Assembly: GCF_900102915.1 (NCBI RefSeq)
Contig: NZ_FNGG01000001.1
Coordinates: 744,001 to 808,000 of the forward strand
Direction: 5' to 3'
Length of the DNA: 64,000 nt
Origin: Salinimicrobium catena
GTDB lineage: Bacteria; Bacteroidota; Bacteroidia; Flavobacteriales; Flavobacteriaceae
Part shown: positions 1 to 64,000 of the stretch, one piece after another
Layout: every line of letters begins with the position of its first letter
Numbering within the stretch: the stretch's first letter is position 1
Translations under genes and position numbers: made by a program
The notes under the pieces: model-generated
What the model saw: the letters and a program-made list of their open reading frames with translations, nothing else
Databases searched by the model: none
Told to the model about the DNA's origin: nothing

Positions 1-2235
1 TACGTGCTGGAAAGGGACAAGATGCTGCAGGGCGAAGAAGCCCAACATTTAGGTTTTCCTTTGCCGGGGATAAGGGTGAACGGTTTTTACAGTCCCGCGG
101 GGTTCTTCGCTGTTGGGGAAGAGTTACCGCCGGTAGGCAATTCCCCCATCATTTATTACCAGGATGACGCGTGGCTGGGGGTGAATGAAGACCATCTCAA
201 GATGTGGCTGGTCAATGTGGATTGGAAGGATCCCTTGAACTCGACAATTGAAGAATCGCAAACCTTGGGTCCTTCGGAAGGAGTTACGCCGTTCCATTCG
301 GTTTTTGACGGAGGATCATTTCAGAACCTTTCCCAACCCGGGAACTCTCCCGATGTGGATGCTTTGCAAGGGGCTGTCATGTATCCTACTGCATTCAGGC
401 AGTTTCCTACACATAATTCCGTCGTTTTCAATTTTGTGGTAGATGTTGATCCTTCCGTAGTGGAGCATGCAGGAATACGCTGGTACGAGCTTCGGCAGGA
501 TGCCACCGGGCAGCCCTGGACCGTCTATCAGGAAGGGACTTATGCTCCCGATAACAGCGACCGTTGGTGCGGAAGTATAGGTATTGATAAGAATGGAAAT
601 ATCGGGCTTGGATTCACCATTCTTGACGACAACCCTACAAACCCCATTTATCCTTCTCTTCGTTACACCGGAAGATATGCTGATGATCCCCTGGGCAAAA
701 TGACGCTGCAGGAAGAGACCATCGTTGAAGGTGTAGCTCCCGATCCCAGCAACAGGTATGGAGATTATTCGCACTTGAGCATCGACCCAGTTGACCAGGA
801 GACCTTCTGGTTCATTGGGGAGCATTTTGGAGCCGGTTCAAGGCTCAATACTGTTGGAGTTTTTAAAATAGCCCCGGAATTTAGCAATGACGTGGGCATC
901 GTGGATATCGTAGCACCTGAGAATGGTACGTTGGGCAACAATGAACAGGTTACGGTCACTATTCGTAACTTCGGAAGTAATCCGCAGTCCAATTTCCAGG
1001 TGTCCTTTTCGGTAGATGGTGGCACCGAAGTGACCGAAACTTTTACCGGAACCATCGCGGCAACAGATCAGGTGAATTTCACTTTCTCCACAAGAGTTGA
1101 CCTTTCAGAAATAGGAGAAAATTACGAATTTTTGGCAAGTACAAATCTGGCCGGGGATGAAGATCCCGAAAATGACACCTACACAGAAATTATCAAGAAT
1201 CTGCCGCCCAACGACGTTGGGGTAACTGTGATCCATTCTCCCGAAACAGGAGAGAACCTGGGACAGGAAGAGGTTATAGTAACGGTTGAGAATTTTGGCG
1301 GGGAACCGCAGAGTTCGTTCCCGGTGGCGTACAGCGTCAATAATGGCGATCTCGTTACCGAAACTATCAACGAAACCCTGGGCGTAGGCGAAGAACTCTC
1401 TTATAAATTCCAGAGCCTTGTGGATCTTTCGGCTCCCGAAAAATACCTGATCTACGCGACCACTCTCCTTGAAGAGGATTCCAACAAGGAGAATGACGAC
1501 ACAGAAAAGATCGTGGCCAATCTCAATTGTATCCCCGAAGGCTCAGACTGTTCCTTTGGAGACGGGATCTTTGATTTTTACCTGCAGGACATTGTGAACG
1601 AAAATATTTTCTGCACCAACGGTTATCATGACTTTATAGGTCTCTCAACAAGGCTTGACCGCACCCAGGGCACTTTCCAGGTGGGTGTTTCCAGCCGTTT
1701 TTCGGGGAATCGTTTCTCTCTTTGGATAGATTTCAACGATAATGCCTTTTTTGACAGGAATGAGCTGCTCATAAGTTCTGCGCTTATTCCTACAGCCGAT
1801 GAGGTTCATGTTTTCGAATTCAGGATTCCTGAAAACGCGCCCCTTGGCGAGCATTTAATGAGGGTAAGAGCCGGAGATACCGATTATGGAGGAGATCTTA
1901 ACGATCCTTGTGACGTAATGGATTACGGAAACACCATGGATTATTCGGTGGTGATCGTGAGTGATATTGAAGAATCTGCGCTTGAAGATTCAAAACTTAC
2001 CATCAGCTCTTTTGATGGGGAGATCTTTGATGTGAACTTTACCACCGGGTATCAGCAATCCTTGTGGGTCACGGTTCACGACCTGCTGGGGCAAAAACTG
2101 GTAGAGAACAAGATCGAAAAAGGCCTTCGCGGATACGAATACACGCTCGATATGTCTTACGCGGCCACCGGCGTATACCTGGTTAGAGTCGGTACCCGCA
2201 ACGAGGGAAGGGTCAAAAGAATCATCGTTCGGTAA
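1..2235 (+). CDS. Secreted protein with CARDB-like repeats, GEVED domain and T9SS C-terminal sorting region (5' partial)
   Basis: The frame is open from the first base, so the gene begins before the window; 744 codons are visible. The first ~290 residues are extracellular-type sequence I cannot assign. Two ~100-residue repeats starting with DVG (about residues 297-400 and 403-507) look like CARDB/APHP beta-sandwich modules. A Cys-containing GEVED-like region (WIDFNDN, about 510-655) follows. The last ~80 residues resemble the Por-secretion (type IX) C-terminal sorting domain, ending GVYLVRVGTRNEGRVKRIIVR in part. From family knowledge such proteins are exported by Sec and then moved across the outer membrane by T9SS. 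Substrate and function are unknown; a large surface adhesin or enzyme is equally possible because the catalytic part may be upstream. Confidence 0.85.
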   Translation, partial: YVLERDKMLQGEEAQHLGFPLPGIRVNGFYSPAGFFAVGEELPPVGNSPIIYYQDDAWLGVNEDHLKMWLVNVDWKDPLNSTIEESQTLGPSEGVTPFHSVFDGGSFQNLSQPGNSPDVDALQGAVMYPTAFRQFPTHNSVVFNFVVDVDPSVVEHAGIRWYELRQDATGQPWTVYQEGTYAPDNSDRWCGSIGIDKNGNIGLGFTILDDNPTNPIYPSLRYTGRYADDPLGKMTLQEETIVEGVAPDPSNRYGDYSHLSIDPVDQETFWFIGEHFGAGSRLNTVGVFKIAPEFSNDVGIVDIVAPENGTLGNNEQVTVTIRNFGSNPQSNFQVSFSVDGGTEVTETFTGTIAATDQVNFTFSTRVDLSEIGENYEFLASTNLAGDEDPENDTYTEIIKNLPPNDVGVTVIHSPETGENLGQEEVIVTVENFGGEPQSSFPVAYSVNNGDLVTETINETLGVGEELSYKFQSLVDLSAPEKYLIYATTLLEEDSNKENDDTEKIVANLNCIPEGSDCSFGDGIFDFYLQDIVNENIFCTNGYHDFIGLSTRLDRTQGTFQVGVSSRFSGNRFSLWIDFNDNAFFDRNELLISSALIPTADEVHVFEFRIPENAPLGEHLMRVRAGDTDYGGDLNDPCDVMDYGNTMDYSVVIVSDIEESALEDSKLTISSFDGEIFDVNFTTGYQQSLWVTVHDLLGQKLVENKIEKGLRGYEYTLDMSYAATGVYLVRVGTRNEGRVKRIIVR

Positions 2236-2254
2236 TTTTTCTTCGGAAGATTCA

Positions 2255-2286
2255 TTGGTCCAGATATCCCGAAAATGCTATTTTTG
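2255..2286 (+). promoter_or_regulatory. Bacteroidota-type promoter before xth
   Basis: TTG at 2255-2257 and TATTTTTG at 2279-2286, separated by 21 nt, match the -33/-7 consensus TTG and TAnnTTTG. The predicted transcript starts about 15 nt before the ATG at 2309. Confidence 0.7.
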
Positions 2287-2308
2287 AGCTTCAGGAAAAA
2301 TAGATTAC

Positions 2309-3079
2309 ATGAAGATCATCTCCTACAATGTTAATGGGATAAGGGCAGCCATCAGAAAAGGTTTTGTGGAATGGCTGGAGCAGGTAGACGCCGATGTGGT
2401 TTGTCTACAGGAAATAAAAGCCAATCCCGAACAATTTGACCAGAGCCTTTTTGAAGATATAGGCTATAAATACAATTCATGGTTTCCGGCCGTCAAAAAA
2501 GGCTACAGCGGCGTGGCTATCCTAAGCAAGATAGAACCCAGAAATGTGGTTTTTGGGACCGGGATAGATTACATGGATTTTGAAGGAAGGAACATCAGGG
2601 CCGACTTTGAGGACGTGTCGGTAATGAGCCTTTATCTGCCTTCCGGTACCAATATCCAGAGGTTGGATCACAAGCTGCAGTATATGGATGATTTTCAAAA
2701 GTATATTGATGAGCTGAAAATGGATTTTCCGCACCTCGTCATTTGCGGCGATTACAACATCTGCCATGAGGAGATCGACATTCACGATCCCGTAAGGCTG
2801 AAGAACACTTCTGGTTTCCTTCCGGTAGAGCGGGAGTGGATCGCCAATTTCATAAACAACGGATTTATTGATGCCTTCAGACATCTCAACGATGAACCGG
2901 GGCATTACTCCTGGTGGAGCTACCGTGCGGGAGCCAGGGGCAATAACAAAGGCTGGCGCATTGATTACAGTATGGTGAGCGAACCCTTACAAGAAAAGAT
3001 CAAACGCGCCGTTATATTACCTGAAGCCAAGCACAGTGACCATTGTCCTGTACTGCTGGAACTTCATTCAGAAATTTAA
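2309..3079 (+). CDS. xth: Exodeoxyribonuclease III
   Basis: A 256-residue AP endonuclease/3'-5' exonuclease of the endonuclease-exonuclease-phosphatase fold, acting in base excision repair. It carries the family signatures in order: YNVNGIRAA near the N-terminus, LQEIKA (metal-binding Glu), GDYNICHEEIDIHDP in the centre, and SDHCPV near the C-terminus, which supplies the catalytic Asp-His. Length is normal for the family. The ATG lies 23 nt after a good -7 box. The downstream OmpA gene starts 18 nt after the stop and may be co-transcribed. Confidence 0.96.
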   Translation: MKIISYNVNGIRAAIRKGFVEWLEQVDADVVCLQEIKANPEQFDQSLFEDIGYKYNSWFPAVKKGYSGVAILSKIEPRNVVFGTGIDYMDFEGRNIRADFEDVSVMSLYLPSGTNIQRLDHKLQYMDDFQKYIDELKMDFPHLVICGDYNICHEEIDIHDPVRLKNTSGFLPVEREWIANFINNGFIDAFRHLNDEPGHYSWWSYRAGARGNNKGWRIDYSMVSEPLQEKIKRAVILPEAKHSDHCPVLLELHSEI

Positions 3080-3097
3080 ATTTTAAAGCCCTCCAAA

Positions 3098-4060
3098 ATG
3101 AAAAAAATCACCTTTTTTGCCCTTTTCAGCAGCTTAGTACTTACCTCTTGCGTATCTTCTAAGGTCTATAAAGATCTGGAAGGGCGACACGCTCAATTAC
3201 AGCAGGAAAATGCCGAACTTACCGAAGATTTTCAGGAACTGCAGGCCAAGAACACGCAGAACGAGCAGGACCTGGCTGCATTGAAAGCCCAGTATGAAAC
3301 CCTTCTTGCTGAAAGGGACAAACTTCAGCAGGATTATACCAACACCAAGAAAAGCCTGGACAAGCTGCAGAATTCGTACGATGCGCTCGAAGCCAACAGT
3401 TCTTCGGCCTTAGCCGAAAATTCAAAGAGAAATCGTGAGTTGCTTGCCGAGCTTGACGAAAAGGAGAACGCTCTTTCCGCGGAAAAAGCAAGACTAGAAA
3501 AGCTTGAAAAAGATCTTGCCGCAAGATCTAAACGCATTGATGAGCTCGAAGGAGTGATCGCTGCGAAAGACGCAAAAATGAACGCGCTTAAAAATTCCCT
3601 TTCCCGAGCCCTGACCAATTTTGAAGGCAAAGGCCTTACAGTAGAACAGAGGGATGGAAAGGTCTATGTTTCTATGGAGAACAAACTTCTTTTTAGCTCG
3701 GGTAGCTGGTCTGTCGGTGCCGAAGGTAAGCAAGCCGTGGCTCAGCTTGGATCGGTTCTCGCTGAAAATCCTGATATCGCCGTGCTTATTGAAGGTCATA
3801 CAGATAATGTGCCTTACAATGGCAGCGGGCAGCTAACCGATAACTGGGACCTGTCTACAAAAAGGGCTACGGCTATTGTGCAGCTGCTAAGACAAAACAA
3901 TAATATAGATCCTCAGAACCTCACGGCAGCAGGTCGCGGAGAATATGCTCCCGTTGCGAACAACGACACTGCCGAAGGCCGCGCCAGGAACAGAAGGATC
4001 GAGGTGATTCTCACTCCGAAACTCGATGAGATCAATAAACTATTGCAGGAAATAGAATAA
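3098..4060 (+). CDS. OmpA/MotB-domain lipoprotein with a coiled-coil stalk
   Basis: 320 residues. A lipobox (LVLTSC) ends a short signal sequence, so it is probably a lipoprotein. Residues ~22-175 are a long Gln/Glu/Lys-rich heptad region predicted as coiled coil. Residues ~200-310 form an OmpA_C domain with GHTDNVPYNGSG and the closing NRRIEVIL motif, which binds peptidoglycan diaminopimelate in this family. It probably tethers the outer membrane to the wall through a rod-like spacer. The stop codon (4058-4060) abuts the stop of the convergent M23 peptidase gene at 4061, leaving no room for a terminator. Confidence 0.9.
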   Translation: MKKITFFALFSSLVLTSCVSSKVYKDLEGRHAQLQQENAELTEDFQELQAKNTQNEQDLAALKAQYETLLAERDKLQQDYTNTKKSLDKLQNSYDALEANSSSALAENSKRNRELLAELDEKENALSAEKARLEKLEKDLAARSKRIDELEGVIAAKDAKMNALKNSLSRALTNFEGKGLTVEQRDGKVYVSMENKLLFSSGSWSVGAEGKQAVAQLGSVLAENPDIAVLIEGHTDNVPYNGSGQLTDNWDLSTKRATAIVQLLRQNNNIDPQNLTAAGRGEYAPVANNDTAEGRARNRRIEVILTPKLDEINKLLQEIE

Positions 4061-5200
4061 TTAGAGCGGACTTGCCAGGCTTTCGTGGATAAAATAATTC
4101 TGGTCCTCAAGGCGGGTGTGATACCAGTCACTGGTCTTGCCTAAAAGCTGCAAGGTATCCTGAGCTTTTGCCTGTCTGCCAATAACGGCTTTCGTGGATG
4201 GCCCTTTTCTAAGATTCGCAGTGGCACTGCTTATTATAAAGGTTGAATTACTGTCTTTCGAAAAAGGCAGTTTTTCAACCTTTTTTATTTGATACACGTA
4301 AGGCAGTGGATTCTGGGCACCACGATAGCCTTTGTAGATTCCGAAGTGCAGGTGCGGCGGAGTGGTGCGGGCGTTTCCTGAATTACCTACTAACCCCAGA
4401 GTATCGCCCACTTTTACCCTCATCCCGGAGGTGGCGATAATGCTGTCCAGATGCGCGTAATAAAGAGAATTTCCTCGCTTGCTGTCCCTTAGCCAGACCT
4501 GCTTTCCGCCCAGGCCTTTATTTCCGGTAGAGGAAACTCTTCCGGGAGTAACTGCAATTACAGGAGTTCCTCGTGGAGCAAAAATGTCAATTCCCTCGTG
4601 ACTTCTGCGGCCGCCATCTCTTACGGCACCCCAGTAGCTTTGCACGGCGGAATTTCCTTTTGAAACTACCGGAAAAGAATATACCGGCTCTTTCGAAATT
4701 TGAATTCTGAAGGGGGTAGTGGCTCCAATCTCGGGCTGCACGATCACTTTATATACTCCCGAAGCGGTTATTTCTTCTGAAATACCTGTTTCTGAAAAGT
4801 CGGCGCTTTTAATATGCTCATAAACCGAATCGTTCTCCTTCTTAAAAAGGTCGAGAAACACTAATTGTTGGAGGGAATCCTTCTCGACCTCTACCTGTAG
4901 CCGCTCTCCCTGGTCCAGCGTCATTTCATAAGAATAAACAGGGTATGTAACAGGTGAGAAATTCCCAAATTCCGAATAGGGCAGGCTAACTGTGATGCTG
5001 TCCAGGACAGCCTTGTCGAATTCCTGCTGCCAGTTGCCTAAAGCCGGAGCATCATCTTCAAATTCTCTCTGGTATTTTTCCCTTGCTGAAGTGTTGGTGA
5101 CCAGATCGGTCACCTTGTTCAGCCTGGAGCAAGACGTTGTAACGACGATGACGGAAATAATAAGAAATAAATGTGGGTAGGTAAGCTCTATTCTTTTCAC
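4061..5200 (-). CDS. M23 (LytM) metallopeptidase lipoprotein with C-terminal SH3 domain
   Basis: 379 residues. A lipobox-like TTSC ends at Cys24. The N-terminal ~170 residues are a beta-rich region of unknown role. The LytM domain has the zinc ligands in SHEGID (about 199-203) and HLHFG (about 283), so the enzyme looks active against cell-wall cross-links. The last ~65 residues resemble a bacterial SH3 domain (TANLRKGPS). It is the last gene of the minus-strand run panC-panD-UPF0104-hydrolase-radA-M23, 39 nt after radA. Probable role: peptidoglycan remodelling in the periplasm. Confidence 0.9.
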   Translation of the reverse strand: MKRIELTYPHLFLIISVIVVTTSCSRLNKVTDLVTNTSAREKYQREFEDDAPALGNWQQEFDKAVLDSITVSLPYSEFGNFSPVTYPVYSYEMTLDQGERLQVEVEKDSLQQLVFLDLFKKENDSVYEHIKSADFSETGISEEITASGVYKVIVQPEIGATTPFRIQISKEPVYSFPVVSKGNSAVQSYWGAVRDGGRRSHEGIDIFAPRGTPVIAVTPGRVSSTGNKGLGGKQVWLRDSKRGNSLYYAHLDSIIATSGMRVKVGDTLGLVGNSGNARTTPPHLHFGIYKGYRGAQNPLPYVYQIKKVEKLPFSKDSNSTFIISSATANLRKGPSTKAVIGRQAKAQDTLQLLGKTSDWYHTRLEDQNYFIHESLASPL

Positions 5201-5239
5201 GTTCTTGAAAAATCAGAAACTATGCCAGAAAGTTCATTT

Positions 5240-6607
5240 TCAGCCGAATAGAAAGCTCACCACATCTTCTATTTTGGATGCCTTCTGAAGTTTTATGTTG
5301 TACTGACTTTTCGGGATCTTACTTTGTTTAGACACGATAATGGTGCTGAAACCTAGTTTTTCTGCTTCCAGTATACGTTGTTCCACACGCGTTACCGGCC
5401 TTACTTCCCCAGCCAGACCAACTTCTGCGGCAAAACAGATGTCCTTGGGAACGGCGATATCTTCGTTGGAAGACAGTATAGCCGCTACCACTGCAAGATC
5501 AAGCGCCGGATCATCTACAGAGATCCCGCCGGTGATGTTCAGGAAAACATCTTTCGCGCCCAGCCTAAAACCGGCCCTCTTTTCCAGCACCGCCAAAAGC
5601 ATGTTCAGGCGTTTTGAATTATAGCCTGTGGCAGAACGCTGCGGAGTTCCATAAACTGCGGAACTCACTAAAGCCTGTATCTCGATCATCAAGGGGCGCA
5701 TTCCCTCCAGGGTTGCCGCGATGGCTGTTCCGCTGAGGTCTTCCTCATTCTTGGAGATAAGGATCTCCGAAGGATTGCTTACTTCCCGGAGTCCGTTCCC
5801 CTGCATCTCGTAAATTCCCAATTCGTTGGTAGAGCCAAAGCGGTTCTTGTGCGCCCGAAGGATCCTGTAAACGTGATTTCGGTCTCCTTCGAACTGCAAT
5901 ACTGTATCTACCATATGCTCCAGCACCTTTGGCCCGGCAATGCTCCCTTCTTTGGTAATATGGCCGATAAGGATAACGGGGACAGAAGTTTCTTTGGCAA
6001 ACTTTATTAATTCGGCTGTACATTCCCTTATCTGGGAAATGCTTCCGGGACTGCTTTCAATGTAGTCGCTGTGCAGGGTCTGAATGGAGTCAATGATGAC
6101 GATCTCGGGCTCCAGCTTTTCGATCTGCTGAAAGATGTTCTGGGTTTTGGTTTCGGTGAGAATATAGCAGTTGTTTGAAGCCGGATTGATCCTTTCTGCC
6201 CGCATCTTTATCTGCTGCTGACTTTCCTCACCCGATACATACAGGGTGCGGTAATTGAGGTGTAGCGAGATCTGGAGCAGGAGCGTACTTTTTCCAATTC
6301 CGGGTTCCCCGCCCAAAAGAGTAAGGGAGCCGGGAACTATCCCGCCTCCCAGTACTCTGTCGAGTTCGTTGTTATTCGTTTTTAACCTTTCTTCCCTTGA
6401 AACCTCTATTTCAGAAATTCTCAGAGGCTTTGCTGCCCTTTTCGTGGCAGGGGCTGAAGCAGGAGATCTCCAGTCTTTTTTTTCTTCTTTTTGAAGGACT
6501 TCTTCTACCAGGGTGTTCCATTCCCGGCAGGAGCTACACTGGCCCTGCCATTTACTGTGTTGCGTGCCGCAGTTCTGGCAAAAAAAGGTGGTCTTTGTTT
6601 TGGCCAT
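5240..6607 (-). CDS. radA: DNA repair protein RadA
   Basis: 455 residues, typical length. A C4 zinc finger at Cys10/13/24/27 is followed by the Walker A motif GGEPGIGKS (99-107), the RadA signature KNRFG (254-258) and a C-terminal Lon-protease-like domain. RadA is a RecA-like, DnaB-type helicase that drives branch migration in recombination repair. The ATG at 6607 directly abuts the stop of the upstream hydrolase gene (6608), which suggests translational coupling. Confidence 0.97.
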   Translation of the reverse strand: MAKTKTTFFCQNCGTQHSKWQGQCSSCREWNTLVEEVLQKEEKKDWRSPASAPATKRAAKPLRISEIEVSREERLKTNNNELDRVLGGGIVPGSLTLLGGEPGIGKSTLLLQISLHLNYRTLYVSGEESQQQIKMRAERINPASNNCYILTETKTQNIFQQIEKLEPEIVIIDSIQTLHSDYIESSPGSISQIRECTAELIKFAKETSVPVILIGHITKEGSIAGPKVLEHMVDTVLQFEGDRNHVYRILRAHKNRFGSTNELGIYEMQGNGLREVSNPSEILISKNEEDLSGTAIAATLEGMRPLMIEIQALVSSAVYGTPQRSATGYNSKRLNMLLAVLEKRAGFRLGAKDVFLNITGGISVDDPALDLAVVAAILSSNEDIAVPKDICFAAEVGLAGEVRPVTRVEQRILEAEKLGFSTIIVSKQSKIPKSQYNIKLQKASKIEDVVSFLFG

Positions 6608-7753
6608 TTAGTACCCGAAATCTTTTTTGATGAGTTCAGCTTTTCGAATCATGAAATCTGCGGTGATGAACCCGGCTTCTTTCTTGTCATAGGCGCTCTC
6701 ATACATCCTCATGGCCTTCTTTGTTTTTCCTCTTTCCTCAAGAGATTTAGCCATATAATAACTGCCCAGCATAGAATCGGGATCCTGCTTCAGGGCAAGT
6801 TCGCCCAGTTTTTCAAGTTCGTCCCAGTTTTCTTTATGCTCTATGGCTTTTCCCACTGCAAGAAAATCGTTCAGTCTCACAGGGAGATTCACTCCGTAGA
6901 GGTTTTTAATGGTGCCGTATTTCTTGTTCAAAAATGCCAACGGAGAAGAGTCATCGGTTTTAAGCTCCTCGTACTCCTCGAGGTTGATCGGCTTATATGC
7001 AGCGAATATTTGCTCCAAGGCTCTTGGAATAGCGTGAGCCACCAAAGAATAATGGAACGGCTTATCAAAATTGTCAAAAGTGTAATGCAGGTTATCGTTG
7101 TCAATTGTATTTAGCTGAAGGTGCAGCTGCTCAATAGATCTTTTCAATTCGGCTACATCATTGGATGCTGTTGCCAGGTAGAACCATTTCTGTGACCCTG
7201 TGCTCCCAAGCGCCTGGTATAACCTTCCCGCCATTTGCGGAGAAAGATCGGGGCTTAAGTTGATATACGCCTGAAACAATGGCCTGTCCTTGAACAGGTA
7301 GAAGTTTGCGAAGTTGGCGGTAAGGTCATGCCCCGCGATCACGTTGAAATTCGTGGTGCGGTATGTGCTGTTGATAAATGGGAATAGTTCGCCCCCAATA
7401 AAATCAAAGAAGTTCTTGCCCGATTTTGATGGAAAATACTGTATGTCATCTGCGTAGGTGTCGGCTCTTCTGCTTCCCGCCTGGTTGATCCCAACCACAA
7501 TGGCTTCGGGAATATCATCCCAGTAAGAGAAGAAATCAACGTTTCCGGCAATGGGTTCAAAAAGGTAATCCCCGTCCAAAACCAGGATTACCGGGTAATG
7601 ATTTTCAGGATTCTTGTCGTAGTTTCGAGGAAGCTGGATCTTGATCTGTCTTTCCTGCCCCAGCATTCTGGAGTCGATCGATTTGTAAATGGCTTGCGCG
7701 TTGGAGAAAGTGGTGACAAAAAAAATAGCTAGAAAAAGGTAGATTTTTGACAT
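6608..7753 (-). CDS. Esterase-D/Fes-like alpha/beta-hydrolase-fold protein, nucleophile replaced, with TPR-like tail
   Basis: 381 residues with a signal peptide ending near SNAQ (residue 20). Residues ~25-270 follow the putative-esterase fold (YPVILVLDGD, then the elbow). At the nucleophile elbow, where the family has G-x-S-x-G, this protein reads AGHDLTAN with Asp143 in place of Ser. The hydrolase is therefore probably inactive or uses another mechanism. The C-terminal ~100 residues look like one or two TPR helices (YYMAKSLEERGKTKKAMRMY). It lies between UPF0104 and radA, on the same strand as panCD. Function unknown; a binding or scaffold role in the periplasm is an inference. Confidence 0.8.
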   Translation of the reverse strand: MSKIYLFLAIFFVTTFSNAQAIYKSIDSRMLGQERQIKIQLPRNYDKNPENHYPVILVLDGDYLFEPIAGNVDFFSYWDDIPEAIVVGINQAGSRRADTYADDIQYFPSKSGKNFFDFIGGELFPFINSTYRTTNFNVIAGHDLTANFANFYLFKDRPLFQAYINLSPDLSPQMAGRLYQALGSTGSQKWFYLATASNDVAELKRSIEQLHLQLNTIDNDNLHYTFDNFDKPFHYSLVAHAIPRALEQIFAAYKPINLEEYEELKTDDSSPLAFLNKKYGTIKNLYGVNLPVRLNDFLAVGKAIEHKENWDELEKLGELALKQDPDSMLGSYYMAKSLEERGKTKKAMRMYESAYDKKEAGFITADFMIRKAELIKKDFGY

Positions 7754-7788
7754 AATTGGGGGGTGTTGATTTGGGTAGCAATATATAA

Positions 7789-8757
7789 TTATTTCTTCTG
7801 ATTAAAAATCGGAAGAAATAATAAAGAGAAACCTCCCAGGAGGATAACTAGCACAGTCTGAGAGCCCCACAAGATCCATCCAAAGGCTTCGCCGGCCTGT
7901 TGGTTGACGCCAAAAAGCAGTAGCACGGCTCCCATGGCAATTGGATAAACGCCTATGCCGCCATTGGTGGTTGAGATGGCGAAAGAGCCTACAATGAAAG
8001 CTGCCATTATTCCCGCAATGGAAAGAGGTGTGGTCTCCGGAATGGTGAATTTGATCACGTAGAACATTAGCAGGTACATGGACCAGATGAAAACGGTGTG
8101 GAAGATGAATTCCTTTTTTCGTTTCATTTGAAGGATGCTTCGCATTCCTTCCAGGAGGCCTCTGGCGAAATTTCTGATCTTGACCATTATGCTGTGCTGA
8201 GACCTTTTGATAAGCTTCAGAAGAAAAATACCCAAAAGAACAGCTATGAATACGGTTCCTATGGAAACGAACGGATTGATGTCGTGGTTGTCAAAATAGT
8301 TCAGCAATCCTTCGGTTTGAATAAGGAGCCCGGCGATCACTATCAGCAACAGCATCAGGAGATCGGCGATCCTTTCAGAAACTATGGTTCCGAAGGCTTT
8401 TTCAAAGGGAATGTCTTCGTAAGTGGAAATGGTGGCGCCTCTTAGCACTTCACCGGAACGTGGAACACCAAGATTGGCGAGGTAACCGCCCATAACCGCC
8501 ATGAAGCTGTTGGCGAATTTGGGTTGATATCCCATAGGCTCTAAAAGATACTTCCAGCGGTAAGCCCGTGACATGTGGGAGAGGAGTCCTAAAAAAAGCG
8601 AGATCGCGATCCATTTATGATCGGCCAGCAGAATATTGTTCCACAGTTCGGCTCGTTCGGCAGGGGTGGCGCTGCTTAAGGAGTACCAAACCAAAAAAAC
8701 TCCCAGCAGGAGCGGGAGTGTGGTTTTCGCAAATTTTATGATCTTTTTCCTGGGCAC
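7789..8757 (-). CDS. UPF0104/LPG-synthase-TM-like integral membrane protein
   Basis: 322 residues, about eight hydrophobic helices. It matches the flippase-like domain family (lysylphosphatidylglycerol synthase TM region, UPF0104), seen in SRAYRWKYLLEPMGY and GGYLANLGVPRSGEVLR. It lacks the cytosolic synthase domain of MprF, so the likely role is lipid handling across the inner membrane rather than aminoacylation. The ATG at 8757 abuts the panD stop at 8758, so it is read from the pan transcript. Confidence 0.85.
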   Translation of the reverse strand: MPRKKIIKFAKTTLPLLLGVFLVWYSLSSATPAERAELWNNILLADHKWIAISLFLGLLSHMSRAYRWKYLLEPMGYQPKFANSFMAVMGGYLANLGVPRSGEVLRGATISTYEDIPFEKAFGTIVSERIADLLMLLLIVIAGLLIQTEGLLNYFDNHDINPFVSIGTVFIAVLLGIFLLKLIKRSQHSIMVKIRNFARGLLEGMRSILQMKRKKEFIFHTVFIWSMYLLMFYVIKFTIPETTPLSIAGIMAAFIVGSFAISTTNGGIGVYPIAMGAVLLLFGVNQQAGEAFGWILWGSQTVLVILLGGFSLLFLPIFNQKK

Positions 8758-9108
8758 TTATTTTAAAAGATTGGTTCCTTCTTCAGGAAAAACCAATGAC
8801 GGCTTAAAAGATTTTGCTTCCTCAATATCCATCATCGCATAGGTAATCAAGATGAGGATATCGCCTTTGGCTACTTTACGCGCCGCGGCACCGTTTAGCG
8901 TGATCTCTCCGGTGTTTCGGGGACCGGGAATGGCGTAGGTTTCCAGTCTTTCCCCATTGTTGTTATTAACGATTTGCACCTTTTCTCCTTCAATTATGTT
9001 GGCAGCGTCCATAAGGTCTTCATCAATAGTGATGCTTCCTATATAATTAAGATCTGCCCCTGTTACCTGTACGCGGTGAATTTTTGACTTAACAACGTGT
9101 ATTTGCAT
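8758..9108 (-). CDS. panD: Aspartate 1-decarboxylase
   Basis: 116 residues. It makes beta-alanine from L-aspartate for pantothenate and CoA. The zymogen self-cleavage site is visible as Gly24-Ser25 in YIGSITID; Ser25 becomes the pyruvoyl cofactor. Lys9 (KSKIHRV) and the central [13 protein letters not shown] segment are conserved. It is slightly shorter than the E. coli enzyme. It starts 6 nt after panC, whose product is used in the same pathway. Confidence 0.97.
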
Positions 9109-9114
9109 ACCTGC

Positions 9115-9963
9115 CTAATTTAATGCTATATTATCAATTAACCTAATATCGCCAGAATAGGCGGCGATAAAAGCTCTATATTTCTCTCCTTCTTTCTTCT
9201 CTTCAACCGGTCGTAGAGTATCGGCATTGGCGATCTCGAAATACTCCAGTTCCAGGCTGGATTCAGACCTAAAACGGTCTCTTACCCAGTCGGTTAGTTC
9301 AGATGCACTTTTTGTGCCAAAATCTTCCTTCACCTGTTGCAGGACCTTATAAATGGCCGCGGCGTTCTGTCGTTGCTCGGTGGTTAACCTTTCATTTCGG
9401 GAACTTCGGGCAAGACCTGAGATCTCGCGGTCAATAGGGCAGCCGATTACCTCTACCGGCAGATGCTGCTTCTCTACAAGCTTTTTGATGATCTGGAGCT
9501 GCTGGTAATCTTTCTCTCCAAAAAAGGCTTTATCGGGCTGCACCATTTCAAACAGCTTCTTCACTATGGTGCCTACTCCGTTAAAATGGCCTTTTCTGAA
9601 CTTGCCTTCCATTTGATGCTCAAGCCCGTCAAAAGAGAATTCTTCCGAAGTGACATTACTGCCATAGATCTCATTTGCAGCAGGAGAAAATACGATCACC
9701 TGATCGCTGATTTCCTTGATCCTGTCCACATCTTTTTCAAGGTCACGCGGATATTTTTCAAGGTCTTCGGGATTATCGAACTGGGTAGGGTTCACAAAAA
9801 TGCTCACCACCACCTTATCGCAAAGGGATAATGCTTTTTGAATGAGGGAAATATGCCCCTGGTGAAGCGCTCCCATGGTAGGGACAAATCCAATGCTCAA
9901 CCCGTCATTTTTGTAAGCCTGAATCTGTTCTTTTAGAGATTGCTTCTCCTTTAAAATCTGCAT
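9115..9963 (-). CDS. panC: Pantothenate synthetase
   Basis: 282 residues. It joins pantoate and beta-alanine with ATP to form pantothenate. The HIGH-type motif is in PTMGALHQGH (28-37), FVNPTQF follows, then GEKDYQQL and SSRN, all typical of PanC. It is the first gene of a minus-strand set reaching to 4061. It is divergent from the glycogen-synthase-like gene at 10073; the 109-bp gap should hold both promoters. No panB is in the window. Confidence 0.97.
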   Translation of the reverse strand: MQILKEKQSLKEQIQAYKNDGLSIGFVPTMGALHQGHISLIQKALSLCDKVVVSIFVNPTQFDNPEDLEKYPRDLEKDVDRIKEISDQVIVFSPAANEIYGSNVTSEEFSFDGLEHQMEGKFRKGHFNGVGTIVKKLFEMVQPDKAFFGEKDYQQLQIIKKLVEKQHLPVEVIGCPIDREISGLARSSRNERLTTEQRQNAAAIYKVLQQVKEDFGTKSASELTDWVRDRFRSESSLELEYFEIANADTLRPVEEKKEGEKYRAFIAAYSGDIRLIDNIALN

Positions 9964-10025
9964 CTTATTGTAAAATTAACAGCGTGCAAACTTAATATAA
10001 TACTGGCAATCTGCATAAAAATTTG

Positions 10026-10033
10026 TATTTTTG
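10026..10033 (+). promoter_or_regulatory. -7 box (TATTTTTG) before the glycogen-synthase-like gene
   Basis: The octamer matches TAnnTTTG and lies 39 nt before the ATG at 10073. No clear TTG at -33 is seen. The TTG inside this box is in frame with the gene but is better read as promoter than as a start codon. Confidence 0.55.
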
Positions 10034-10072
10034 CGTGTTTTTTATTCACAACAGCACAAAAGCAGTGAACCT

Positions 10073-10882
10073 ATGAAAGATAAGAGGATATTGTACGTAT
10101 CATCTGAAGTTATTCCCTACCTACCCGAAACTGAGATCTCATCCATGTCATTTGAAGCCCCCAGAATGGTGAATAACCAGGGTGGGCAGATACGGATCTT
10201 TATGCCTCGCTTCGGAAATATAAATGAGCGCAGACATCAGCTTCACGAGGTGATAAGACTTTCAGGAATGAACCTGGTGATCAACGACCTGGATATGCCT
10301 CTTATCATTAAAGTAGCTTCTATTCCAAAAGAGAGAATGCAGGTCTATTTTATAGACAACGAGGATTACTTTAAAAGAAAGGCGACACTTACCGATGAAG
10401 AAGGGAACCTGTTCCCCGATAATGACGAGAGAGCGATATTTTTTGCCAAAGGGGTGATAGAAACGGTGAAAAAACTAAATTGGGCGCCAGATATTATTCA
10501 TGTGAACGGCTGGCTTTCTTCGCTTTTACCATTGTACCTTAGAAATTACTACGGAAATGAACCTTTGTTCAATACCGCAAAGATCGTGACCTCTGTTTAT
10601 AATCAGGATTTTGAAGGTACGTTGGACAAGGATATGCAGAAGAAAGTGCTGTTTGACGGTCTTGAGAGCGACCAGGTAAAACATCTTAAAAAACCAGATT
10701 ACGTGAACCTGATGAAGATCGCCGTTGATAACTCAGACGCTGCCATCATTGCAGGTGACAATATACCCGAGGAACTTAAAAAATACCTTGCCAGGCTGGA
10801 TAAGCCCGTACTGGAATACAAGAACCGCGAAGAGTTCGCGACGGCTTACCAGGATTTCTACATGAACAAGGTCCTGTCTTAA
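10073..10882 (+). CDS. Glycogen/starch synthase N-terminal-domain protein (truncated GT5-like)
   Basis: 269 residues. The sequence resembles the N-terminal (ADP-glucose acceptor side) Rossmann domain of GlgA: ILYVSSEVIPY at the start, a MPRFG segment, and DIIHVNGWLSSLLP. The C-terminal glycosyltransferase domain that binds ADP-glucose is absent, and the usual KTGGL-type loop reads PETEISSM. It is unlikely to be a complete synthase; a regulatory or sugar-binding role is an inference. I chose ATG 10073 because an upstream TTG falls in the promoter box. A DUF4270 lipoprotein gene and glmS follow after gaps of 27 and 12 nt, suggesting one transcript. Confidence 0.85.
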   Translation: MKDKRILYVSSEVIPYLPETEISSMSFEAPRMVNNQGGQIRIFMPRFGNINERRHQLHEVIRLSGMNLVINDLDMPLIIKVASIPKERMQVYFIDNEDYFKRKATLTDEEGNLFPDNDERAIFFAKGVIETVKKLNWAPDIIHVNGWLSSLLPLYLRNYYGNEPLFNTAKIVTSVYNQDFEGTLDKDMQKKVLFDGLESDQVKHLKKPDYVNLMKIAVDNSDAAIIAGDNIPEELKKYLARLDKPVLEYKNREEFATAYQDFYMNKVLS

Positions 10883-10909
10883 ATTAGAAAAAATAGAAGA
10901 TTTAATCGA

Positions 10910-12466
10910 ATGAATATAAAGAACACGATGTTGAAAATAACAACAGTCATTGCTGTTGTTTTTTCTTTTGTAGCCTGTGAGGATGATTTTGAAACAGTTG
11001 GTGGCAATGTGATAGGTGGACCCAATTTCAATGCCGACGTTTATGACGAGGCGATGATATCGGCCACAAACAACGATCTGGCGCCGGTGCAGACCAATAA
11101 TCTGCCGGTCAACCTGCTGGGTGTTTACAACGATCCCGTTTTTGGAAGCCAGGTTGCCAGTATTTTAACACAGGTTTCTCTTTCAGCAATCAATCCAGAT
11201 TTCGGAGACCAGCCTGTGCTCGACAGTGTGGTGCTCAACATCCCATATTTCTCCACTCAGATTGAGAATGACGCCGATGGTAATCCACAATATAAGTTGG
11301 ATTCCATCTACGGAAATGATCCTATAAAGATAAGTGTGCTTGAAACTAACTTTTTCATGAATCAATTCGATCCTGAAACTAATTTTGAGCAGGCACAGAA
11401 ATATTATTCTGACCTTGAAGGGCAGATAGAAAACAATCTTACCGGGAAAGTACTTTTTGCTACTGAAAGCTTCAGGCCTTCTGATGAAGAGGTAATTGAA
11501 TATACAGAGACAGATACCCTGCAGCATGCGCCAAGGATGAAGCTAAAACTGAACTCTGAATTTTTCCAGTCAAAGATCATTGATAAAGAAGGTTCTTCAG
11601 AACTTTCCAGCATGGCGAATTTCAGAAATTACTTCAGAAGCATTTATTTGAAAGCTGAAGCAGTAGGACAAGACGGTACAATGATGTCGCTTAACCTGGC
11701 GCATGCAGATGCCGGAATTACCCTTTACTACACGGTGCAGGTAGTCGATACAGGTGATTCTGATGATGATGGGGACATTGAGGAAATGGTAAGTGCTCCA
11801 AGAAGCTTTAAACTTAATTTAGGGCCTGCTCGTGTGAACACTTTTCAGCAGGAAACACCAGCCTTTCCAGATGCCTCAAACCTCTACCTGAAAGGCGGGG
11901 AAGGGTCAATGGTGATCATTGATCTTTTTAATGGCATAGATTCTGATAGTGATGGTATCTCTGATGAATTAGAGTATTTGAGAGGTAACGATTGGCTGAT
12001 AAACGAAGCCAATCTTGAATTTTTTGTTAATAAATCAGCTGTTTCAGGAGTAAATGAACCTGAACGTTTATATTTATACGATCTTACCAATAACAGGTTC
12101 CTTGCAGATTATGTTTTGGATACTCCGGGGCAGGCAAACGCCATGACTTCGGTTTCCAACAATAATCACCTGGGGCCGTTAAAAACAGATGAGAATGGTG
12201 AGGGTGTTAGCTACAAGATCAAATTGACCAGACACATAGACAATATATTGAACAAGGATTCCACGAACGTGAGATTAGGTTTGGTGGTTGCCGAAAATGT
12301 GAATTTGGTAAGCAGTTCTGCTGTCAAACAAACAGAAACTGCTGATGTTAAGAAGATCCCTACTACTTCTGTTATAACGCCTGAAGCTACAGTCCTTTAC
12401 GGACCTGCCGCTCAGGATGATCAAAAACGTCTCAAATTAAAGATCTACTATACAGAATCAAAGTAA
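10910..12466 (+). CDS. DUF4270 lipoprotein
   Basis: 518 residues with a lipobox (VVFSFVAC, Cys23) followed by EDD, the acidic pattern linked to surface export of lipoproteins in this phylum. The body matches DUF4270: DDFETVGGNVIGGPNF after the lipobox, VLDSVVLNIPY in the first third, and a C-terminal RLKLKIYYTESK end. Function is unknown. Its conserved place between the GlgA-like protein and glmS hints at envelope or sugar-linked work, but that is inference. The internal Met7 is an alternative start. Confidence 0.85.
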   Translation: MNIKNTMLKITTVIAVVFSFVACEDDFETVGGNVIGGPNFNADVYDEAMISATNNDLAPVQTNNLPVNLLGVYNDPVFGSQVASILTQVSLSAINPDFGDQPVLDSVVLNIPYFSTQIENDADGNPQYKLDSIYGNDPIKISVLETNFFMNQFDPETNFEQAQKYYSDLEGQIENNLTGKVLFATESFRPSDEEVIEYTETDTLQHAPRMKLKLNSEFFQSKIIDKEGSSELSSMANFRNYFRSIYLKAEAVGQDGTMMSLNLAHADAGITLYYTVQVVDTGDSDDDGDIEEMVSAPRSFKLNLGPARVNTFQQETPAFPDASNLYLKGGEGSMVIIDLFNGIDSDSDGISDELEYLRGNDWLINEANLEFFVNKSAVSGVNEPERLYLYDLTNNRFLADYVLDTPGQANAMTSVSNNNHLGPLKTDENGEGVSYKIKLTRHIDNILNKDSTNVRLGLVVAENVNLVSSSAVKQTETADVKKIPTTSVITPEATVLYGPAAQDDQKRLKLKIYYTESK

Positions 12467-12478
12467 AGAAAAATTGTT

Positions 12479-14326
12479 ATGTGCGGAATTGTTGGATACA
12501 TTGGCTATAGGGAGGCATATCCTATAGTTTTAAAAGGATTGCAGAGACTGGAGTACAGGGGATATGACAGTGCGGGTATCGCCTTGTATGATGATAAAGA
12601 ATTGAAGGTCTCAAAAACTAAGGGAAAGGTTGTTGACCTCAAGGAAAAACTTGAGAGCGAGATCAGCACTACCGGTACCCTGGGAATGGGGCATACAAGA
12701 TGGGCAACCCATGGTGTTCCCAATGACGTGAACTCACACCCTCACTTGTCAAATTCAGGTAACCTGGTGATCGTTCACAACGGGATCATAGAGAACTATG
12801 AGTCTCTTAAAAAAGAACTTACTTCCAGAGGATATACTTTTCATTCGGATACTGACACCGAAGTGTTGGTCAATCTTATTGAAGATGTCATCAAGAAAGA
12901 AAATGTAAAGCTTGGAAAAGCAGTGCAGATCGCCCTTAACCAAACAGTTGGTGCATACGCGATCGCAGTATTCGACAAGACCAAGCCGAATGAAATAGTG
13001 GTGGCCCGTTTGGGTAGTCCGTTAGCGATTGGAGTGGGTAATGAAGAATATTTCATCGCGTCTGACGCGTCTCCTTTTATAGAATTCACCAACAATGCAA
13101 TTTACCTTGAAGACGGGGAAATGGCTGTAGTGAGAAGGAATAAAGGTGTGAAGGTGAGAAAGATCAAAGATGATTCTTTGGTGGATCCTTATATCCAGGA
13201 GTTGCAGCTTAACCTTGAGCAGATAGAGAAGAATGGCTTTGACCACTTCATGCTTAAGGAGATCTATGAGCAGCCAAGCGCCATCACCGATACTTACAGA
13301 GGGCGACTGCTGGTTGACGATGGTATCATTAGAATGGCCGGAGTAGATGATAACCTGGAGCGTTTCCTCAACGCGAAAAGGATCGTTATCGTTGCCTGCG
13401 GAACATCGTGGCATGCAGGTCTTGTTGCCGAGTACGTTTTTGAAGACCTCGCACGTATTCCGGTTGAAGTGGAATATGCGTCCGAATTCAGGTATAGAAA
13501 CCCTATCATCAATTCAGATGACGTGGTGATCGCTATTTCGCAAAGTGGGGAAACTGCCGATACAATGGCTGCTATCAAGCTGGCTAAGGAAAAAGGAGCT
13601 TTCGTGTTTGGAGTTTGTAATGTGGTTGGTTCTTCCATTTCCCGTGAAACCAATGCAGGGGCTTATACTCACGCCGGACCCGAAATAGGGGTGGCTTCCA
13701 CAAAAGCCTTTACTACTCAGATCACGGTGCTAACTCTAATTGCTCTCAAGCTGGCGAAAGCTAAGGGAAGCATTTCAAATTCCGATTTCCACATGCACCT
13801 GCGTGAACTGGAGACCATTCCGCAGAAGGTGGAAGAATCACTGAAATCTAATGAACATATTCAGAAAGTGGCCTTTAAGTATAAGGACGCGAGGAACTGT
13901 CTTTATTTAGGTAGAGGGTTTAATTTCCCGGTGGCCCTTGAAGGAGCATTAAAACTTAAAGAGATATCTTATATACACGCCGAGGGTTATCCCGCTGCCG
14001 AAATGAAGCACGGGCCGATCGCTCTTATTGATGAGGAAATGCCGGTAGTGGTGATCGCCACCAGAAAAGGGCATTATGAGAAGGTGGTAAGCAATATCCA
14101 GGAGATCAAATCCAGACAAGGTAAGATCATCGGGATCGTGACCGAAGGAGATACCAGCGTGAGAGAACTTGCAGATTACGTGATCGAGGTTCCCGATACT
14201 ATTGAAGCGTTGACTCCGCTTATCACGACCATTCCGCTTCAATTGCTTTCTTACCACATTGCAGTAATGCTTGGTAAGAACGTGGATCAGCCACGAAACC
14301 TGGCGAAGTCGGTTACTGTAGAATAA
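12479..14326 (+). CDS. glmS: Glutamine-fructose-6-phosphate aminotransferase (isomerizing)
   Basis: 615 residues. It forms glucosamine-6-phosphate, the entry to peptidoglycan and LPS amino sugars. The N-terminus MCGIVGYIG exposes the nucleophile Cys after Met removal; RGYDSAG and GHTRWATHG complete the glutaminase site. Two SIS domains follow (ISQSGETADT near 350; GRGFNFPVALEGALKLKE near 480), and the conserved C-terminus ends DQPRNLAKSVTVE. No glmS ribozyme is seen in the 12-nt gap upstream. A strong terminator follows at 14347-14381. Confidence 0.98.
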   Translation: MCGIVGYIGYREAYPIVLKGLQRLEYRGYDSAGIALYDDKELKVSKTKGKVVDLKEKLESEISTTGTLGMGHTRWATHGVPNDVNSHPHLSNSGNLVIVHNGIIENYESLKKELTSRGYTFHSDTDTEVLVNLIEDVIKKENVKLGKAVQIALNQTVGAYAIAVFDKTKPNEIVVARLGSPLAIGVGNEEYFIASDASPFIEFTNNAIYLEDGEMAVVRRNKGVKVRKIKDDSLVDPYIQELQLNLEQIEKNGFDHFMLKEIYEQPSAITDTYRGRLLVDDGIIRMAGVDDNLERFLNAKRIVIVACGTSWHAGLVAEYVFEDLARIPVEVEYASEFRYRNPIINSDDVVIAISQSGETADTMAAIKLAKEKGAFVFGVCNVVGSSISRETNAGAYTHAGPEIGVASTKAFTTQITVLTLIALKLAKAKGSISNSDFHMHLRELETIPQKVEESLKSNEHIQKVAFKYKDARNCLYLGRGFNFPVALEGALKLKEISYIHAEGYPAAEMKHGPIALIDEEMPVVVIATRKGHYEKVVSNIQEIKSRQGKIIGIVTEGDTSVRELADYVIEVPDTIEALTPLITTIPLQLLSYHIAVMLGKNVDQPRNLAKSVTVE

Positions 14327-14346
14327 TCGGTTAAAACCGAATTTTT

Positions 14347-14381
14347 CAAACCTGCATTCTCTTGGGAGTGCAGGTTTTTTT
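14347..14381 (+). terminator. Intrinsic terminator after glmS
   Basis: A hairpin with arms AAACCTGCA and TGCAGGTTT around a ~12-nt loop is followed by a run of T, 20 nt after the glmS stop. Confidence 0.85.
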
Positions 14382-14465
14382 GTGGAACGAAAGAGTTTGT
14401 TCATCAGCTTTTTTCGAAGAAGAAAAAAGTTGTACTTTCTCTTATAGACTTTTATACAAAAAAAC

Positions 14466-14473
14466 TATCTTTG
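14466..14473 (+). promoter_or_regulatory. -7 box (TATCTTTG) before atpD
   Basis: Matches TAnnTTTG. The start codon is about 98 nt downstream, so the transcript would carry a leader of roughly 90 nt rich in A and T. No clear TTG at the expected -33 distance. Confidence 0.55.
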
Positions 14474-14567
14474 CAGCCTGAAAAAGAGCTTGGCTTTGTG
14501 AAATAAGTTCAAAGTTGTTAAGAGTTCTTTTTTAAGTATTTATAAAACAAAAACATTAAAGGATTAG

Positions 14568-16085
<1,518 letters not shown>

Positions 16086-16088
16086 AAA

Positions 16089-16142
16089 CCCAAATTCCAA
16101 TACCCAAATTCCAATTGTTCTTAATTGGAATTTGGAATTTGG
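16089..16142. repeat. CCAAATTCC palindromic repeat between atpD and atpC
   Basis: CCAAATTCCAATT (16104-16116) and its exact reverse complement (16123-16135) form a 13-bp stem with a 6-nt loop. A further CCAAATTCC copy (16090-16098) and a GGAATTTGG copy extend both flanks. No T run follows, so it is not a standard terminator. It may fold in the atpDC message. Confidence 0.8.
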
Positions 16143-16164
16143 AGATTGAAATTTGCTAAAACAT

Positions 16165-16455
16165 ATGTATTTAGAAATAGTTACTCCGGAGGCCGTTCTG
16201 CTAAGTGCAGAAGTTGATTCTGTAAGCGTGCCGGGCATCAATGGGCAATTCCAGATGTTGAACAATCACGCCCCCATTGTTTCTGTCCTGGGAAAAGGTG
16301 AGATCAAAGTGTACACGCATTCAAACACTGTGAATAACGAAGATATTTCTGCTGAATTTACCCGCGATGCGAAAGACAGCAAGATCCTGAACCTTCCTAT
16401 TGCCGGTGGGGTAGTTGAAATGAAAGACAATAAAGTGATCGTTCTTGCCGATTAA
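16165..16455 (+). CDS. atpC: ATP synthase F1 subunit epsilon
   Basis: 96 residues from ATG 16165 (MYLEIVTPEAVL). It matches the beta-sandwich domain of epsilon, including VPGINGQFQMLNNHAPIVS. It is shorter than the ~135-residue enterobacterial protein because the C-terminal two-helix inhibitory hairpin is missing, as in other Bacteroidota. A TTG four codons upstream is a weaker start. The epsilon subunit couples the central stalk to rotation; without the hairpin it should not inhibit ATP hydrolysis in the classical way. Confidence 0.94.
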   Translation: MYLEIVTPEAVLLSAEVDSVSVPGINGQFQMLNNHAPIVSVLGKGEIKVYTHSNTVNNEDISAEFTRDAKDSKILNLPIAGGVVEMKDNKVIVLAD

Positions 16456-16481
16456 GCTGAAGAAGATCAATAAAACATAAA

Positions 16482-16510
16482 AAACCCGTTGCGAAAGCGA
16501 CGGGTTTTTT
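16482..16510 (+). terminator. Terminator between atpC and the convergent M61 peptidase gene
   Basis: An 11-bp stem (AAACCCGTTGC with one G-T pair) closed by a GAAA tetraloop and followed by TTTTTT. The A run on the 5' side lets it act in both directions. Confidence 0.9.
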
Positions 16511-16549
16511 CGTTTCTACAGACTTCAGAGATAAATCTTACATATCGTC

Positions 16550-18331
16550 TTAGCGAGGCAAATTATTTCCCAGCCATTTATTTCTTGCTTTTTTTGCTGC
16601 TTTAGAAGCTTGCTCATCCAGAGAAATGGTATAAGTCGGATCTTTTTCGAGCTCTACATCAATTTTTTTGGTAGTTCCAAACCGGAGGATCTCCAGTTTA
16701 AGGGTATCTCCGACTTTAGAATTATTCAGGATTTCATTCCACTCCTTTTCGGTCTTTAATTCTTTCCCGTTTACCTTCAGGATCCTGTCCCCTTTGTCCA
16801 GGCCTGCTTTGTAAGCTGGTGAATTTTGCGCCGGGTTGCCACTGATATAGATTCCCTCTGTATCTTCGAGAACAGAAGGCCCAAAAAAGGCCTTTTCTGA
16901 ACCTCTTTCCAGCTTTAGTCCAACAGATCTGAAAAGCTCTTCATAATTCGGCATCTTACTGTCATAAATGTAGTTCTCGAAAAATATTCGGGCAAGGTCC
17001 TTTCCGGCATATTGGGCAAGGCTTGATTCCAGATCTTCCAGGGTGTAGGGTTTTTCGGGTTCGCCGTAAGTTTCCCATAACAACTTCATGTAATCATCAA
17101 GATTCAGTCCTTCCATGCGCAGCTTCAGGTCAAGGGCAAGGCCGAGCATACTTCCGTAGGAATAATAGGAGATAAAAGTGTTCTCCCTGTTCACCGGATC
17201 AACAGAGGTTGCAGCGTCTACAAAAGGTGCCTGGTAACTCATCTCTACCGGATTGAAATACCGGGTGCCGGGAGAGTTCCACACGTAGTTGAAAGTTCCA
17301 TTGAGTCCTTTGGCATATTCTTCAGGAGAGATGATGTCCCCACGAACCAGTGTGAGCGGAGTATAGTAACTGGTGAAGCCTTCCGCGAACCATAAAGCGC
17401 CGCTCATGTTGGCTTCCGTAAAATCAAAAGGCTCTAAAGACAGGGGTCTTAATCGCTCCACATTCCAGGCGTGGAAGAATTCGTGTGCCACCGTTCCAAT
17501 ATTCCTGTCCATACCACTTTCTGCAAGGCTTCTGGTGCTGGTGAGGATTGTGCTGTTGCGATGTTCCATGCCGTCACCCGAAACATTCGGCATATAACAG
17601 GCCAGGAAGGTGTATTCTCCAAAATCGAACTCCGGCAGCTCTCCAAAAATCGCTTTTTGCTCAGCCACTATCTTTTTTACTTTTTCAAAATATTCGTCAA
17701 GTTCAGCTTCCGTGCCCTGGTGGTGCAGTACAAATCGGATGTTCTGCCCATCCATTTGAAATTGCCTCATATCGTAATCGCTGATCTCTGTAGGACTGTC
17801 CATGAAATAATAAAGATCTGGGGCGTAATATTTATTTCCTTCGAGCTGCTTCAGTTGGGTCGCGACCTTCCAGTCGGGTTGAGATTCCAGATCAAAATTA
17901 ACCTCTACCGGACGTTCTTTCAGATCTTCAGAATACATGAAAGTTGCAGGGATGTTCAGGTGTGCATGAGTTTCATCGATCTGTGTGTAGGTACCATCTG
18001 CTCTGTTCCCGAATAAAGTATATTCGAGCTTCACCGTACCGTCATGGCCGGTTATCTGCCAGGAGTAAGGGTCGGGCCGGCTTATCTGCACAGGCTGTCC
18101 TTTAGAATCTTTTGCCTTGACGCCGTATACGTTCTTTGCGAACTCGTGAAGGGCATATCGTCCGGGCGAGGTGCGGCTCATTCTTAACGTGAGCGTGTCT
18201 GTTTCTACTTTTGGAAAAGTTGCTGTGATCTTTGCTTCGTGATGTACGGCATTTTTAAACGAAATTTGATATTCTACGGTCTGGCTGAAGCCGGCCGTAG
18301 TGAAAAACAGCAGTAGCAGAAAAATTCGCAT
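16550..18331 (-). CDS. M61 glycyl aminopeptidase-like protease with PDZ domain
   Basis: 593 residues with a signal peptide ending near GFSQ (residue ~17). An N-terminal beta-sandwich domain is followed by the catalytic domain with the zinc motif HEFFH (283-287) and the downstream Glu in WFAEGFTSYY. A PDZ domain lies at ~485-570 (DKGDRILKVNG). This is the usual layout of family M61 in Bacteroidota. The protein is probably a periplasmic aminopeptidase preferring N-terminal Gly or Ala. It is a single-gene unit facing the atp terminator and divergent from the mrp operon. Confidence 0.92.
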   Translation of the reverse strand: MRIFLLLLFFTTAGFSQTVEYQISFKNAVHHEAKITATFPKVETDTLTLRMSRTSPGRYALHEFAKNVYGVKAKDSKGQPVQISRPDPYSWQITGHDGTVKLEYTLFGNRADGTYTQIDETHAHLNIPATFMYSEDLKERPVEVNFDLESQPDWKVATQLKQLEGNKYYAPDLYYFMDSPTEISDYDMRQFQMDGQNIRFVLHHQGTEAELDEYFEKVKKIVAEQKAIFGELPEFDFGEYTFLACYMPNVSGDGMEHRNSTILTSTRSLAESGMDRNIGTVAHEFFHAWNVERLRPLSLEPFDFTEANMSGALWFAEGFTSYYTPLTLVRGDIISPEEYAKGLNGTFNYVWNSPGTRYFNPVEMSYQAPFVDAATSVDPVNRENTFISYYSYGSMLGLALDLKLRMEGLNLDDYMKLLWETYGEPEKPYTLEDLESSLAQYAGKDLARIFFENYIYDSKMPNYEELFRSVGLKLERGSEKAFFGPSVLEDTEGIYISGNPAQNSPAYKAGLDKGDRILKVNGKELKTEKEWNEILNNSKVGDTLKLEILRFGTTKKIDVELEKDPTYTISLDEQASKAAKKARNKWLGNNLPR

Positions 18332-18590
18332 AATGATCTATGATTTTTGAGAGGCTGTAAAATAGAAAAATAAACCGAGTGCAGGAATAGAAGAAGAGTT
18401 TATAACCTGCTGCGGAATGATAAGGTAAAATTATTGAAAATTCGATATTTGTTTTTTCTTGCTGAATTTTAGTTGGTTAGCAGTAGCAGCAGAAAAAAGT
18501 TCTTCTCCAGATAATTTTTTTTCTATTTCAGAATTGATTTTCTCAATTACTAAATGTAAGGACCGGGTTTAAATCCTCAATTTTTACTGC

Positions 18591-18598
18591 TATATTTG
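18591..18598 (+). promoter_or_regulatory. -7 box (TATATTTG) of the mrp operon
   Basis: A perfect TAnnTTTG octamer, 27 nt before the mrpA ATG. The 264-bp gap at 18332-18595 holds this and, on the other strand, the M61 promoter; nothing else is recognised in it. Confidence 0.65.
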
Positions 18599-18625
18599 CT
18601 GTTAATCGAATTCCGAACCTCTACT

Positions 18626-20944
18626 ATGCTTACAGCGATACTTTCAGGTTTTTTCTTCTCTCTTTTCCTGGTCTTTGCAGGAAAATTTTTTAAGGGGAAG
18701 CTTGCTGTACTTTCTGCTTTGGTTCCTTTAGGATTGTTCGTGTACTTTGCTTCCTTCATCAAAAGGGTTTCTGAAGGCGAGATCATTACGCAACAATACG
18801 AGTGGGTGCCGTCGTTTGGGGTGAACCTAAATTTCACTCTCGATGGACTGTCATTGCTGTTTTCACTGCTCATTACCGGGATCGGATTCCTTGTTTTTGC
18901 CTATACCGCCGAATATCTAAAAGGACATAAATATCTCGACAGGTTTTATGGATACCTTGGGATGTTCATGGGTGCCATGTTGGGCCTTGTTTTAAGCGAC
19001 AATCTTATCTCTCTTTTCGTTTTTTGGGAACTTACGAGTATCAGTTCTTTCTTTTTGATCGGGTTCAATAACACCAGTCAGGCTTCCCGACGATCGGCGA
19101 TCCTGGCACTAGCCGTAACCGGTTCCGGTGGATTTCTTTTCCTCGCCGGCTCCTTATTGCTGGGGGGTGTGGCAGGAACATACAGCATCACCGAAATGGT
19201 GAACCTTAGCCCCGAAATTATTGGCAGCCCGTTCTATTTATGGATCGTGATCCTGCTTTTTGGAGCGGCTTTTACCAAATCGGCTCAATTTCCTTTTCAT
19301 TTCTGGCTTCCGGGTGCGATGAAGGCGCCAACGCCGGTGTCTACTTACCTGCATTCGGCTACCATGGTAAAAGCGGGTATTTATTTACTATTAAGATTTA
19401 CCCCCGTCCTGGGAGGTGAGGAGATCTGGAACACAACTTTGATAATAATCGGTGGGATCACCATGTTCTATTCTGCAGTGCATACGTTGTTCAGAACAGA
19501 CCTTAAAGGTGTCCTTGCATATTCCACTATTTCAGTACTTGGGATTTTGGTTTTCCTGATAGGTTTGGGAACCGAATATGCCTTGACCGCGGCCGCTGTG
19601 TATATCGTGGTACACGCTTTATATAAAGCCACGCTGTTCCTTGTTACTGGAATTATAGACCATGAAACGGGAACCAGGGATGTTACCGTGCTTTCAGGCT
19701 TAAGAAAGGTGATGATGCCGGTAGCCATTGCCGGATTCCTGGCAGCCATTTCGAGTGCGGGAATGCCACCCACTATTGGTTTCGTGGGAAAAGATCTTGT
19801 CTACGAATCTACCCTGCACATGGGCGACTGGTCCACAGTGTTGACCATTCTGGCTATATCCACAAATGTTTTGGTGCTATATGCCGGATTTGTTGCCGGA
19901 ATAAAGCCTTTTACCGGCAGGTTACCCGAAAGACATTCCAAAGTGCATATGCCCGGATTCCTCATGTGGCTTCCTCCTATGATCCTGGCTTTGCTGGGGC
20001 TGATTATTGGGATCTACCCTGCTTTTATTGACGGCCCTATTGTGAAAGGAGTGGTTAAGGCCGTAGGAATGGCAGGTGAAGAGGTGCATCTAAAGCTATG
20101 GCATGGTTTTAATTTTATCCTGTTGCTAAGCGCCATTACCCTCACTCTCGGAATCCTGTTGTATTTCCTTTTGAAGCCTTCCAAGAAAAGGGAAAAAGCC
20201 ATTGCGAAATTCGATTTTATAGCTCCAAAAGAGCTTATCCTGAAGTTTGGTTCTGGCGTTTGGCATTTCTCGAACCTGTGGACAAGGGTATTTCAAAACG
20301 GCTTTTTAAGGAACTATGTTTCCACCATCATCCTGTTTCTGGTTGTATTGGTGGGATATTCCCTGTTCAATGGCGAGCAGGAATTCTATATAGATTTTTC
20401 CTCCTTCTCAAGAATGACCTACTATGAAATGATCCTGATGGGGATAATGTTCCTGTCTGTGTTGTTTGTGGTGGGAGCCAGGTCAAGACTCACCGCGGTA
20501 GTGGCCATGGGGGTGGTAGGTTACGCCATTTGTCTCATGTTCGTTATCTACAGTGCGCCCGATCTGGCTATGACCCAGTTCTCAATAGATACTTTGACCG
20601 TTATTCTTTTTGTGCTGGTGTTGTCGAGCCTGCCGAAATATTTGTCTATTTCAGACTATAAAATGAGAATAATCGACGGAGTTCTGTCAATTGGTTTTGG
20701 ACTCCTCATCACCCTTATCTCTCTTGAAGTGCTCTCTGAGCCGGTTAACAAAGACGTGAGTAATTTCTATGCAGACAATGCCTATATTCTTGCCAAAGGA
20801 AAGAACGTGGTGAACGTGATCCTGGTTGACTTCAGGGGTTCTGATACACTAATAGAGATCTCGGTCCTAACGGTTGCAGCCCTTGGAGTGTTCAGCTTAT
20901 TAAAGCTGAGGCTAAAAAGGGATGACAGGGAATTAAAAGATTAA
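18626..20944 (+). CDS. mrpA: Na+/H+ antiporter subunit MrpA
   Basis: 772 residues from ATG 18626. A multi-spanning protein homologous to NuoL of complex I (SLLFSLLITGIGFLVF early; HFWLPGAMKAPTPVSTYLHSATMVKAG in the proton-channel region, here quoted in pieces). The last ~200 residues include the MrpB-like/DUF4040 region. It is the largest subunit of the hetero-oligomeric Na+/H+ antiporter and forms the proton path with MrpD. It opens a compact operon A-B-C-D-E-F-G. The upstream in-frame TTG lies inside the promoter box and was rejected as start. Confidence 0.95.
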   Translation: MLTAILSGFFFSLFLVFAGKFFKGKLAVLSALVPLGLFVYFASFIKRVSEGEIITQQYEWVPSFGVNLNFTLDGLSLLFSLLITGIGFLVFAYTAEYLKGHKYLDRFYGYLGMFMGAMLGLVLSDNLISLFVFWELTSISSFFLIGFNNTSQASRRSAILALAVTGSGGFLFLAGSLLLGGVAGTYSITEMVNLSPEIIGSPFYLWIVILLFGAAFTKSAQFPFHFWLPGAMKAPTPVSTYLHSATMVKAGIYLLLRFTPVLGGEEIWNTTLIIIGGITMFYSAVHTLFRTDLKGVLAYSTISVLGILVFLIGLGTEYALTAAAVYIVVHALYKATLFLVTGIIDHETGTRDVTVLSGLRKVMMPVAIAGFLAAISSAGMPPTIGFVGKDLVYESTLHMGDWSTVLTILAISTNVLVLYAGFVAGIKPFTGRLPERHSKVHMPGFLMWLPPMILALLGLIIGIYPAFIDGPIVKGVVKAVGMAGEEVHLKLWHGFNFILLLSAITLTLGILLYFLLKPSKKREKAIAKFDFIAPKELILKFGSGVWHFSNLWTRVFQNGFLRNYVSTIILFLVVLVGYSLFNGEQEFYIDFSSFSRMTYYEMILMGIMFLSVLFVVGARSRLTAVVAMGVVGYAICLMFVIYSAPDLAMTQFSIDTLTVILFVLVLSSLPKYLSISDYKMRIIDGVLSIGFGLLITLISLEVLSEPVNKDVSNFYADNAYILAKGKNVVNVILVDFRGSDTLIEISVLTVAALGVFSLLKLRLKRDDRELKD

Positions 20945-20963
20945 TGAAGATAAAGTAACGAAG

Positions 20964-21377
20964 ATGAAGACAATAATTCTAAGAACCGCCTCAAACTACA
21001 TGCTGCCTTTGCTGCTGGTCTTCTCTGTATTCATTCTGCTGCGGGGACATTACCTGCCGGGTGGTGGTTTTGTGGGCGGACTTATAGCTTCCATTGCCTT
21101 CGTTTTGCACGCATTTGCTAACGGCCTTGGAAATACCAAGAACCTGATCCGTATACATCCGGGATTTTTGATGCCTGTCGGTTTGGGACTGTCATTTCTT
21201 AGCGGATTATCTCCCATGCTGGGGGTAGGAAAACCTTTCATGACCGGAATATGGTACCCCGAAAAGATCGCGGTGATAGGAGGTTTAGGTTCTGCATTAT
21301 TTTTTGATGTGGGAGTTTATCTGGTAGTCGTCGGAGTGACCCTAACCATCATCTTTACAATTTCAGAATCCACCTAA
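20964..21377 (+). CDS. mrpB: Na+/H+ antiporter subunit MrpB
   Basis: 137 residues with four predicted membrane helices. It matches MnhB/MrpB in RGHYLPGGGFVGGLIAS and KIAVIGG. It starts 19 nt after mrpA and is followed by mrpC after 3 nt. It is an essential small subunit of the Mrp membrane complex that exchanges cytoplasmic Na+ for external protons. Confidence 0.95.
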   Translation: MKTIILRTASNYMLPLLLVFSVFILLRGHYLPGGGFVGGLIASIAFVLHAFANGLGNTKNLIRIHPGFLMPVGLGLSFLSGLSPMLGVGKPFMTGIWYPEKIAVIGGLGSALFFDVGVYLVVVGVTLTIIFTISEST

Positions 21378-21380
21378 GCT

Positions 21381-21734
21381 ATGGAAGTTCTACTGGCATT
21401 TATGATTGGTACGTTGTACGCCTCGGGGATCTATATGATCCTTAGGCGTAGTCTTGTGAAGTTGATCATTGGGATCATCCTCATAGGGAATGGAGCCAAT
21501 TTATTGATATTTCTGCTTGGAAGGATCGCCAAGGGAAGCCCCCCGATCATCCCGGGAGACTCAAAGGTCTTTATCGAAGCCTATTCAGATCCTCTTCCGC
21601 AGGCTCTAATCTTAACCGCCATCGTAATAAGTTTCGGCCTTCAATCATTCGCCATTATCCTGGTGAAAAGGGCCCATAAAGTGGTCAAAACAGATGACCT
21701 TGATGAAATGAACGCAACAGACGAATTCTCATGA
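21381..21734 (+). CDS. mrpC: Na+/H+ antiporter subunit MrpC
   Basis: 117 residues, three membrane helices, homologous to NuoK. Recognised by GIYMILRRSLVKLIIGIILIGNG-type sequence early and by DPLPQALILTAIVI, the NuoK/MrpC signature. The stop overlaps the mrpD ATG by four nt (ATGA), so translation of C and D is probably coupled. Confidence 0.96.
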   Translation: MEVLLAFMIGTLYASGIYMILRRSLVKLIIGIILIGNGANLLIFLLGRIAKGSPPIIPGDSKVFIEAYSDPLPQALILTAIVISFGLQSFAIILVKRAHKVVKTDDLDEMNATDEFS

Positions 21735-23248
21735 TCGAACAGTTATTAATCTATCCTTTACTGCTTCAAATGGCCCTGGCCATTATCCTGATGTTCGCCT
21801 GGAACAATACCAGTACGCAAAAATTCATCAGCATTTCGGGGAGCACCCTTAATTTAGCGTTGGCCGTGTATCTTCTCATGTATGTATGGCAAAACGGTAC
21901 GCAAACGGTACAGGCCGGGAACTGGGAAGCTCCATTCGGGATAACCTTTGTCGCTGATACCTTTTCAGCTACCCTGGTGCTGCTCACAGCGATTGCAGGA
22001 CTTGCTGTTTCCAGCTTTTCATCTGGTTCGGTGATACCTCCTCGTTTAAAATTTGGCTATTTTCCTATTTTTCACTTCCTGTTGTTAGGCCTTAACGGAG
22101 CATTTTTAACGGGTGACATTTTCAACCTGTACGTATGGTTTGAGATCATCATCATCACCTCTTTCGTGTTGCTTACCATTGGAGGCGAGAAGGCACAACT
22201 GGAAGGTGCAGTTAAATATTTTACACTGAATATTCTTGCTTCAGTGATATTCTTAACGGCTATTGCAGTACTGTATGGCCTAACAGGAAGCTTAAATATG
22301 GCGGATCTTGCCGCACAGGTGGCGGCCGTGGAAAACAGAACCCTTGTGCAGGTGAATGCCTTGCTCTTCCTGGTCGGCTTCGGAATAAAGGCCGCGGTGT
22401 TCCCGCTGTACTTCTGGTTGCCGGCATCTTACCATACCCCGCCATCGGCTGTATCTTCCATTTTTGGAGGTTTGCTGACCAAAGTGGGAGTGTATGCATT
22501 GATCAGAGTATTCACCCTCATTTTTGAGCTGGATAACCTTCTGGAAAATGTGCTTCTGGTGATCGCTGTGCTTACCCTTTTCAGCGGAGCTATTGGCGCT
22601 ATTGTTCAGAATAATATCCGCAAGATATTTTCTTACCTGGTCATTTGTCATATTGGATACATGATAGCAGGTCTGGGAATGATGACCGAGGTTGCCATTG
22701 CGGGAGCGGTCTTTTATCTGATACATGACATTATAGTCAAAACGAATCTCTTTATGGTAAGCGGGGTGATCTATAAACTGAAGGCGAACCACAACATAAA
22801 GAAACTGGGAGATATTTATGCAGACTTTCCAAAGATGAGCCTGCTGTTCGTTATCCCGTTGTTCTCTTTGGTGGGTATTCCGCCGCTTTCAGGTTTCTGG
22901 CCCAAATTATCGCTCATTGGCGCTGGCTGGGACACCGAGAATTATGTCGTTATAGGGAGCATACTTTTTGCCAGCTTCGTTACTCTGTTCGTGATCGTGA
23001 AACTGTGGGGAGAGGTCTTTTGGAAGAATGGTGAAAAATTACCTGAGCTTCGTAATTTTCCGTACTTTAAGACTTTAACCTCTGTGCAGAAGGTGCAAAT
23101 GGTAGCGCCAATAGTTTTCCTGGGCCTAGTGAGCCTTTATATTGGTTTTGCCGCCGAAAACATTCAGCAGCTGGCTTCTCGTATAGCCTTTGAATTATTG
23201 GATAATCAGGAATATATTGACGCTGTTTTGAACAGTGCAAAAAAGTAA
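21731..23248 (+). CDS. mrpD: Na+/H+ antiporter subunit MrpD
   Basis: 505 residues, about 14 helices, homologous to NuoM/NuoN. Key segments are NLYVWFEIIIITSFVLL, the proton-channel Lys region FLVGFGIKAAVFPLYFWLP, and HTPPSAVSSIFGGLLTKVG. Family knowledge assigns proton translocation to this subunit. Length is typical. It overlaps mrpC by 4 nt and precedes mrpE by 6 nt. Confidence 0.96.
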   Translation: MIEQLLIYPLLLQMALAIILMFAWNNTSTQKFISISGSTLNLALAVYLLMYVWQNGTQTVQAGNWEAPFGITFVADTFSATLVLLTAIAGLAVSSFSSGSVIPPRLKFGYFPIFHFLLLGLNGAFLTGDIFNLYVWFEIIIITSFVLLTIGGEKAQLEGAVKYFTLNILASVIFLTAIAVLYGLTGSLNMADLAAQVAAVENRTLVQVNALLFLVGFGIKAAVFPLYFWLPASYHTPPSAVSSIFGGLLTKVGVYALIRVFTLIFELDNLLENVLLVIAVLTLFSGAIGAIVQNNIRKIFSYLVICHIGYMIAGLGMMTEVAIAGAVFYLIHDIIVKTNLFMVSGVIYKLKANHNIKKLGDIYADFPKMSLLFVIPLFSLVGIPPLSGFWPKLSLIGAGWDTENYVVIGSILFASFVTLFVIVKLWGEVFWKNGEKLPELRNFPYFKTLTSVQKVQMVAPIVFLGLVSLYIGFAAENIQQLASRIAFELLDNQEYIDAVLNSAKK

Positions 23249-23254
23249 CAAAGC

Positions 23255-23731
23255 ATGAAAAACCGGTTTTTAGCAAATATACTTCTTACGTTCATCTGGG
23301 TTGCCCTTACCGGAAGTTTTGCGTTTGCTAATGTGGTATTCGGGTTCTTCTTAAGTTACTTCCTGCTTTTCATTATCACTCGCGGAAGCGGTCGTGCAAG
23401 GTATTTCAGGTTGGTACCGAAAGTGGTTTCCTTTTTCTTTTTCTTTTCCTATGAATTGATAAAAGCGAACATACAGGTAGCCTGGGAAGTAGGCACGCCC
23501 AGTTTCCATATGAAGCCCGGAATTGTAGCAGTGCCGCTTGACGTTACTTCAGATGGTGAAATTACCATGCTGGCCAATCTTATTACGCTCACCCCCGGAA
23601 CCCTAAGCCTTGATGTTTCTGAAGATAAGAAGGTGCTTTACGTGTATTCCATGTACATCACCAATAGAGAGGATTTTATCAGGGGCATAAAGAACGGTTT
23701 TGAGAAACGCATTATAGAATTATATTCATGA
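23255..23731 (+). CDS. mrpE: Na+/H+ antiporter subunit MrpE
   Basis: 158 residues with N-terminal hydrophobic helices and a soluble C-terminal half. The MrpE signature is seen in [19 protein letters not shown]. In the family this subunit supports assembly and activity of the antiporter. The stop overlaps the mrpF ATG by four nt. Confidence 0.94.
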
Positions 23732-24000
23732 CGTTAGATGACTATTTATATTATATAATCCTTCCGGTCCTTTCGGTATCGATACTTTTGGTATTTGTGA
23801 GGTTCGTGAAGGGCCCAACAATATCAGACAGGGTGGTGGCAGTTGACCTGCTGGTGACTTCCGGGATTGGGATTATTGCTGTGTATAGCATACTTACACA
23901 TCAGCCTACTTTCCTGGATATTGCCCTTATCCTGGCCCTGATCGGGTTTTTGGGAACAGTAGCCTATTCCTTCTACATTCAAAAAAGAAAAAATAAATGA
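23728..24000 (+). CDS. mrpF: Na+/H+ antiporter subunit MrpF
   Basis: 90 residues, three membrane helices, with the MrpF segment GPTISDRVVAVDLL, whose Asp is conserved in the family, and a charged C-terminus (YIQKRKNK). Four-nt overlaps join it to mrpE and mrpG. Confidence 0.94.
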   Translation: MTLDDYLYYIILPVLSVSILLVFVRFVKGPTISDRVVAVDLLVTSGIGIIAVYSILTHQPTFLDIALILALIGFLGTVAYSFYIQKRKNK

Positions 24001-24392
24001 TCTCTGTAATTATAGCTGTTATCGCCACTTTAGGAACCCTTTTTGTGCTGCTTGCCGCAGTTGGGATCCTTAGGATGCCCGATACCTATCTTCGAATGGC
24101 TGTAACTACCAAAGCCGCTACTTTGGGTATAGGTTTGATCCTTATCGCGGCCGCGATCTACTTCTACGATTTTTCTACCACCACCAGGGTGTTGGCCATA
24201 ATCCTGTTCATTCTTCTTACAGCTCCCGTGGGGGCTCACCTTATTGGAAAAGCTTCTTACATTTCAGGAAATAAGCTGTGGGAAGGGTCTATAATGGATG
24301 ACCTGAAAGGAAAATACAGGAAGACTGGTAAACACGTTAGCGCGCCAAAAAATCCCGAAGGGGAAAATGAGCAGGAAGAGGAAGAAATCTAA
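23997..24392 (+). CDS. mrpG: Na+/H+ antiporter subunit MrpG
   Basis: 131 residues. Three membrane helices with the MrpG signature GILRMPDTYLRMAVTTKAATLG and TAPVGAHLIGKA, followed by an acidic cytosolic tail (EQEEEEI). It ends the operon; its last four nt overlap the stop of the convergent mgtC-like gene. All seven subunits needed for a complete Mrp antiporter are therefore present, fitting a marine or halotolerant lifestyle. Confidence 0.94.
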   Translation: MISVIIAVIATLGTLFVLLAAVGILRMPDTYLRMAVTTKAATLGIGLILIAAAIYFYDFSTTTRVLAIILFILLTAPVGAHLIGKASYISGNKLWEGSIMDDLKGKYRKTGKHVSAPKNPEGENEQEEEEI

Positions 24393-24850
24393 TCCTCTGT
24401 TTTGTGATCAGGGTCCCGGTTGAGTTTCCTGTTGATGTATTTATCAAGATATCCGAAGAAGACATTTACGAAAACAATAATAATGGTGAGTACCAGCAGT
24501 TCGGGGTAAAGTCCCACCGCCGCGAGACAACCCGCTCCTGCACTGCACCATACAGTTGCAGCTGTTGTTAATCCTCTAACCGTGGTTCCGGTGTGCAGAA
24601 TAACCCCCGCGCCAATAAAACCTATCCCTGTCACTACCTGGCCCATAACCCGGGTAATGTCTACGGAAGGTTCACCTCTAAAATGCAAAGAGACCAGGAC
24701 AAAAACGGCAGCTCCAAGTGAGACCAGGGCATTGGTTTTAAGACCGGCGTTCTTGTTCCTGATCTCTCTTTCCACCCCAATGAACAAGCCTGAAAGTAAA
24801 GCGGCTCCAATTCTAAGACCGTATTCCCATAAATCCATATAGTTATCCAA
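24389..24850 (-). CDS. MgtC/SapB family membrane protein
   Basis: 153 residues, about five helices, with the family core LLSGLFIGVEREIRNKNAGLKT (given in part) and GIGFIGAGVIL. It lacks the ACT-like C-terminal domain of longer MgtC proteins. MgtC-like proteins are linked to Mg2+ limitation and to control of the ATP synthase, but the substrate here is not shown. It is convergent with mrpG and divergent from bioF with a 19-bp gap, so the two divergent promoters must overlap the neighbouring genes. Confidence 0.88.
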   Translation of the reverse strand: MDNYMDLWEYGLRIGAALLSGLFIGVEREIRNKNAGLKTNALVSLGAAVFVLVSLHFRGEPSVDITRVMGQVVTGIGFIGAGVILHTGTTVRGLTTAATVWCSAGAGCLAAVGLYPELLVLTIIIVFVNVFFGYLDKYINRKLNRDPDHKTED

Positions 24851-24869
24851 AAGTTATATTTTTACCGCC

Positions 24870-26024
24870 ATGCACAGATTTCCTTTAAAGTTAGACAAAA
24901 ACCTTCAGTTAAGAAAGGATGCCAATTCCTTCAGGAAACTGGGTGCCCGGGAGAGGAAGATAGATCTTGCTTCCAATGATTACCTGGGCCTTACTTCAAG
25001 TTTAAGCATTCTTGAGGAGGTTCAGCGAATTCTGAAAGAGAAGGATTTGTTAAAAAATGGCGCCGGGGGTTCCAGGCTTCTTACAGGAAACCACCTTCTG
25101 TACGACCTGGCCGAAACTGAGGTTTCTGATCTATTTTCTTCGGAAAGCGCGCTGATCTTCAATTCAGGCTATGATGCCAATATAGGTTTCTTCTCAAGCC
25201 TTCCGCGACGCGGCGACTATATCATTTATGATGAGCTTTCCCACGCTTCCATAAGAGACGGAATTGCTTTGAGTAAGGCCAAGGCTTTTAAATTTAAGCA
25301 TAATGATCTCAAGGATCTGGAAGAAAAGATAAGCAGGGTCAAAAAAGACATTTTTGAAGGCGAGATCTACGTCGTGACTGAAGCAGTGTTTTCTATGGAC
25401 GGGGATATGCCCGACCTTAATGGCCTGATAGAAATTTCTGAAAAATACGGCTGTTTACCAATTTTAGATGAAGCGCATGCAGCGGGAGTAATAGGCGAAA
25501 ATGGAAAAGGGTCGGTGACCGGTCTTCCTCTTCAGGAAAAGATCTTCGCAAGACTCGTGACCTTTGGGAAGGCTTTTGGAGCGCATGGGGCTGCGATCCT
25601 GGGGAGCAATAAACTGAAGGATTATCTGGTGAATTTCTCGCGCAGCCTTATCTACACTACGGCAATGCCTCCGCATTCCGTAGCGACCATTGTGGCGGCC
25701 ACGAGGCATCTGCAGGGAGAAGGACAACAGGAACTGGAAAAGCTTCGGTCGAACATCAGGTTCTTTACTTCAGAAGTGATAAAAAATGATCTGCAGGAAA
25801 GGTTTATTCCTAGTTTTTCAGCCATTCATTCATGTATCATTCCGGGAAATTCCGAAGTAAAAAGAATAGCCTCCGCTCTGCAGGCTGAAGGATTTGATGT
25901 AAAACCCATACTTTCGCCCACAGTGAGCGAAGGAAAGGAACGGTTGAGATTTTGTCTTCACAGCTCCAATTCTGAAGAAGAACTTTCGGCTGTCGTATCT
26001 TTGCTGGCCCGTCTCATTAAATAA
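24870..26024 (+). CDS. bioF: 8-amino-7-oxononanoate synthase
   Basis: 384 residues, PLP-dependent alpha-oxoamine synthase that condenses pimeloyl-ACP/CoA with L-alanine in biotin synthesis. Visible motifs: GAGGSRLLTGNH, NSGYDANIG, DELSHASIRDG, DEAHAAGVIGENGKG and the Schiff-base Lys234 in TFGKAFGAHGA. Length is normal. A weak -7-like TATATTTT lies just upstream (24855-24862). bioD follows 18 nt downstream. Confidence 0.94.
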   Translation: MHRFPLKLDKNLQLRKDANSFRKLGARERKIDLASNDYLGLTSSLSILEEVQRILKEKDLLKNGAGGSRLLTGNHLLYDLAETEVSDLFSSESALIFNSGYDANIGFFSSLPRRGDYIIYDELSHASIRDGIALSKAKAFKFKHNDLKDLEEKISRVKKDIFEGEIYVVTEAVFSMDGDMPDLNGLIEISEKYGCLPILDEAHAAGVIGENGKGSVTGLPLQEKIFARLVTFGKAFGAHGAAILGSNKLKDYLVNFSRSLIYTTAMPPHSVATIVAATRHLQGEGQQELEKLRSNIRFFTSEVIKNDLQERFIPSFSAIHSCIIPGNSEVKRIASALQAEGFDVKPILSPTVSEGKERLRFCLHSSNSEEELSAVVSLLARLIK

Positions 26025-26042
26025 TCCTTCAAAAAAAGCAAA

Positions 26043-26666
26043 ATGGAAACTTATTTTATAACAGGAATTGGTACCGAGGTAGGTAAGACCATTGCCTCGG
26101 CCATAGTTACAGAAGCCCTGGAAGCCGATTACTGGAAACCCATCCAGGCCGGTGATCTGGATCATTCAGATACCCATAAGGTGAAGGAAATGGTGAGTAA
26201 TCAAAAGACGATTTTCCACCCCAATAGCTTTGCCCTAGAAACCCCCATGAGTCCGCATGCGGCAGCCGAAATTGACGGAGTGGAAATTGCTGCGGAAAAG
26301 ATAAATGAACCGAAAACCGAAAACGACCTGGTCATTGAAGGGGCAGGAGGGCTACTTGTGCCCATTAACGATACCCAGACCATCGCGGATATCATTAAAC
26401 CCCACCACAAAGTGATCCTGGTTTCACGATATTACCTCGGGAGCATCAATCATACCCTGCTTACTGCCGAAGCGCTTAAAAGCAGGGGGCTGAACTGCAT
26501 AGGGGTTATTTTTAACGGAGAAAAGACCCCTTCTTCAGAAGAGATCATTCTCAAAATGACCGGCCTGCCGACACTTTTGCACATTGACCAGGAAGAGAAT
26601 TTTGACAGGGAAACTGTAAAGCGATACGCTAAAAAGCTAAGAGAGGCTTTAAAAGCTGAATCTTAG
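26043..26666 (+). CDS. bioD: Dethiobiotin synthetase
   Basis: 207 residues. P-loop enzyme that closes the ureido ring of dethiobiotin with ATP and CO2. The N-terminus ITGIGTEVGKTIAS is the modified Walker A; KPIQAGD and EGAGGLLVPI are the substrate-binding segments. It is probably co-transcribed with bioF. Its last 18 nt overlap the 3' end of the convergent TonB-receptor gene, an unusual join that may mark where the neighbouring block was inserted. Confidence 0.95.
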   Translation: METYFITGIGTEVGKTIASAIVTEALEADYWKPIQAGDLDHSDTHKVKEMVSNQKTIFHPNSFALETPMSPHAAAEIDGVEIAAEKINEPKTENDLVIEGAGGLLVPINDTQTIADIIKPHHKVILVSRYYLGSINHTLLTAEALKSRGLNCIGVIFNGEKTPSSEEIILKMTGLPTLLHIDQEENFDRETVKRYAKKLREALKAES

Positions 26667-29189
26667 AGAAGCATTTGGGGTAAAGCCCAAAGAGGTATTG
26701 TTGACCTCCACGGCCTCCTGGGGGGAATTCTCGTTCACCCTGTAATAGCGGTTGATGATGTTCTTGCGGTCCAGCAGATTTTGGATCCCCAGCCCAATGG
26801 TAAGCGTTCCTGAATTTTCGAATTCCATTTTATAAGAGGAGGAAAGGTCTACCCTGAAGAAGGAAGGCAAAACAGCGGCGTTTGGGGTAGTGTAATTCAC
26901 CACCCAGTTATTTCCCTCCCGCCTGGTCTCATCGCTTTCCACCGGCCTGGTATACGGCTTTCCGCTTCGCAGATAACCGCCCGCCGAAAATTTGAAATTC
27001 CGGTAAGAATAATTTGCAGCCAGGGAAACAGAATGCCTTATGTCAAAATTGTTCGGAAAAGTTGAAGGAGTGAGTTCTTCAAAGGTATAATCGTTCTTGC
27101 CAAAAGTATAATTAAGGTAGGTGTGTAGCGCCCTGGTCTTTTTGTTGATGAGCACTTCAAAACCTTTTGCGGTATAGCTGCCCGAGGTTCTTATAAACTC
27201 ATGCTGGTCCTGGAATCCCTGGTTGGAGGTGCTGATTCCTTCTACAAATTTGTAGTAAGCCTCCAGATCTAAATACCAGCCTCTGGCTTTAAAATCAAAG
27301 CCGGCAGAAACCTGTTTGCTCTTTATGATGGGATAGGTCTCATTATCGGCCAGGATCCATCTGCGGTTCTCCACTCCCAGAAAATCCTCCTGCAGATCGA
27401 TTATCTGGCTGGTGGTCTGACTTTTTACTTCGGCCAGGGTTTTAAAGGATACTTTCCTTCCCAGTTCCTGGTTGAAACTAAGCCTGGGTTCCACAAGAAA
27501 TTCTTTGAATTTGGAAATATAGTTCAGCCGCAAGCCCCCTCTCAAAAACGTAGTTTCTCCGGAATAGTTTCCTTCCGCATAAACAGCGTTATTTCTGATG
27601 ACATTTTTAATGGTGCTGCTAAAGAACGGGTTGTTCAGGTTTTCAATATTGGAAACTCCGACTTCAGAGAACTGATATCCGCTGAAAAGTTGAAAGTAAG
27701 GTGTAAATGTTTTGGTGGTTTTCAGTTTAAAGCCGGTTTCCAGCACTTCGTTCTCCTGGATAAGGCGCTGATCCACGTTGACAGAGTGGTTCATGGCCTC
27801 CAGCCTGTAATGCGTGAGGTAAGTAATGGCTTCAGTAGAAAAGCTGCTGCTCCAGTCTGCTTTCCAGGTTCCGCCCAATGCCAGGTTGTCTTGCCCCAGA
27901 TTGCTTCTGCGCGTTTCTTCGGAAGAAGAGTTAAGCTCGGTGTAGCCCAGTTCGTTGTGCACCTGCATCAGGGAAAAACGGAATTTCTGGGCCTCGTTCA
28001 GATCATACAGAAGTTTAAGGCTGGTGTCGTAATAGCTGAAATTAGAATCCTCGAAATTCTCATCATCTGAGCTGAAGGCGATCTCAGAATCCTGAAAAGT
28101 GCGGGAAAAATAATTATTGTAGGTAGGAGTGTTGACAAAGTCATTTATGGATCTTCTCCCGGAAACCTGAAGCTCCAGTTTTTCGGAAACCGGAACCTGC
28201 AAAAAGGCGTCGGCGCTTACTAAGTTAATTCCGACTCCCCCTGCGAATTCTCCTGAAAGTTCGTCTTTTGAAAAGATCTCTATGGTACCCGATACCCCGT
28301 CGCTCAGCCTGGCGCTGCTCCCGTTCTTGGTCACCAGCACTTCGCTGGTTAGATTAGGATTAAAGGCAGAGATCAGTCCGAAGAAATGGCCTGTGAGATA
28401 CATTTTTATGCCATCAAACAATACCAGGTTCTGGTCGCTGGTTCCTCCACGTATGTTGATGTTAGAAACTGTTTCGTTCACACTTTCCACCCCGGGCAGG
28501 GCTTCGACCGTCTGGAGCACATCGGGTTCTATCTGTCCCGGAAGGGTGCCGAAGCGTGCGGTGTTGATAAATGTGGAACCGTCATGCTTCTTGCTGATCC
28601 CCGACGTGAGGTAGTTGACGACAATGGCTTCCTGTAGGGCAACTATAGATGGTTCTAAGAAAATAGTGGAGCAATCCTCTCCAGGGGCAGTGGCCTTGAC
28701 AAGTGTTTCCCTGTAGCCTAAAAACCGGATAATAAATTCGGTTCCTTCAGTGATCCCCGAAAAACTGAATTTTCCATTGGCATTGGTGACGGTGTAATCT
28801 AAACCATCTGCAGCTTGCACAGTAGCTCCCTGTAGAGGTTCTCCTGTCTGACTGTCCACGATGATTCCGCAGTAATCAATGATCGCGGGGGAGTAGGTGA
28901 TGGCGATATAGCGTTCGTCAAGCACCTCAAAGTTCAATACGGTTTGAGATTCCAGGTGGTCAATGACCTCCTGCAAGGTGATCTTCGGTTGCGGTTTGGT
29001 TACCTCCAGGCCTGCCAGATCCTGCTCCCGGTAGGAAAAACGTACGTCATATTTCGCTTCCAGGGATGGGAGAAGTTCCTTCAGCAGTACCTTGTCTGGT
29101 ACTTCTTCCTGCGCCTGCAGTGCGCCACAGCAGAATAGAAAAGTGGTGAAAAAGAGAGTGAGCAGCCAATTCCTGGAGCTATTCTTCAT
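26649..29189 (-). CDS. TonB-dependent outer-membrane receptor with STN and carboxypeptidase-like domains
   Basis: 846 residues. Order: signal peptide (to about residue 26), STN/secretin-TonB short domain (~30-105) that contacts FecR, CarboxypepD_reg-like domain (~110-195; GEPLQGATVQ), plug (~215-300, with INIRGGTSDQNLVLFDGIKM in part) and a beta-barrel ending in Phe (ASLRFSF). The STN domain plus the upstream fecR and ECF sigma genes make it a surface-signalling transducer. No SusD partner is present, so the substrate is open; iron chelates or other small ligands are possible. The ATG overlaps the fecR stop by 11 nt. Confidence 0.93.
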   Translation of the reverse strand: MKNSSRNWLLTLFFTTFLFCCGALQAQEEVPDKVLLKELLPSLEAKYDVRFSYREQDLAGLEVTKPQPKITLQEVIDHLESQTVLNFEVLDERYIAITYSPAIIDYCGIIVDSQTGEPLQGATVQAADGLDYTVTNANGKFSFSGITEGTEFIIRFLGYRETLVKATAPGEDCSTIFLEPSIVALQEAIVVNYLTSGISKKHDGSTFINTARFGTLPGQIEPDVLQTVEALPGVESVNETVSNINIRGGTSDQNLVLFDGIKMYLTGHFFGLISAFNPNLTSEVLVTKNGSSARLSDGVSGTIEIFSKDELSGEFAGGVGINLVSADAFLQVPVSEKLELQVSGRRSINDFVNTPTYNNYFSRTFQDSEIAFSSDDENFEDSNFSYYDTSLKLLYDLNEAQKFRFSLMQVHNELGYTELNSSSEETRRSNLGQDNLALGGTWKADWSSSFSTEAITYLTHYRLEAMNHSVNVDQRLIQENEVLETGFKLKTTKTFTPYFQLFSGYQFSEVGVSNIENLNNPFFSSTIKNVIRNNAVYAEGNYSGETTFLRGGLRLNYISKFKEFLVEPRLSFNQELGRKVSFKTLAEVKSQTTSQIIDLQEDFLGVENRRWILADNETYPIIKSKQVSAGFDFKARGWYLDLEAYYKFVEGISTSNQGFQDQHEFIRTSGSYTAKGFEVLINKKTRALHTYLNYTFGKNDYTFEELTPSTFPNNFDIRHSVSLAANYSYRNFKFSAGGYLRSGKPYTRPVESDETRREGNNWVVNYTTPNAAVLPSFFRVDLSSSYKMEFENSGTLTIGLGIQNLLDRKNIINRYYRVNENSPQEAVEVNNTSLGFTPNASLRFSF

Positions 29190-30087
29190 ACAAAATGACT
29201 TTCTGGGCAGAAACGATCTTGTACTCGATTTTCAAAGGAATCGTAATGGCTTTAAGGGCGATCTCCTTGTTCTTATGGCTAAAGCTGCCCGTAAAGCGCT
29301 GGCTTAGATCTACATTCCTGGTTTCAATCTTCACATCAAACTGTCGTTCCAGTTCGGTGACCACCTGGATAAAAGGGACTGCATCAAAATAGGATTCATT
29401 TACGGTCCAACCGGGGTTATTGCCTTCAAAAGCCTTCACTCCTAAAACATCTCCGGCTACGACCTTGACCGAACTCCCTTTTTGCAGAATGATCTCCCTG
29501 TTCGAAACATTCACCTTTACCGCTCCTTTATAACAGTAAACCTCAAAATAATCTTTTCTGTCCTTCACATTGAACTTTGTTCCGAGTACAGATACCTCCC
29601 CCTGATCGGTCTCCACTGTGAATTTCTTTCCTTTTTCAACTTCAAAGAAAGCTTCTCCTTCCAGCTGCAATTTCCTTTGTTTTTCCCATTTCGAAGGCCT
29701 GTATTTAAGACGGGAATCGGCGTTAAGCTTTACCACTGAATTATCTGGAAGCTCTACCACGGCGATCTCAGAATTCTGAGTAGTGATCACTTCGGGCCTG
29801 TTCATTAAGAAAAATATTCCGGAGGAAATGATGACCACCAGTACGGCTGCGATCTTATAGTATTTTGAGAAGTTAAGTTTCTTTACCGGCGTTTCTTTAG
29901 GCGCAGACAATCTTGCTTTAAGGTCTTGCAGAGCCTTTTGTTCATCGAATTGAGGCCTCTTAAACTTTGAAGCATTTTCAACAATTGGTTTGTATGCCTG
30001 GTAGTCAGAGGTTTTTTTGAATTCCTCCAGTTCGCGGGCGTCGAGCTCATTGTTGAGCCATTTTGATATGAGGTCCTTGTTTTCCAT
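29179..30087 (-). CDS. FecR-family anti-sigma factor
   Basis: 302 residues. An N-terminal cytosolic region (MENKDLISKWLNNELDARE) typical of Bacteroidota FecR, one membrane helix (about residues 80-96), a periplasmic FecR domain (VKLNADSRLKY; GEAFFEVEKG; VLGTKFNV) and a C-terminal DUF4974 region. It should hold the sigma factor at 30147-30656 inactive until the receptor binds ligand. A GGGTAGGGT/TTGTTTTAT promoter lies immediately upstream, so the fecR-receptor operon can be transcribed separately from the sigma gene and be auto-induced. Confidence 0.93.
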   Translation of the reverse strand: MENKDLISKWLNNELDARELEEFKKTSDYQAYKPIVENASKFKRPQFDEQKALQDLKARLSAPKETPVKKLNFSKYYKIAAVLVVIISSGIFFLMNRPEVITTQNSEIAVVELPDNSVVKLNADSRLKYRPSKWEKQRKLQLEGEAFFEVEKGKKFTVETDQGEVSVLGTKFNVKDRKDYFEVYCYKGAVKVNVSNREIILQKGSSVKVVAGDVLGVKAFEGNNPGWTVNESYFDAVPFIQVVTELERQFDVKIETRNVDLSQRFTGSFSHKNKEIALKAITIPLKIEYKIVSAQKVILYEE

Positions 30088-30097
30088 GTTTCTGTAG

Positions 30098-30129
30098 ATA
30101 AAACAACTAAGAAGAGTTTTACCCTACCC
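30098..30129 (-). promoter_or_regulatory. Predicted ECF promoter of the fecR-receptor operon
   Basis: On the minus strand GGGTAGGGT (30129-30121), 14 nt, then TTGTTTTAT (30106-30098). The same two boxes at the same spacing occur at 30713-30744 and 31699-31730. The ATG of fecR is 10 nt downstream, so the leader would be extremely short. Confidence 0.7.
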
Positions 30130-30146
30130 GCAAAATGATAAAAAAA

Positions 30147-30656
30147 TTAAAAGTTATCCAACCTCGAACGCAGCTTTTTCAAGGCGCCCATCATTCTTTT
30201 CTCTACTGCTTTTTCCGAAATATCTAAAAGTTCGGCGATTTCCCGGTATTTTTTTCCGTCTATCCTGTTCATGAGGAACACTTCCCGCTGGGCTTCGGTA
30301 AGATCGGCGATGGCATTTTCAAGTTGTTCCATATACTCTTTTTCCTGCAGCACGAACTGAGGATCTTCGGCTGTGCCAGCTGCTGCCGGTTGCTGTTGGG
30401 CGTAAGCTAGTTTAACTTTTTGGTGCTTTACAACGTTCAGGAAAAGATTATTGGCAGTGGTGAAGAGATAGCTTTTGGCTTTCTCAATCTGAATCTTTCC
30501 GCAGTTCTGAAAAATCTTGACAAAGGCTTCCTGTACAAGGTCCATAGCCTGGTCTTCGTCACCCGATTTGTAATACATGAAGTTGTAAAGATCCCGGGAA
30601 TATTTTAAGTAAAAACCGTTGAAAACCTTATCGTTACATAAATTCTCTTGAGGCAT
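30147..30656 (-). CDS. ECF RNA polymerase sigma factor (FecI-like)
   Basis: 169 residues with sigma region 2 (YSRDLYNFMYYKSGDEDQAMDLVQEAFVK, in part) and region 4 (LTEAQREVFLMNRIDGKKYREIAELLDIS, in part). It lacks the extra domains of long ECF groups. The partner anti-sigma factor and receptor lie directly downstream. I infer that it reads the three GGGTAGGGT promoters in this locus. Its own 5' region (30657-30712) shows no perfect housekeeping -7 box. Confidence 0.93.
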   Translation of the reverse strand: MPQENLCNDKVFNGFYLKYSRDLYNFMYYKSGDEDQAMDLVQEAFVKIFQNCGKIQIEKAKSYLFTTANNLFLNVVKHQKVKLAYAQQQPAAAGTAEDPQFVLQEKEYMEQLENAIADLTEAQREVFLMNRIDGKKYREIAELLDISEKAVEKRMMGALKKLRSRLDNF

Positions 30657-30712
30657 CTATAGGGGGCTTGAATAATATAACGGGTCAAAACTATTTATTT
30701 TTTTACGGAGGA

Positions 30713-30744
30713 GGGTAGGGTTAACTTTCTTTTAACTGTTATAT
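30713..30744 (+). promoter_or_regulatory. Predicted ECF promoter of the first DUF4382 lipoprotein gene
   Basis: GGGTAGGGT (30713-30721), 14 nt, CTGTTATAT (30736-30744), then TATAGAA. Similarity to the fecR promoter extends beyond the boxes. The ATG lies 69 nt downstream. Confidence 0.7.
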
Positions 30745-30813
30745 GTATAGAATGGTGTGATTTCTTAAAATAGGAGATCAGCCAAAATTACATTTTAACC
30801 CAAATCATTAATT

Positions 30814-31587
30814 ATGAAAAATGTTTTCAAACTATTTACCTGCCTGGCTGTCATAGGACTTGCCTTCACTAGTTGTTCAACAGACGATTCCAAAGAAGGA
30901 GCCGGATTTAGCGTTAAACTGGTTGACGCTCCCGGAGATTACGAAAAAGTACTTGTAGATGTTCAGGCCATTGAGGTGATCCTTGACGGGGAAGCCCATG
31001 AACTCCCTGTTGCCGAACCTGGGGTCTATGATCTGCTGGAGCTTACCGGGGGAGTAAGCGCCATGCTGGTAGAAACCGTGCTTCCTGCCGGAAAAATGAG
31101 TCAGATGAGACTTATTTTAGGAGAAGAGAACTCGGTTGTGGCCAACGGGGATACTCTTGAACTTAAAACTCCAAGCGCGCAACAATCCGGACTAAAACTG
31201 AACGTACACCAGGAACTTCAGTCGGGAATTCTTTATAATTTCATCCTTGACTTCAACGTCGCGAAGTCTGTGGTGGAAGCTCCAGGGGAAGGTTTGATCC
31301 TGAAGCCTGTGCTAAGAGCTACTCTTGAAGCTCAAAGCGGAGCGATCTCAGGAGTTGTGACTCCGGCCGAAGTTCAGAGTCTTGTTACTGCAAAGCAGGA
31401 CAGCCTTGAAATCTCCGCGCACACTACCCCGGATACTGGAGCCTTCTTATTATATGGTGTGCCTGCCGGTACCTACCAGGTGACTGTAACGCCAGATTCT
31501 ACTTCAGGTTTTTCCCCTGTGATTATAGAAGATGTTGTGGTTCAAAAAGGAACTATAAAAGATCTTGGCTCTGTTTCCCTGGAGTAA
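30814..31587 (+). CDS. DUF4382 lipoprotein with carboxypeptidase-like C-terminal domain
   Basis: 257 residues. Lipobox FTSC (Cys21) followed by STDD. Residues ~30-165 match DUF4382 (VKLVDAPGDYEKVLVDVQAIEV in part; VLPAGKMSQMRLIL; ILDFNVAKSVV). The C-terminal ~85 residues (GAISGVVTPAE...YGVPAGTYQVTV) look like a CarboxypepD_reg/DUF2012 beta-sandwich. Function unknown; probably surface-exposed. It diverges from the ECF sigma gene and carries the predicted ECF promoter, so it is likely induced together with the receptor and may bind or process the same ligand. Confidence 0.85.
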   Translation: MKNVFKLFTCLAVIGLAFTSCSTDDSKEGAGFSVKLVDAPGDYEKVLVDVQAIEVILDGEAHELPVAEPGVYDLLELTGGVSAMLVETVLPAGKMSQMRLILGEENSVVANGDTLELKTPSAQQSGLKLNVHQELQSGILYNFILDFNVAKSVVEAPGEGLILKPVLRATLEAQSGAISGVVTPAEVQSLVTAKQDSLEISAHTTPDTGAFLLYGVPAGTYQVTVTPDSTSGFSPVIIEDVVVQKGTIKDLGSVSLE

Positions 31588-31612
31588 AAATATTGGACTT
31601 GACCTGCTTTTT

Positions 31613-31648
31613 AAAAAGGGTGGTAACCGTTGGTTGCTGCCCTTTTTC
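31613..31648 (+). terminator. Candidate terminator after the first DUF4382 gene
   Basis: AAAAAGGG (31613-31620) and CCCTTTTT (31640-31647) form an 8-bp stem around a 19-nt loop. The T residues are part of the stem, so efficiency is uncertain. Confidence 0.5.
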
Positions 31649-31698
31649 AGTCTATAGAGCTGAAAAAGAGAAATAAAATAAATTTTTTTTCGGGTTAG

Positions 31699-31730
31699 GG
31701 GTAGGGTAAATGAAAGCAGGGTTGTTTTAT
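31699..31730 (+). promoter_or_regulatory. Predicted ECF promoter of the tandem-repeat lipoprotein gene
   Basis: GGGTAGGGT (31699-31707), 14 nt, TTGTTTTAT (31722-31730); the -10-like box is identical to that of fecR. An in-frame ATG at 31710 lies inside this promoter, so translation should start at 31767 instead. Confidence 0.7.
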
Positions 31731-31766
31731 TACCAGAACAAGCAATTGGAACAGCAATTAAAAGTG

Positions 31767-32438
31767 ATGAAAAATTTTCTGAACATATACCTTCTTATTC
31801 TCGGCCTGTTGGTTGTAGCCTGCCAGACCGAAAAGCACGAAGTGCTTACTGAAGAGAACTCGGTTAGCTTTACAGAAGGTTCAGAGTTTTACAACCTGGT
31901 AGAGCGCAGTGCTATGCATGACGGGTCACAGGACGATGAGCTGGATCAAAGCCCTTGCTTCTCAATAAGTTTTCCCTATAAGGTCATCCTTGAAGGCGTG
32001 GAGATTAGAATAGCCTCTTTGGCCGATCTTATGGTTGTGCTCAGCAGGACGGGGAACGGCGGATTGGAAAGTATTGAGCTTGTTTTTCCGGTAGCTGTAA
32101 CCACCTCTTCTTATGAAAAGATAAGCGTAAGCAGTTGGGAAGAGCTAAGAGAGCTGCAGGAAAGCTGTGTGGCGGAGATCGCAGCCAACGCGGCGCCCAT
32201 AACCTGTGCCGCCATAGAATTTCCGGTGAAGATGCTGGTCTACAATACAAATACACAGGAAACCACTTCAGCTAACCTGGCAAATAAACAGCAGCTGTAT
32301 GTTTTCCTTCAGAATAAAGCGCCTCACGAGGTCCTTAGCTTTGAATACCCTGTCACTGTTTCCTTTGAAGGAAGTTCAGAAATGGAGGTGAACAACAGTA
32401 TGGAACTCAGGAACGCTTTAAGAACCTGCAATAATTAA
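31767..32438 (+). CDS. Lipoprotein with four short internal repeats
   Basis: 223 residues from ATG 31767, which gives a proper lipoprotein signal (LLVVAC, Cys19); an upstream ATG at 31710 would add 19 residues ahead of it and lies within the promoter. The mature part has four related units of ~35 residues, each with a strand containing FPxxV and a later hydrophobic helix (ISFPYKVILEG/LADLMVVL; LVFPVAVTT/WEELRELQ; IEFPVKMLV/QQLYVFLQ; FEYPVTVSF/MELRNALR), with Cys at unit ends. I do not recognise a named family. It is part of the predicted ECF regulon, between two DUF4382 genes. Confidence 0.8.
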   Translation: MKNFLNIYLLILGLLVVACQTEKHEVLTEENSVSFTEGSEFYNLVERSAMHDGSQDDELDQSPCFSISFPYKVILEGVEIRIASLADLMVVLSRTGNGGLESIELVFPVAVTTSSYEKISVSSWEELRELQESCVAEIAANAAPITCAAIEFPVKMLVYNTNTQETTSANLANKQQLYVFLQNKAPHEVLSFEYPVTVSFEGSSEMEVNNSMELRNALRTCNN

Positions 32439-32467
32439 TCTCTAAACTTAATCTAAATAGTTAAACC

Positions 32468-32488
32468 GTGGCAGGTCAAAACTGCCAC
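32468..32488 (+). other. Perfect 7-bp hairpin between two lipoprotein genes
   Basis: GTGGCAG, 7-nt loop, CTGCCAC. No T run follows, so it is not a classical terminator; it may be a processing or stability element in the message. Confidence 0.45.
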
Positions 32489-32502
32489 ACAAATCAAATG
32501 TT

Positions 32503-33453
32503 ATGAATTACAGAAATTTATTCAAAGTCGGATTTTTACTTTTTTCAATGCTTTTTATCGTCTCCTGCTCAAAAGATGAGGATGATAACACAGAGCCTTC
32601 TGCAGAAACTTATAACACCACTGTAGAAGTTACCGATGCCCCCATAGATAATGCAGAGGTAAAGGGAGCTTTTGTGACCATTACCAATATTAAGATCAAC
32701 GGGAAAGCCTTGGAAGGATTCAATACCACAACCGTAGATCTGCTGGCATATCAAAATGGTGAAACATTGCCTCTGGGCGATGTTGATCTTGAAGCAGGTG
32801 CCACTTCAACTATTGTTGTTGAGCTTTCTAATGATGCTGATGATAAGGGAGAAGCTGTGGCAAATTACATCTTATTAGAAGGTGGTGAGAAAGTTGAACT
32901 GGCTTTAGGAACTACCGAAATTGTCTTAACAGATGCCGCTGAGGTCGTTGCAGGCGCGAATAATGCTATCGTACTTGATTTTGATCTTAGAAAAATGATC
33001 GCTGCCGAGGGAGAAGGTTATAAATTTGTATCGGGAAGTGATCTTCAAGGGAGTATTCGTGCCGTAAACAGGGTTAATGCTGGTGCCATAGCAGGAACAG
33101 TAGAAGATTCAAACGATACTGCTGAAACTATTGTGGTTTACGCTTATGAAAAAGGAAAATACTCAGCTGATCAGGCTAACGAAAACGCCAGTGGAGTTGC
33201 ATTTTCAGGTGCTGTGAACAGCGCTGTGGTGAGTGAAACTAATGGCAGCTACTCTCTAAATTTCCTTGAAGAAGGTGAATATGAACTTCATTACGCTGCT
33301 TATGAGCAGGATGAGACTACCGGAGAAATGACCTTTAAAGGAATGTTAGCAGTTACCGCAGCTACTGGTTTAGATTTTGAAATCTTAGGATTAAGTATCG
33401 CTGCTAGGAGTACTACTAAAGCAGATGTTGTTGTTACCGGAATGAAGCAATAA
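32503..33453 (+). CDS. DUF4382 lipoprotein (second copy)
   Basis: 316 residues. Lipobox IVSC (Cys22) followed by SKDEDD, a strongly acidic stretch that fits surface export. Residues ~35-190 match DUF4382 (VEVTDAPIDNAEVKGAFVTI in part; IVLDFDLRKMIA). The C-terminal part (GAIAGTVEDSNDTAETIVVYAYEKG in pieces; GSYSLNFLEEGEYELHYAAY) is carboxypeptidase-regulatory-like. It shares its plan with the protein at 30814. No ECF-type promoter was found directly before it, so it is probably read from the promoter at 31699. Confidence 0.85.
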   Translation: MNYRNLFKVGFLLFSMLFIVSCSKDEDDNTEPSAETYNTTVEVTDAPIDNAEVKGAFVTITNIKINGKALEGFNTTTVDLLAYQNGETLPLGDVDLEAGATSTIVVELSNDADDKGEAVANYILLEGGEKVELALGTTEIVLTDAAEVVAGANNAIVLDFDLRKMIAAEGEGYKFVSGSDLQGSIRAVNRVNAGAIAGTVEDSNDTAETIVVYAYEKGKYSADQANENASGVAFSGAVNSAVVSETNGSYSLNFLEEGEYELHYAAYEQDETTGEMTFKGMLAVTAATGLDFEILGLSIAARSTTKADVVVTGMKQ

Positions 33454-33473
33454 TTAGAATTAGAGTTTTATAG

Positions 33474-33502
33474 AAAAGCCCCTCCACTTGAGGGGCTTTT
33501 TT
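33474..33502 (+). terminator. Intrinsic terminator after the DUF4382 locus
   Basis: AAAAGCCCCTC and GAGGGGCTTTT form an 11-bp stem with loop CACTT, followed by T residues. Confidence 0.92.
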
Positions 33503-33514
33503 ATGCCGTTTCTT

Positions 33515-33522
33515 TAGCTTTG
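33515..33522 (+). promoter_or_regulatory. -7 box (TAGCTTTG) before bioA
   Basis: Perfect TAnnTTTG, 21 nt before the ATG at 33544. An in-frame TTG at 33520 falls inside the box and is not a likely start. Confidence 0.6.
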
Positions 33523-33543
33523 CCTTCTGAAAGACCAGATCTT

Positions 33544-34824
33544 ATGAAGAAGGAAAATTTATCTCTCGCGCAAAGAGATCAAAAACACTTGTGGCACCCC
33601 CTCACCCAACACAAAACTTCGGGCAAAATGCTGCCCATTGTAAAGGCGATGGGAGCTTCCCTTTTTGATGATAAGGGCAAGGAATACATTGACGGCATTG
33701 CCAGCTGGTATACGGCAGTGTATGGACATTGCAACAAAAAGATCACCCAAAGGGTCGCCGCCCAGATGCAGCAGCTGGACCAGGTCGTGTTTAGCGGGTT
33801 CACTCATGCTCCTGCTATAGAACTTTCCGAAGCTTTGATCAACATCCTCCCGAATAATCAGCAGAAATTATTTTTTAGCGACAACGGTTCTACCGCTACA
33901 GAGATCGGGATAAAAATGGCCTTGCAGTACCATCACAACCAGGGAAATGACCGCAAGGTGATGTTGGCTTTTGAGGAAGGCTTTCACGGAGACACATTCG
34001 GGGCCATGTCAGTTTCGGGATTATCGGTTTATAATGGCGCTTTTGAGGAGCATTTCATAGAAGTAGTACGGCTAGCGGTTCCCATGGGAAATAATAATCG
34101 TGAGGTTTTGGAGCAGCTTCGGGATCTTATTTCTAAATACAATATTGCCGGCTTCATCTACGAACCCCTGGTGCAGGGAGCCGCAGGCATGAAAATGCAT
34201 GATGCCGAAGGGCTAAATACTATACTGAAGGTTTGTAAGCAGAACAATATTATCACCATTGCCGATGAGGTGATGACCGGTTTTGGAAAGACCGGAAAGA
34301 ATTTCGCTTCTGAATACCTGGAAACCAGCCCGGATATCATTTGCATGTCAAAAGCCCTGACTGCCGGACTGCTGCCAATGGCGATCACTTCCTGTACGCA
34401 GGCAATCTTCGACGCCTTCTATTCAGAAGACATTTCAAAAGGGCTTTTTCACGGCCATACCTATACCGCCAATCCGTTGGCTTGTACGGCTGCCCTGGCC
34501 GGATTGGAATTACTCACTTCTAAAGAGATTCAACAGGATATAAAGAGAGTGATGGAATCTCACCAACAATTTGGACAAAGAATAAAAGATCATTCAAAAG
34601 TGAAGAATTTGAGGCAGCTCGGCGTGATCATCGCTTTTGAACTGGACGTGGAAATGGAGCGCTACGGAGACTTACGGAATCAGCTTTTCGCACATTTTAT
34701 GGAAAATGGCGTTTTTCTGCGCCCTCTTGGAAGTACGATTTACATCTCTGCCCCTTACATCATTTCCAAGGTGGAACTGGAAAAAATATATTCTGCCATA
34801 GAAGCTGCGCTTGAAAAGTTTTGA
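33544..34824 (+). CDS. bioA: Adenosylmethionine-8-amino-7-oxononanoate aminotransferase
   Basis: 426 residues from ATG 33544. Class III PLP aminotransferase making 7,8-diaminopelargonate in biotin synthesis. Features: HLWHPLTQH at the N-terminus (the BioA substrate-binding HPxTQ region), GIASWYTAVYGHCN, FFSDNGSTATE, FHGDTFGAMSVSG, and Schiff-base Lys270 in CMSKALTAG. The HTYTANPLACTAALA segment is also typical. It has its own promoter after the terminator that isolates it from the preceding lipoprotein genes. Confidence 0.95.
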   Translation: MKKENLSLAQRDQKHLWHPLTQHKTSGKMLPIVKAMGASLFDDKGKEYIDGIASWYTAVYGHCNKKITQRVAAQMQQLDQVVFSGFTHAPAIELSEALINILPNNQQKLFFSDNGSTATEIGIKMALQYHHNQGNDRKVMLAFEEGFHGDTFGAMSVSGLSVYNGAFEEHFIEVVRLAVPMGNNNREVLEQLRDLISKYNIAGFIYEPLVQGAAGMKMHDAEGLNTILKVCKQNNIITIADEVMTGFGKTGKNFASEYLETSPDIICMSKALTAGLLPMAITSCTQAIFDAFYSEDISKGLFHGHTYTANPLACTAALAGLELLTSKEIQQDIKRVMESHQQFGQRIKDHSKVKNLRQLGVIIAFELDVEMERYGDLRNQLFAHFMENGVFLRPLGSTIYISAPYIISKVELEKIYSAIEAALEKF

Positions 34825-34889
34825 GTCGGCAGTTATTTTTAGCATTTCATATTGCTTATTTCGTATTTTAGACTGAAATTCAGTCTATT

Positions 34890-35480
34890 ATGATGCATCC
34901 TCATACCGAAGTAAGGTTCATTAGCAAGGAAATTGGCCATGGTGTTGTGGCGACCAGGTTCATTCCCAGGGGTACCATTACCTGGGTACAGGATGAACTG
35001 GACAGGGTTCTTACTCCGGCTGAGGTTGAAAAGATGCGTCCCCAGACCCGAGAGCTGGTAGACAAATATTCCTTCAGGAACAATAAAGGACATTTTGTGC
35101 TTTGCTGGGACCTTTCCAAATACGTAAATCATAGCTTCAGGTCGAACTGTCTTTCCACAGCCTATGATTTTGAACTTGCGGTTAGGGATATAAATGAAGG
35201 GGAGCAGCTGACAGATGATTATGGCTACCTTAATGTGGTCGAGCCATTCAAAGCGCTTGATGAAGGTGCAGAGCGTGATACAGTTTATCCGGACGATCTT
35301 TTGCGCTATCATCAGGAGTGGGATGCACAGCTATTTCAGGCTTTCAGGCACTTTAAACAGGTAGAGCAGCCTTTGCTGTCATTTGTGCCTCAAAAGGTGC
35401 TTGAGAACATTCGTCAGAAACTGAACAACAATGAGCCCCTGGATTCCATTCTGAACCTCTATTGCGGAGAAATTAACTGA
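34890..35480 (+). CDS. SET-domain protein
   Basis: 196 residues. The sequence follows the SET lysine-methyltransferase fold: HGVVATRFIPRGTITW (SET-N), the knot-forming KYVNHSFRSNCLSTAYDFELA (given in parts, NHS motif) and the EGEQLTDDYGYLN element. The usual post-SET cysteines are missing. The C-terminal ~65 residues are helical. The substrate is unknown. It sits between bioA and the ketoacyl synthase, on the same strand. Two adjacent ATGs (34890, 34893) make the start uncertain by one residue. Confidence 0.85.
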   Translation: MMHPHTEVRFISKEIGHGVVATRFIPRGTITWVQDELDRVLTPAEVEKMRPQTRELVDKYSFRNNKGHFVLCWDLSKYVNHSFRSNCLSTAYDFELAVRDINEGEQLTDDYGYLNVVEPFKALDEGAERDTVYPDDLLRYHQEWDAQLFQAFRHFKQVEQPLLSFVPQKVLENIRQKLNNNEPLDSILNLYCGEIN

Positions 35481-35510
35481 TTTCTGCAGGGAATTCTGGA
35501 TCTCAGCCCT

Positions 35511-35518
35511 TATTTTTG
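35511..35518 (+). promoter_or_regulatory. -7 box (TATTTTTG) before the ketoacyl synthase gene
   Basis: Perfect TAnnTTTG. Transcription would start near 35525, so the leader is only about 2 or 11 nt depending on which TTG start codon is used. Confidence 0.6.
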
Positions 35519-35535
35519 CCCCAAAATTGCAATTT

Positions 35536-36717
35536 TTGAAAACGAACATATCTATTACCTCGGTAGGAGCTGTATCAGCTTTAGGTTCGGCTGAATTAGA
35601 GGTTTGGGAACATTATAAAGAGGAGCGCCATTTTCTTCGGAAGCATGACTTTGCGGGCACCGAAGCTTTTGGAGCTTTTTTGCCTGAAAGGCTGCGATTG
35701 GAGATCGAACAATTACGGGAAGAAAACCCGAACTTCAAAAAAGTGGATGATTCTGTTCTTTTTGGGGTCTATGCCTCGAGAAAGGCAGTGCAAAAGGCAG
35801 TATGGGAAAAGGGAGAAGAAATAGGCATCAATATTGGCAGTTCCCGTGGGGCCACGTCACTTTTTGAAAATTACCACCGGGACTTTCTCCAGAACGGCAA
35901 GGCTAACACTCTAACCTCGCCAAACACTACTTTGGGTAACATTTCCTCCTGGGTAGCACAGGATCTGCAGAGCAATGGAGTGGAGATCTCCCATTCGGTA
36001 ACCTGTTCAACCGCGCTGCATGCCGTTTTGAACGGGGTGGCCTGGATCAATTCGGGGATGACCCAAAAATTTCTGGCCGGTGGTAGCGAGGCTGCCTTAA
36101 CACCTTTTACCATATCCCAGGTGCAGGCCATGAAAATTAGCGCCAGGGAAGATATGGACTATCCCTGTCAGGCCCTGAACCTTCAAAAAAAGCAGAATTC
36201 CATGGTGCTTGGAGAAGGGGCGGCGGTGATCTGTATGGAGGCCGGGGAACGGGAAAATGCACTCGCTTTGATCTCGGGGGTTGGATATGCTACGGAAAGA
36301 TTGAAGCATTCAGTTTCAATTTCAGCTAATGGCTCGGCATTTCAGCAGTCCATGAAAATGGCAATGGGAGATCTTTCTCCGGCTGAAGTTGACGCGATCG
36401 TAATGCATGCCCCCGGTACCATCAAGGGAGACCTTTCAGAAATGAAGGCCATAAAGGCTGTCTTTGGGAAGGAATTACCTGCCCTCACCACCAATAAGTG
36501 GAAAATAGGGCATACCTTCGGGGCTTCGGGTACCCTGAGCCTGGAGCTGGCAATTCTTATGCTGCAGCAGGGGGAATTCATTTCGGTTCCTTTTTCTTCG
36601 GAAAGTAAGGCCCCTAAAAAACTGAGGAATATCCTGGTCAATGCGGTAGGTTTCGGCGGAAACGCGGTAACTATCCTGGTAAGCCTTCCGAAGCAAACAC
36701 GGGAAAAAGCTTTTTGA
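35536..36717 (+). CDS. Beta-ketoacyl synthase of the biotin cluster
   Basis: 393 residues from TTG 35536 (TTG 35527 would add three). Thiolase-fold condensing enzyme with a complete Cys-His-His triad: Cys157 in SVTCSTALHA, His291 in VMHAPGT and His326 in IGHTFGASG. A GGSEAALTPF segment and the Gly-rich C-terminus NAVGFGGNAV agree with FabF/KAS II relatives. Placed between bioA and bioB, it may build the pimeloyl chain; this is inference, and housekeeping fatty-acid elongation is the alternative. No ATG exists near the expected N-terminus. Confidence 0.88.
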   Translation: MKTNISITSVGAVSALGSAELEVWEHYKEERHFLRKHDFAGTEAFGAFLPERLRLEIEQLREENPNFKKVDDSVLFGVYASRKAVQKAVWEKGEEIGINIGSSRGATSLFENYHRDFLQNGKANTLTSPNTTLGNISSWVAQDLQSNGVEISHSVTCSTALHAVLNGVAWINSGMTQKFLAGGSEAALTPFTISQVQAMKISAREDMDYPCQALNLQKKQNSMVLGEGAAVICMEAGERENALALISGVGYATERLKHSVSISANGSAFQQSMKMAMGDLSPAEVDAIVMHAPGTIKGDLSEMKAIKAVFGKELPALTTNKWKIGHTFGASGTLSLELAILMLQQGEFISVPFSSESKAPKKLRNILVNAVGFGGNAVTILVSLPKQTREKAF

Positions 36718-36743
36718 AGCAGGCGAAACAAATGCATTTTATT

Positions 36744-36751
36744 TACTTTTG
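36744..36751 (+). promoter_or_regulatory. -7 box (TACTTTTG) before bioB
   Basis: Perfect TAnnTTTG, 18 nt before the ATG at 36770. The in-frame TTG at 36749 lies inside it and was rejected as the start of bioB. Confidence 0.6.
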
Positions 36752-36769
36752 AATTTCAAAAACATAATT

Positions 36770-37858
36770 ATGGCGATTAGGCACGACTGGACAAAAGAAG
36801 AGATACTCGAGATATATAATAAACCTTTTATGGAGCTGCTTTACGAAGCGGCCACTATTCACCGGGAACACCATGATCCCAATACCGTGCAGGTTTCGAC
36901 GCTTTTGTCGATCAAGACCGGGGGCTGTCCCGAAGATTGCGGGTACTGTCCGCAGGCGGCCCGTTATCACACAGATCTTGAGGGTAATGATTTGATGAGC
37001 GTGAACCAGGTGAAAGCTCAGGCCTTAAGAGCCAAGGAATCGGGTAGCTCGCGAGTTTGTATGGGTGCGGCGTGGAGAAATGTAAAAGACGGGGAAGAGT
37101 TTGATAATGTGCTTGAAATGGTGCGTACCATCAATAAGCTTGACATGGAAGTTTGCTGTACTTTGGGAATGCTTACCGAAAATCAGGCCCAGCGCTTGGC
37201 GGAAGCCGGACTTTACGCGTATAACCATAACCTTGACTCTTCAGAAGAGTATTATAAAGAGGTGATCTCAACCCGCGGTTTTGAAGACCGACTTAAAACT
37301 ATAGACAACGTAAGGAAAACGAACGTTACTGTTTGTAGCGGAGGAATAATCGGGATGGGTGAAACCGTTGAAGATCGTGCCGGAATGCTAGTTGCTTTAT
37401 CAACTTTAAGTCCGCAGCCTGAATCTGTGCCTATCAATGCCTTGGTGCCTGTGGAAGGAACTCCGTTAGCCGAACAGGAGCAGGTGCCTATCTGGGATAT
37501 GATCAGGATGGTGGCGACAACGCGTATCGTCATGCCTGAAACCCAGGTGAGATTATCTGCTGGAAGGACCCAAATGAGCAGGGAAGGGCAGGCCATGTGC
37601 TTCTTTGCCGGGGCGAACTCTATTTTCGCCGGAGATAAGCTGCTCACTACTCCAAACCCGGATGTGAACGAGGATATGCAAATGTTCAAAGCTTTGGGAT
37701 TGAATCCGCAGAAACCATTCACCAAAAAGTCGCAGCCCGAAAGCGTAGATGCCGAAAATTCGAAGTTTCAAAATCTTGGGGAGAAGCCAAAATGGTCAAG
37801 GCCCGGGCATACCATTGAACGTAACCTTGCGGCACAGGGTAAGTCTAAAAAGGCTTAA
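36770..37858 (+). CDS. bioB: Biotin synthase
   Basis: 362 residues from ATG 36770. Radical-SAM enzyme that inserts sulphur into dethiobiotin. The [4Fe-4S] cluster motif is Cys53-x3-Cys57-x2-Cys60 (GGCPEDCGYCPQ). Further conserved parts are ESGSSRVCMGAAWR, YNHNLDSSEEYY, CSGGIIGMGE and RLSAGR, whose Arg binds the [2Fe-2S] cluster, and the C-terminal FFAGANSIFAGDKLLTT. With bioF, bioD and bioA in the window, the late biotin pathway is complete; no bioC or bioH is seen. Confidence 0.97.
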   Translation: MAIRHDWTKEEILEIYNKPFMELLYEAATIHREHHDPNTVQVSTLLSIKTGGCPEDCGYCPQAARYHTDLEGNDLMSVNQVKAQALRAKESGSSRVCMGAAWRNVKDGEEFDNVLEMVRTINKLDMEVCCTLGMLTENQAQRLAEAGLYAYNHNLDSSEEYYKEVISTRGFEDRLKTIDNVRKTNVTVCSGGIIGMGETVEDRAGMLVALSTLSPQPESVPINALVPVEGTPLAEQEQVPIWDMIRMVATTRIVMPETQVRLSAGRTQMSREGQAMCFFAGANSIFAGDKLLTTPNPDVNEDMQMFKALGLNPQKPFTKKSQPESVDAENSKFQNLGEKPKWSRPGHTIERNLAAQGKSKKA

Positions 37859-37902
37859 GTATAGTTACTGGCGGGAACCTCAGGGAGATAAGTTGTGGAA
37901 CG

Positions 37903-38781
37903 ATGAAAGAAGGATTGAAATTAACCGAAATTCCAAGAGAAGAGAGCCTTTCAAAAAAGGACTTTTTAGCGAAGTATGTTAAGCCACAGAAGCCGGTGGT
38001 CATCGAAAAACTGATCGGAGACTGGCCGGCATACGAGAAATGGTCGCTTGATTACATGAAGCAAATGGCCGGAGAGAAGGTCGTGCCGCTTTTTGATGAC
38101 AGGCCCATCTCATCTAAATATAAGTTTAATGAGCCCCATGAAAGGATGAAGATGGGTGATTACATTGAGCTGCTGAAAAAAGGGCCTACCAGCTATCGTG
38201 TCTTTCTCTACCACCTGTTGAAGGAGGTGCCGGCATTACAAAAGGATTTTAGTTATCCCAATATCGGTTTGCGACTGCTGAAGCAGATCCCGATGCTCTT
38301 CTTTGGTGGGGAAGGTTCCAAGGTCTTCATGCATTATGATATTGACTATGCCAACATCCTGCATTTTCACTTTCATGGAAAGAAGCAATGTATACTTTTT
38401 CCGCCTTCAGAAACAAAATACCTTTACAAGGTACCTCATGCTTTGATAGCTCGGGAGGATATAGACTTTATGAACCCCGACTATGAAAAGTTTCCGGCTC
38501 TCAAAAAGGCCCAAGGTCTAATTACCGAGCTGAAGCATGGGGAGACGCTATATATGCCTGAGGGTTACTGGCACCAGATGACGTACCTCACTGCGGGATT
38601 TTCCATGAGCCTGAGGGCAACACCACGAAACCTCAAGAATCTTTCAAAAGCTGTCTATAATGTCTTTTTTATGCGGCATTTTGATAATTATATGCGCAGT
38701 TGGAAAGGTCAAAAGTGGATAGATTACAAGAACGAGCAGGCGGTAAAACGCACTAATCGCAAGAATAAGATCACTCAATAA
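37903..38781 (+). CDS. Cupin-like (JmjC-type) Fe(II)/2-oxoglutarate dioxygenase
   Basis: 292 residues. The cupin_8/JmjC core has a metal triad: His144 and Asp146 in FMHYDIDYAN and a distal His224 in PEGYWHQMTYL. N-terminal PVVIEKLIGDWPAYEKW resembles FIH/JMJD hydroxylase relatives. Likely a protein or small-molecule hydroxylase; no substrate can be named. The last 11 nt overlap the 3' end of the convergent recX gene. Confidence 0.88.
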   Translation: MKEGLKLTEIPREESLSKKDFLAKYVKPQKPVVIEKLIGDWPAYEKWSLDYMKQMAGEKVVPLFDDRPISSKYKFNEPHERMKMGDYIELLKKGPTSYRVFLYHLLKEVPALQKDFSYPNIGLRLLKQIPMLFFGGEGSKVFMHYDIDYANILHFHFHGKKQCILFPPSETKYLYKVPHALIAREDIDFMNPDYEKFPALKKAQGLITELKHGETLYMPEGYWHQMTYLTAGFSMSLRATPRNLKNLSKAVYNVFFMRHFDNYMRSWKGQKWIDYKNEQAVKRTNRKNKITQ

Positions 38782-39250
38782 GAGAACTGGTAAGATCGAA
38801 AACCAGTCCGGCTTCGTAGCCTTTTTGAAGCAAGTGGTCTGAAAGCTTTTTTCTTCGTTTTAATTTATTGGGTTCCCTGAGGAGCTTCAGTTTCTTTTCG
38901 GCCAGTTCAATAAGGGTTTCACGGTAATCATCTTCATTGATCTCGGTCATGGCCAATTTGATGATAGGAGAGGAGATCTCTCTCAGTTTTAGCTCCTGCC
39001 TGATCCTTATTCGCCCCCATTTTTTTATCCGGAACTTTCCGCGGACAAAACTTCTGGCAAAGCGCTCCTCGTTCAGGAAATCCTCCTGCATGAGCTTGAT
39101 GATGATCTGCTCCCTGGCTTCAGGGATCATTCGCATCTCCAAAAGCTTATCTTCCACCTCCTTTTGCGATCTGTCCCGATAGGCGCAGAACTGCATGAGT
39201 TTCACTGTAGCTTCTTTGACGGTATACGATTTTCCGGAGTCTTTATTCAA
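38771..39250 (-). CDS. recX: Regulatory protein RecX
   Basis: 159 residues of three-helix repeats. RecX binds RecA filaments and limits their activity. Conserved segments: CAYRDRSQKEVEDKL, LMQEDFLNEERFARSFVRGK and KWGRIRIRQEL. No recA is adjacent. Upstream on the minus strand lie a palindromic repeat (39292-39330) and the terminator of the RNase G gene, so recX should have its own promoter, which I could not identify. Confidence 0.92.
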   Translation of the reverse strand: MNKDSGKSYTVKEATVKLMQFCAYRDRSQKEVEDKLLEMRMIPEAREQIIIKLMQEDFLNEERFARSFVRGKFRIKKWGRIRIRQELKLREISSPIIKLAMTEINEDDYRETLIELAEKKLKLLREPNKLKRRKKLSDHLLQKGYEAGLVFDLTSSLIE

Positions 39251-39330
39251 GGTTCAAGATTCAAAAATAGTTAGTAAAAATAAGATTTTTGGTAGTGAGA
39301 TCTCAATACTCAATTCTCATATCTCACTAC
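39246..39330. repeat. Short-word repeats and a 10-bp palindrome before recX
   Basis: GTAGTGAGAT (39292-39301) and its exact complement ATCTCACTAC (39321-39330) enclose 19 nt made of CTCA-type words. Next to it (39246-39263) is a run of TTCAAG-like words repeated about three times. It resembles dispersed intergenic repeats rather than coding or promoter sequence. Confidence 0.7.
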
Positions 39331-39335
39331 TAGAA

Positions 39336-39372
39336 ATAAAAAAACGCCTCCCAAATTAATGAAAGGCGTTTC
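39336..39372 (-). terminator. Intrinsic terminator of the RNase G gene
   Basis: On the minus strand AAACGCCT and AGGCGTTT pair around a 14-nt loop, followed by a run of seven T. Confidence 0.85.
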
Positions 39373-39377
39373 TAATG

Positions 39378-40919
39378 TTATTGAATCACTTCCCCGTCTT
39401 TGTCGTGAAAATGATATTCAAGATACGTGTAAGCATCTCTTGGTACAATTTTTACCCAGCGTTTGTGGTCGAAGAACCATTTGGCGCGTGGTGATGGAAA
39501 ACCATTTGTTAAAAAGGCTGCTATAAAAGGATGTGCACTTAAAGTGATCTTTTTATAGTCTTTTTTGATCAGTTTTTCGAGGTCGGTTGTGATCTTGTTT
39601 ACCAAAACAATTGGAGCTTCTATTTCATCTCCCTGTTTGTTAGGGTTTTCTTCCCTTGTTTTGATATTCATTTCGGGCCGAACCCTTTGTCGTGTGATCT
39701 GTACTAGTCCAAATTTACTTGGAGGCAGTATCTTGTGTTTGGCGCGGTCATCACTCATTTCTTTTCTGAGGTGATCATACAAAGCCTTTCTGTTCTCGGC
39801 TTTGTTCATGTCAATGAAATCAACTACGATGATACCTCCCATGTCGCGAAGGCGCAGTTGACGGGCAATTTCTGTAGCACTGATGAGGTTTACCTCGAGT
39901 GCGGTGTCTTCCTGGTTCTTGGATTTGTTAGAGCGGTTTCCGCTGTTCACGTCAATGACGTGCATGGCTTCTGTGTGCTCTATTACCAGGTATGCCCCTT
40001 TGTTCATGGACACTGTGCGGCCAAAAGTAGTTTTGATCTGTCTCTCTATCCCGAACTTCTCAAAGATCGGTACGTTGGAGTCATACAGCTTCACAATCGA
40101 TTCTTTTTTTGGAGCGATCTCGCTCACATAATCTTTGATTTGTGTGTACAAAGTCTCATCGTCAACACATATGGAAGTAAAAGTGTCGTTAAACACATCT
40201 CTAAGAATAGAAGATGCTCTGTTTAGTTCTCCAAGTACTTTGGATGGATGAGGAGCTTTGTGCAGCTTTTTACACATTCCTGTCCAACGATTCATCAAAT
40301 TTTGTAGGTCGTTGTCCAGTTCTGCTACTTTTCTGCCTTCTGCTACGGTACGTACAATAATGCCAAAACCTTTGGGTTTTATACTTTTCACCAGTCTTTT
40401 GAGCCGGTCTTTTTCTTCCTTGCTCTCTATTTTTTGAGAAACAGAGATGCGGTTTGAAAATGGGACCAGCACGATGTAACGGCCGGGAAGGGAAAGTTCT
40501 GAACTTATCCTTGGGCCTTTGGTGGAAATCGGCTCTTTTACTACCTGTACCAGTAGCGATTGATTTGATTTTAAGACATCAGTGATACTTCCGTCTTTAT
40601 CAATATCTTTTTCAAAAGGAAAATCCTTGAGGGAGTAATCCTTTAATTTACCTGTGCTTACACGTTTTACGAACTTCAGCAAAGAAAGTACCTGTGGGCC
40701 AAGGTCATGATAGTGCAAAAATGCATCTTTCGTATAGCCTACATTTACAAAGCCGGCATTTAATCCGGGGACAGCTTTTCTTACTTTGGCGATAAAAATA
40801 TCGCCTACAGAGAAATTACTGTCGTCTTCTTCCTTGTTGAGTTCTATTAGTTTTCCATCTTTTAATAAGGCAAAATCTACAGCAGAGGAACCGGTTCTAA
40901 TAATTAACTCTTTGTTCAC
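39378..40919 (-). CDS. rng: Ribonuclease G (RNase E/G family)
   Basis: 513 residues. Endoribonuclease for rRNA and mRNA maturation. N-terminal S1-like domain (GDIFIAKVRKAVPGLNAGFVNVGY in part), RNase-H-like part, and the DNase-I-like catalytic region with VIDVNSGNRSNK and GGIIVVDFIDM (catalytic Asp residues). After the RQRVRPEM motif, E. coli RNase G/E has a CxxC zinc link; here the following sequence (NIKTREENPNK) has no cysteine. The enzyme may dimerise without zinc, as seen in relatives of this phylum. Confidence 0.94.
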   Translation of the reverse strand: MNKELIIRTGSSAVDFALLKDGKLIELNKEEDDSNFSVGDIFIAKVRKAVPGLNAGFVNVGYTKDAFLHYHDLGPQVLSLLKFVKRVSTGKLKDYSLKDFPFEKDIDKDGSITDVLKSNQSLLVQVVKEPISTKGPRISSELSLPGRYIVLVPFSNRISVSQKIESKEEKDRLKRLVKSIKPKGFGIIVRTVAEGRKVAELDNDLQNLMNRWTGMCKKLHKAPHPSKVLGELNRASSILRDVFNDTFTSICVDDETLYTQIKDYVSEIAPKKESIVKLYDSNVPIFEKFGIERQIKTTFGRTVSMNKGAYLVIEHTEAMHVIDVNSGNRSNKSKNQEDTALEVNLISATEIARQLRLRDMGGIIVVDFIDMNKAENRKALYDHLRKEMSDDRAKHKILPPSKFGLVQITRQRVRPEMNIKTREENPNKQGDEIEAPIVLVNKITTDLEKLIKKDYKKITLSAHPFIAAFLTNGFPSPRAKWFFDHKRWVKIVPRDAYTYLEYHFHDKDGEVIQ

Positions 40920-41085
40920 TCTTAATGATTTTTATCTACACTCACCGGGGCAAGTACAGATGGATTAAACAATAAAATTCACAGGGTTTTTAAATCCTGA
41001 AGAAATTTAAACTCCGGTTTAGGTAAAACTGAAGTTTAAATTTCGATTTCAAAGAACGTTTTAAACAAAAAAAGTAGTGTGAAAA

Positions 41086-41175
41086 CTACTTTTTCTTGTG
41101 GCGGTTAGCTCTTCTTCTTTTCTTACGCTTGTGCGTCGCTACCTTATGTCTTTTTCTTTTTTTACCACTTGGCAT
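41086..41175 (-). CDS. 29-residue Lys/Arg-rich protein, probable ribosomal small protein of Bacteroidota
   Basis: A complete frame from ATG (41173-41175) to TAG (41086-41088): it starts MPSGKKRKRHKVATH and ends RRRANRHKKK. About 60% of residues are Lys or Arg, with several His. This sequence is strongly conserved in the phylum as I recall it. It may correspond to the small Bacteroidota-specific large-subunit protein described from the Flavobacterium ribosome, but that identity is from memory. It lies 55 nt downstream of HU on the same strand; a 6-bp CTGCCC/GGGCAG hairpin (41210-41223) separates them. Confidence 0.85.
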   Translation of the reverse strand: MPSGKKRKRHKVATHKRKKRRRANRHKKK

Positions 41176-41230
41176 AGTGTGACTTTTAGATTAATAAATT
41201 ATTTTTTGCCTGCCCTCGGGCAGTAAGGTC

Positions 41231-41521
41231 TTACTTTACTTCTACGTTGGTCTTTACACCTTCAACAAATACTTTGGCAGGTTTGAATGCCGGAATGTTG
41301 TGAGCTGGGATCTTGATAGTAGTGTTCTTGGAAATGTTTCTTCCTGTCTTTTCTGCTCTTGTCTTAATGATAAAGCTTCCAAAACCTCTTAGGTAAACAT
41401 TATCTCCGGCTTCCAGTGAAGTTTTCACCTCTTCCATGAAGGTTTCAACGGTCGCCTGTACGTCTCCTTTTTCCATTCCTAATTTTTCGGAGATCTTTGC
41501 CACAATATCTGCTTTCGTCAT
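41231..41521 (-). CDS. HU-family DNA-binding protein
   Basis: 96 residues. Nucleoid protein that bends DNA. N-terminal helices (MTKADIVAKISEKLGMEKGDVQ, in part), the beta-arm segment GFGSFIIKTRAEKTGRNI and the PAHNIPAFKPAK tail are diagnostic of HU/IHF. It has its own strong promoter upstream and is followed by the gene for the 29-residue basic protein. Confidence 0.95.
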   Translation of the reverse strand: MTKADIVAKISEKLGMEKGDVQATVETFMEEVKTSLEAGDNVYLRGFGSFIIKTRAEKTGRNISKNTTIKIPAHNIPAFKPAKVFVEGVKTNVEVK

Positions 41522-41565
41522 TGTCGTATGATTTATTAAATTGGGGTTTGTAAATTTTCGAGGTG

Positions 41566-41597
41566 CAAATATAGGAATTAAATCTGCAACTTTTCAA
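41566..41597 (-). promoter_or_regulatory. Bacteroidota-type promoter of the HU gene
   Basis: On the minus strand TTG (41597-41595), 21 nt, TATATTTG (41573-41566). Both boxes match consensus. The leader would be about 40 nt. Confidence 0.75.
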
Positions 41598-41658
41598 TCC
41601 TAAACCATTAAATAGTAAGAGAATAAAGAATTATTATTGCAGCTAAGAATTTTATTTG

Positions 41659-42699
41659 ATGCCTTTTGCTAAAAAACTGACTTCTTGGTACTTGGAAAAT
41701 AAAAGGGATCTCCCCTGGCGTAAAACATCTGATCCTTACCGGGTTTGGTTGAGCGAAATTATACTTCAGCAAACGCGTGTCGCCCAGGGAATGCCTTACT
41801 ATTTTCGCTTTATAAATGTATTTCCTACTGTTTTTGATCTCGCTAATGCTTCGGAAGAAGAAGTGCTCAAACAATGGCAGGGTCTCGGCTACTATTCCCG
41901 CGCCCGAAACCTGCAGGCAGCTGCTAAATTCGTGGCTGAAGAGCTCGGCGGAAAATTTCCCGATAATTATCGTGATCTCTTAAAGCTTAAGGGAGTGGGT
42001 GACTACACCGCCAGCGCGGTAGCCTCTATATGTTTTAATGAACCGGTGGCGGTGGTAGATGGCAATGTCTTCAGGGTGCTTTCCAGGGTCTTCGGAATAG
42101 ATACTCCTATTAATACCACTCAGGGTAAAAAGAAATTCGGGGAAAAGGCACAAACGCTCCTCGATAAAAAGGATCCTGCGGAATTCAATCAGGCTATAAT
42201 GGAATTTGGCGCCCTGCACTGCACTCCGCGGAAACCGCAGTGTGAAATCTGCCCTTTGGCAGCCGAATGTGTTGCCTTTAACCAGAACAGGATCTCCCAG
42301 CTCCCGGTAAAGCTGAAGAAGCAAAAGATCAAGACGCGGCATTTCAATTACCTGGTGTTCGTTTCCAAAGAAGAGAAGACAATTCTGCAACAACGCAAAG
42401 GCAAAGGTATCTGGAAAGGATTATATGAATTCCCGCTGGTGGAAACCGCTTCCGAAGCTTCATTTTCAAACCTGGTGCAGGAAGACGCCTGCCAGGATTA
42501 TAACGTAATAAAGGAGGAGAGGGTAGATCTTTTTAATGAAACACCTATAGTTCATAAACTTTCCCACCAGCACATCCACACGAAATTCTGGATCGTGAAC
42601 TGCGAAGAACTTCCGGAAGAGGGGATAGCCTTTGGTGATGTGGAGAAGCTTCCGGTGCCGGCGCTGATCGAAAAATTTATTGATACCTATGGTTTTTAG
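41659..42699 (+). CDS. mutY: A/G-specific adenine glycosylase
   Basis: 346 residues from ATG 41659. Removes adenine opposite 8-oxoguanine. LPWRKTSDPYRVWLSEIILQQT (in part) with the catalytic Glu, the HhH LKGVGDYTASAVAS, the catalytic Asp in VVDGNVFRV, and the [4Fe-4S] loop CTPRKPQCEICPLAAEC are all present. The C-terminal ~120 residues form the NUDIX-like domain that reads 8-oxoG. In flavobacteria mutY commonly precedes ssb and the gld genes, as here. Confidence 0.96.
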   Translation: MPFAKKLTSWYLENKRDLPWRKTSDPYRVWLSEIILQQTRVAQGMPYYFRFINVFPTVFDLANASEEEVLKQWQGLGYYSRARNLQAAAKFVAEELGGKFPDNYRDLLKLKGVGDYTASAVASICFNEPVAVVDGNVFRVLSRVFGIDTPINTTQGKKKFGEKAQTLLDKKDPAEFNQAIMEFGALHCTPRKPQCEICPLAAECVAFNQNRISQLPVKLKKQKIKTRHFNYLVFVSKEEKTILQQRKGKGIWKGLYEFPLVETASEASFSNLVQEDACQDYNVIKEERVDLFNETPIVHKLSHQHIHTKFWIVNCEELPEEGIAFGDVEKLPVPALIEKFIDTYGF

Positions 42700-42827
42700 A
42701 CACTCTGCTTTTTTGTACTTTTCCCGAAGTATTTCCGGAAGGAAAGAAAAAGAAAAAGTGCGAATTTTATAACCGAAGCATTTTTTCCTTATTTTAGAAT
42801 TTAATTCAATTTTTAAACCGAAATAAA

Positions 42828-43304
42828 ATGACCGGAACTTTAAATAAAGTAATGCTTATTGGCCATACTGGTGACGACGTAAAAATGCACTATTTTGAGG
42901 GTGGCGGATCTGTAGGTCGTTTTCCATTGGCTACCAATGAGGTCTATACTAATAAAACAACCGGCCAAAGGGTTGAGAATACCGAATGGCACAATATCGT
43001 GGTGAGGAACAAGGCGGCCGAGATCTGTGAGAAGTACCTTAAGAAAGGGGACAAAGTTTATATTGAAGGGCGTCTTAAGACCAGGAAATGGCAGGACGAT
43101 AAAGGAAATGAAAGATATTCTACCGAGATACAGTGTACAGATTTCACATTTTTGACACCTAAAGATCAGAGCTCTGCAGGTCCATCTCAAGGGCAGAACC
43201 CATACCAGGCGCAGAGTCAGCAGCCGCAACAATCGCGGCAGAACACGGCACCAAGACAGTCTCCCCAAATTCAGGAGGAGGACGAGGATGATCTGCCGTT
43301 CTAA
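42828..43304 (+). CDS. ssb: Single-stranded DNA-binding protein
   Basis: 158 residues. OB-fold at ~1-108 (LNKVMLIGHTGDDVK; TEWHNIVVRNKAAEICEKYL in part; GRLKTRKWQDDKGNERYST in part), a Gln/Pro-rich linker, and the acidic C-terminal tip EEDEDDLPF that recruits repair proteins. It is followed by gldE after 21 nt. Confidence 0.97.
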   Translation: MTGTLNKVMLIGHTGDDVKMHYFEGGGSVGRFPLATNEVYTNKTTGQRVENTEWHNIVVRNKAAEICEKYLKKGDKVYIEGRLKTRKWQDDKGNERYSTEIQCTDFTFLTPKDQSSAGPSQGQNPYQAQSQQPQQSRQNTAPRQSPQIQEEDEDDLPF

Positions 43305-43325
43305 GTTTAATTAAAACCGAAACAT

Positions 43326-44648
43326 TTGGATCCTGATCCTGCCAGTTTAATATCCTCAATTTTAGCAATAGATCTTCCGCAGCTTTTTGGTATAATCGCA
43401 GCTGTTTTACTCTTGATCTCTTCCGCCCTCATCTCGGGCGCCGAAGTGGCTTTGTTTTCTCTTACTCCTGCCGATTTTGAAGTGGATGAGGCTAAGAGAA
43501 CGGTTAAGGAGAATATCGTCATCGCGCTCCTGGATAAGCCCAAGAAATTGCTGGCTACCATTTTGGTTGCCAACAACATGATCAATATTGCCATCATCCT
43601 GCTTTTTGACTCCCTTACAGATGCCGCTTTTGAAAATATCAATACGGTTTTCTTTGGCATTAACCTTAAGTTCATTCTTGAGGTAGTGGTGGTGACCTTT
43701 TTAATATTACTGTTTGGAGAGATACTTCCAAAGGTGTATGCCAGCCGAAACAAGGTGGTTTTTTCCCATTTTATGGCTTATCCCTTAAATTTCCTCGACA
43801 GTTTCTTTTCTCCATTGAGCGTGCCTATGAGGTCGCTTACGGTATTTATTCACGAGAGACTGGGAAATCAGAAAAGCGGGTTGAGTGTTGATCAGCTTTC
43901 GCAGGCGCTTGAGCTAACAAGTCAGCACGACACGACCAAAGAGGAACAGAAAATTCTGAAAGGGATCGTTTCCTTCGGAAATACCGATACCAAACAGGTG
44001 ATGCGTCCAAGAATGGACATTTTCGCCCTTAACGAGACCCAGGCGTACAAAGACATCATTCCGGAGATCATTGAAAATGGTTATTCCAGGATTCCTGTGT
44101 ACAAAGACAATATTGACTCCGTTCTCGGCATCCTCTATGTTAAAGACCTCCTGCCTTACCTGGAGCTGGAAGAATTTGACTGGATCTCGCTTTTAAGGGA
44201 ACCTTATTTTGTACCGGAAAACAAGAAACTTGACGATCTTTTGAATGACTTCAAGAATAAGAAAAATCACCTGGCGATTGTGGTGGATGAATACGGCGGT
44301 ACCAGCGGACTCATCTCTCTTGAAGACATCATTGAGGAGATAGTGGGTGATATAAGTGACGAATTCGATGACGAGGACCTTATCTTCTCTAAACTCGATG
44401 ACAATAATTATGTTTTTGAAGGGAAGACTCCTTTAAAGGATTTTTACCGGGTGCTGAAACTTGAAGATCCTTCTCTTTTCGAGGAAAATAAAGGGGAGGC
44501 CGAAACCCTCGCCGGATTCCTGCTGGAGATCTCGGGAAGCTTTCCGAAAAAGAATGATGTGATATTGTTCGAAAGATACAGTTTCACCATAGAAGTGATA
44601 GATCATAAAAGGATCAAACAGATCAAAGTCAGCATTACACAGCTATGA
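43326..44648 (+). CDS. gldE: Gliding-motility protein GldE (CNNM/CBS transporter-like)
   Basis: 440 residues. Four-helix CNNM (DUF21) membrane domain (~15-190; EVALFSLTPADFEVDE), a CBS pair (~205-330; VMRPRMDIFAL, HLAIVVDEYGGTSGL) and a CorC_HlyC domain. Its position between ssb and gldD identifies it as GldE, which supports gliding/type IX secretion; the fold resembles Mg2+/Co2+ efflux proteins. Translation seems to start at TTG 43326, as no suitable ATG is present. The stop overlaps the gldD ATG. Confidence 0.93.
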   Translation: MDPDPASLISSILAIDLPQLFGIIAAVLLLISSALISGAEVALFSLTPADFEVDEAKRTVKENIVIALLDKPKKLLATILVANNMINIAIILLFDSLTDAAFENINTVFFGINLKFILEVVVVTFLILLFGEILPKVYASRNKVVFSHFMAYPLNFLDSFFSPLSVPMRSLTVFIHERLGNQKSGLSVDQLSQALELTSQHDTTKEEQKILKGIVSFGNTDTKQVMRPRMDIFALNETQAYKDIIPEIIENGYSRIPVYKDNIDSVLGILYVKDLLPYLELEEFDWISLLREPYFVPENKKLDDLLNDFKNKKNHLAIVVDEYGGTSGLISLEDIIEEIVGDISDEFDDEDLIFSKLDDNNYVFEGKTPLKDFYRVLKLEDPSLFEENKGEAETLAGFLLEISGSFPKKNDVILFERYSFTIEVIDHKRIKQIKVSITQL

Positions 44649-45214
44649 AAAAGTTGATCTTTATAGGAACGTTGATCTTGTTGTTTGCCTCCTGTGGCGA
44701 TGAGGAGCAGCCTAAGCCCAAGGCCTATCTGGCTCTTGATTATCCTGAGGCCAAGTATAAGCCATTCAATAACGACTGTCCCTATTCTTTTGAGGTAAAT
44801 GAGCTGGCCGTTGCCAAGAAACCGGCAGGAGCGAAAGATTGCTGGCTAAACCTGAATTACGAGCTTCTGGATGGAACCATTTTTCTAACCTATCAGCCTG
44901 TTCGCAATAACCTGGACTCCTTGTTGCGAGATGCGCAAAAATTGCCGCTGCAGCATACCATTAAGGCTGATGCTATAGAGGGTGATGTTTATACAAATCC
45001 GTACAACAAGACCTACGGAATGTTCTATGAAGTTTCGGGAAATGCGGCTTCGCAAGCCCAGTTCTACCTGACGGACAGTGTGCGGCATTTTCTCACCGGC
45101 TCGGTCTACTTTAATGCCCAACCCAATTTCGACTCAATTATTCCCGCGGCCGCTTATCTTAAAGATGACATTCGGCATTTGATGGAGACCGTGAAGTGGA
45201 CGGAAAGGGAATAA
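44645..45214 (+). CDS. gldD: Gliding-motility lipoprotein GldD
   Basis: 189 residues. Lipobox LLFASC (Cys17) followed by GDEE. The mature part with YLALDYPEAKYKPF, CPYSFEVN and KDCWLNLNYELLDGTIFLTY (in part) matches GldD. It is needed for gliding and T9SS function in flavobacteria, probably in the periplasm or at the outer membrane. The ATGA overlap with gldE points to coupled translation. Confidence 0.93.
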   Translation: MKKLIFIGTLILLFASCGDEEQPKPKAYLALDYPEAKYKPFNNDCPYSFEVNELAVAKKPAGAKDCWLNLNYELLDGTIFLTYQPVRNNLDSLLRDAQKLPLQHTIKADAIEGDVYTNPYNKTYGMFYEVSGNAASQAQFYLTDSVRHFLTGSVYFNAQPNFDSIIPAAAYLKDDIRHLMETVKWTERE

Positions 45215-45276
45215 AAAGTGGTCTTTCGTTTTGCCCTTTTTGATTAATTCCGATTTTTGCCTCCTAATTTTTTAGC

Positions 45277-46161
45277 ATGCCAGATAAAAACCTGAAGTGG
45301 GTCTACCTCGGCCTCCTGTCATTGATTTGGGGTAGTTCTTTTATACTCATTAAAAAAGGGCTTGTGGGGCTTACGGCACTGCAGGTGGGTTCTCTCAGAG
45401 TGGTCTTTGCTGCCCTTTTCCTCATTTTGGTAGGCCTTAGAAGTTTGAGGCATTTAAAAGGCGGACAATGGAAGTGGATCGCTTTTTCAGGATTCTTCGG
45501 AACTTTTTTTCCTGCTTACCTGTTCTCTTATGCCGAGACCCAGATCGACAGTGCTATAGTTTCCATCTTGAACTCCACCACGCCTTTGCTTTCAATGTTG
45601 CTGGGCGTTTTCATCTTTGAAGCAGCTTTTGTAAAGCGGAAATTCATAGGTGTGCTTATAGGCCTGGCTGGAACAACGGCACTTATCCTCAGCGGTGCGG
45701 CGTTGAATCCGGGGCAGAATTACTGGTATTCATTGCTGGTCATCCTGGCTTCACTTTTTTACGGAATGAACGCGAATGTGATCAAAAGACATTTACAGAC
45801 CATTCCTGCGCTGGCCATCACTACCGGGAATTTCATGGTTATTCTTATCCCCGCCCTTATTGTGCTGTTTTCTACCGGATTTTTTTCCGCGGAAGTTTTA
45901 ACGGCACCCGATGTTCCTTTGTCGCTGATGTTCGTGGCGATCCTGGGAATGATAGGTACAGGTGCGGCTCTGATCATGTTCAATAAGCTTATACAGATAT
46001 CAGATCCTGTTTTCTCTACATCAGTAACTTATCTGGTGCCAATAGTGGCATTGGGATGGGGAATTTTAGACGGGGAGAATTTCTCGTTTTTCCAGTTATT
46101 GTCTGGGGTTGTGATACTTGTGGGGGTGTGGGTTGTGAACAGCCGAAAGAAAAATAGCTAA
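45277..46161 (+). CDS. EamA-type DMT-superfamily transporter
   Basis: 294 residues with ten predicted helices in two EamA repeats: LSLIWGSSFILIKKGL early in repeat 1 and LASLFYGMNANVIKR early in repeat 2. Family members export amino acids, nucleosides or other metabolites; the substrate cannot be read from sequence. It follows gldD by 62 nt and could have its own promoter. Confidence 0.9.
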   Translation: MPDKNLKWVYLGLLSLIWGSSFILIKKGLVGLTALQVGSLRVVFAALFLILVGLRSLRHLKGGQWKWIAFSGFFGTFFPAYLFSYAETQIDSAIVSILNSTTPLLSMLLGVFIFEAAFVKRKFIGVLIGLAGTTALILSGAALNPGQNYWYSLLVILASLFYGMNANVIKRHLQTIPALAITTGNFMVILIPALIVLFSTGFFSAEVLTAPDVPLSLMFVAILGMIGTGAALIMFNKLIQISDPVFSTSVTYLVPIVALGWGILDGENFSFFQLLSGVVILVGVWVVNSRKKNS

Positions 46162-46229
46162 AATTTTTTGGTTTTCTTTAACTAACCCTTAACTTTACAC
46201 TCACAAGTTCAACCTTAAATCTAAGCGAT

Positions 46230-46373
46230 ATGATAAAGAGAATGTTCTTCGGATTGGCCTTATTTGTAGCCCTTTTTACTCTTTTAGCATGGCAATTTGC
46301 AGTGGCTGAACTAGCTGAACTTCAGACAGACCCTCAGATCACTGTAGAAGAATCTACTGCTGAAGTAGGGTAA
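46230..46373 (+). CDS. Small membrane protein (47 residues)
   Basis: ATG 46230 to TAA 46373. The N-terminus MIKRMFFGLALFVALF is positively charged then strongly hydrophobic through about residue 26, giving one membrane segment or an uncleaved signal. The C-terminal 20 residues are acidic (DPQITVEESTAEVG). The promoter-like TTAACTTTACACTC region precedes it. No family is recognised. The remaining 46374-46513 interval shows nothing recognisable. Confidence 0.5.
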   Translation: MIKRMFFGLALFVALFTLLAWQFAVAELAELQTDPQITVEESTAEVG

Positions 46374-46517
46374 AATCATCTTTTCTTTTTCTTTTTTTAC
46401 CTAAGTGATTTGGGAAAGCTTTGACAAAAAGTAATCTTAAATGCACTTGAGTTGTCCTGAATGCTCTGGGCGTAACCTTCTGTATTAATTTTTTGCTATA
46501 TTTTGTTCTTGTTAGAG

Positions 46518-46550
46518 CAAAAAAAAAGCCGGCTCCAGGGAACCGGCTCT
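46518..46550 (-). terminator. Intrinsic terminator of the M16 peptidase operon
   Basis: On the minus strand AGCCGGTTCC and GGAGCCGGCT form a ~10-bp stem with a very small loop, followed by nine T. Confidence 0.9.
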
Positions 46551-46568
46551 AAAGCTTATCACGATCTT

Positions 46569-48641
46569 CTACTGAAAATCTGCCTCTGAAACATTGTTGT
46601 TGACCTGAATTTCTGATACTTCAAAGTCAATGCTCATTGGCCCCATTTTTTGAGAGATCTCAAAAGGAAATTTAACTCCTTCTACTTCCTGGTAATTGCT
46701 GTAAGTGGTCGGCACTGTCATGGTTTGTGGCCCCTGCTTAACAGTTTTAACCGACTGAACCTTTAATCCGGTTTCGGTGTTGTAGTAATTTGTGGTTGCT
46801 TCATCCATTTTCACTACGTATGCTTCCTGCTCATTTACCGTTTCAATTCCGTCTAAAGTTGCGTTCTCTGCCTTTAGTTCAGGAAATGGGTGTGAGTCTG
46901 CCTTGGCCGCGGCTATCTGCTCTTCAGTGAAAGGTACTTTTTGCCCTCGTGCTACCACGAAACCTTCTGTACCGTTAAAAACCTGCTTCTGGATCACATT
47001 CCCGCCCATACCTATTTCGGTAAGGGATTTTCCGGAAGCGGTTACTTTAGAAGAGAGATCAAGTTTCTGTCCCTGCATTTCAGCCTGCGCGGTCATATAA
47101 ACAGATTCCACATCTTTAACGGCTTCTTCTCCTCCAATGGCTGCAATGTATTTATTAAACACTTTTTCAGCAGTCATATCTGCCGCAACTTTCTTGTTGT
47201 AGTTTGGTTTCTCAATAGGATCTGCATTCTTGTCGAAATACTTTACAGGAATTTGCTTTCCGTTGTAGGTAAGGGTTTCAAGTTTTTCGGCTACTTCGCT
47301 GCCTTTTCCAACCACTACTATTCGGGCATTGTCTGCCAAATAGTATTTTTTGGCGGCTGCCTGAATTTCTTCCGCAGTCACAGCATTGATCTTTTTAAGA
47401 TATGTCTGGTAGAAATCTTCCGGCAAATTGTCTGTCTCAATGTTCAAAGCGTACTGAGCAATGGTAGAAGGACGCTCTAAAGCCAGTACAAAGTCTCCGG
47501 TATATTTCGCTTTCGCATTAGCCAGCTCTTCGGCAGAAACTTTTTCATTTCTTATTCGGTGCAACTCGTCAAGAAAAGCTACAACAGCCGAATCTGTAAC
47601 GGCATTACGCACACTGGCGCTGGCCACAAAACGGGCTGCATACTTGTCATCACCTGTGCTTGAGTAAGCCCCGTAGGTATACCCTTTATCCTCGCGAAGA
47701 TTTAGGAACAATCTGGCCTCACCACCTCCACCAAGGATCTTGTTGGCAAGCAGAACCGCAAAATAGTCAGGATCACTTTTCTTAAGCTGAATGGTATTGG
47801 TCACCTGTACCTCGCTTTGTACCGCATTTGGAAAATCCACGAAGTTGACCTGGGTCTGTGCCACATTGTTGACCTTTGGCAGGTTGTTGGCAGGAAGTTG
47901 CTTTTGCTTCCAGTCAGAAAAATGCTTTTTTGCGAGTTTCTTTACTTCCTTTGTCTTTACGTCTCCAATTACCACCAGGTAAGCGTTCTGTGGAACGTAG
48001 TACGACTGGTAGTAGTTTTTAACATCCTCCAGGGTAAGATTCTCCACGCTTTCTGTGGTCATGAATTCGCCGTAAGGATGATCTTTCCCGTAGCTCAAAG
48101 CCTGACTGATACGGCGGGCATTTTGCGCCACGTCTTTTTCTGAAGCTTTTATTCCTTCCAGGATGCGCTCTTTTTTCTTTTGGAATTCTTCTTGCGTAAA
48201 ATTAGGATTTAAAGCACCCTTTGCCATAAGCTCCATTACACGCGGAAAATATTTTGACAAGGTATTTGCCGTAGCGCCCGAAGCGTGCATATTTACTCTG
48301 GCTCCAAGATAATCGATCTCCTCGTTGTACTTGTCTTTTGGAATGTCTTTGGTTCCTTCTCCTAACATTGAACCCATTAGCTGGGCAATACCGGTTTTTT
48401 CACCTTCTGCGTGCGGTGGGTTATCCATGGTAAGCACCATAGAAACTCGAGGCAACTTGTGGTTTTCTACCACCATTACCTTAAGGCCGTTCTTTAAAGT
48501 AAAAGAATCTGGTTTGTCCAGGTTGATCTCTGGAGCAGGACCTGCTTCTGGTTGGGTGCTGCGGTCTATTTGTGCCTGCATCGCTGTTGCAGTTAGGAAC
48601 AGGATCGCTATGGCTAAAAATTTATTTTTCATCATTCTCAT
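46569..48641 (-). CDS. M16-family peptidase homologue lacking the zinc site, with LolA-like C-terminal extension
   Basis: 690 residues with a signal peptide (to ~residue 24). Two M16 domains span ~40-470. Where active M16 enzymes have HxxEH, this protein reads GIAQLMGSMLGEG (Gln87, Gly90, Ser91), so it cannot bind zinc. The C-terminal ~200 residues (AEKVFNKYIAAIGGEE onward) resemble the LolA/outer-membrane lipoprotein-sorting fold. It starts 2 nt after the stop of the active M16 gene, so the two products probably form an active/inactive pair, as in the mitochondrial processing peptidase. Confidence 0.9.
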   Translation of the reverse strand: MRMMKNKFLAIAILFLTATAMQAQIDRSTQPEAGPAPEINLDKPDSFTLKNGLKVMVVENHKLPRVSMVLTMDNPPHAEGEKTGIAQLMGSMLGEGTKDIPKDKYNEEIDYLGARVNMHASGATANTLSKYFPRVMELMAKGALNPNFTQEEFQKKKERILEGIKASEKDVAQNARRISQALSYGKDHPYGEFMTTESVENLTLEDVKNYYQSYYVPQNAYLVVIGDVKTKEVKKLAKKHFSDWKQKQLPANNLPKVNNVAQTQVNFVDFPNAVQSEVQVTNTIQLKKSDPDYFAVLLANKILGGGGEARLFLNLREDKGYTYGAYSSTGDDKYAARFVASASVRNAVTDSAVVAFLDELHRIRNEKVSAEELANAKAKYTGDFVLALERPSTIAQYALNIETDNLPEDFYQTYLKKINAVTAEEIQAAAKKYYLADNARIVVVGKGSEVAEKLETLTYNGKQIPVKYFDKNADPIEKPNYNKKVAADMTAEKVFNKYIAAIGGEEAVKDVESVYMTAQAEMQGQKLDLSSKVTASGKSLTEIGMGGNVIQKQVFNGTEGFVVARGQKVPFTEEQIAAAKADSHPFPELKAENATLDGIETVNEQEAYVVKMDEATTNYYNTETGLKVQSVKTVKQGPQTMTVPTTYSNYQEVEGVKFPFEISQKMGPMSIDFEVSEIQVNNNVSEADFQ

Positions 48642-48643
48642 TT

Positions 48644-49972
48644 TTAGTTTACTTCTTCAGAATCTTTTTTAGGAAGATACTCCAAAACAAGACGCTGGTT
48701 TGGATTGAGGTATTTGTTGGCCACGCGCTTGATATCTTCACGGGTGATTGACCGGTAGATCTCGATCTCCTCATTGATAAGGTCTGTATCTCCATACAGC
48801 ATTTGGTAGGTTGCCAGGGAACTTGCTATTCCTGCAACGCTGCTGTTAGAGTTCACAAAGCGGTTCTCGAATTGATTCTGAAGTTTATCGTATTCTCTCT
48901 GGCTGATAAGTTCGGTTTGCAGTTTTTTGATCTCCTCATCCACTTCAGAAACAAGAGTATCTAAAGAAGTTTCTCCCATTGGAAGTCCGAAAACCACATA
49001 TTGGCCGTAGTCCTCCTGGGCAATATTGAAGGCGCCTATCTGTAAAGCCTGCTTCTGGTCGTCAACCAGTTTTTTGTACAGCCGGGAAGACTTTCCGTCA
49101 GAAAGCACAGCAGAGATCATGTCCAGAACGTAAGCATCCCTTTCTTTCATTGAAGGAGTTCGGTAAGCCATGACAATGGCAGGGATCTGGATGTTTGGGT
49201 CGTGGTAAGTTCCCCTTATCTCTTCAGTTATTGGAGCTTCCTGAATGTTGATCTGCTCTACCGGCTCTCCTTTTTCTATAGGGCCAAAGTAATCGCTGAT
49301 CATTTTCTTGGTTTCCGCAATGTCAATATCTCCGGCAACTACTAAAGTGGCGTTATTCGGCACGTAGTATTTGTCATTGAATGCCCGGAATTCCTCAAGG
49401 GTAGCAGCATCGAGGTGCTCCATTGAACCGATGGTAGCCCAACGATAAGGGTGCTTTGTGTAAAGCCTCTTTTTAACTTCGGCCAGGATGTTCCCATAAG
49501 GCGCATTATCAACTCGCAGTCTTTTTTCCTCTTTTACCACTTCGTTCTGGGTGTCTACTCCTTTCTGATCAATTATGGGGTGCATCATCCTTTCAGATTC
49601 CATCCAGAGCCCGAGTTCCAACTGGTTTGAAGGAAAGATCTCGTAGTAATAGGTGCGGTCATCGGTTGTATTGGCATTGTTGCTTCCGCCATTCGAAGAG
49701 ACGATCTTGAACCATTCGCCTTTTCCGATATTTTCGGTTCCTTCAAAAAGAAGATGCTCAAAAAAGTGAGCAAATCCGGTTCTTTCAGGGTCTTCATTTT
49801 TTGCGCCTACATGGTACATTACAGAAGTTGTTACCACTGGCGCTGAGTTATCCTGGTGCAGGATCACGTCCAGGCCATTATCCAGAGTATACTCTGTAAA
49901 CTCAACTTCTTGCGCAGTTCCTGCAAAGCACAGGAAAAGAGCAGAGGCTGCAAGTTTGATCTTATTGGTCAT
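48644..49972 (-). CDS. M16-family zinc metallopeptidase (active subunit)
   Basis: 442 residues with a signal peptide ending near GTAQ (residue 21). The inverted zinc motif HFFEH (69-73) is intact in GFAHFFEHLLFEGTE and the third ligand Glu lies ~75 residues later. Likely periplasmic. It is the first gene of a two-gene operon with the inactive homologue. No TAnnTTTG box is seen in the 167-bp 5' region. Confidence 0.93.
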   Translation of the reverse strand: MTNKIKLAASALFLCFAGTAQEVEFTEYTLDNGLDVILHQDNSAPVVTTSVMYHVGAKNEDPERTGFAHFFEHLLFEGTENIGKGEWFKIVSSNGGSNNANTTDDRTYYYEIFPSNQLELGLWMESERMMHPIIDQKGVDTQNEVVKEEKRLRVDNAPYGNILAEVKKRLYTKHPYRWATIGSMEHLDAATLEEFRAFNDKYYVPNNATLVVAGDIDIAETKKMISDYFGPIEKGEPVEQINIQEAPITEEIRGTYHDPNIQIPAIVMAYRTPSMKERDAYVLDMISAVLSDGKSSRLYKKLVDDQKQALQIGAFNIAQEDYGQYVVFGLPMGETSLDTLVSEVDEEIKKLQTELISQREYDKLQNQFENRFVNSNSSVAGIASSLATYQMLYGDTDLINEEIEIYRSITREDIKRVANKYLNPNQRLVLEYLPKKDSEEVN

Positions 49973-50145
49973 GAGATTAAATTTTGATTATAACAATAAA
50001 TAAGTGTGGGTAAGGAATGATTCGTTACATGAAAAATGATGAAAAATTAGGGAGAAAAATAGCTAGGGTTCTAAATTAACATGGTGTTAAGGGAGATACT
50101 GTCTAATTTTTTGGAAATTTATAAAAACATCAAAAAGTTGTGTTC

Positions 50146-50610
50146 ATGAAAAGACATTCTGTTCCAATAATGTATGGTATCTATATAGCAATAGGCCTTA
50201 TAGCTTATTTCTTGCTGCTCTCCCTGTTCGGTCTGCATAAATATCCAGTGTACAGTGTGTTCAATATTGTGATCACGGGACTGGGAATGTATTGGGCATT
50301 GAAAAAATACCGTGCAGAGAAAAAAGCCAAATTTGTTTACCAAAAAGGATTTACCACAATTCTCGGTACCGGTTTTATCGCCACGGTCATTTTCACTGCC
50401 TTCTTCGCGATCTATGCCAGCGAACTCAACCCACGATTCTCGAACGAGCTGGTAACCATGTGGGAAACCGATTGGTTTGTGAACATCGGAATGCTGGTTT
50501 TTACAGTAGCTCTCATGGGATTCGCTACCAGTTTTGTCATGGCTCTCGCCATTATGCAGCGTTACAAACCAAGCTGGAATACCAAGGAAGGGCAAAAACA
50601 CACCTATTAA
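50146..50610 (+). CDS. DUF4199 membrane protein
   Basis: 154 residues from ATG 50146 (a GTG two codons upstream is less likely). Four hydrophobic segments, the pattern of DUF4199, a Bacteroidota family of unknown function. It starts MKRHSVPIMYGIYIAIGL. No clear promoter was found. The gene precedes the ribosomal L21 promoter. Confidence 0.8.
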   Translation: MKRHSVPIMYGIYIAIGLIAYFLLLSLFGLHKYPVYSVFNIVITGLGMYWALKKYRAEKKAKFVYQKGFTTILGTGFIATVIFTAFFAIYASELNPRFSNELVTMWETDWFVNIGMLVFTVALMGFATSFVMALAIMQRYKPSWNTKEGQKHTY

Positions 50611-50620
50611 ATATTAGCCT

Positions 50621-50650
50621 TTGCAAATTAATTAATTAGGAGTATATTTG
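50621..50650 (+). promoter_or_regulatory. Strong Bacteroidota-type promoter of rplU-rpmA
   Basis: TTG (50621-50623), 19 nt, TATATTTG (50643-50650). Both boxes match consensus and the position suits a ribosomal-protein operon. Confidence 0.8.
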
Positions 50651-50703
50651 CACCCGCCTGAAAATTATGCAGGCAAGTAAATAAACCCTTAATTAAAGAC
50701 GCT

Positions 50704-51186
50704 ATGTACGCAATTGTAGAGATAGCAGGGCAGCAATTCAAAGTTGCGAAAGACCAGAAGGTGTTCGTGAACCGTTTGACAGGAGAAGAAGGAGACAGTG
50801 TTTCTTTCGATAAAGTTCTTCTGACAGGTGACGGTGACAACATCACTTTAGGCGCCCCAGCTATAGATGGAGCTTTGGTTGAAGCTAAGATCACCAGGCA
50901 CCTAAAAGGAGACAAAGTTATTGTTTTCAAAAAGAAAAGAAGAAAAGGTTACCGTGTGAAGAATGGTCACCGCCAGTCACTTACCGAGATCTCTATCGAG
51001 GGAATCTCTGTGTCAGGTTCTAAAAAATCAACTTCGGCTAAGAAGGAAACTTCAAAGAAAGAGGAAGCTCCAAAGAACGATCTTAGTTCTCACACAGTTG
51101 CCGAATTAAGAGAAATGGCTAAGGAAAAAGGAGTTGAAGGATACTCTTCAATGAAAAAAGCCGAATTAGTAGCTGCTTTAAGCTAA
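50704..51186 (+). CDS. rplU: Ribosomal protein bL21 with SAP-like C-terminal tail
   Basis: 160 residues. The first ~103 residues are standard bL21 (MYAIVEIAGQQFKVAKDQKV in part; KKKRRKGYRVKNGHRQSLTEI in part). A Lys/Ser/Glu-rich linker follows, then a ~35-residue helical module (HTVAELREMAKEKGVEGYSS, KKAELVAAL) resembling a SAP/Rho-N DNA- or RNA-binding motif. Such tails occur in relatives from this phylum. Co-transcribed with rpmA. Confidence 0.96.
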   Translation: MYAIVEIAGQQFKVAKDQKVFVNRLTGEEGDSVSFDKVLLTGDGDNITLGAPAIDGALVEAKITRHLKGDKVIVFKKKRRKGYRVKNGHRQSLTEISIEGISVSGSKKSTSAKKETSKKEEAPKNDLSSHTVAELREMAKEKGVEGYSSMKKAELVAALS

Positions 51187-51214
51187 AAGTTTAACACTGT
51201 AAAAACGAAACAAA

Positions 51215-51475
51215 ATGGCTCACAAAAAAGGAGTTGGTAGTTCTAAGAACGGTAGAGAATCAGAATCGAAACGCTTAGGTGTGAAGATCTTTGGAGGACA
51301 AGCTGCCGTAGCCGGAAATATCATCGTTAGACAAAGAGGTACTGCTCACAATCCAGGAGAGAATGTGTACGCAGGAAAAGACCATACTTTACATGCCAAA
51401 GTTGACGGTATCGTAAAATTCACTAAAAAGAAAGATAACAAGTCTTACGTTTCTATCGAACCGTTCGAGGCATAG
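51215..51475 (+). CDS. rpmA: Ribosomal protein bL27
   Basis: 86 residues, starting [20 protein letters not shown] with the N-terminal arm that reaches the peptidyl-transferase centre. No N-terminal cleavage extension as in Firmicutes. It lies 28 nt after rplU and is followed by a strong terminator. Confidence 0.98.
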
Positions 51476-51499
51476 TTGACCTTATCTTTTTAAGATATC

Positions 51500-51532
51500 A
51501 AACCCTTTCCAATTCCGGAAAGGGTTTTTTTG
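51500..51532 (+). terminator. Intrinsic terminator after rpmA
   Basis: AAACCCTTTCC and GGAAAGGGTTT around a 6-nt loop, followed by T residues. Confidence 0.9.
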
Positions 51533-51560
51533 TATCTTTAATAGGCTAACTATTAAGGAT

Positions 51561-51884
51561 ATGGACTACATTACCGTTTATGCCACAACCGACGGATCTG
51601 AAGTTGCCGTGCTAAAAAGCCTTTTTCAGGGTAAGGGCGTTGATTACAAGATCAATGAAGATCAGGCTTCTGCTGAAGGTAAAAAGGAATTCTACCTGCA
51701 GGTTGCCGAGAAGGACCGTGCGCTGGCCCGGGAAATATTGCATGAGAGCGGATATCTCAAGGTGGAGCATCCTCACCGGGAAGCCTCTGCCAGCCGGGGT
51801 AAAAAATGGATGTTCATCTTTCTCGCGGCTTTGGTGCTTATCCTGGTGGCCATTCTAATAGGCTGGTTCATGACCGCGCCATAA
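51561..51884 (+). CDS. DUF2007 signal-transducing-type protein, copy 1
   Basis: 107 residues. N-terminal ~70 residues form the small alpha/beta DUF2007 fold (YATTDGSEVAVLKSLFQGKG); one C-terminal membrane helix (about 82-105) anchors it. A near-consensus -7 box TATCTTTA (51533-51540) precedes it. The next gene, 10 nt away, is a paralogue with the same plan. Role unknown. Confidence 0.8.
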   Translation: MDYITVYATTDGSEVAVLKSLFQGKGVDYKINEDQASAEGKKEFYLQVAEKDRALAREILHESGYLKVEHPHREASASRGKKWMFIFLAALVLILVAILIGWFMTAP

Positions 51885-51894
51885 ACAGGATCTA

Positions 51895-52203
51895 ATGGAG
51901 TATACTACTATTTGGGAAACGCGAAAACAGAATCAACTTTTCCTGTTGAGGAATATTTTTGAACAGAACAACATTGATTACAGGTTTCTTGATGAAAAAA
52001 ATACTTCTGGTCTTGTTGTAAGAGTACAGGTGGTAAGAGGGCAGGAGGAAAAGGCAGGTGCTTTGTTGCGTGAGAACGGGCTCCTAAAAGATCCAAGTCC
52101 GGGGGCAGAAAGAGTCACCCCGACTAAATTCTGGATCTGGCTGTTTGTAGCGCTTTTTATCATTATAGTTGCCGCCGTCATTATAAACTGGTGGATGCGA
52201 TAA
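51895..52203 (+). CDS. DUF2007 signal-transducing-type protein, copy 2
   Basis: 102 residues, same arrangement as its neighbour: soluble DUF2007-like domain (NQLFLLRNIFEQNNIDYRF) and a C-terminal helix (WIWLFVALFIIIVAAVII). The two differ strongly in sequence, so the duplication is old. Both face the cytoplasm if the single helix is a tail anchor. Confidence 0.8.
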   Translation: MEYTTIWETRKQNQLFLLRNIFEQNNIDYRFLDEKNTSGLVVRVQVVRGQEEKAGALLRENGLLKDPSPGAERVTPTKFWIWLFVALFIIIVAAVIINWWMR

Positions 52204-52240
52204 AAAAATCCCCTTTGGAAGTTCCAAAGAGGATTTTTTT
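52202..52240. terminator. Bidirectional terminator between DUF2007 and ahcY
   Basis: CTTTGGAA-G-TTCCAAAG core extended by partly paired AAATCC/GGATTT, with A and T runs on the two sides, so it can serve both convergent genes. Confidence 0.85.
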
Positions 52241-52245
52241 ATTTT

Positions 52246-52266
52246 GTCTAACGTCTAACGTCTAGT
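52246..52266. repeat. Tandem GTCTAAC words at the 3' end of ahcY
   Basis: GTCTAAC at 52246-52252 and 52253-52259, then GTCTAGT, running into the ahcY stop codon. A very short tandem; possibly part of a dispersed intergenic family. Confidence 0.55.
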
Positions 52267-53578
52267 AACGATAATATTCCGGTTTGAAAGGACCTTCAAC
52301 AGTCACGCCAATGTATTTGGCCTGCTCTTCGTTCAATTCGGTCAATTCAACTCCTATTCTGTCAAGGTGCAGCTTGGCCACTTTCTCATCAAGATGCTTC
52401 GGAAGCATGTAAACTTCGTTCTTGTACTTATCAGTATTCTTCCAAAGTTCGATCTGCGCCAAAGTCTGATTTGTGAACGAGTTACTCATCACAAAGCTTG
52501 GGTGGCCGGTAGCACAACCAAGGTTAACCAAACGACCTTCAGCTAAAAGAATGATATCTTTTCCGTTGATGGTATATTTGTCAACCTGTGGCTTGATCTC
52601 CACTTTAGTGTCTCCGTGGTTCTCGTTTAGCCATGCAACCTGGATCTCATTGTCGAAGTGACCGATGTTACAAACGATGGTCTTGTCTTTCATCGCCTCA
52701 AAATGCTCGGCTCTTACGATATCCTTATTCCCGGTGGTGGTGATCACGATGTCTGCCTTAGGTAAAACGGTTTCCAGTTTTTTCACTTCAAAACCGTCCA
52801 TTGCAGCCTGCAGAGCGCAAATTGGGTCGATCTCAGTCACGGTAACTATAGAACCTGCTCCTCTAAAAGAAGCGGCAGTACCTTTACCAACATCTCCGTA
52901 CCCGCAAACAACTACTCTTTTTCCGGCAAGCATCACATCTGTAGCACGACGGATCGCGTCTACCGCACTTTCTCTACATCCGTATTTGTTGTCGAATTTT
53001 GACTTGGTCACAGAGTCGTTCACGTTGATGGCAGGCATAGGAAGGGTTCCGTTCTTCATACGCTCGTAAAGCCTGTGAACTCCGGTAGTGGTCTCTTCAG
53101 AAAGACCTTTGATCCCTTCAGCAAGCTCCGGATATTTATCCAGCACCATATTGGTAAGGTCACCCCCGTCATCAAGGATCATGTTAAGTGGCTTACGCTC
53201 TTCTCCAAAGAAAAGGGTCTGCTCTATACACCAGTCGAATTCTTCCGCAGTCATTCCTTTCCACGCGTAAACAGAGATCCCTGCATCGGCAATCGCCGCG
53301 GCGGCCTGATCCTGGGTAGAGAAGATGTTACAAGAGCTCCAGGTAACTTCAGCACCCAAAGCTACAAGGGTTTCAATAAGCACGGCAGTTTGGATGGTCA
53401 TGTGAAGACATCCGGCAATGCGCGCGCCTTTAAGTGGCTGCTCGTCCTTGTACTCTTCCCTCAATGACATTAACCCCGGCATCTCGGCTTCGGCCAGTTC
53501 TATCTCTTTTCTCCCCCAGTCGGCAAGGGAAATATCTTTTACTTTATACGCAGTATAAGGTGCTGTTTTCGTTGACAT
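52262..53578 (-). CDS. ahcY: S-adenosylhomocysteine hydrolase
   Basis: 438 residues. Splits SAH to adenosine and homocysteine in the methyl cycle. It carries [13 protein letters not shown], the NAD-binding [22 protein letters not shown] and the C-terminal Lys-Tyr-Tyr region (PFKPEYYRY). No SAH or SAM riboswitch is visible in the short 5' region (53579-53639). Confidence 0.98.
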
Positions 53579-53639
53579 ATTCTTATATTTGATTTAGCTT
53601 TTTCTGAAGTGCAAAAATACAGAATATATAACATTTTTT

Positions 53640-54290
53640 ATGCCCCTTTACAAAAGAATAACAATAGACGCCGATACTAAAGTCCTCATTTGGAAGATAG
53701 AAGAGCCATATGAGGACTTAAGTCGTGGTATTGAGCTTACTGCTCATTGCAAGGAGAGGGTGGATGGCATGAAAAGTGACCTGCATCGTCGTGGTTTTAT
53801 GAGCGTACGCCATCTTTTGGCTGCGGAAGGTTATTCAGACCACGACCTGTATTATGATGAGCAGGGGAAACCGCATTTAAAAGATGATAATCATATTTCC
53901 ATTACCCATTCCTTTACGTTTTCGGCTATAATCATCGGAAAAAGGGAAGTGGGGATAGATATTGAAAAGCAGCGTGAAAAGATCCTTTTGATCGCACACA
54001 AGTTCACTCCGATAGAGGAATACCGCACCCTGGCCAATTCAGATGCTTTGGTAAGGAAGCTTACCATAGTTTGGGGTGCCAAGGAAGCGGTCTATAAGAT
54101 CTACGCCACTCCTAAGGTCAGTTTTCTGCAACACATCAATATCACCGACTTTGATTTTGACGATCAAAGGACCACCGGAAAGATATCTTTTAACGGCAGC
54201 GTTTCCTGGTATGATTTCGATTTCCTGGAATTTGAAGGTTTTACCTGTGTCTATGCCATGCCGAAGGAGGAAAAACCGATAACCGGATGA
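53640..54290 (+). CDS. 4'-Phosphopantetheinyl transferase
   Basis: 216 residues, Sfp-type. It transfers phosphopantetheine from CoA to carrier proteins. The Mg2+ motif is in VGIDIEKQR and the second signature is WGAKEAVYK. Length suits the Sfp rather than the short AcpS class. Its ATGA overlap with the following gene suggests coupling, although the functional link is unclear. Confidence 0.9.
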   Translation: MPLYKRITIDADTKVLIWKIEEPYEDLSRGIELTAHCKERVDGMKSDLHRRGFMSVRHLLAAEGYSDHDLYYDEQGKPHLKDDNHISITHSFTFSAIIIGKREVGIDIEKQREKILLIAHKFTPIEEYRTLANSDALVRKLTIVWGAKEAVYKIYATPKVSFLQHINITDFDFDDQRTTGKISFNGSVSWYDFDFLEFEGFTCVYAMPKEEKPITG

Positions 54291-55018
54291 GGTTGGTGAA
54301 AAATGGCATTTTTGAGTCTATTGTCGGACAAGGTCAACTGTTGGCCGTACTCATTGATCCGGACAAATTTGAAGCTGATGTGGTTTCTTCATTTTTGAAG
54401 AAGATCCCCGAATTCACCACGCATCTTTTTGTGGGCGGAAGCACAGTGGAAAAGGGTAGGACCGAAGCCTGTATAGAACGCCTGAAGCAGGAGACCTCTC
54501 TGCCCATTATCATTTTCCCCGGAGACCATTCGCAGATCACCCCTTTGGCCGATGCCTTATTGTTCCTGAGCCTTATCTCCGGAAGGAACCCCGAGTACCT
54601 TATCGAGCAACAGGTACAGGCAGTTGACAGCCTTCAAAATATGGACCTGGAAGTGATCCCTACCGGCTACATTCTGGTTGACGGCGGAAGAGAGTGCGCG
54701 GTACAAAGAGTAAGTAAAACCCTTCCCATGTCACAGGAAAGACCAGAGGAGATCGTAAAAACGGCCTTGGCCGGAGAGTTTTCAGGTAAAAAACTGATCT
54801 ACCTGGAAGCAGGAAGCGGGGCCAAGAAGCCGGTTTCCGAAGAGATCATAAAAGCGGTCAAAAATGCTGTTTCCATTCCTCTCATCGTGGGGGGCGGAAT
54901 TCGTTCCTCTCAACAACTTGAAGCCGCTTATGCCGCCGGAGCCGATATGGTGGTGGTGGGTACAGCCTTTGAGAAAGGCGAATTCTTTACTGCCACTGCA
55001 GCGTGTTCGTCAAATTAA
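54287..55018 (+). CDS. Geranylgeranylglyceryl/heptaprenylglyceryl phosphate synthase (PcrB/GGGPS)
   Basis: 243 residues, TIM-barrel prenyltransferase that links an isoprenoid chain to sn-glycerol-1-phosphate. Motifs: VLIDPDKF near the start, HLFVGGSTVEKGRTE, YLEAGSGAKKPVS and VGGGIRSSQQLEAAYAAGAD. It belongs to the GGGPS family best known from archaeal ether lipids; Bacteroidota homologues are characterised members. The lipid product in this organism is unknown. Confidence 0.92.
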   Translation: MRLVKNGIFESIVGQGQLLAVLIDPDKFEADVVSSFLKKIPEFTTHLFVGGSTVEKGRTEACIERLKQETSLPIIIFPGDHSQITPLADALLFLSLISGRNPEYLIEQQVQAVDSLQNMDLEVIPTGYILVDGGRECAVQRVSKTLPMSQERPEEIVKTALAGEFSGKKLIYLEAGSGAKKPVSEEIIKAVKNAVSIPLIVGGGIRSSQQLEAAYAAGADMVVVGTAFEKGEFFTATAACSSN

Positions 55019-55115
55019 TTGAGAAAAAGACTTTCCAAAAGTGTTAAACTTCCTAATTTTGATTAGCGAAATGGTCTTACCGGCCTGTTTTAGTTTATAA
55101 ATAAAGACTTTTAGA

Positions 55116-55376
55116 ATGCAAATTTCAGTTGAACTTGCTCTTACTCCGCTTCAGGATGATTTTGAGCCCCCGATCAAGAAATTCATAAAAGACCTCAGGA
55201 ATTCGGGTTTTACAGTAATGGAAAATCCTTTAAGTACTCAGATATACGGCGATTATGATAAATTGATGGAATTCCTGACCGAGGAGATCAAAGAGACCTT
55301 CCAGAACCTGGATCATGTGCTCATGACCATGAAGATCGTGAAGAGCAACAGGAGCGACTATGCAGCCAATTTTTGA
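55116..55376 (+). CDS. Thiamine-binding-like (YkoF/DUF77-fold) small protein
   Basis: 86 residues, single alpha/beta domain (ISVELALTPLQDDFEPPIKK; NPLSTQIYGDYDKLMEFLTE). It resembles the MTH1187/YkoF thiamine-binding family. The pnuC ATG lies within its last codons (17-nt overlap). No TPP riboswitch precedes it (55019-55115 shows no thi-box). It may bind a vitamin carried by the adjacent transporter. Confidence 0.7.
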   Translation: MQISVELALTPLQDDFEPPIKKFIKDLRNSGFTVMENPLSTQIYGDYDKLMEFLTEEIKETFQNLDHVLMTMKIVKSNRSDYAANF

Positions 55377-55992
55377 TTTCTTCTTTCAGCAGTACCAGGA
55401 TTACCCCACTCTATTCATCATTCTGGAGATCATCGCGGTGATCTTTGGTTTTCTTTCAGTCTGGTATTCCAAGCAGGAGAATATTCTGGTATACCCGACG
55501 GGTATAATAAGTACGGTCATTTTTGTTTACCTGCTGTGGCAATGGGAACTGCTGGGAGACATGATGATCAACTTCTATTATGCCAGCATGAGTGTATATG
55601 GCTGGTATGTATGGACAAGAAAGGTGGATGCAGTGCATTTTACTCCGGTTACCCGTACCACCTCAAAAGAAAAGCTGTGGAGCGTGCTGATCTTTGTGGG
55701 AACGCTCATCTTTGTGTATGGAGTTTACGAGGCTTTCGACAAATGGAACAACTGGACCGCTTATATTGATACCGTGACCACGGCCATTTTCTTTGTGGGA
55801 ATGTGGCTGATGGCCCGTAAAAAGATCGAGAACTGGATCTACTGGATCATTGGCGACCTCATCTCGGTCCCGCTGTATTTTTACAAGGGGCTGACTTTTA
55901 CCAGTCTCCAGTATTTCTTATTTACAATAATCGCCATTTCTGGCTACTTAGCATGGAAAGAAAGCTTGAACAAGAATCCTGTGACTGCCTAA
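55360..55992 (+). CDS. pnuC: PnuC-family vitamin transporter
   Basis: 210 residues, seven or so helices. PnuC signatures: LSVWYSKQENILVYPTGIIST, YYASMSVYGWYVW and IGDLISVPLYFYKGL. The Trp/Tyr-rich binding-site pattern is seen. Family members move nicotinamide riboside or, in Bacteroidota, thiamine. The kinase downstream argues for nicotinamide riboside, the small protein upstream for thiamine; the sequence alone does not decide. Confidence 0.9.
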   Translation: MQPIFDFFFQQYQDYPTLFIILEIIAVIFGFLSVWYSKQENILVYPTGIISTVIFVYLLWQWELLGDMMINFYYASMSVYGWYVWTRKVDAVHFTPVTRTTSKEKLWSVLIFVGTLIFVYGVYEAFDKWNNWTAYIDTVTTAIFFVGMWLMARKKIENWIYWIIGDLISVPLYFYKGLTFTSLQYFLFTIIAISGYLAWKESLNKNPVTA

Positions 55993-56531
55993 GGGTGGTG
56001 CTCTACGGACCCGAATCTACCGGAAAGACCACTCTGGCAAGAATGCTGGCTGCCCATTTTAATACTGAATGGGTGCCCGAATTCTCGCGCGATTATTTAC
56101 AGGAGAAGTGGGATGAGCAACAGGAGATCTGTAGCATGGAAGATATCCTGCCTATTGCACAGGGGCAAATGGCCATAGAAAATGAGAAAGCCAGGGAGGC
56201 CAATAAGGTGCTTTTTTGCGATACCAACCTGCTCGAAACAGCTGTTTATTCTGCCGCTTATTTTGACGGATTCTGTGAGCCGGCACTTCTTAAACATGCG
56301 TTAAATGCTCATTACGATCTCTATTTTTTAACGTATATTGACGTTCCCTGGGTTGAAGACGATTTGCGCGACCGGCCCCATCAACGGGATCTTATGTTCG
56401 CCAAATTCAAAGAACCATTAGACAATTACAACAAGCCATATCACATCCTGAAGGGAAATTTGCAGGAGCGATTTGCTATGGCTGTAAAAATGATTGAGGA
56501 ACTTATAAAAAGTAAAGAAGTTGGGATTTAA
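55953..56531 (+). CDS. NadR-like ATPase / nicotinamide-riboside kinase domain protein
   Basis: 192 residues. P-loop at 19-27 (GPESTGKTT), then EFSRDYL and the late LRDRPHQRDLMF region, as in the ribosylnicotinamide kinase half of NadR. The adenylyltransferase half is absent. It overlaps the 3' end of pnuC by 40 nt, and is likely to trap the imported substrate by phosphorylation. Confidence 0.85.
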   Translation: MERKLEQESCDCLRVVLYGPESTGKTTLARMLAAHFNTEWVPEFSRDYLQEKWDEQQEICSMEDILPIAQGQMAIENEKAREANKVLFCDTNLLETAVYSAAYFDGFCEPALLKHALNAHYDLYFLTYIDVPWVEDDLRDRPHQRDLMFAKFKEPLDNYNKPYHILKGNLQERFAMAVKMIEELIKSKEVGI

Positions 56532-58071
56532 TAATAAAGACTTAAAGCAAATAAAGCAGAAAGGAATATCTCCGGAAAAAGTAGAACAACAAATAGCTAT
56601 TTTCGAACGGGGTAATGTAGTGGTCAATATTCGGGAGGCTGCCACTTTAAGGAATGGGATCCTGGCAATTTCTGAAGAGGAAAAGGAGGATCTCGTTGGG
56701 ATATATGAAAATAAGAAAGAGGAGCTGGATATTCTAAAATTCGTGCCGGCTTCCGGGGCAGCGACGCGAATGTTCAAAGCTTTTTATCAATTTCTGGAGG
56801 AATACGATCCCGAGAAGGAAAACCTCGAGGATTATGTGGAGCGCAAAAATGACCCTAAGCTGGAGCTTTTCTTCAGCCGAATGAAAGATCTACCATTTTA
56901 TGATAACGCCTTGGAGATACTTCGAAAGAAGCATTCGGACTACGACCAGCTTTCCGAAGATAAACAGCAATATTATTTTGTGAAGACCATGCTGGAAGAG
57001 GATGGGCTGGACCTGGGAGACCAGCCAAAAGGCCTGGTTCCGTTTCATAAATATGAGGGGCACCTGGCCTCAGCTTTTGAAGAGCATCTAAGAGAAGCTG
57101 TTGATTATGCCTCTTCAGGAAACAAGGTGCGCATTCATTTTACAGTTTCCGAAGAGCACCGCGCTAAATTCGAAGCCGAGGCAAAAGAAGTGATTCCGAC
57201 CCTTGAAAAGGAAACGGGAAAAGATTTTCACATCTCCTACTCTTATCAAGATCCCGAAACCGATACCATTGCCGTTACCAAAGAAAATGAGCCATTTCGT
57301 GACGAGAACGGCGACCTGTTCTTCAGGCCCGGTGGCCACGGGGCGCTTATTGAGAATCTCAATGCCCAGGTGGCCGATGTCATTTTTATCAAGAACATCG
57401 ATAACGTGGTGATCCCGAAGAACCGGCAGGTGCTGAAAGAAAACAAGGAAATGCTGGCAGGAAAACTCCTGGAGCTGCAGGACAAGATCTTCAGCTGTTT
57501 GCAGCAGCTTGAAAAGGAACTTAGTCAGAATGATCTGGAGGAGATGATCGATTTTGTTCAGAAGGAGCTCAATTCCGGTCTAAGTATAAACTTTGATGAA
57601 CTGTCAACTGAAGAAAAAGTTTTCACTCTAAAAAGAAAGCTCAACAGGCCTTTAAGGGTCTGTGGAATGGTAAAGAACGAGGGCGAACCCGGCGGAGGCC
57701 CATTTTGGGTGACCCATAAGAACGGGGAGATCTCCTTGCAGATCGTGGAAGGTTCACAGATAGACCACGAAAATTACCAGCAGAGCAAGATCGCGCAGGA
57801 AGCAACTCACTTTAATCCTGTAGATATTGTGTGTTCCTTTAAGGATTATAAAGGCAAGAAGTTTGACCTGCATGAATTCGTGGATGAGGAAACCAGTTTT
57901 ATCGCCAATAAGACCAAAGACGGTAAGGAGCTGAAAGCCCTGGAACTTCCCGGATTATGGAATGGGGCCATGTCTAACTGGATCAGCATTTTTGTGGAAG
58001 TTCCAGTAGAGACCTTCAATCCTGTCAAGACTGTGGCCGACCTGCTGAAACCGACCCACCTGGTCAAATAG
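56521..58071 (+). CDS. DUF4301 protein
   Basis: 516 residues starting at TTG 56521, which overlaps the kinase stop by 11 nt; no nearby ATG exists. It matches DUF4301 (FVPASGAATRMFKA; RPGGHGALIENLN; MVKNEGEPGGGPFWV). A nucleotide-sugar pyrophosphorylase-like fold seems possible from the GAATRMF and GGHGAL motifs, but catalytic function is not shown. Always in one operon with the kinase here. Confidence 0.85.
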   Translation: MGFNNKDLKQIKQKGISPEKVEQQIAIFERGNVVVNIREAATLRNGILAISEEEKEDLVGIYENKKEELDILKFVPASGAATRMFKAFYQFLEEYDPEKENLEDYVERKNDPKLELFFSRMKDLPFYDNALEILRKKHSDYDQLSEDKQQYYFVKTMLEEDGLDLGDQPKGLVPFHKYEGHLASAFEEHLREAVDYASSGNKVRIHFTVSEEHRAKFEAEAKEVIPTLEKETGKDFHISYSYQDPETDTIAVTKENEPFRDENGDLFFRPGGHGALIENLNAQVADVIFIKNIDNVVIPKNRQVLKENKEMLAGKLLELQDKIFSCLQQLEKELSQNDLEEMIDFVQKELNSGLSINFDELSTEEKVFTLKRKLNRPLRVCGMVKNEGEPGGGPFWVTHKNGEISLQIVEGSQIDHENYQQSKIAQEATHFNPVDIVCSFKDYKGKKFDLHEFVDEETSFIANKTKDGKELKALELPGLWNGAMSNWISIFVEVPVETFNPVKTVADLLKPTHLVK

Positions 58072-58073
58072 CA

Positions 58074-58478
58074 GTGGACGAAAAACAACTCATACACGAA
58101 GCCTGGTACAAAGCGGTACGGAGTTCGGGAGCCGGAGGACAAAATGTGAATAAGGTGTCCTCCAAGGTTGAACTTCACTTTGACCTGGCTTCTTCAACAG
58201 CTTTTTCAGATGATGAAAAGGCCGGACTTCAGAAAAAACTCCAATCCCGTCTTACCACCAGTAACGAACTTATTCTGCAGTGTGACGAATCCCGAAGTCA
58301 GCTCAAGAACAAGGAGATCGTGACCCAACGATTCCTGGAATTGATCAGGGAAGGGCTGAAAAAACCCAAAACCCGTAAAAAGACAAAACCTTCCAAGGCT
58401 GCAAAGCTTAAGCGCCTCAGAGAGAAAAAGCATCGTTCAGAAAAGAAGGCTTCCCGCCGTGACCCTCTCAAGGAATAG
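58074..58478 (+). CDS. arfB: Alternative ribosome-rescue factor B (peptidyl-tRNA hydrolase)
   Basis: 134 residues from GTG 58074. Catalytic GGQ at 21-23 in RSSGAGGQNVNKVSSKVEL and the Lys/Arg-rich C-terminal tail (KLKRLREKKHRSEKKASRR) that enters the mRNA channel of stalled ribosomes. It is too short to be a full release factor. It starts 2 nt after the DUF4301 stop. Confidence 0.93.
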   Translation: MDEKQLIHEAWYKAVRSSGAGGQNVNKVSSKVELHFDLASSTAFSDDEKAGLQKKLQSRLTTSNELILQCDESRSQLKNKEIVTQRFLELIREGLKKPKTRKKTKPSKAAKLKRLREKKHRSEKKASRRDPLKE

Positions 58479-58680
58479 AAGTCGAAGCTTAACTGAGGAA
58501 TAATTCTACAATTTTTTGGGGAAAAATCCCAGTTTTACCCACTCTACACATTCGTTAAGGTAATTATAAATCCCCGTATATGCTGGGCTTAAAGGTGATG
58601 TGGGCGAATTGGTATGTTTATAGCTCTATACCTAACAACCTTAAAAACTTGAATTAGTAACAAACAAAAAAAATTGAATT

Positions 58681-59019
58681 ATGAAAAAGATAGTTTTATC
58701 TGTAGTAGCCGCATCAGCAATGATTTTTTCAACTCAGACTATGAATGCGCAAGTAGCAAACGCTGAAGCAGAAGTTGCCGTTGAGCAAACTGAACAAAAA
58801 GCCGAGTGGCGTCAGGTTGAAGTAGCTGAATTGCCTGCCGAAGTACAACAAGCTGTAGAGCGCGACTTTGCAGGTGCTGTAATTGCAGAAGCTCATGTAA
58901 AAGAAAAAGAAGGTGAGCAAAAATTCAAACTCGTGGTGCAGACTGCTGAAGGAGAGCAAAAAGAGCTTTACGCAGATGCCCAGGGTAACTGGATTGATAA
59001 AGATAAAAAGGATAAGTAA
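58681..59019 (+). CDS. Small secreted PepSY-like protein
   Basis: 112 residues. Signal peptide ending near MNAQ (residue 23), a Glu/Ala-rich stretch, then a PepSY-like/DUF2874 module (LPAEVQQAVERDFAGAVIAE; FKLVVQTAEGEQKELYADAQG in part). Probably periplasmic. Its stop codon overlaps a candidate promoter of the RNA downstream. The 202-bp 5' gap (58479-58680) shows no recognisable element. Confidence 0.8.
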   Translation: MKKIVLSVVAASAMIFSTQTMNAQVANAEAEVAVEQTEQKAEWRQVEVAELPAEVQQAVERDFAGAVIAEAHVKEKEGEQKFKLVVQTAEGEQKELYADAQGNWIDKDKKDK

Positions 59020-59025
59020 TCTTTG
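58994..59025 (+). promoter_or_regulatory. Candidate promoter of the structured RNA
   Basis: TTG (58994-58996), 20 nt, TAATCTTTG (59017-59025). The -7 box has three rather than two bases between TA and TTTG and overlaps the upstream stop codon. Confidence 0.45.
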
Positions 59026-59032
59026 ACCGCCG

Positions 59033-59242
59033 CGAATAGGAGAAACCGACTCCTGGTGGCAGACCTCCCATAGGCACACATGTTATAGATTGTCATTCTG
59101 TTAATCATATTGTCGTTTTCCCTACAAGCGTCTTTACGATGAAGAGAATGATCGAGACGGGAGGTCTGAAGAAACGGAGGTTAAGTTATACCTTAACAAG
59201 GTTAAATTTTTCAGAAAAGGAGCTGTAAAGCTCCTTTTTTTT
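59033..59242 (+). ncRNA. Candidate structured RNA (possibly 6S-like)
   Basis: About 210 nt between a PepSY-like gene and a response-regulator gene, with no good ORF. A perfect 10-bp closing stem, CAGACCTCCC (59060-59069) with GGGAGGTCTG (59159-59168), encloses a 23-nt internal bulge, then TCATTCT (59093-59099) paired with AGAATGA (59145-59151) and TCGT with ACGA. Small flanking hairpins are AGGAG/CTCCT (59038-59054) and GTTAAG/CTTAAC (59180s). It ends in a strong terminator. The layout resembles a 6S RNA: closing stem, open bubble, terminal stem. Identity is inference; another family is possible. Confidence 0.5.
59215..59242 (+). terminator. Strong intrinsic terminator
   Basis: AAGGAGCT, GTAA loop, AGCTCCTT, followed by eight T. 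It lies 61 nt before the response-regulator gene and too far from any upstream CDS stop (196 nt) to serve only the PepSY-like gene. Confidence 0.92.
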
Positions 59243-59252
59243 ATACTTATTT

Positions 59253-59285
59253 TTGGATTTGGCGCTTCATAAAAACCTAATTTTG
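59253..59285 (+). promoter_or_regulatory. Promoter of the response-regulator gene
   Basis: TTG (59253-59255), 22 nt, TAATTTTG (59278-59285). A second -7-like box TATTTTTG (59248-59255) overlaps the first element. The leader would be about 12 nt. Confidence 0.6.
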
Positions 59286-59303
59286 TGGAGAGTTTAAAGA
59301 TTT

Positions 59304-60659
59304 ATGGCCAAAATTCTATTAGTTGAAGACGATGTAGCTTTCTGCACCATGCTCAAGACCTTTCTTTTGAAGAAAGGATATGAGGTCGATGCGGTGTATA
59401 CGGCTACCGAAGCTCTTAATCTTTTAAAGGACACGGATTATGGCGTCATTATTTCTGATGTGCGCCTGCCTGATAAAGAAGGCCTGGAGATTCTGAAGGC
59501 GGTAAAGCAAAAAAATGCCCAGACCGGCGTCATCATGATGACCAGCTATGCCGAAATAAGCATGGCGGTAAACGCTATGAAAGAAGGTGCGGTAGACTAT
59601 ATTGCCAAACCTTTTAATCCTGAAGTTATCCTTGATTCCATACAAACCGCACTTCAAATGGAGCAGTCCGAAGTTACAAGACCTGCCCCTAAACCTGCCG
59701 CACAGCCGAAGTCCAAAACCGTTACAGATACCTATATTAAAGGTGTTAGTGACGCTTCCGCCAAGCTGAACAATTATATTGACCTTGTAGCACCTACCAA
59801 TATGTCTGTCCTCATCATGGGGGAAAGCGGTACCGGAAAAGAACAGATAGCGAAAAGCATTCACAACAAAAGCAAAAGAAATTCCCAGCCTTTCATAGCA
59901 GTAGATTGCGGGGCCATTCCGCGGGAACTGGCTTCCAGTGAATTTTTTGGTCATGTTAAAGGATCTTTTACCGGTGCAGTGACCAACAAGACGGGGCACT
60001 TTGAAGCTGCCAATGGAGGAACCATTTTCCTGGATGAGATAGGGAATTTAAGTTACGAGCTCCAGGTGCAGTTACTCAGAGCCTTGCAGGAAAGAAAGGT
60101 AAAACCTGTAGGAAGCAATACCGAGATCAAAGTCGACATCAGGGTGATCGCCGCTACCAATGAAGATCTTTTTGAGCTGGTCAAAAAAGGCGATTTTCGG
60201 GAAGATCTTTACCATCGACTTAATGAATTCACCATCAAGGTACCGGCGCTAAAGGACAGGCAGGAGGACCTCATGATCTTTGCCAATTATTTTCTTGACA
60301 GTGCCAATAAGGAGTTGGAAAAAGATGTCGCCGGTTTTTCTGATGAAGCGATCACTGCTTTTAAGTCCTATCCCTGGCCCGGAAATTTAAGAGAGCTGAA
60401 AAATGCGGTAAAAAGAGCTGTTTTGCTTACCCAGAAGGATATGATCGAGGTGGAGGTGCTGCCTCATGAGGTAAGAACTGCTGAGAAAGAAGAGGTACCC
60501 GAATCTTCTTACAGCCTGTTCAAGAACAAGAATGAACAGGAGCTCATTCTTGATGCTTTGGAAAAAGCACATGGTAATAAAAGTAAGGCCGCGAGATTAC
60601 TTTCCATAGATAGGAAGACGCTTTACAATAAACTGAAGCAATACGGGATCAAACTTTGA
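59304..60659 (+). CDS. NtrC-type sigma-54-dependent response regulator
   Basis: 451 residues. Receiver domain with Asp9/10, phospho-acceptor Asp52, Thr80 and Lys102; AAA+ domain with Walker A GESGTGKE (173-180), the sigma-54 contact loop at 220-225 reading GSFTGA (Ser in place of the usual Ala), Walker B FLDE (242-245); C-terminal Fis-type HTH (ARLLSIDRKTLYNKLKQYGI). It should activate sigma-54 promoters once phosphorylated, most likely by the hybrid kinase encoded next to it; their 3' ends overlap by 11 nt. Confidence 0.95.
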   Translation: MAKILLVEDDVAFCTMLKTFLLKKGYEVDAVYTATEALNLLKDTDYGVIISDVRLPDKEGLEILKAVKQKNAQTGVIMMTSYAEISMAVNAMKEGAVDYIAKPFNPEVILDSIQTALQMEQSEVTRPAPKPAAQPKSKTVTDTYIKGVSDASAKLNNYIDLVAPTNMSVLIMGESGTGKEQIAKSIHNKSKRNSQPFIAVDCGAIPRELASSEFFGHVKGSFTGAVTNKTGHFEAANGGTIFLDEIGNLSYELQVQLLRALQERKVKPVGSNTEIKVDIRVIAATNEDLFELVKKGDFREDLYHRLNEFTIKVPALKDRQEDLMIFANYFLDSANKELEKDVAGFSDEAITAFKSYPWPGNLRELKNAVKRAVLLTQKDMIEVEVLPHEVRTAEKEEVPESSYSLFKNKNEQELILDALEKAHGNKSKAARLLSIDRKTLYNKLKQYGIKL

Positions 60660-63054
60660 TCTCCTGGTCCAGGTCCTGCAGCAGCTCATTGATCTCCCGG
60701 GTCAACCGGTGCAGATCGATCTTTTTCAGCTCTTCAGTTTTTCCTTTTTCAAGTATTTCAAGACGGGAAACCAGGTGTTCTATTCCCAGCTGCCTAAACA
60801 TAGGTAGCATTTTATGCGCCAGGTTCGCAACCTTGTCATAATCTTCTTTATGAGCGGCCCGGTTGAGGTCCTCAAGATTGTTCCTGGTGCTTTGTACAAA
60901 GGCGGTTAGGATCGCATTCAGAGCTTCCTGGTCTTCCCCCGCGAAGGTCCTTACTTCCTGCAACGTATATTTCTTATGTGGATCTTTAGGAGTGATCTTC
61001 TTTTTTTCCTTTTTCTGAAGCTCCACATGCAGTACATCGGCGATCAATTCCAATAATTTTTCCGAAGAATAGGGTTTTAAAAGGCTGCCTTTAAATCCTT
61101 CTTTTAAGTAATCAGCGGGAGTCACATTGGGTTGCCCGGATAGAGCGATCACCGGAACCCTTGGCACTTCTGGATTATTGTTGATCTCTGAAAGAAGTTC
61201 ATGTCCGTTCATACTGGGCATCTGAATATCGGTGAGTACCAGGTCGGCTTTCTCGGCCTTCAGTTTTTGCAGGGCTTCTCTGCCATTGGTGGCGGTGCGG
61301 TAGGACATTCCGGTAGATTTGATGAATTCTTTAAGCAGGCCAAGCTGGGCCGGTTCATCATCCACGATCAGGACCGAGTGCTCCTTAAGATCCCTCAGTT
61401 CCTTTTTCTTTACATCCGTTTCCTCTTCGTGGTTCTTCGCAAGTTTAACCGGGATCTGCACCACAAAAGTACTTCCTTTGCCGGGTTCACTTTCAAGGCT
61501 TATCTTTCCTTTGAGAAGGTCGGTGAGCTTTTTGCTGATCGCTAGGCCAAGCCCCGATCCACCGTATTTTTTTTCAATAGAACTGTCCTCCTGGGAGAAT
61601 TCTTCGAAAACTTTCTCTCTTTGTTCTTCAGAAATGCCGATTCCTGTATCCTTTACCTCAATGTTCAGGATATCCTTTTCAGCCAGCCATGCATTGATTT
61701 CGACACTTCCCTTTTCTGTGAATTTGCAGGCATTGCTCACCAGGTTGGTAATGATCTGTTTAATGCGGAAAGGATCTGTGATCACCGGGCGATCCAGTTC
61801 TTCAGAAACATTTACCAGCACCTCTACCTCTTCGGGTTTTTCAGGAGGAATGGCATTTTCTACAGTTTCTTCAATAAGGTTCTTCGGATTAAAGCTCAGT
61901 TCTTCAATGGTCATTTTCCCGGCTTCAAGTTTGGAGAGGTCCAGGAGGTCGTTCACCAGGTGAAGCAGATAGTCTGATGATTTTTTCAGCTGATTCAAAT
62001 ACCTGTTTTGAGCTTTGTTGAGGCCCGTTTTTTCCAAAAGACCGGTATAGCCAACTACCGAATTCAGCGGAGATCTCAAGTCATGTGTAACAGTGTTCAT
62101 GAACTGTTCCCTGCTTTTTAATAGGGATTCCGCATACATTTTCGCATTTTCGAGCTGCATACGGTACCGCTGACTTCTTGACACATCGCGTATGACCAGG
62201 AAGATGAAAATTAGGATGATCAAGAGGCTTACTGCTCCCAGGATAGCGATGGTCTTGGAGGTCCTCTCAACAGTGTCCTGCCAGGTGTTCACCTGGCTTA
62301 GGGATTTGATCCTTTCTTCAGACTCTATGGTTGAAAGCAGGCTTCTCAACCTGCTGTTGAGCTTGATCTCATTGGCGAGCAGTTCATTTTCCTTGCTTCT
62401 TAGAGCGATACGATATTGTCTTTCCCTTTTCTCCAGTTCGTTTAGAACAGATTTTACGGCGATGATGAGGGAGTCTGCTGTAAGGCTTGTCGGCTCTGGG
62501 TTGTCTTCTTTTGAATATTCCAGAAGTTTTATTAAAACGCTTCTTTGGTGTGGCTCCAGGTCTTTAAATCGCTCCTCGTATTTAGGATCTTCAAAGGTCT
62601 GGTCTACTTTGCTGAGTTCTTCCAGTACCCTGGAATAATAACTTTCTGTTTCCCCGGTTGCCCTTAGCTTCAGTAATTCTTCGAGGTTATCGGCCTTTTG
62701 GGAGAGCAGGATGTTGATACTGTCTATCTCTTTTTCAAGTGTATTATCAGGATGAGCTTCCTGCAGCGAAGAAAGCGTCATTTTAATGGAATCTATTTTG
62801 GTTGTGAAGGTGTCCAGCCCTTCCAGGTTTCCGGATTGAATGAGTTGCCGGCTCAGGCTTTCGGCTTCGTATAGTTTAGTGGCGGCTTCTCCTACCAGCA
62901 GCAACTTTTCGTTACCGGTATTGTTCCTCTCGGTCATGCTGGTGTAGGTGACTACCTGGTTGTACACGAACCATACGGCGAAGCCCGCCAAAGCTGCCAA
63001 CAGGAAGTATCCGGCAAAGACGGTAATGGTAATAGATGGCCTTTTTTTAGTCAT
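60649..63054 (-). CDS. Hybrid sensor histidine kinase with receiver and HPt domains
   Basis: 801 residues. TM1 ~8-30, a helical periplasmic sensor ~31-268, TM2 ~269-288, no PAS domain, then HisKA with His324 (TVTHDLRSPL), HATPase (N-box NLVSNACKF; DTGIGIS; GGSGLGLAIS), receiver with Asp609 (LTDIQMPSMNG) and HPt with His747 (LAHKMLPMFRQLG). The His-Asp-His chain needs a final Asp acceptor, which the convergent NtrC-type regulator can provide. The signal is unknown; the periplasmic part is a four-helix-type sensor. Confidence 0.95.
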   Translation of the reverse strand: MTKKRPSITITVFAGYFLLAALAGFAVWFVYNQVVTYTSMTERNNTGNEKLLLVGEAATKLYEAESLSRQLIQSGNLEGLDTFTTKIDSIKMTLSSLQEAHPDNTLEKEIDSINILLSQKADNLEELLKLRATGETESYYSRVLEELSKVDQTFEDPKYEERFKDLEPHQRSVLIKLLEYSKEDNPEPTSLTADSLIIAVKSVLNELEKRERQYRIALRSKENELLANEIKLNSRLRSLLSTIESEERIKSLSQVNTWQDTVERTSKTIAILGAVSLLIILIFIFLVIRDVSRSQRYRMQLENAKMYAESLLKSREQFMNTVTHDLRSPLNSVVGYTGLLEKTGLNKAQNRYLNQLKKSSDYLLHLVNDLLDLSKLEAGKMTIEELSFNPKNLIEETVENAIPPEKPEEVEVLVNVSEELDRPVITDPFRIKQIITNLVSNACKFTEKGSVEINAWLAEKDILNIEVKDTGIGISEEQREKVFEEFSQEDSSIEKKYGGSGLGLAISKKLTDLLKGKISLESEPGKGSTFVVQIPVKLAKNHEEETDVKKKELRDLKEHSVLIVDDEPAQLGLLKEFIKSTGMSYRTATNGREALQKLKAEKADLVLTDIQMPSMNGHELLSEINNNPEVPRVPVIALSGQPNVTPADYLKEGFKGSLLKPYSSEKLLELIADVLHVELQKKEKKKITPKDPHKKYTLQEVRTFAGEDQEALNAILTAFVQSTRNNLEDLNRAAHKEDYDKVANLAHKMLPMFRQLGIEHLVSRLEILEKGKTEELKKIDLHRLTREINELLQDLDQEIKV

Positions 63055-63131
63055 AAAAAGCTGAAAAAGATAAATTTAAAAGCTTTTTGTTCGAAAGCCC
63101 TAAAAATTAGGTTAAATCGAAAAAAACCTGT

Positions 63132-63139
63132 TACATTTG
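63132..63139 (+). promoter_or_regulatory. -7 box (TACATTTG) of the riboswitch-receptor transcript
   Basis: Perfect TAnnTTTG directly before the TPP aptamer; transcription would start near 63146. Confidence 0.65.
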
Positions 63140-63145
63140 CGGCGT

Positions 63146-63240
63146 CTCAAAGGGGTGCCTACTCCGGATAAATTCCGGAGGAAGCTGAGATCATACCCAA
63201 AGAACCTGGGCAGGTAATGCTGCCAAGGGATCGGCGCTAA
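63146..63240 (+). promoter_or_regulatory. TPP (thi-box) riboswitch aptamer
   Basis: All conserved thi-box blocks are present in order: GGGGTGCC (63152-63159), a variable CTCCGG/CCGGAG P3 stem, CTGAGA (63185-63190), CATACCC (63192-63198), GAACCTG (63202-63208), CAGGTAATGCTG (63211-63222) and AAGGGA (63225-63230). It binds thiamine pyrophosphate and should repress the downstream TonB-receptor gene when TPP is plentiful. Confidence 0.95.
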
Positions 63241-63261
63241 AAAGCGCTAAGTATATGCACT

Positions 63262-63311
63262 CCTGAAAACCGTTTCTGCAATTTAAATTGAATGGTTCTC
63301 AGGATTTTTTT
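63262..63311 (+). terminator. Riboswitch expression-platform terminator
   Basis: CCTGAAAACC (63262-63271) pairs with GGTTCTCAGG (63294-63303), one mismatch, and is followed by seven T. It lies between the aptamer and the receptor ATG, so control by premature termination is likely. Confidence 0.8.
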
Positions 63312-63368
63312 ATCAAATTTTAATTCAAGAATAATTACCCCTTTTATTCGTAAACAATTTTATTACGA

Positions 63369-64000
63369 ATGAAAAACCTATTCTTAATCGCCACGATTTT
63401 ATTGGGATCCTTTAATCTTGTTGCCCAGCAGTACCAGGTTTCCGGAAAGGTAACCGACGGCGAAATTCCGTTAACAACAGCTATCGTAAGGGTAGAAGGT
63501 GCCTCTCAAGGTACCCAGACCAACAGCCAGGGAGAATATTCCCTTAGCCTTGAAGCCGGGAAATATGTCCTTATTTTCTCTAACGGTAATCAAAAAAGGA
63601 TTCCCATCGACCTTAGTAGGAATATGATCCTCGACGTCGACATGAGCGATGCCGCCGAAGAACTTGAAGAAGTTTTCTTGTCAGCGGTTCGTGTAACTGC
63701 AGATTCGCCTATCACGTATAGTAATTTGAGCAACGAAGAGATCGAAGATCGCAACCTGGGGCAAGATATTCCCAGCCTCATGCAGTATATGCCGGGGGTG
63801 GTGACCACCAGTGATGCGGGTGCCGGCATTGGGTACAGCAGCATCAGGGTAAGGGGAACAGAATCCAGAGGCGTAAATGTGACCATTAACGGTGTGCCTT
63901 ACAATGATGCCGAAAGCCAGGGAACTTTCTGGGTAAACCTTGGAGATTTCGCCTCTTCGGTAGAGAACCTTCAGCTGCAACGCGGGGTGGGGACATCTAC
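63369..64000 (+). CDS. TonB-dependent receptor under TPP riboswitch control (3' partial)
   Basis: The frame runs from ATG 63369 past the window end; 210 codons are visible. Signal peptide to about residue 20 (SFNLVAQQ), a CarboxypepD_reg-like domain (~23-110; GASQGTQTNSQGEYSLSLEAG in part), then the start of the plug (IPSLMQYMPGVVTTSDAGAG, SIRVRGTESRGVNVTINGVP in part). The thiamine riboswitch upstream marks it as an outer-membrane importer of thiamine or a precursor. No STN domain, so it is not tied to a FecR system. Confidence 0.93.
   Translation, partial: MKNLFLIATILLGSFNLVAQQYQVSGKVTDGEIPLTTAIVRVEGASQGTQTNSQGEYSLSLEAGKYVLIFSNGNQKRIPIDLSRNMILDVDMSDAAEELEEVFLSAVRVTADSPITYSNLSNEEIEDRNLGQDIPSLMQYMPGVVTTSDAGAGIGYSSIRVRGTESRGVNVTINGVPYNDAESQGTFWVNLGDFASSVENLQLQRGVGTS

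Follow-up and report, generated by a model that had tools for sequence, protein, structure and literature searches.

A FecI-type sigma factor gene of Salinimicrobium catena bracketed by candidate copies of its own promoter

Which promoters does a FecI-type sigma factor read, and can they be recognized from the genome alone? The question is raised by a 64,000-nucleotide stretch of the genome of the flavobacterium Salinimicrobium catena (contig NZ_FNGG01000001.1, positions 744,001 to 808,000; hereafter, the window), in which a first-pass annotation described three bipartite sites with a 14-nt spacing around a gene for an ECF sigma factor and regarded them as promoters read by that factor. A motif scan of the window bore out the description: all three sites match GGGTAGGGT-N14-YTGTTWTAT exactly (Table 1), AGAA begins 4 nt after the box at each of them and, as the annotation had also noted, the window contains no fourth site, even at up to 3 mismatches. 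Shuffled versions of the window yielded 0.22 matches on average and 2 at most, with 0 of 100 reaching 3. Two of the sites, promoters 1 and 2, bracket the sigma gene and face outward from it. The third overlaps the start of a listed open reading frame (31710), so that the ATG at 31767 is the likely start of the repeat lipoprotein (hereafter, REP).

Table 1. Features of the signalling locus in window coordinates
Feature	Position	Strand	Evidence
TonB-dependent receptor, 846 aa	26649..29189	-	Pfam Plug (33.1 bits, cut-off 23.9) and CarbopepD_reg_2 above cut-off; signalling-like domain at the N-terminus, with a carboxypeptidase-like domain and a plug
FecR regulator, presumed anti-sigma factor, 302 aa	29179..30087	-	Pfam FecR (PF04773, 79.4 bits, cut-off 24) and FecR_C (PF16344, 35.8 bits, cut-off 24.4); adjoins sigma gene
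Promoter 1, for fecR-receptor (candidate)	30098..30129	-	Exact motif; GTAGGG 22 nt before TGTT; putative start 30093, leader 6 nt
FecI-type ECF sigma factor, 169 aa	30147..30656	-	Sigma70_r2 and Sigma70_r4_2 above cut-off; TIGR02937 93.2 bits (cut-off 42.9)
TAGTTTTG box, possible promoter element of sigma gene	30686..30693	-	-37 from sigma start; resembles housekeeping TAnnTTTG box
Promoter 2, for DUF4382 lipoprotein (candidate)	30713..30744	+	Exact motif, spacing; putative start 30749
DUF4382 lipoprotein, 257 aa, beta-rich	30814..31587	+	PF14321 107.6 bits (cut-off 25); model mean pLDDT 77.2
Promoter 3, for repeat lipoprotein (candidate)	31699..31730	+	Exact motif, spacing; putative start 31735
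Repeat lipoprotein (REP), 223 aa, four beta-beta-beta-alpha repeats	31767..32438	+	Alignment A1, profile scans, model mean pLDDT 86.6
Second DUF4382 lipoprotein, 316 aa	32503..33453	+	PF14321 61 bits (cut-off 25); no own motif

The sigma factor scores 124.4 bits against TIGR02985 (Sig70_bacteroi1), just below the cut-off of 126.4, and the N-terminal FecR_C match of the receptor (residues 35-95, 18.5 bits) likewise falls below the Pfam cut-off of 24.4. The second DUF4382 gene is probably co-transcribed with the REP gene. The module is surrounded by genes of a biotin cluster (window 24870-37858), in the order bioF-like, bioD, module, bioA, beta-ketoacyl synthase-like, bioB; in five Tenacibaculum loci (L076, L077, L081, L082, and L088), the module is likewise found near bioB.

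In the complete set of 26 contigs of this genome (3.26 Mb), there are four exact copies of the motif, the three in the window and one at C24:533678-533709 (minus strand), 240 kb away from the former, which ends 49 nt before a gene for a 243-aa lipoprotein, LIP4a. Thus, each of the four exact copies stands before a module gene or a lipoprotein gene. With 1 mismatch permitted, the genome yields 4 matches compared to 0 for the reversed control; at up to 3 mismatches, the respective numbers are 16 and 9, so that degenerate matches are mostly background and the set for this genome was taken to consist of four promoters. The LIP4a protein scores below the cut-offs for both DUF4382 (16.1, cut-off 25) and MbnP (15.8, cut-off 27). 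Its gene adjoins one for a tyrosine-recombinase-like protein (L130:6898-9002), which might explain its position away from the sigma module.

Conservation of the arrangement was examined in the best 80 of the 86 loci found with the sigma protein, which come from records titled Flavobacterium, Polaribacter, Tenacibaculum, Lutibacter, Salinimicrobium, Salegentibacter, and other Bacteroidetes. The full module, with a divergent REP gene followed by the genes for sigma, FecR, and TonB receptor, is present in 73 of these 80 loci; FecR follows sigma in 79 and the receptor is found in 78. A divergent REP homologue is located within 2.2 kb in 75 loci and a DUF4382 gene in 6, that is, the common partner is the repeat lipoprotein, not DUF4382. 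When the window is added (81 loci), a looser form of the motif is detected on the fecR side in 74 loci, on the divergent side in 64, and on both sides in 57, with at least one side lacking it in 24; the 80 loci contain 183 matches to this looser form compared to 25 for the reversed control. With the exact spacing, GTAGGG[AT]-N15-TGT[CT]NTA, there are 124 sites in the 1.43 Mb covered by the same best 80 of 86 loci compared to 1 for the reversed control.

How closely is the motif tied to sigma genes? The expectation of the first-pass annotation that copies would keep to ECF loci held in part. Among the 124 exact-spacing sites, 110 flank a sigma gene, and the other 14 do not by the distance rule (3 head REP homologues, 2 head other lipoprotein genes, 3 precede the sigma gene itself, and the remaining 6 head small or unclear reading frames or none). 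The expectation fared less well in the genomes of the genus and the family, where a copy with no more than 1 mismatch is carried by 2 of the 12 genus genomes (S. catena included) and 121 of the 397 family genomes, with few reversed-control matches in the table; one family genome, G228, contains 15 copies, the most in the table. In 13 of 32 such motif loci, a sigma homologue is found within 1.5 kb. Among the 19 without one, the motif is followed by a REP or DUF4382 family gene in 5 and by other genes in 8, and in the remaining 6 no reading frame of 80 aa occurs within 350 nt. Thus, 14 head no recognized module gene, and outside the S. catena genome the motif also occurs apart from module genes. 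At L053:5978, a motif copy precedes a gene whose small product looks secreted and is rich in histidine and tyrosine.

The pairing of the flanks was also assessed without a preset motif. FecR matches, ranked by E-value, were listed for 50 of 60 family genomes, and 100 places, 80 of them with a shorter FecR frame and 20 with a longer one, were chosen among the matches listed; together with the window and one further locus (L129), this gave 102 loci, of which 83 remained after removal of 18 without an adjacent sigma-FecR pair and one with a short flank (L146). For each sigma gene, a two-box element common to both flanks was sought and assessed against 100 shuffles, so that p cannot fall below 0.01, with 0.05 as the threshold. 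An outward-facing pair was detected in 51 of the 55 loci with a divergent REP or DUF4382 gene, in 5 of the 12 loci with a similar sigma and no match to either family on the divergent side, and in 1 of the 16 loci with a distant sigma (below 150 bits in the sigma profile), 7 of which encode a long FecR (at least 377 aa).

The spelling of the boxes was compared across 151 sigmas, of which 136 have confident fecR-side codes and 113 have codes on both flanks. All 128 high-scoring fecR-side sites show one and the same spacing, although 10 to 17 nt were permitted and the code parser mildly favours a spacer 1 nt shorter than the one found. The -35 hexamer is the same on both flanks in 99 of 113 cases (in 5000 re-pairings, mean 62 and maximum 76), and so is the C or T of the -10 box in 108 of 113 (mean 62, maximum 80). 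The residues that best track the -35 class are Y137, D35, E148, F72, L40, and M156. E148 and M156 lie in or beside what we take to be the recognition helix; D35, L40, and F72 do not, and may be only clade markers. M38, which is also among the best-tracking residues, is, like D35, outside the presumed DNA-reading regions. In the rows displayed, the TCAGGA group has VEYR compared to VEKR in nearly all sigmas with GT- spellings. The first base of the -10 box tracks residue 77 best, which lies in what is presumably region 2.4. In a kinship-corrected, tree-based test, the covariation between sigma residues and promoter bases was not significant, and much of it is explained by kinship.

These spellings bear on the strongest alternative, namely, that a single common ECF promoter is read by several FecI-type sigmas in each genome, without any private code. 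GTAGGG is indeed the commonest spelling, accounting for 100 of the 136 confident fecR-side sites (GTAGGA, 22; TCAGGA or TCAGGG, 11; other, 3); in other sub-families, however, GTAGGA or TCAGGA stands on both sides, and S. catena itself carries a second module with a different code, so that we consider a common promoter unlikely. A genome search identified two FecR genes, the second one on contig C6, in a module of the same layout (REP homologue, sigma, FecR, and receptor, with 21, 43, 42, and 39 percent identity to the respective window proteins). This module is devoid of GTAGGG and has GGGTAAAT-N12-GWTGTTATAT on both flanks. Its code, GGGTAA, has 3 matches in the whole genome when 2 mismatches are permitted, all of them within 5.4 kb, and was not found in the 198 other genomes searched. 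The third match, about 5 kb from the C6 module, precedes LIP4b, which is nearly identical to LIP4a (85.7 percent for the protein and 87.6 percent for the coding DNA) and is similarly below the DUF4382 and MbnP cut-offs (15.3 and 18.9, respectively, with cut-offs of 25 and 27).

Thus, two near-identical genes carry the codes of different modules, GTAGGG for LIP4a and GGGTAA for LIP4b. Each code begins 22 nt before TGTT in its own module; GGGTAA is also present in three of the four promoters of the first module, but at 19 nt. The LIP4b promoter contains TGTTGTT, so that both offsets, 19 and 22, are available, which suggests, in this one genome, that a 3-nt register switch could move a gene between codes. 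A distant LIP4 homologue (25 percent identity) adjoining the module in locus L111 has GTAGGG together with TGTTGTT, as read by eye. A broader proposal, to which we give even weight for and against, is that flavobacterial FecI-type sigma genes with a divergent REP gene label themselves, each having a copy of its own promoter on either side, facing outward, with the code readable from the genome alone. The -35 code, at 22 nt from TGT, would be determined by the recognition helix (GT- goes with VEKR and TC- with VEYR in most displayed rows, and the last base with residue 148); GTAGGGTAA would contain two codes 3 nt apart, so that a slip of this length, as in TGTTGTT, could transfer a gene between sigmas, as the LIP4a and LIP4b pair suggests.

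Bipartite sites can also be operators, and some copies are far from any sigma homologue, as might be the case if the sites were bound by another DNA-binding regulator encoded elsewhere rather than read as promoters. The geometry of the sites makes this reading highly improbable: the 22-nt offset is constant, the sites stand on both flanks of the sigma gene in a common spelling, and a start-like pyrimidine-purine step follows at a set distance. Of 114 sites, 109 have a pyrimidine at the fourth base beyond the -10 box and 112 have a purine at the fifth, a step that the AGAA noted in the first-pass annotation fits; the first in-frame fecR start codon is located, at the median, 17 nt downstream (63 loci). 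Applied to the window, this pattern yields the putative starts at 30093 (-), 30749 (+), and 31735 (+). That the flank pairs are leftovers of a duplicated DNA segment devoid of regulatory meaning, as the likeness and proximity of the copies could suggest, deserves hardly any credence, given that mainly the boxes and the spacing match while the spacers differ, one copy is 240 kb away, and the layout recurs across genera. Altogether, the flank position in many genera, the constant spacing, the pyrimidine-purine step, and the spelling common to both flanks support the original assignment of the sites as probable promoters of the adjacent sigma.

Judging from these sequence features, the locus is, in all likelihood, a Fec-type cell-surface signalling module in which the sigma factor controls its own receptor and surface lipoproteins through four promoters, and is best read as one of an unnamed family of such systems. 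The sigma gene itself may be transcribed by the housekeeping polymerase. TAnnTTTG is quoted as the housekeeping promoter box (PMC9723704), and similar boxes stand before sigma genes in 27 of 81 loci, whereas three control patterns reach 16, 8, and 15 of 81, and 19 of 34 such boxes are located 31 to 50 nt before the gene; this hints at, but does not prove, a housekeeping promoter for the sigma gene. By analogy with the known Fec pathway, a ligand bound at the TonB receptor would signal through FecR and activate the sigma factor, which would then read GTAGGG-N16-TGTTWTAT and switch on four units: fecR-receptor, the DUF4382 lipoprotein, REP with the second DUF4382 protein, and the distant LIP4a. 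With the two copies pointing away from the sigma gene, the receptor, FecR, and the lipoproteins, which might work jointly with the receptor, would rise together and the sigma factor would be left out. Such omission of the sigma gene is not universal: in three Flavobacterium loci (L099, L100, and L102), the motif precedes the sigma gene itself, suggestive of positive self-control.

The module ties a receptor to an unnamed lipoprotein family. The REP protein of the window has no Pfam match at an E-value of 0.1, and among the 22 members scanned, no family matches more than two. The predicted model of four repeats produced no clear match in a fold comparison, which does not by itself establish a novel fold. 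REP matches were detected in 30 of 247 genomes of the phylum, 24 of these in the same family. In loci L011, L032, and L033 of other flavobacteria, motif copies precede lipoprotein-like genes carrying long GYYDD-type repeats that partly match the REP profile.

The recurrence of the flank layout in flavobacteria with differing spellings yields a candidate promoter for each sigma, may allow the DNA target of each to be read, and links -35 spelling to recognition-helix residues. Among the promoters described previously, motif SM6 of Flavobacterium psychrophilum, an ECF promoter motif, features a CGT box and is found upstream of secretion genes (PMC9723704); it resembles the present motif as an ECF-type promoter of Flavobacteriaceae and differs in the box and the genes served. 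The same start-site study allows that other ECF-controlled starts may remain and leaves open the share of the seven ECF sigmas (PMC9723704). In Bacteroides thetaiotaomicron, TGTT near -10 is found in promoters linked to the ECF sigmas SigW-1 and SigH-1, although the authors call the SigW-1 motif not significant (PMC12596196); these non-canonical promoters share TGTT with ours, and the available part of that report mentions neither a flank pair nor a GTAGGG box. Other FecI/FecR loci of Flavobacteriaceae, those with distant sigmas, are alike in the FecI-type sigma gene next to fecR and differ in that the flank pair is rare among them.

The closest system is ferric citrate signalling by FecI, FecR, and FecA of Escherichia coli, which similarly combines an ECF sigma, FecR, and a TonB receptor. 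In E. coli, FecI reads the receptor promoter and the fecIR transcript is not autoregulated (PMC9249621). There, fecI and fecR share one transcript from another promoter, whereas here a motif copy of its own lies between fecR and the sigma gene, and fecR runs together with the receptor gene; divergent genes for surface lipoproteins are added. The module thus appears to be a variant of known Fec-type signalling, set apart by the motif copy between sigma and fecR and by the additional surface lipoprotein genes.
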